Shown one piece after another: positions 1 to 15,534 of a DNA stretch of 15,534 nt (position 1 is the first letter of the stretch; each line of letters begins with the position of its first letter). This DNA is from Microcaldota archaeon (GTDB lineage: Archaea > Micrarchaeota > Micrarchaeia > Anstonellales > Bilamarchaeaceae), in assembly GCA_030666035.1 (NCBI GenBank), contig DAOUYQ010000002.1:1-15534 (forward strand), read 5' to 3'. The position numbers and the translations under genes are program-made. A model generated the notes under the pieces. That model searched no databases. It saw only the letters and a list, made by a program, of their open reading frames with translations, and was not told where the DNA came from.

Positions 1-410
1 AAGTCCTCCATCTGGTCCATCAATTCCGCATATTCCTCTACTTTCTGTTGGTACTCTGCCTGCAGATCTATGTACTGCTCCTGGAATTCCCCAAACTCTT
101 CTTCAATGTCTGTTACCCGCGCCTTTGTTGCATTCAGGTCCGTAGAAATGCATACAAACCCGGAATCCATTTTTGCTTCCAAGGCATTGTCAGCAGTTTC
201 CATCTGCAGCTTCAGCCCGCTAATCCGGTTCCCCTCGAATGTGATGGAATCCTTTGCAGCAGCCAGCTCGGCACGGGTTTCTGCAAGCTCCGCAGAGAGT
301 GCTGCATTCTCCTTTCCAAGTTCATCCGCCGCAATAAAATGCACAACATTCAATCCAAGAAACAAAACGCAGAACACTGCCAAGCCTGCTTCGGCCAGGT
401 TAATCTTCAT
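1..410 (-). CDS. Membrane-anchored coiled-coil protein, partial (3' end outside window)
   Basis: Reading from ATG at 410 toward position 1 gives an uninterrupted frame of 136 codons with no stop before the window edge. The product starts MKINLAEAGL and has one hydrophobic stretch at about residues 8-28, consistent with an N-terminal membrane anchor. From about residue 30 it is rich in Ala, Glu, Leu, Lys and Gln in heptad-like spacing, which predicts a long coiled coil. I do not recognise a family; coiled coils of this kind occur in many unrelated proteins. The start is supported by an AT-rich TATA-like element about 26 nt upstream and by the lack of a Shine-Dalgarno sequence, so the mRNA may be leaderless. 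It lies 31 nt beyond the stop of the winged-helix-like gene and may be co-transcribed or have its own promoter. The open frames on the opposite strand here are shadows. Confidence 0.75.
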   Translation of the reverse strand, partial: MKINLAEAGLAVFCVLFLGLNVVHFIAADELGKENAALSAELAETRAELAAAKDSITFEGNRISGLKLQMETADNALEAKMDSGFVCISTDLNATKARVTDIEEEFGEFQEQYIDLQAEYQQKVEEYAELMDQMED

Positions 411-430
411 CAATAAGGCAATTCACGCAA

Positions 431-440
431 AAATTAAATA
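431..440 (-). promoter_or_regulatory. TATA-like box for the coiled-coil gene
   Basis: On the minus strand this reads TATTTAATTT, centred about 26 nt before the ATG at 410. That distance fits a leaderless archaeal transcript starting at the initiation codon. It lies in the gap between two same-strand genes, so it could be an internal promoter. No purine-rich BRE was clearly seen. Confidence 0.4.
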
Positions 441-441
441 C

Positions 442-927
442 TTACTCCCTTTTCCTGCTTCTTGCATCATCCACTGCAGCAAGCCAGGAGTCCCCAATTT
501 TTAAAAAGTAGTTCCCGAATGTTTTGCTTAATGAAACCTTCATAGGGCGGTATTTCCTCAAACTCTCCCTGGCCACAATAGTTTCCCGCTCAACCTTGAT
601 CATTCCCACCTTTCTCAACCTGGGCAAAACCCGGTTGTAAAAGGTAGCCTTTGAAATTCCCCCCTCAGTTAGGAAGGTTCCAATATCCCCCCCCTCCATC
701 TGCAGTTTTTTGGAAAGCTCAACCAAGAATGCAACTGCAATCTCATGGTATTTAGGCTGGTATTTTTTGGAAAATACAAAATTCGCAACTTCCTCCAGGC
801 TCCACAGGTTGCGGGTTGGGTTTTCATCCTTGTCCTGGAAGCTCCTTAATTCAGGGCTATTGTGCGGGGGAAGATATACTGACTCGGAAGAGGGAACTCC
901 CCTGGGTATTTTCTTTTCCCCGCCCAT
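442..927 (-). CDS. Winged-helix-like small protein, probable DNA-binding regulator
   Basis: 161 aa. The first ~40 residues are polar and Pro/Ser/Glu-rich and look disordered. Residues ~42-115 are helical and include a helix-turn-helix-like stretch around GGISKATFYNRVLPRLRKVG followed by a short strand pair (MIKVERETIVA) that could be a wing. This supports a winged-helix DNA-binding fold but names no family or target. The ATG at 927 lies 6 nt after the stop of the 102-aa gene, so the two are very likely in one operon with the membrane protein upstream. Function is unknown; a local transcription regulator is the best guess by fold. An adaptor role with the same fold is possible. Confidence 0.7.
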   Translation of the reverse strand: MGGEKKIPRGVPSSESVYLPPHNSPELRSFQDKDENPTRNLWSLEEVANFVFSKKYQPKYHEIAVAFLVELSKKLQMEGGDIGTFLTEGGISKATFYNRVLPRLRKVGMIKVERETIVARESLRKYRPMKVSLSKTFGNYFLKIGDSWLAAVDDARSRKRE

Positions 928-933
928 CTCAAA

Positions 934-1242
934 TCAGCCGAATATGTCTCCCATTCCGGATGCAGCCTGGTGTTCCTCTTCAACTATTATTGCAATTATC
1001 TTTTCCTCAAGCTCCGGAGCCACATCTACACGAAGCTCCTTGAGCTTCTTCCCTGCGGCCTCCACCTTATCCTCATCCCCGGAAATGTAGAGATAAAGGG
1101 TTTTTTCATCTCCCCTAACCTGGTTCCCTTCCTTGAGCGAGTACCCCATCATTGCAAAGCTTCCCTTTTCATATGGGTCCGCTTCAAGGATTTCAGTGAG
1201 CTCTTTCTTCTTTTCAAGCGGTATTCCGAATATTTTTTTCAT
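934..1242 (-). CDS. Small conserved-looking protein of unknown function (102 aa)
   Basis: 102 aa, no membrane segment. It begins MKKIFGIPLEKKKELTEIL, and the middle has alternating strand and helix character (TLYLYISGDEDKVEAAGKKL), suggesting a small alpha/beta fold of ferredoxin-like type. The tail is acidic and helical, ending in Gly-rich GMGDIFG. I do not recognise the family. The ATG at 1242 follows the membrane-protein stop by 2 nt, and a GAGGA Shine-Dalgarno sequence lies about 8 nt upstream, inside the end of that gene. This tight spacing supports translation from an operon mRNA and a shared role with the membrane protein, but the role itself cannot be read from the sequence. Confidence 0.75.
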   Translation of the reverse strand: MKKIFGIPLEKKKELTEILEADPYEKGSFAMMGYSLKEGNQVRGDEKTLYLYISGDEDKVEAAGKKLKELRVDVAPELEEKIIAIIVEEEHQAASGMGDIFG

Positions 1243-1244
1243 GC

Positions 1245-1955
1245 TTATTCCTCTTTGTTTTTGTGCTTATGCAGGTGCGGGACAAACTTCCCATCCGGAT
1301 TCAGGAAGCCTAGGTCCCACTTGAGCATCTGTGCAACAAACTCCAATACACTCTGAAGGGTTATATATGTTATTGAAATGCCCGCAGCGAATATTGTTCT
1401 TTCAATTAGCACTATGGGTATGAGCGACCACCAGATTTCTGCCGGCATCCCGATAGTGTATAAAAATGCAACAGACCCCACAACATGTGCCTGGAATGTT
1501 GCGCCCAGGCTCCGCAAAAACAGGTGCTTTTCCGCAATTATTGTTGCAAGAATTGGTATGAGCCACAGGAGCGCATACCCCCAGGCTTCTGCCCCAATCG
1601 GGTGCAGCCAGAACAACGCCATTCCCAGAATCGGGATTATAACTCCAAAGCGTTTGTCCTTTTTTACAGCCCCAAAATAGTATGCTGCAGCCAGCATTGG
1701 AAGGAACCTTGCAACACCAAATGCACTGAAGGCAAAATCATTGAGGATTACCTTCTGCACAATTTCTACACCCAGAATTGCAGCTATGGCCAGGACCGGG
1801 CTGATAAATGCTGCACCAACAGGCCCAACAAACTGAAACAAGGTAAAGCTCTGGTCTTCTGCCCCCACAACATAGTTCACATCTATATTGTAGAAGATTA
1901 GCGAAAGCACAGAGAAAAGAACCAAGAATACGGCTAACTTGACTTTTTTATCCAT
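1245..1955 (-). CDS. Multispanning membrane protein, possibly ECF S-component-like
   Basis: 236 aa from ATG at 1955; a TTG at 1967 in the same frame would add four residues but is less likely. About six or seven hydrophobic helices are visible: near residues 8-26, 40-70, 82-98, 104-145 (two), 152-170 and 178-212. The tail is short and His/Lys-rich (HLHKHKNKEE) and probably cytosolic. The size, helix count and a GPVGA-type loop before a long helix resemble substrate-binding S components of ECF transporters, but I see no diagnostic motif, and no ECF ATPase or T component lies in the window. Permease of unknown substrate is the safe call. It is the first gene of a minus-strand operon with the 102-aa and winged-helix-like genes. 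Confidence 0.7.
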   Translation of the reverse strand: MDKKVKLAVFLVLFSVLSLIFYNIDVNYVVGAEDQSFTLFQFVGPVGAAFISPVLAIAAILGVEIVQKVILNDFAFSAFGVARFLPMLAAAYYFGAVKKDKRFGVIIPILGMALFWLHPIGAEAWGYALLWLIPILATIIAEKHLFLRSLGATFQAHVVGSVAFLYTIGMPAEIWWSLIPIVLIERTIFAAGISITYITLQSVLEFVAQMLKWDLGFLNPDGKFVPHLHKHKNKEE

Positions 1956-2012
1956 AATCCCAACCAATCATATACTTGATAATACCACTTAAAAAACTAT
2001 CTTAAGGAGCAC

Positions 2013-2024
2013 AAATTTTTAAAC
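2013..2024 (+). promoter_or_regulatory. TATA box of the glycosylase gene (leaderless)
   Basis: The element AAATTTTTAAAC is centred about 27 nt before the ATG at 2045, placing the expected transcription start on the A of the start codon. There is no Shine-Dalgarno sequence before this ATG. It is a textbook leaderless archaeal promoter arrangement. The minus-strand operon starting at 1955 must have its own promoter in the same gap; AT-rich DNA at about 1988-1998 is a candidate. Confidence 0.6.
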
Positions 2025-2044
2025 CTGCAATACATTAGCTATTT

Positions 2045-2683
2045 ATGGCAGAATCCCTCTCGGCCGCTTTAGTGGATCTTAAGATTTCCCCCATTTCAGT
2101 AGCGGTAAATGAGCGCTTAGAGGAGTTCAAGCTCCTCCACAGCCTGCCTGAGGATGAATGGTTTTCAGAACTCTGCTTCTGCCTGCTCACTGCGAATTCT
2201 TCTGCAAAAAAAGGAATGCAAATCCAGACCGAAATAGGTGATGGTTTTGCCACACTTCCACAAAAGAAGCTCTCAGCAAAACTCAAGAAGCTCGGCTACC
2301 GCTTCTTCAATAAGCGCGCTGAATACATTGTAGGGGCACGCAAGCCTGCAAAAGCCCTCAAGAAGCACATCCAGAAGCTTGCAAAGAAAGATACGCGCAA
2401 TGCGCGGGAATGGCTCGTGGAAAACATAAAAGGGATGGGGCATAAGGAAGCAAGCCATTTCCTCCGCAATGTTGGATATACTGACGTTGCAATTCTTGAC
2501 CGGCACGTTCTCCGTATCCTCTATGAAAATGGAATGATACCGGAAATTCCAAAGTCCCTTACCCGCACCCAGTACCTTACTTATGAAAATCTCCTGCGCC
2601 TTATTGCATACAAGCTCAAACTTTCCCTTGCCGCCCTTGACCTTTATCTCTGGTATATGAAGACGGGCAAGGTCCTCAAATAG
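2045..2683 (+). CDS. ogg: N-glycosylase/DNA lyase, archaeal Ogg2 type
   Basis: 212 aa, the usual length for archaeal Ogg2 (8-oxoguanine glycosylase/AP lyase of base excision repair). The helix-hairpin-helix is IKGMGHKEASHFLRNVGY, with K134 in the position of the catalytic Schiff-base lysine. The following AILDRHVLR carries D152, the conserved catalytic Asp of the HhH-GPD superfamily; the 18-residue spacing matches the pair known from the Methanocaldococcus enzyme. The protein ends in Lys (GKVLK), as in Ogg2 enzymes where the C-terminal lysine contacts the oxidised base. The N-terminal half (LCFCLLTANSSAKKG) fits the first helical domain. The gene stands alone with its own TATA box and a downstream T-rich terminator. 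Confidence 0.9.
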   Translation: MAESLSAALVDLKISPISVAVNERLEEFKLLHSLPEDEWFSELCFCLLTANSSAKKGMQIQTEIGDGFATLPQKKLSAKLKKLGYRFFNKRAEYIVGARKPAKALKKHIQKLAKKDTRNAREWLVENIKGMGHKEASHFLRNVGYTDVAILDRHVLRILYENGMIPEIPKSLTRTQYLTYENLLRLIAYKLKLSLAALDLYLWYMKTGKVLK

Positions 2684-2746
2684 TTTTAATCCGAACCGCG
2701 GAGGAAAATAATCTGTGGCTCTTATTCCATAACGCAAAAAACAAGT

Positions 2747-2793
2747 GCGGCAGCGGGCGCGCCGCCTTCCCCGTATCCATTTTTTTTCTTTTT
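2747..2793 (+). terminator. Probable terminator after ogg
   Basis: GCGGC at 2747-2751 and GCCGC at 2761-2765 can form a 5-bp GC stem; fifteen bases later comes a run of eight T (2780-2787), then CTTTTT. Poly-T tracts are the main archaeal termination signal. The GC hairpin may be incidental, as it is not directly next to the T run. Confidence 0.5.
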
Positions 2794-2855
2794 AAATTTT
2801 CCGTGTCCTAACTGCTGCGTCTGTGTATTTGCACTTTCCGTCGTAAAGGCTCTCC

Positions 2856-2864
2856 TTTAAATTA
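2856..2864 (+). promoter_or_regulatory. TATA-like box of the nrd operon
   Basis: TTTAAATTA centred near 2860 would place the transcription start near 2887, giving a leader of about 38 nt before the nrdR ATG. Unlike most genes here, nrdR has a clear Shine-Dalgarno sequence (GGTGA, 2915-2919), which agrees with a leadered mRNA. The TATA element abuts the first NrdR-like box. Confidence 0.45.
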
Positions 2865-2908
2865 CAATACCTTGTATTACTTACGCTTAGAAACACAAGA
2901 TATTGTGT
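2862..2908 (+). promoter_or_regulatory. Tandem NrdR boxes (operator of the nrd operon)
   Basis: Two palindromes lie in front of nrdR. Box 2 (2893-2908) is ACACAAGATATTGTGT, with perfect arms extendable to 8 bp (AAACACAA / TTGTGTTT) around GATA. Box 1 (2862-2877) has arms TACAA / TTGTA around TACC. Their centres, 2869.5 and 2900.5, are 31 bp apart, about three helical turns, leaving 15 bp between the 16-bp boxes. The sequence and spacing match the known bacterial NrdR-box pair. Box 1 falls between the TATA element and the predicted transcription start and box 2 just after it, so bound NrdR should block transcription of its own operon. Confidence 0.85.
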
Positions 2909-2924
2909 TTTATCGGTGAGCTTA

Positions 2925-3404
2925 ATGAAATGCCCCTATTGTATAAATGATGATACAAAAGTAGTGGATTCAAGGCAGGTAGAAGCCCAGATACGCAGGA
3001 GGCGGGAATGCGAAAAATGCGGAAAGCGCTTTACAACATTTGAGCGGGTGGAATTAGCTGAAATATACATACTAAAGAAGAATGGCTCCAGGCAGCCCTT
3101 TAATTCCGAAAAGCTCAGAACCAGCATAAGAAAAGCATGCGAGAAGCGCCCAATTTCCCTTACACAGATAGAAGAGATGGTGGACCAGATTGAGGCAAAG
3201 CTCAGGAATGAGGATTCAATTGAAATCAAGAGCTCTAAGGTGGGAAACCTGGTAATGCAGAAATTGAGGAAACTTGACCCGGTTGCATACATCCGCTTTG
3301 CATCAGTCTACAAGGACTTTGGTGACCTGGGATGCTTTGAGGAAACAATAGATAAGCTAAAGAGGAGTGGCCCAAATGGAAGAAAACAGCATATTTCAGA
3401 TTAG
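2925..3404 (+). CDS. nrdR: Transcriptional repressor NrdR
   Basis: 159 aa, the normal family length. NrdR senses ATP/dATP and represses ribonucleotide reductase genes. The N-terminal zinc ribbon has CPYC (C3, C6) and CEKCG; the basic stretch IRRRRECEKCGKRFTTFER is the family hallmark. An ATP-cone domain follows (KKNGSRQPFNSEKLRTSIRK onward) to about residue 135. I chose ATG at 2925 because NrdR proteins begin with M-x-C-P-x-C and because GGTGA sits 5 nt upstream; a GTG at 2916 in frame is less likely. The last 29 nt overlap nrdD, so translation of the two is probably coupled. NrdR is nearly universal in bacteria but patchy in archaea, so bacterial transfer at some point is plausible. Confidence 0.95.
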   Translation: MKCPYCINDDTKVVDSRQVEAQIRRRRECEKCGKRFTTFERVELAEIYILKKNGSRQPFNSEKLRTSIRKACEKRPISLTQIEEMVDQIEAKLRNEDSIEIKSSKVGNLVMQKLRKLDPVAYIRFASVYKDFGDLGCFEETIDKLKRSGPNGRKQHISD

Positions 3405-5430
3405 GAAACGTGATGGGACAGTGGTTTTATTCGACCGCAGCAGAATTCGTGATGCCATTTGGAAATCCTTCCGTGTAACCGGAGAAGGGGACAAGGACCG
3501 CGCTGAAAACCTCACCGACCAGGTAGTAAATATCCTCAATCATAAATTCAGCGAGAAACACCCATCTGTTGAGCAGATTCAGGATATTGTGGAAGAAGTC
3601 CTCATTATCAACAAGTATGTGAAAACGGCTAAAGCATACATCTTATATCGAAGCCAGCACAGCCAGCTTCGGGAGCTTGGCCACCTCATGAAGAATGTGG
3701 AAATGATTGATGGCTACCTGGAAAACCAGGACTGGAGGATAAGGGAAAATGCAAACATGGCGTATTCCCTCCAGGGGCTCAATACCCACATCTCCAGCAT
3801 CATAATTTCCCAATACTGGCTCAACAAGATATATCCAACTTCGCTTGGGGATGCCCACAGGAACGGAGACCTCCACATCCACGACCTCAACACGCTTGGT
3901 GCATACTGTGTGGGCTGGGACATCCAGGACCTTCTCCTAAATGGATTTACAGGAGTCCGTGGAAAGATAGAGAGCAAACCCCCCAAGCATTTCCGCACCG
4001 CCCTTGGCCAGATAGTTAATTACATCTACACCTTACAAGGGGAAACTGCAGGAGCCCAGGCATTCTCCAATTTTGATACCTACCTTGCCCCATTTATCCG
4101 TTATGACAATCTGGAATACAAAGAAGTAAAGCAGGCAATGCAGGAGTTTCTTTTCAACATGAACGTGCCTACAAGGGTAGGTTTCCAGACCCCATTTAGC
4201 AATATCACCATGGACCTGAATCCCCCGGAGTTCCTCAAAAACCAGCCAGTAATCATAGGCGGGAAACCCATGAAGGAAACCTATGGGGAATTCCAGAAGG
4301 AAATGGATCTTCTCAATAAAGTTTTTACTGAAGTAATGGTTGAAGGCGATGCCTCCGGAAGGCTATTTACCTTTCCAATCCCCACTTACAACATTACAAA
4401 AGATTTTGACTGGGAATCAGATACTGCAAAAGGAATTTTTGAAATGACCGCAAAATACGGAATTCCATATTTTTCAAATTTCATCAACAGCGATATGCGC
4501 CCTGATGATGCCAGGAGCATGTGCTGCAGGCTTCGCCTGGATAACCGTGAGCTCAGAAAGAGGGGCGGGGGCCTTTTTGGGGCAAACCCCCTTACTGGCT
4601 CCATTGGAGTAGTAACAATCAACCTCCCCCGCATTGGCTATATTGCAAAAGATGAAGAGCAGTATTTCCAGAAGCTTAGGGTCCTAATGGACATGGCATG
4701 CCAGAGCTTAGAATCAAAGCGGAAGGTTCTTGAGAGCTTTACAGAGCGCGGCTTATACCCGTATACCAAGTTTTACCTGCGCAACCTAAAGGAAGCAAAT
4801 GGGGAATACTGGAAGAACCATTTTGCAACAATCGGCTTAATTGGAATGAATGAATCCATAATCAATTTCCTTGGAACAGACCTGCTAAGCGAGAAGGGGA
4901 GGAAATTCGCAGAAAAAGTCCTGGATTTTATGCGTGATAAGCTTACCCAATACCAGCAGGAAACAGGGAATGTGTACAACCTTGAGGCAACACCCGGCGA
5001 AGGAACCACCTACCGGCTTGCAAGGCTGGACAAGGCCAGGTACCCGGACCTAATAGTTGCAAATGAAGAGGCATACAAAAGCAGGAGTGCTGCACCCTAT
5101 TATACAAACTCTTCCCAGCTCCATGTAGCTGCCCCAATTGATGTATTTGATGCACTTGAAATTGAAGACCCGCTCCAGACCAGGTATACCGGGGGAACAG
5201 TTTTCCATGCATTCCTTGGAGAGCGCCTGTATGACTGGAAGGTAGCAGCAAAGCTCGTAAAAACGATTGCCGAGAACTTCCGCCTGCCGTACTTTACACT
5301 TACCCCAACTTTCAGCGTATGCCCCGTACATGGATATATTCCAGGAGAGCATGAATATTGCCCCAAGTGCGATGAAGAAATTGGATATGCAGGCGCACTT
5401 CGCATGCAGGCAAAAGGGGGCGCCCAGTAA
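3376..5430 (+). CDS. nrdD: Anaerobic ribonucleoside-triphosphate reductase NrdD, lacking the glycyl-radical C-terminus
   Basis: 684 aa from ATG at 3376 (GAGGAG 8 nt upstream; a GTG at 3367 is possible). It reduces ribonucleoside triphosphates to dNTPs anaerobically. An ATP-cone allosteric domain (FQIRKRDGTVVLFDRSRIR) fills about residues 5-90; the ten-stranded barrel follows. SMCCRLRLD places C383/C384 at the finger-loop thiyl-radical cysteine. The zinc site near the end has CPVHG (C649, H652) and CPKC (C662, C665). The ORF then runs through GYAGALRMQAKGG to TAA without the RVxGY glycyl-radical motif that every active class III enzyme needs. That motif is encoded in another frame at 5445-5630. 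One extra base in the G5 run at 5416-5420 would join both parts. The start overlaps nrdR by 29 nt. Confidence 0.92.
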   Translation: MEENSIFQIRKRDGTVVLFDRSRIRDAIWKSFRVTGEGDKDRAENLTDQVVNILNHKFSEKHPSVEQIQDIVEEVLIINKYVKTAKAYILYRSQHSQLRELGHLMKNVEMIDGYLENQDWRIRENANMAYSLQGLNTHISSIIISQYWLNKIYPTSLGDAHRNGDLHIHDLNTLGAYCVGWDIQDLLLNGFTGVRGKIESKPPKHFRTALGQIVNYIYTLQGETAGAQAFSNFDTYLAPFIRYDNLEYKEVKQAMQEFLFNMNVPTRVGFQTPFSNITMDLNPPEFLKNQPVIIGGKPMKETYGEFQKEMDLLNKVFTEVMVEGDASGRLFTFPIPTYNITKDFDWESDTAKGIFEMTAKYGIPYFSNFINSDMRPDDARSMCCRLRLDNRELRKRGGGLFGANPLTGSIGVVTINLPRIGYIAKDEEQYFQKLRVLMDMACQSLESKRKVLESFTERGLYPYTKFYLRNLKEANGEYWKNHFATIGLIGMNESIINFLGTDLLSEKGRKFAEKVLDFMRDKLTQYQQETGNVYNLEATPGEGTTYRLARLDKARYPDLIVANEEAYKSRSAAPYYTNSSQLHVAAPIDVFDALEIEDPLQTRYTGGTVFHAFLGERLYDWKVAAKLVKTIAENFRLPYFTLTPTFSVCPVHGYIPGEHEYCPKCDEEIGYAGALRMQAKGGAQ

Positions 5431-5444
5431 AGGATGTGATGAAG

Positions 5445-5630
5445 ATGGATGAAGAAAGGACAAAATCTCTTGAAAAGAAAAGGGTTCGGTGTGAAGTTTA
5501 TTCCCGTGTAGTGGGGTACATTCGCCCGGTTTCCCAGTGGAATGAGGGAAAGCAGGAGGAATTCGCCGAGAGGCACATGTTCTCTTCCGATTCTCCAGAA
5601 CCCAGAGGTAAGGATAAAAATGAGCCTTGA
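5445..5630 (+). CDS. nrdD: Separate glycyl-radical domain of NrdD (split or frameshifted)
   Basis: 61 aa from ATG at 5445 (GTG 5436 and ATG 5439 are in-frame alternatives). It contains CEVYSRVVGYIRPVSQWNEG, the conserved C-terminal loop of archaeal and Thermotoga-type NrdD; G24 in RVVGY is the expected radical site. The preceding helix (DEERTKSLEKKR) looks like the linker normally found between the zinc site and this loop. The preceding ORF's TAA ends 14 nt upstream of this ATG. GGATGTGAT at 5432-5440 resembles the Shine-Dalgarno consensus GGAGGTGAT in eight of nine positions, so independent translation is possible. The last 11 nt overlap nrdG. It may be a genuine second subunit that assembles with the large piece, or the C-terminus of nrdD after a one-base deletion. 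The tail after residue 45 (SSDSPEPRGKDKNEP) is polar and weakly conserved. Confidence 0.8.
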   Translation: MDEERTKSLEKKRVRCEVYSRVVGYIRPVSQWNEGKQEEFAERHMFSSDSPEPRGKDKNEP

Positions 5631-6330
5631 TTTTGCCCAGATACAGAAAACAAGCCTGATAGATTTTCCGGGCGAAGTTGCATCCACACTCTTTACGCTT
5701 GGGTGCAATTTCCGCTGCCCTTTCTGCCACAATCGTTCACTAGTGCTTCCTGATGAATATCCCCCCCAGCGCATAACCCCTGAGCAGGCACTTGCCGAAC
5801 TATCCAAAAGGAAAAAGTATGTCCAGGCAGTATGCATTACTGGCGGGGAGCCCACAATCCATCCCGAGCTTACCTGGTTTATCTCTTCTTTGAAAAATGA
5901 AGGCCTCAAAGTAAAACTGGATACAAACGGCTCAAATTCCAAAATGCTCTCTGAACTTTATCAAAAAGAATTGCTGGATTATGTTGCAATGGACATAAAG
6001 TCCTCCCTTGAAGATTATGATGAATCCTCAGGAGTGCAAAGTGACATTGCAAAAATCAAGGAAAGCGTTCAGCTCATCCGCTCAAGTGGCATTCCCTACG
6101 AATTCCGCACAACTGTTGTTCCGGGCCTCCATGATCTGGAAAAAATAGAAGCAATAGGCAAATGGCTAGAAGGCGCGGACCGTTATGTAATCCAATCCTT
6201 TTCACCTGAAGGGGGAACGCTGGACAAATCCTTTGAAACAAAAGCTCCCTTTAAGGACAAGAATCTCCAGGCATTTGTAAATACTGCAAAACCTTATTTT
6301 AAGGAAGTTATGCTCAGGGAGTATTACTAA
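5620..6330 (+). CDS. nrdG: Anaerobic ribonucleotide reductase activating protein NrdG (radical SAM)
   Basis: 236 aa from ATG at 5620; the longer frame back to 5542 lies inside the previous ORF and lacks family resemblance. NrdG uses a 4Fe-4S cluster and S-adenosylmethionine to generate the glycyl radical on NrdD. CNFRCPFCHN (C29, C33, C36) is the CxxxCxxC cluster motif, and TGGEP at 74-78 is the SAM-binding GGE motif. The N-terminal KTSLIDFPGEVASTLFTLGC is typical of the longer archaeal/Thermotoga NrdG rather than the ~155-aa enterobacterial form. GAGGT lies ~10 nt upstream. It overlaps the glycyl-radical ORF by 11 nt, completing the nrdR-nrdD-nrdG operon. It ends 8 nt from the convergent transporter gene. 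Confidence 0.93.
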   Translation: MSLDFAQIQKTSLIDFPGEVASTLFTLGCNFRCPFCHNRSLVLPDEYPPQRITPEQALAELSKRKKYVQAVCITGGEPTIHPELTWFISSLKNEGLKVKLDTNGSNSKMLSELYQKELLDYVAMDIKSSLEDYDESSGVQSDIAKIKESVQLIRSSGIPYEFRTTVVPGLHDLEKIEAIGKWLEGADRYVIQSFSPEGGTLDKSFETKAPFKDKNLQAFVNTAKPYFKEVMLREYY

Positions 6331-6338
6331 AACCATGC

Positions 6339-7955
6339 CTATTTTCTTTTGGTGCTCCTGAGCTTGAGAAGAAGCCTTGCCATTCTCAAAAGTGCAGAAT
6401 TTGCCTGTTCAATAGAATATGCAGCATCCACGAAAATGGTGCTCGTATAAGAGGAGAGCTCTTTATCTGCAAGCCTTTTCATATGGTGCTCATATGCTTT
6501 CTGGATAAGCTTGTCTGTTTGCGCCCGTTTTGCAGCGAGCGAGCGATAGGTCCGCTTATCCATATTCCAGCCCGTTTCCAGCACCTTCCCCATAATTACA
6601 TCAAATCCTTTCTTGATATCATCCAGCTCATATACTGCTTCAGGTATCAGGTGCTCTCCCCGGTCATCCAGTTTTACTGCAAGCTTTGCAAATTCTTTGC
6701 TCAAATCCCCCATCTGCTCCACCTTATTGGATAGCCTGGCAAGAAGGATTATGTCTTCAGATTGCTCTGGGGTAAGGTCCCGCTCTGATAATTCCACAAG
6801 CACATTGGAAATCTGCTCTTCCAGGTAATCGTTAAGCGTTTCCAGCTTGTTCACTTTTGCCATTCTATCTGCCTTTGCTGCCCTCACCATTCCATAGGAG
6901 AGATAGAATGAATCCTTCACCAGCCCTATCTGCCTTTTGAGTTCCTTTTCCACAGCAAGGATTGCCCTGTCTGTGTTTTTTGGAATCTCTTCTAGGTATG
7001 TTGTTTTGAACAATATTTCCCTTTCTTTCCCAGGCACAATCCGCTCCACAAGTTTTACTGCAGGCGTAACCATTAGCAGGAACAGCACTGCAGTAGTTAC
7101 ATTGAACAGGGTATGTGCATTCGCAATCATATGCCCCGTAGTTCCCCCGATTCCTTCAACGAGTCCCATAAATGGAACAAGAATCGGAAGGAAAACCAGC
7201 ACCCCGCCAATATTAAAGAGCGCATGTGCAACCGCAGTCCTTTTTGCAAACAGGTCCATTCTCCATGCCGAGAGCAGGGAGGTAGATGTAGTCCCGATAT
7301 TTGCCCCCATTATGATGGGTATTGCAGCACCTATCCCAAGAATCCCTTCTGCACCAAGCACAACAACTATTCCTGTGGTTGCAGAGCTTGACTGCAAAAT
7401 AATTGTAAGCAACGCTCCGGCAATAATCCCAAGAAGTGGATTATCCAGCTGCGAGAGCATCGCCTTGAGTGATGCATCCTCCCGGAACGGATCAACTGCT
7501 TCTGAAAGGAAATTGATGGCCAAAAACAGAAACCCAAAATAGAAAATAGTTTTTCCAATAAACTTGAACCTCCCCCCAAACACACTCGTTAGGAAACCCA
7601 AAACAAGAAATGCCGGAGCCAGGGCCGCAAAGTTGAATGCCACAAGCTGCGCCGTTACGGTTGTTCCAACATTTGCCCCCGCAATAATGCCCAGGCTCTG
7701 CACAAATGAAATGATTCCTGCATTAACCAACCCAACAGTAATTACAGTGGTTGCAGTGCTCGATTGAATTGCTGCAGTAGTGGCTGCGCCTGCAAGCGCC
7801 CCTGACCACCTGTTTTTAGTGAGCCTCTGCAGGACACTCCTCATCCGGTCACTCGCGATTTTCTGAAGCTCCCTGCTCAGGTGCTCTATTCCATAGAGAA
7901 ATAAAACAACCGCAGCCAGCAATCCTACAAAAGGCCCTATATCCATCAAGAGCAT
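6339..7955 (-). CDS. Na/Pi cotransporter family protein with PhoU-like C-terminal domain
   Basis: 538 aa from ATG at 7955 (GTG 7964 and ATG 7946 are alternatives; no strong Shine-Dalgarno decides). The N-terminal ~300 residues are hydrophobic and hold two inverted Na_Pi_cotrans repeats, each with a QSS signature: AAIQSSTATT near residues 62-71 and IILQSSSATTG near 186-196. Both repeats carry an ANxGTT motif (GANVGTT, GANIGTT). Residues ~330-525 are soluble and helical, resembling PhoU. This is the bacterial/archaeal NptA/YjbB-like architecture, expected to move phosphate with sodium. The PhoU part may regulate it. The gene is convergent with nrdG, 8 nt away, and appears monocistronic. Direction of transport (uptake or export) cannot be told from sequence. 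Confidence 0.92.
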   Translation of the reverse strand: MLLMDIGPFVGLLAAVVLFLYGIEHLSRELQKIASDRMRSVLQRLTKNRWSGALAGAATTAAIQSSTATTVITVGLVNAGIISFVQSLGIIAGANVGTTVTAQLVAFNFAALAPAFLVLGFLTSVFGGRFKFIGKTIFYFGFLFLAINFLSEAVDPFREDASLKAMLSQLDNPLLGIIAGALLTIILQSSSATTGIVVVLGAEGILGIGAAIPIIMGANIGTTSTSLLSAWRMDLFAKRTAVAHALFNIGGVLVFLPILVPFMGLVEGIGGTTGHMIANAHTLFNVTTAVLFLLMVTPAVKLVERIVPGKEREILFKTTYLEEIPKNTDRAILAVEKELKRQIGLVKDSFYLSYGMVRAAKADRMAKVNKLETLNDYLEEQISNVLVELSERDLTPEQSEDIILLARLSNKVEQMGDLSKEFAKLAVKLDDRGEHLIPEAVYELDDIKKGFDVIMGKVLETGWNMDKRTYRSLAAKRAQTDKLIQKAYEHHMKRLADKELSSYTSTIFVDAAYSIEQANSALLRMARLLLKLRSTKRK

Positions 7956-8000
7956 ATTCCCCACTATTCTTTTATTCCTTATCCATGCGGTTTTTTCTTG

Positions 8001-8159
8001 ATTAGGAATTTGCTAATCTGAGAAACCTTTGGTTTCTTCTGTTGTGCAACACCCAACATTCCTAAAGTTGATTGAACTTCTATTCGAAGTTCTGTGTGGC
8101 ATCCTGCCACATCTCTCCAGCGAAGCTAGAGATCAAAGCGGACAAAATATCTTTTGTCC
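8001..8159. repeat. Array of seven short hairpins
   Basis: Between the transporter and the lipoprotein lie consecutive palindromes: ATTAG/CTAAT (8001-8017), AGAAACC-TTT-GGTTTCT (8021-8037), TGTTG/CAACA (8039-8050), GAACTTC-TATTC-GAAGTTC (8074-8092), TGTGGCA-TCC-TGCCACA (8095-8111), TCTCT..AGC-GAA-GCT-AGAGA (8112-8132) and GGACAAAA-TATC-TTTTGTCC (8140-8159). Most stems are 7-8 bp with 3-5 nt loops. Several recur elsewhere in the window (10119-10167 and 15503-15530), so this is a repeat family rather than one terminator. No ORF fits here. Function unknown. Confidence 0.75.
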
Positions 8160-8175
8160 CGAACAAAATCTTCTT

Positions 8176-8212
8176 ATTTAAATTATTTTCCTTCTTTATC
8201 CATTTGGTGATG
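8176..8212 (+). promoter_or_regulatory. TATA-like box and Shine-Dalgarno of the lipoprotein gene
   Basis: TTTAAATTA at 8176-8184 is a plausible TATA element. GGTGAT at 8206-8211 is a strong Shine-Dalgarno match with 6 nt before the ATG at 8218, so this mRNA would have a short leader. Confidence 0.45.
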
Positions 8213-8217
8213 AATAC

Positions 8218-8565
8218 ATGAAAATGTTTATGCTACTTTTTCTGGGCGTTGGGCTGCTGTTCTGGCCCGGCTGCACATCTGAGGAAACCCTGGAAATTGA
8301 AATCAATAGTTTTGATGAATGCGCAAATGCAGGATACCCCATAATGGAATCCTACCCAGCGCAGTGCCGGGTCCCAGGCGGAAAAACATTCACCCAGGTC
8401 CTTTCTGAATCCGAGTGCTCAGCATGTGATGTGGATTTCTGCCTTGCAAGCTGCGTAGTTTGCCCTCCGTGCAAAGAATGCAGCTCAATTGGCTGCCACA
8501 GCGAGGAATTCTGCGCTGAATTAGGATTTGACAAGGATTGGTACGAATCCGTGAAACCACAATAA
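8218..8565 (+). CDS. Cys-rich small lipoprotein
   Basis: 115 aa. An N-terminal hydrophobic signal (MLLFLGVGLLFWPGC) ends in a lipobox-like PGC with C19, so the mature protein is probably lipid-anchored on the outer face of the membrane. Residues ~32-58 contain FDECANAGYPIMESYPAQC, a pattern I know from many small secreted proteins of unknown function in bacteria and archaea. The C-terminal part has ten cysteines within about 35 residues, including CSAC, CVVCPPC and KECSSIGC. This suggests disulfides or metal binding; in an extracytoplasmic protein I favour disulfides or redox/metal capture, but this is inference. GGTGAT 6 nt before the ATG supports the start. It stands alone between two hairpin-rich gaps. 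Confidence 0.8.
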   Translation: MKMFMLLFLGVGLLFWPGCTSEETLEIEINSFDECANAGYPIMESYPAQCRVPGGKTFTQVLSESECSACDVDFCLASCVVCPPCKECSSIGCHSEEFCAELGFDKDWYESVKPQ

Positions 8566-8917
8566 TGCGGGCATACCAGTCCTTTTTATCTTTTCCTCCA
8601 CCCTAACAATTACGTAGATGATGATAACGGTGATCACCGAGCTAGGCCCTAAGCTAAGCTACCGCATATGAGTCAATCATTTGCAGTACAGGAGTTAACT
8701 CTCCGGCCACGGCCAACGCGATGAAGAGTGACGTGCGGTCTGATACACATAATGTTTCCGGATTTTCGGTTTCCAGTTTCGTCGTTCGGAGAAACCTCCG
8801 TTTCTTCTCTTCACCCGAGGTGAAGATGCCTGTTATGGGTTTTGGGGGGCAGGAATGGGTCCCTAAATTATACAAAATCGTATTATAATGTTTCGTATAA
8901 TTTATTTTATACAAAAA
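8566..8917. other. Non-coding gap with palindromes upstream of ATPase gene
   Basis: No convincing gene. A T-rich stretch at 8581-8596 may terminate the lipoprotein mRNA. Palindromes: CGGTGATCACCG (8628-8639, perfect 12 bp), GAGTTAACTC (8692-8701), CGGAG-AAAC-CTCCG (8787-8800) and TCTTCACC-CGA-GGTGAAGA (8808-8826). Positions 8727-8753 match 10363-10389 in 23 of 27 bases. An AT-rich inverted repeat, AAATTATAC (8865-8873) with GTATAATTT (8895-8903), lies just before the ATPase promoter. The small minus-strand open frame across 8654-8914 has no family resemblance and is not called. Confidence 0.6.
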
Positions 8918-8943
8918 TTTATAATACTTTCCTGTAATATTAC
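8918..8943 (+). promoter_or_regulatory. Promoter and operator-like palindrome of the first ATPase gene
   Basis: TTTATAATA at 8918-8926 is centred 25 nt before the ATG at 8947, with no Shine-Dalgarno, so the mRNA is probably leaderless. A perfect palindrome GTAATATTAC (8934-8943) lies between TATA box and start, where a bound protein would block initiation. The ATPase itself ends in a winged-helix-like region, so self-repression is possible but unproven. Confidence 0.5.
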
Positions 8944-8946
8944 ATC

Positions 8947-10098
8947 ATGAAAAAAGCAGAATTCCTACTTACGCCTGTGGTTGGAAAGTATTTCGTAGGG
9001 CGCGAAGACGTGGTAAAAGAGCTTGGCAAAGAGCTTGGCAACCCGAAATCCAGAATAGGTTTTTGTCTGTATGGGAGAAGGAGGGTTGGAAAAACTTCTG
9101 TGCTTATGGAGGTAAAAGACCATCTTGCAAATAAAAGGAATGTTGTTGTGGTCTACCTCTCATTATACGATCTAGCTGACTTTTCAATAGAAACACTCGG
9201 AGAAGAGATAATAAACGCAGTTATAGACGCTTATCAGGAGAAAAACCTTTTGCCTTTCACCATAAAGATAAGGAAACTGCTGGAAGCGCCCATAGAAGTT
9301 GTAACTGAGCTCCTCTCAAATACCAAAATCGAAGCATCAGTGCTTGAACACATAAAAATTCTTTTGGAGTACAAGCAAGGCAGGAGAAATTACACAAATT
9401 ATATCCGAGACGTATTCAATACTGGAGAAGTTCTCGGGAAAGCAACCTCGACTAAATGCGTTATCATTCTGGATGAATTTCCAGAGATGACAAAAGTTGA
9501 GAATGGCATGCAGCTTGTTAAGATTTTGAGAACACAATATGAAAAGCAGGAAAAAACTGCACTTGTAATTTCAGGCTCTATAAAGAAAACCCTGGAAACG
9601 GTGGCCTTGTCTGAAGCCTCGCCTTTTTACAAACAGCTTGTCCCCAAGCACATAATGCCGTTTAGCAGGGAAGAAGTTGAGAAATTCCTCAGTTTATACC
9701 TGGGAAAAACCAAAACTGATGAAGTTGAAAAGCTTTATCAGCTTACTGGAGGCTTGCCGTTTTACCTGCAATTCATTGGTCGCTCCACAGGCTATGCAGG
9801 AAGCATAGACAAGGCGATAAATCAATTCCTTGAGCAGGAAGGAGACTTGTTTTTCAAAGAAGAAATAGAAAAGCTTTCTGAAAAAGAAAAAATAATCGTA
9901 ATCGGATTATTCCAGGGAAAGAAAACTCTCACTGAACTTGCCAATGATATAAATGAAGCCCCGACAACAGTAGGCAGGTACCTGCCTGAATTAATCGGCA
10001 AAGAAATTGTTGTGAAGGAATCAAGGGGGAAGTATGAACTTTTAGATAAAATGTTTGGATTGTGGCTCAAGAGAACTTATTTACATGATGTAAAATAA
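8947..10098 (+). CDS. Archaeal ATPase (ATPase_2/STAND-like) with C-terminal winged helix
   Basis: 383 aa. A typical family opening, YFVGREDVVKEL, precedes the Walker A motif GRRRVGKTS (residues 43-51). Walker B is CVIILDEFPEM with D176-E177, and LVISGS is the sensor-like strand. GGLPFYLQFIG belongs to the helical lid. Residues ~310-375 look like a winged helix (KTLTELANDINEAPTTVGRYLPEL). Unlike the second ATPase in this window it has no DUF234 nuclease-like tail. The family is often expanded and mobile in archaeal genomes and its cellular role is mostly unknown; NTP-driven switching is expected from the STAND-type fold. The gene is AT-richer than its neighbours and sits alone between two palindrome-rich gaps, which suggests acquisition. 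Confidence 0.9.
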   Translation: MKKAEFLLTPVVGKYFVGREDVVKELGKELGNPKSRIGFCLYGRRRVGKTSVLMEVKDHLANKRNVVVVYLSLYDLADFSIETLGEEIINAVIDAYQEKNLLPFTIKIRKLLEAPIEVVTELLSNTKIEASVLEHIKILLEYKQGRRNYTNYIRDVFNTGEVLGKATSTKCVIILDEFPEMTKVENGMQLVKILRTQYEKQEKTALVISGSIKKTLETVALSEASPFYKQLVPKHIMPFSREEVEKFLSLYLGKTKTDEVEKLYQLTGGLPFYLQFIGRSTGYAGSIDKAINQFLEQEGDLFFKEEIEKLSEKEKIIVIGLFQGKKTLTELANDINEAPTTVGRYLPELIGKEIVVKESRGKYELLDKMFGLWLKRTYLHDVK

Positions 10099-10118
10099 TC
10101 GAGGTGTCAAAATGAGTG

Positions 10119-10167
10119 GGACAAATTTTACCTAATTTGTCCGCTTTGAACTTCCGCAGAAGTTCAA
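10119..10167. repeat. Hairpin pair shared with the 8001-8159 array
   Basis: GGACAAATT (10119-10127) pairs with AATTTGTCC (10134-10142) over a 6-nt loop, and TTGAACTTC (10146-10154) with GAAGTTCAA (10159-10167) over CGCA. On the minus strand the order and linkers (GATTGAACTTC, then AAAGCGGACAAA) match 8072-8146, except that 42 bp of that array is missing here. Confidence 0.75.
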
Positions 10168-10217
10168 TCAATCAAAAAACAACAAATTGAAAGCAGGAAA
10201 AAAGGCACCTCAACGCT

Positions 10218-10389
10218 AGAAAACTGCGTTTTCTGCACCAATCATCCATAGGATGATCCGGAATCCAGAATTGCAGACGCCAAAACTCTGCCAGTTCGGA
10301 GTGCGGTTGCCGCTAGGCGAGCACTCCAAACTGTCAAGCCAAAACACGCAACCTGCGCGAGCAGTGGCGTGCGGCCTGATAGACTTAAT
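10218..10389. other. Hairpin cluster, possible structured RNA
   Basis: Four stems follow in order: AGAAAAC-TGC-GTTTTCT (10218-10234), ATCATCC-ATA-GGATGAT (10241-10257), a long stem 10292-10333 (CAGTT and GGAGTGC pairing with GCACTCC and AACTG, one mismatch, with inner GCC-GCTA-GGC), and CACGC/GCGTG enclosing CTGC-GCGA-GCAG (10345-10371), whose GCGA loop is a GNRA tetraloop on the plus strand. The last stem ends in the sequence also found at 8727-8753. No known RNA family was recognised. Confidence 0.4.
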
Positions 10390-10614
10390 ACATTTGGTTG
10401 AAAAGAAAGACGAGGAGCCATTTGTGCACTTTGTTTTTAAGCAGTTTCTTAAACCCATCCAATTGAACTCAAAGCAGATTTTGTCCTTGTTTATAAACAT
10501 TTCCAGTATAATCGCAACCCCCTACATTTGTGCCAAGAAGAGCAAAGAAATACAATATCCACTGCCAGAATAGTTATCAACCGATGAAACAAATGAAAAA
10601 TTTGCAGTTCCATC

Positions 10615-11325
10615 TTATATCAGAAGCATAAACAAAAGCCCCAACCCAAAGATGATTATGCTCGCAATCTTATCCCAGCCTTCGGATTTATGCATTTCAG
10701 GAATCAGGTCCGAAGCTGCAATGTATATGAAGTTTCCTGCAGCAAATGGCACAAGAAGCGGCAGAATGCCTTCTGTGACTCCGGAAAGGTAGTATCCCAC
10801 CAGAGCCCCCAGGATTACGGTTGATTGCGCCCCAAAACTGCAAAGAATTGCCCTATTCCGCTCAAAACCCCCCTTTATGAGAACTCCAAAGATGCCCAAT
10901 TGCTGAGGTACCTCGTGTGCCAGTATTGCTATAGTCGTAGCGATTCCCAATGGGATACTCACAATGAAACTGGCAGCAAGAATAATTCCACCAAGGAAAT
11001 TATGTATTCCGTCTCCCACTATCATCATATACGAAAATGGATGTATTTTGCATTCCTTGCACCTGTGCCAGTGGAAGAATGATTCCACTATCATAAAGAG
11101 AACAAACCCTGCGAGGGCAAGGGCCATTGCTGTCCAGGCATCAATTTCTTCCATTGATTTCGGGAGAAGGTGGAAAAATGCCCCCCCAAGAAGGCTTCCC
11201 GCAGCAAATGCTACGAGAACGTGGATGATGCTATCCAGGTTCTTTTTGCTGAACCAAAGCGAGAACACGCCTACAAAGCCCAGAAGCGCATCAACTATCG
11301 CCGCTCCCAGTATCCATAAAAGCAT
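10615..11325 (-). CDS. ZIP family divalent metal transporter
   Basis: 236 aa, about eight membrane helices. The family signature helices are present: GDGIHNFLGG (D105, H108, N109) in helix 4 and AHEVPQQLG (H137, E138, P140) in helix 5, the metal-binding centre of ZIP proteins. Between helices 3 and 4 is a short His/Cys-containing loop (HWHRCKECKIHP, residues 85-96), the usual place for a metal-binding loop. ZIP proteins import zinc, iron or manganese into the cytoplasm; the exact metal cannot be assigned. The ATG at 11325 is 27 nt from the centre of the shared TATA element, so the mRNA is probably leaderless. Divergent from the antiporter gene. Confidence 0.92.
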   Translation of the reverse strand: MLLWILGAAIVDALLGFVGVFSLWFSKKNLDSIIHVLVAFAAGSLLGGAFFHLLPKSMEEIDAWTAMALALAGFVLFMIVESFFHWHRCKECKIHPFSYMMIVGDGIHNFLGGIILAASFIVSIPLGIATTIAILAHEVPQQLGIFGVLIKGGFERNRAILCSFGAQSTVILGALVGYYLSGVTEGILPLLVPFAAGNFIYIAASDLIPEMHKSEGWDKIASIIIFGLGLLFMLLI

Positions 11326-11348
11326 GTTCAGGATTTGGCATAAGTATC

Positions 11349-11356
11349 TTTATAAA
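11349..11356. promoter_or_regulatory. Single palindromic TATA box serving two divergent genes
   Basis: TTTATAAA is a perfect palindrome. Its centre (11352.5) is about 27 nt from the ZIP ATG at 11325 on one side and about 26 nt from the antiporter ATG at 11378 on the other. Only 52 nt separate the two start codons, and neither gene has a Shine-Dalgarno sequence, so both appear to be leaderless mRNAs from the same core element. Confidence 0.6.
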
Positions 11357-11377
11357 TAAAACCCAAGATTGTTGAAC

Positions 11378-12547
11378 ATGGCAGAGCTGCTCTCATTCCT
11401 CATATTGATTTCTGCAGGGCTTTTCCTCTCAGAACTCTTTAAGCAGTTCCACCTTCCTTATGTGGTAGGGTTGATTCTTGCCGGAATAGTCATTGGCCCA
11501 TTTGGGCTCGATATCCTCATAGTGGACCCAACAATAGATTTTCTGGGCACAATCGGCCTTGTTTTTCTTATGTTCATGGCAGGGCTTGAAATCAAGTTCT
11601 CAAGTTTCAGGAAAATGATTGGGAGCGCATCGAAATTCTCAGCAATAAATGGCATCTTTCCATTCGCAGCAGGATTCTTCATTGCATCATATTTTGGATA
11701 TGATTTTGTAGGCTCCTTTCTCCTTGGAATAATTTTTGTTTCTTCCTCAATTGCAGTTATTATACCTGTAATGGAATCCCAGGGGCTGATGAAGCTAAGG
11801 GTTGGCAAGCTCATTGTTTCCGGTGCAATACTAGAGGATATTTTTAGCTTGCTTTTATTCTCAGTTTTTCTCCAGGTGCTAACTCCGACAACCGAAATTC
11901 CCCTCTATCTCTTCTATATAATCGTTTTCATTTCCCTCTATGCACTTCGCCTGCTTATCCCAAAGGCAAGGGAATACTTCCGCACTATCCATGGCAACAA
12001 GAGTGCTTTTGAAGAGGAAGTAAGGTTCATCCTTGTAGTGCTAATTGGGACAGTTGTTTTCTTTGACCTGCTTGGAATGCACGCAATAATCGCAGGTTTC
12101 TTTGCCGGCCTTGTCCTCTCAGACTCCATTAAAAACAAAATTCTTCTTAAGAAAATCCATGCTTTGAGTTATGGCCTTTTCATCCCGATATTTTTCATAA
12201 TAATCGGTTCGCAAATGGATGTGGGGGTCCTATTTAGTGGAGGCACAGCACTTGCACTTATTGCAGCAGTAGTCTGTGTTTCCGTGCTTTCTAAATTCAT
12301 TAGCGGATGGGTTGCTGGAAAACTGAACGGCTTCACTTCAAGGGAAAGCATTCTTGCCGGAGTTGCAACAATTCCCCAGTTGAGCACAACGCTTGCAGTT
12401 GCATTTGTGGGGCTTGAAATGGGTGTAATAGATGAAAACCTGATTACCGCGATGATTGTACTAAGCATTGCTACAACGTTCTTTGGCCCTATACTTGTAA
12501 AACTATTGGCTAGGCGATGCACTGAAGAAAGCTCCACCGCACATTAA
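11378..12547 (+). CDS. Cation:proton antiporter, CPA2/Kef type membrane domain
   Basis: 389 aa from ATG at 11378; a TTG at 11369 in frame is ignored because the ATG matches the TATA spacing. About 12 hydrophobic helices fill the protein, as in Na_H_Exchanger family members. Characteristic stretches are LPYVVGLILAGIVIGPFGLD near residues 26-45, LVFLMFMAGLEIKF at 61-74 and SGAILEDIFSLLLFS at 148-162, where E153-D154 fall at the ion-binding pair (DD in electrogenic and QD in many Kef members). GMHAIIAGFFAGLVLSD is the matching half-site helix. There is no C-terminal TrkA-N domain, so it is the short form. It likely exchanges Na+ or K+ for H+ and helps pH or ion balance. The RuBisCO promoter starts right after its stop. 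Confidence 0.9.
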   Translation: MAELLSFLILISAGLFLSELFKQFHLPYVVGLILAGIVIGPFGLDILIVDPTIDFLGTIGLVFLMFMAGLEIKFSSFRKMIGSASKFSAINGIFPFAAGFFIASYFGYDFVGSFLLGIIFVSSSIAVIIPVMESQGLMKLRVGKLIVSGAILEDIFSLLLFSVFLQVLTPTTEIPLYLFYIIVFISLYALRLLIPKAREYFRTIHGNKSAFEEEVRFILVVLIGTVVFFDLLGMHAIIAGFFAGLVLSDSIKNKILLKKIHALSYGLFIPIFFIIIGSQMDVGVLFSGGTALALIAAVVCVSVLSKFISGWVAGKLNGFTSRESILAGVATIPQLSTTLAVAFVGLEMGVIDENLITAMIVLSIATTFFGPILVKLLARRCTEESSTAH

Positions 12548-12556
12548 TTTTATATA
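12548..12556 (+). promoter_or_regulatory. TATA box of the RuBisCO gene (leaderless)
   Basis: TTTTATATA begins on the base after the antiporter stop codon and is centred 27 nt before the RuBisCO ATG at 12579. No Shine-Dalgarno sequence is present; the intervening DNA is T-rich. RuBisCO therefore has its own leaderless transcript despite the short gap. Confidence 0.65.
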
Positions 12557-12578
12557 GCTTGCCTGTTTTGTTTTTCTT

Positions 12579-13874
12579 ATGGCTAAAATTGATTGGTATG
12601 ACAAGTTTGTGGATTTGGGATACAAGCCTTCAAAAGACGAGATAGTTGTTCTATTTTACTTTGAGCCTGCTGCAGGTATGAGCAAAAAAGAAGCAATTGG
12701 AAGAATCGCATCAGAGAGTTCCACTGGAACCTGGACAACGCTTACAAAGCTTCCTCCAAGAATGAAGAAGCTCCAGGCAACCGCGTTCAAAATTGATGGA
12801 AATTATGTAAAAATTGCATATCCCTCTGGTCTCTGGGAAAATGGAAACGCATGCCAGCTCCTTTCTGGAATTGCAGGAAATATATTCGGGATGAAGGGCG
12901 TAAAAAACCTTAGGTTAATTGATGCAACCCTTCCCCAGAACTACATAAAATACTTCAAGGGCCCGCAGTATGGAATGCAGGGAATCCGCAAAATGATGCG
13001 GGTTAAATCGCGCCCACTCACCGGAGCCGTAGTGAAACCCAAAATCGGCTTTACTGCGAGGGAGCATGCAGCAATTGGCTATGAAACCTGGATGGGCGGA
13101 TTCGACTTTGTAAAAGATGATGAGAACCTCACCTCACTCAAATTCAACCGCTTTGATGAGCGTGTCAAAATAATGACTCGCCTTAGGGACAAAGCAGAGA
13201 AAGAAACCGGAGAGGCCAAGTCCGCATTCTTCAACATCACTGCAGAGACCGAAGAAATGAAAAGGCGCGCCAAAATTGTAGCGGATTATGGCTGGAACTA
13301 CGTAATGATTGATGTGGTGGTTACCGGAACTGCTGCGGTCCAGACTTTAAGGGATTACTGTGGGGATTTAGGTTTAGCAATCCACGCACACCGTGCAATG
13401 CACGCTTCATTTACCCGAAATGCAAAGCATGGAATAAGCATGCAGTTCCTTGCAAAAATGATGCGCATGATAGGGGTTAACCAAATCCATTCCGGAACCG
13501 GGGTAGGAAAACTGGTAGGTTCAAAAGAAGAGCTTCTCTCCATTGCAGATACTCTAAGGGAAAAGAAAGTAAAGCCACGAAAACATATGCTCCTGGAGCA
13601 GGATTGGGGCTCAATTAAAACTGCATTTCCTGCATCTTCAGGGGGGCTGCACCCCGGCCTGGTTCCTGAAGTTATGAAGATTTATGGAAATGAGTTTATT
13701 CTGCTGGTTTCCGGGGGAATTCATGGCCACCCCGATGGGACCCGTGCAGGTGCAGCTGCAACAATGCAGGCAATAGATGCAGTGATGGCAGGGGAAACTC
13801 TCACAGAAAAAGCAAAGAAAAATATAGAATTAAAGAGGGCGCTTGGGAAGTGGGGGAAGTATAAGCCCAGGTAA
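12579..13874 (+). CDS. rbcL: Ribulose-1,5-bisphosphate carboxylase, archaeal form III
   Basis: 431 aa, shorter than plant-type large subunits (~475) and typical of archaeal form III. Catalytic positions are present: E46 and TGTWTT (49-54), N101, KPK (K153, K155), GGFDFVKDDEN with carbamylated-Lys position K179 and metal ligands D181 and E182, HAHRAMHA (H271, R272, H275), loop 6 SGTGVGKL with K311, and SGGIH (378-382). It should carboxylate RuBP to two 3-phosphoglycerates. In archaea with form III the known role is AMP/nucleoside salvage with AMP phosphorylase and ribose-1,5-bisphosphate isomerase; neither partner lies in this window. Loop 6 continues GKLVG where most RuBisCOs have GKLEG (V313 for Glu). 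No small subunit is present, as expected. Confidence 0.94.
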   Translation: MAKIDWYDKFVDLGYKPSKDEIVVLFYFEPAAGMSKKEAIGRIASESSTGTWTTLTKLPPRMKKLQATAFKIDGNYVKIAYPSGLWENGNACQLLSGIAGNIFGMKGVKNLRLIDATLPQNYIKYFKGPQYGMQGIRKMMRVKSRPLTGAVVKPKIGFTAREHAAIGYETWMGGFDFVKDDENLTSLKFNRFDERVKIMTRLRDKAEKETGEAKSAFFNITAETEEMKRRAKIVADYGWNYVMIDVVVTGTAAVQTLRDYCGDLGLAIHAHRAMHASFTRNAKHGISMQFLAKMMRMIGVNQIHSGTGVGKLVGSKEELLSIADTLREKKVKPRKHMLLEQDWGSIKTAFPASSGGLHPGLVPEVMKIYGNEFILLVSGGIHGHPDGTRAGAAATMQAIDAVMAGETLTEKAKKNIELKRALGKWGKYKPR

Positions 13875-13960
13875 GTGGACTGCGGGGCATTTCAGCAAAT
13901 TTCTCCCCAGATGCCCACATCAATTAGATAAGCATAAATCCACAGAACAGATTGGCCAAC

Positions 13961-15346
13961 TTATTTTCTGCAGACTGCCTTTTCAATTTTCCCCAGGTCG
14001 AAAAACATAATCTTCTTTCCTTTTGCAAATTCCCCAACATTCTTTTCAAACCCACTCTTAGCAAAGAATGCAAAAGATTCCTTTCTTTTCCCCTGCCTCC
14101 ATTTGACCATTGCAGATTTTTCAAACAAAGCCAAAATATCCGAAACAGAAATTTTCTTTTTCCTCCATTTGCATTCTCCAAAAAGTATCCTGTCCTTTTG
14201 CTCATCAAGCGCAACAATATCTATTTCCGTATCTTTGGACCACCACCCACCAATTCTTGGGCAACCATCCCCCATCGCCCTCAAAAGCGCACTCCTGCAA
14301 ATTTCTTCAAAGATGTATCTTCCAATATAATAATTATTATAGTCGGCGAGTACAGATTCCACAACTCCCTTGGCATTCTCTTCTATGGCCCCCTCATTAT
14401 AGTAATAGTATTTGAGCCAGAACCTCATGTAATTGTCTTTTATCCGATACACAAAATTCTTGGATTTGGCAACTTCAGTTATGGGATATTCTTTCTCAAT
14501 AAGCCTCAATTGCATGAGTACCCGGAGATACTTATTTATATTGCCCATATCCACCTGGCTCTTTGAACTGATTTCAGCTGTTTTGGTTGCACCCTCTAAG
14601 ATTGCGAGCAGGATTGCAAAGTATGTATGGATTTCCCTCAATTCTTCACGCAGGAGAATTTCTGCTTCCATGCTGAGAATATTGGATTTGTTGAAAACAG
14701 TACCCAATAAGTTTTCCTTAAAGCTCAATTTATCCGAAAACTCCTGTATATAATATGGAATCCCCCCCGTTACTCCGTATACTTTTATTATGTCAACAAA
14801 AGAATATGATGGAAGGAACTTCCTTAATGCTGAGATTGGAAGCTGGTGCAGGTGAATCTGGCCCGTTCTCCTTCCATGCAGGGGGCTTTTTGCACCCATA
14901 ACTTCATTCTCCATTACAGACATGGCTGAGCCAGAGAGTATCAGAAAAACATTTTTTTCACTTAGAATCTCATCCCATATCACCTGGAATTCAGAGAGCA
15001 CTGATTTATCCGCTTCGACCCAGTAAGTGAATTCATCAATTACGAGTATTGTTTTTTCTTCCGGGCCTAATTTCTCCGCCAATTCCCTAAATACTGACTC
15101 TAAGTTCCCCCTGGATTTGATAAATATCCCCAATTCTTCTGCTATGCGCCCCACCAATCTTTCAATTTCCAGTGATATTTTCTGCTTTTTTGCCAGGAAG
15201 TAGAAATATTTTTTCCCTTTGGCAAATTCTTTAATTAACGAGGTTTTCCCTATTCTCCTCCTTCCAAAAATAATAAAGAATTCTGCCCGTTTAGACTGGT
15301 AAGCTTTATCCAGGGCAGACAGTTCTGGTTTTCTATCTACAAACAT
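13961..15346 (-). CDS. Archaeal ATPase (ATPase_2) with DUF234-type nuclease-fold tail
   Basis: 461 aa. It starts MFVDRKPELSALDKAY, the usual family opening, followed by Walker A GRRRIGKTS (28-36), Walker B ILVIDEFTYW (D104-E105) and LILSGS (136-141). GVTGGIPYYIQEF marks the lid; a winged helix spans about 235-300. The C-terminal domain (~310-455) resembles DUF234, and EIDIVAL (D376) with FGECKW (E391, K393) forms a D...ExK pattern of PD-(D/E)xK nucleases, so DNA cleavage or binding is possible. ATG at 15346 is preceded by a TATA element and tandem repeats. It is convergent with RuBisCO. Members are scattered in archaea, often in variable regions; role unknown, with defence or mobile-element control often suspected. 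Confidence 0.9.
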   Translation of the reverse strand: MFVDRKPELSALDKAYQSKRAEFFIIFGRRRIGKTSLIKEFAKGKKYFYFLAKKQKISLEIERLVGRIAEELGIFIKSRGNLESVFRELAEKLGPEEKTILVIDEFTYWVEADKSVLSEFQVIWDEILSEKNVFLILSGSAMSVMENEVMGAKSPLHGRRTGQIHLHQLPISALRKFLPSYSFVDIIKVYGVTGGIPYYIQEFSDKLSFKENLLGTVFNKSNILSMEAEILLREELREIHTYFAILLAILEGATKTAEISSKSQVDMGNINKYLRVLMQLRLIEKEYPITEVAKSKNFVYRIKDNYMRFWLKYYYYNEGAIEENAKGVVESVLADYNNYYIGRYIFEEICRSALLRAMGDGCPRIGGWWSKDTEIDIVALDEQKDRILFGECKWRKKKISVSDILALFEKSAMVKWRQGKRKESFAFFAKSGFEKNVGEFAKGKKIMFFDLGKIEKAVCRK

Positions 15347-15374
15347 AGTATCATATTACTAGTATCATGTTACT
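15347..15374 (-). repeat. Tandem 14-bp operator-like repeat before the second ATPase gene
   Basis: AGTATCATATTACT (15347-15360) is followed at once by AGTATCATGTTACT (15361-15374), one mismatch. The pair fills the space between the start codon at 15346 and the TATA element, where a repressor would act. Self-control by the winged helix of the ATPase is one possibility. Confidence 0.65.
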
Positions 15375-15383
15375 ATTTATAAA
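15375..15383 (-). promoter_or_regulatory. TATA box of the second ATPase gene
   Basis: The minus strand reads TTTATAAAT, about 33 nt before the ATG at 15346, giving a predicted leader of only a few bases. No Shine-Dalgarno sequence is present. Confidence 0.55.
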
Positions 15384-15534
15384 ACTTTGCAAAGCTGGGC
15401 AATATTGGCGGAGTCTTTGGCTAGTTTAGCCGCCGATGATAATTTTTATTCTGAAAATGTAAAAGTGGAAGCCCCCGTCCTTCTTGAAACGAAGGTTTCA
15501 AGAGAAGAAACCAACGGTTTCTCAGATTAGGGCG
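15384..15534. other. Hairpin-rich DNA at the right edge
   Basis: No gene seen. It contains CTTTGCAAAG (15385-15394), GGCTA-GTT-TAGCC within a GGCGG/CCGCC pair (about 15408-15433), TCTTGAAAC-GAAG-GTTTCAAGA (15482-15503) and AGAAACC-AAC-GGTTTCT (15506-15522). The last is part of a 28-nt sequence (15503-15530) that recurs inverted at 8013-8040 with one mismatch. The region continues past the window. Confidence 0.6.

Follow-up and report, generated by a model that had tools for sequence, protein, structure and literature searches.

A candidate two-polypeptide class III ribonucleotide reductase with a separately encoded glycyl-radical domain in a Microcaldota archaeon and other anaerobes

Introduction

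The class III ribonucleotide reductase NrdD is an oxygen-sensitive enzyme that supplies building blocks for DNA. The literature searched, so far as its available text goes, treats it as a single polypeptide that carries the radical glycine in its C-terminal domain. The radical site of T. maritima NrdD, for example, is Gly621 according to the accessible part of PMC4493059. The available text of PMC11226230 reports that the glycyl-radical domain (GRD) of the one-piece P. copri NrdD is mobile, and disordered with dATP; we take this mobility to make loss of the covalent link plausible. One-piece enzymes (PF13597; TIGR02487; PRK08270-type) have in common with the locus studied here the ATP cone, the catalytic domain, the zinc-site motif, NrdG, the GRD sequence and the predicted fold, but differ in that our locus encodes the GRD in an ORF of its own, which has a separate start.

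Small free-standing GRDs acting in trans on a larger radical enzyme are known for pyruvate formate-lyase (PFL), for which YfiD/GrcA and T4 Y06I serve as spare parts (PMC8683613, in the portion available). The same partial text states that oxygen damage to glycyl-radical enzymes strikes the glycyl radical and cleaves the protein, that validation extends only to the two PFL spare parts, and that further glycyl-radical enzymes may have spare parts as well. The enzyme repaired by these proteins has, as described there, a GRD of its own, whereas the body encoded at our locus never has one. YfiD/GrcA also belongs to PF01228, whereas our small ORF matches PF13597 only.

Class II reductases are B12-dependent. 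Among them, NrdJa/NrdJb resembles our locus as one reductase encoded by two adjacent ORFs (PMC4009431 and PMC9669993; see also PMC4520616), but it is class II, and PF02867 was not found in the assembly analysed here. Reductase genes in several ORFs also occur in phages (split nrdD/nrdA of Aeh1, phiAS4 and the Jug phages; PMC3653736, PMC12363816), but these splits are, in the accessible parts of both papers, mostly tied to introns, inteins or homing endonucleases, with that of phiAS4 unexplained. The Jug preprint remarks, in the text available, on a lack of splicing evidence between the 230- and 91-aa nrdD fragments (PMC12363816); these fragments may represent the same phenomenon as the split NrdD reported below. 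The literature searched, which was mostly without subscription papers and included available parts of PMC2795772 and PMC4390871, yielded no account of an NrdD that normally has its GRD encoded separately. PMC9531940, according to its accessible text, dropped sequences of fewer than 400 residues before its tree, and such small ORFs would thus be lost.

Results

We analysed a window of 15,534 nucleotides on contig DAOUYQ010000002.1 of a Microcaldota archaeon (GCA_030666035.1), whose genome is an 81.75% complete draft of 949,737 bases in 170 contigs. All genes of the nrd cluster are on the forward strand. The cluster starts with nrdR (2916..3404; TIGR00244, E 4.6e-57), encoding the transcriptional regulator of ribonucleotide reductase genes, which overlaps nrdD by 29 nt. 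The nrdD ORF (3376..5430, from ATG 3376 to the stop at 5428-5430) encodes a 684-aa body with an ATP cone (PF03477), a catalytic domain, the motif MCCR at residue 382, and the zinc-site motif CPVHGYIPGEHEYCPKC at its end, beginning at residue 649 (residues 649-665; 5320..5370, positioned by sequence). Motifs of this type bind zinc in NrdD, and this one presumably does so too. Profile matches to the body are strong (PF13597, E 1.1e-184; TIGR02487, 539.2 bits against a cut-off of 326.35; NF006126, 1047 bits), but the PF13597 match covers positions 1-531 of 562 and the radical glycine is lacking. An earlier note on this DNA had described exactly such an ORF, with ATP cone, active-site cysteines and zinc site, that ends before the radical glycine.

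The missing profile positions, 532-562, are matched by a small ORF in another frame immediately downstream, grd (5445..5630; E 6.6e-10 for the 64-aa form). It encodes a stand-alone GRD of 61 aa from ATG 5445, with a core conserved in the GRD alignment and a pN/pS of 0.13 in the genus; alternative in-frame starts are GTG 5436, which would give 64 aa, and ATG 5439. We prefer ATG 5445 as the predicted start, as the starts of relatives align there by eye. The sequence RVVGYIRP, placed by the earlier note on a separate 61-aa ORF in another frame, is indeed encoded there and includes the predicted radical glycine, Gly24 of the 61-aa form (codon GGG, 5514..5516). In the profile match, RVVGY corresponds to RIVGY of T. 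maritima NrdD, where the aligned stretch reads YMRIVGYLVP. The Shine-Dalgarno-like sequence noted before this ORF, AAGGATGTGATG (5430..5441, with GGATGTGAT at 5432-5440), is present as a moderate match of 5 nt. The 11-nt overlap with nrdG also holds: grd ends at 5630 and nrdG (5620..6330), encoding a radical-SAM activase of 236 aa (TIGR02495, NrdG2, E 1.5e-57), starts at ATG 5620.

Profile searches of the assembly returned a single NrdD match and a single GRD match. An NRDD domain is present and an NrdG partner adjoins and overlaps grd, but the radical glycine is not at the C-terminus of the same polypeptide. Because the glycine can be supplied in trans only, we class the gene pair, and not the body alone, as class III NrdD. 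The pair also departs from YfiD/GrcA, which serves a parent enzyme already equipped with a GRD: in this genome grd gave the sole GRD match, and the body has none. A GRD serving another radical enzyme was considered and rejected, since none of the six genus genomes examined matched PF01228 (PFL-type Gly_radical), which did match 3 of 14 control genomes, E. coli included. Elsewhere in the window we observed a gene for a type III RuBisCO large chain (12579-13874; TIGR03326) and two ORFs that by eye resemble archaeal ATPases (8947-10098 and 13961-15346).

The nrdD gene is split in all six genus genomes examined, that of the window included, and the split rows of the genus form one clade (SH-aLRT 98). 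The distance from body stop to small-ORF start is 8 nt in the window (computed from ATG 5439) and 5, 1, -8, 24 and 28 nt in the others, and all three relative frames occur. In one relative (L006/L035) the two parts share one frame and are separated by TAA, TAA and TGA; in another (G004) the small ORF runs off the contig end. Relatives with a continuous nrdD, by which the earlier note proposed to judge the split, were found in other families of the same order and none within the genus. The genus genomes are all drafts (82-95% complete), in which a one-piece NrdD or another reductase may have escaped detection. Four one-piece relatives (L008-L011) have a common linker of 34 residues from the zinc motif to the GRD, against 4, 6 or 9 residues in other measured one-piece NrdD. 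Such a linker could be the scar of a re-fusion, a question that our unrooted tree cannot decide.

We considered whether programmed frameshifting, transcript slippage or stop read-through might fuse both parts, and find this very unlikely. The frames of body and grd differ, and an A4G5 run (5412-5420) lies just before the stop of the window's body, but the run occurs in none of the five genus relatives. No motif is common to the six genus junctions (by eye), the parts of L035 are separated by three in-frame stops, and, with three frame relations among six genomes, there is no conserved site with a fixed frame relation as in a recoded gene. Across 76 split loci, the spacing seen most often (16 loci) is one in which the small ORF has a start of its own and overlaps the body by 4 nt. 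Small-ORF starts are preceded by a Shine-Dalgarno match of at least 6 nt in 38 of 76 cases, against 38 of 1163 control windows in bodies, with the best start chosen in both sets and with control windows lacking a start codon, and L043, which has no start candidate, dropped. The match is at most 3 nt in 17 of the 76 loci, many of them in candidate-phyla bacteria. Finally, the gap between body and grd is 726-835 nt in seven loci of the Halanaerobiales clade, which include three Halanaerobium named to species, one Halanaerobium sp. strain and Orenia metallireducens. By eye, the order is body, NrdG-like ORF (CxxxCxxC), grd in three Halanaerobiales loci (L063 of Orenia, L086 and L095 of Halanaerobium), and recoding cannot join parts that have another gene between them. 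The slippage that the earlier note had left open is rejected for the clade on these grounds.

It is likewise highly improbable that the NrdD body is decaying or has taken on a new function, with the small ORF a remnant or the gene of a protein that does something else. Truncation does remove the essential glycine, and one genus member (G003) does carry a class I/II reductase (PF02867). However, this domain is absent in the other five genus genomes, the window's among them, and the small ORF is under purifying selection (mean pN/pS 0.133, pS 0.720, pN 0.096; 15 pairs from six genomes over a 47-codon stretch). The window GRD retains the residues invariant in a 32-row GRD alignment (A1), and the six genus bodies keep the many invariant columns of the body alignment A2, as they must, being rows of it.

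Barely credible is the main rival of the earlier note, in which a one-piece nrdD was cut when one G of six at 5416-5420 was lost, whether through a sequencing error or a recent mutation: the G5 run exists, the downstream frame is open upstream of its ATG (84 aa stop to stop) and one-piece NrdD occurs in other families of the order, but we reject base loss as the cause of the split because the five genus relatives are split too, at differing junctions and distances and in all three frames, and the whole genus clade is split.

Judged from the sequences, the class III reductase of two polypeptides that the earlier note thought unusual is supported, the gene being split in every genus genome examined and both slippage and base loss being rejected. 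What the note overlooked is how frequent the arrangement is. We searched the 32-row GRD alignment at E 1e-6 against five phylum samples (301 + 379 + 119 + 350 + 327 = 1,476 genomes), which are not neutral, as their centres were picked for being split, and obtained 271 GRD matches in 248 genomes, 140 in stop-to-stop frames shorter than 200 aa and 131 in longer frames. Short and long frames, tallied by eye from tables, number 35 and 14 in the window's phylum, 44 and 35 in the phylum of the WS6 genome, 3 and 33 in that of the Orenia genome, 4 and 5 in that of the Pelolinea genome (a lower bound, with 20 candidates scored in each of some genomes) and 54 and 44 in that of the Nanoarchaeota genome (17 and 5 of them weak, E 1e-10 to 1e-6). 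At least one short frame is a false split, that of G271 (195 aa), where the contig ends within a one-piece gene. The same two-part layout in many other anaerobic archaea and bacteria argues that it is not a sequencing error.

We classed 132 distinct short GRD ORFs in loci L113-L276, drawn mostly from the surveys and covering part of the short matches. An NrdD body lies upstream within 500 nt in 116 cases and at 811-1335 nt in 4; 11 ORFs have no body in the fetched stretch and 1 is the end of a one-piece gene cut by its contig. One of these 120 bodies (G601) has its own GRD, so that 119 of the 132 short GRDs are downstream of a separate, GRD-less body.

A body-only tree was built by a quick method from 141 rows and 398 columns (173 rows less 32 near-duplicates); it is unrooted, with 54 of 138 inner branches weak and three rows flagged long. 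With 77 of its rows split and 64 one-piece, the tree requires 14 state changes, of which starred branches force at least 8, and none of 500 label shuffles came as low as 14 (mean 46.7). Of the split rows, 64 fall together with 10 one-piece rows in a single 74-row group (support 88, not starred) that mixes DPANN archaea, candidate-phyla bacteria and Halanaerobiales. By this pattern the split or one-piece state has changed more than once, whether it was gained, lost or transferred; several such changes are needed.

Several variants of the arrangement were observed. A split and a one-piece NrdD stand in tandem on one contig of G273 (L204). In two genomes of the Pelolinea-phylum sample (G826 and G1007; L285 and L287), NrdD bodies lie in frames of 1119 and 1152 aa with a large insert, possibly an intein, and the GRD and NrdG-like ORFs are by eye located elsewhere. 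The Nanoarchaeota-phylum sample includes a divergent NrdD lineage with its own divergent small GRDs (L197, L198-L202, L216, L271-L276), with up to three GRD matches and one body per genome. Another GRD type, TRVMGYHRPVS, is likewise encoded apart from its body in the WS6-phylum sample (L234-L241).

Some genomes carry more GRDs than bodies. Two from the Nanoarchaeota-phylum sample, G1363 and G1189, have one NrdD body and two GRD matches each, one GRD being beside the body. The second GRD of G1363 (L205, 1383-1514, 44 aa) comes immediately after a FUR-family gene and before rubrerythrin genes; that of G1189 (L207, 2741-2872, 44 aa) lies between a DUF1858 gene and genes for glutaredoxin, AhpC/TSA and ferritin. 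G1299 and G1315 have three GRD matches and G1300 two, with one body each, and no oxidative-stress genes were found among the scanned neighbours of their fetched second and third GRDs. In G601 (L203, 759-3413), the ORF after a one-piece NrdD encodes, by eye, 94 aa with cysteine pairs and a closely similar GRD, and an NrdG-like ORF comes next. As this short GRD adjoins a one-piece NrdD, it is a possible spare part and not a split.

GRDs also occur on viral contigs. Among the best 80 of 508 confirmed viral relatives, 69 are lone short GRD ORFs, 9 are one-piece and 2 have a separate body; no NrdD body was found in the examined flanks of the 69, which reached 3 kb or 10 kb at most (L289-L368, L369-L447). 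The lone GRDs comprise 57 distinct ORF peptides, 8 have less than 2 kb upstream and 37 have at least 5 kb on both sides. Their NrdD may lie beyond the flanks or be too divergent for the profile. Lone viral cores show a mean pS of 0.68 and pN of 0.15 (130 pairs sharing at least 70% nucleotide identity, among 52 distinct cores). Of four contigs inspected, L389 carries terminase and portal genes, L400 primase/helicase and endolysin matches, and L399 a primase and a helicase; the two proteins scanned on L372 gave no PHROG match. A tblastn search with the 61-aa ORF matched 2 of 50,697 annotated phage records, ANMV-1 virus (annotated as reductase) and MT835493 (no annotation).

Discussion

Given the analyses presented above, we propose that the cluster nrdR-nrdD(body)-grd-nrdG very probably encodes a working two-polypeptide class III reductase, in which a GRD with its own start would dock non-covalently and be activated by NrdG at Gly24. 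This reading from sequence draws on the anatomy of the locus, its conservation in the genus, purifying selection, ribosome-site signals, recurrence in other lineages and the finding of no other reductase in five of six genus genomes. In this scheme the ATP cone, catalytic barrel and zinc-site motif would come from the 684-aa body. Translation of the 61-aa GRD would begin at its own start codon, probably by coupling to termination at the stop upstream, and the GRD would take, with no covalent link, the position of the C-terminal domain in one-piece NrdD, its RVVGY loop entering the barrel. NrdG would turn Gly24 of the small subunit into the glycyl radical, after which the reaction would run as in other NrdD. 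Oxygen damage would hit only the replaceable small subunit.

A structural model agrees with this proposal. We modelled L035 read through its stops (759 residues; mean pLDDT 82.6, pTM 0.77), with the GRD blocks at 691-740 scoring 78-91 and the linker block at 681-690 scoring 53. VIA-align placed the model (residues 97-740) on P. copri NrdD 8p2s_B (residues 85-735) with an rmsd of 2.9 Å over 562 residues, a superposition in which the modelled GRD would sit where one-piece enzymes have it. Foldseek TMq is 0.65 for 8p2s_B and 0.50-0.68 for class III chains, and alignments to S. thermophilus chains have an rmsd above 10 Å. Because the read-through linker is forced and A2 contains one-piece rows, the model serves as a consistency check only and not as independent evidence of docking.

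The closer parallel to YfiD lies in the extra NrdD-type GRDs of other genomes. The extra cellular and lone viral GRDs are possibly spare parts, YfiD-like but for NrdD. We raise more tentatively, as a proposal that could well prove wrong, that in many anaerobic lineages the GRD is an exchangeable radical subunit, separate, disposable and replaceable after oxygen cleavage, that some cells keep extra copies, in two cases beside FUR, rubrerythrin, peroxiredoxin or ferritin genes, and that the lone NrdD-type GRDs of many viruses could dock with the host reductase and revive it.

The small ORF may be missed by gene callers or lost to length filters, and the NrdD of candidate-phyla bacteria and DPANN archaea may thus wrongly look defective. 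A separate glycine subunit bears on the access of NrdG to the glycine, on the path of the radical loop into the barrel and on repair after oxygen damage, and the existence of Halanaerobium and Orenia isolates makes a two-part NrdD directly testable.
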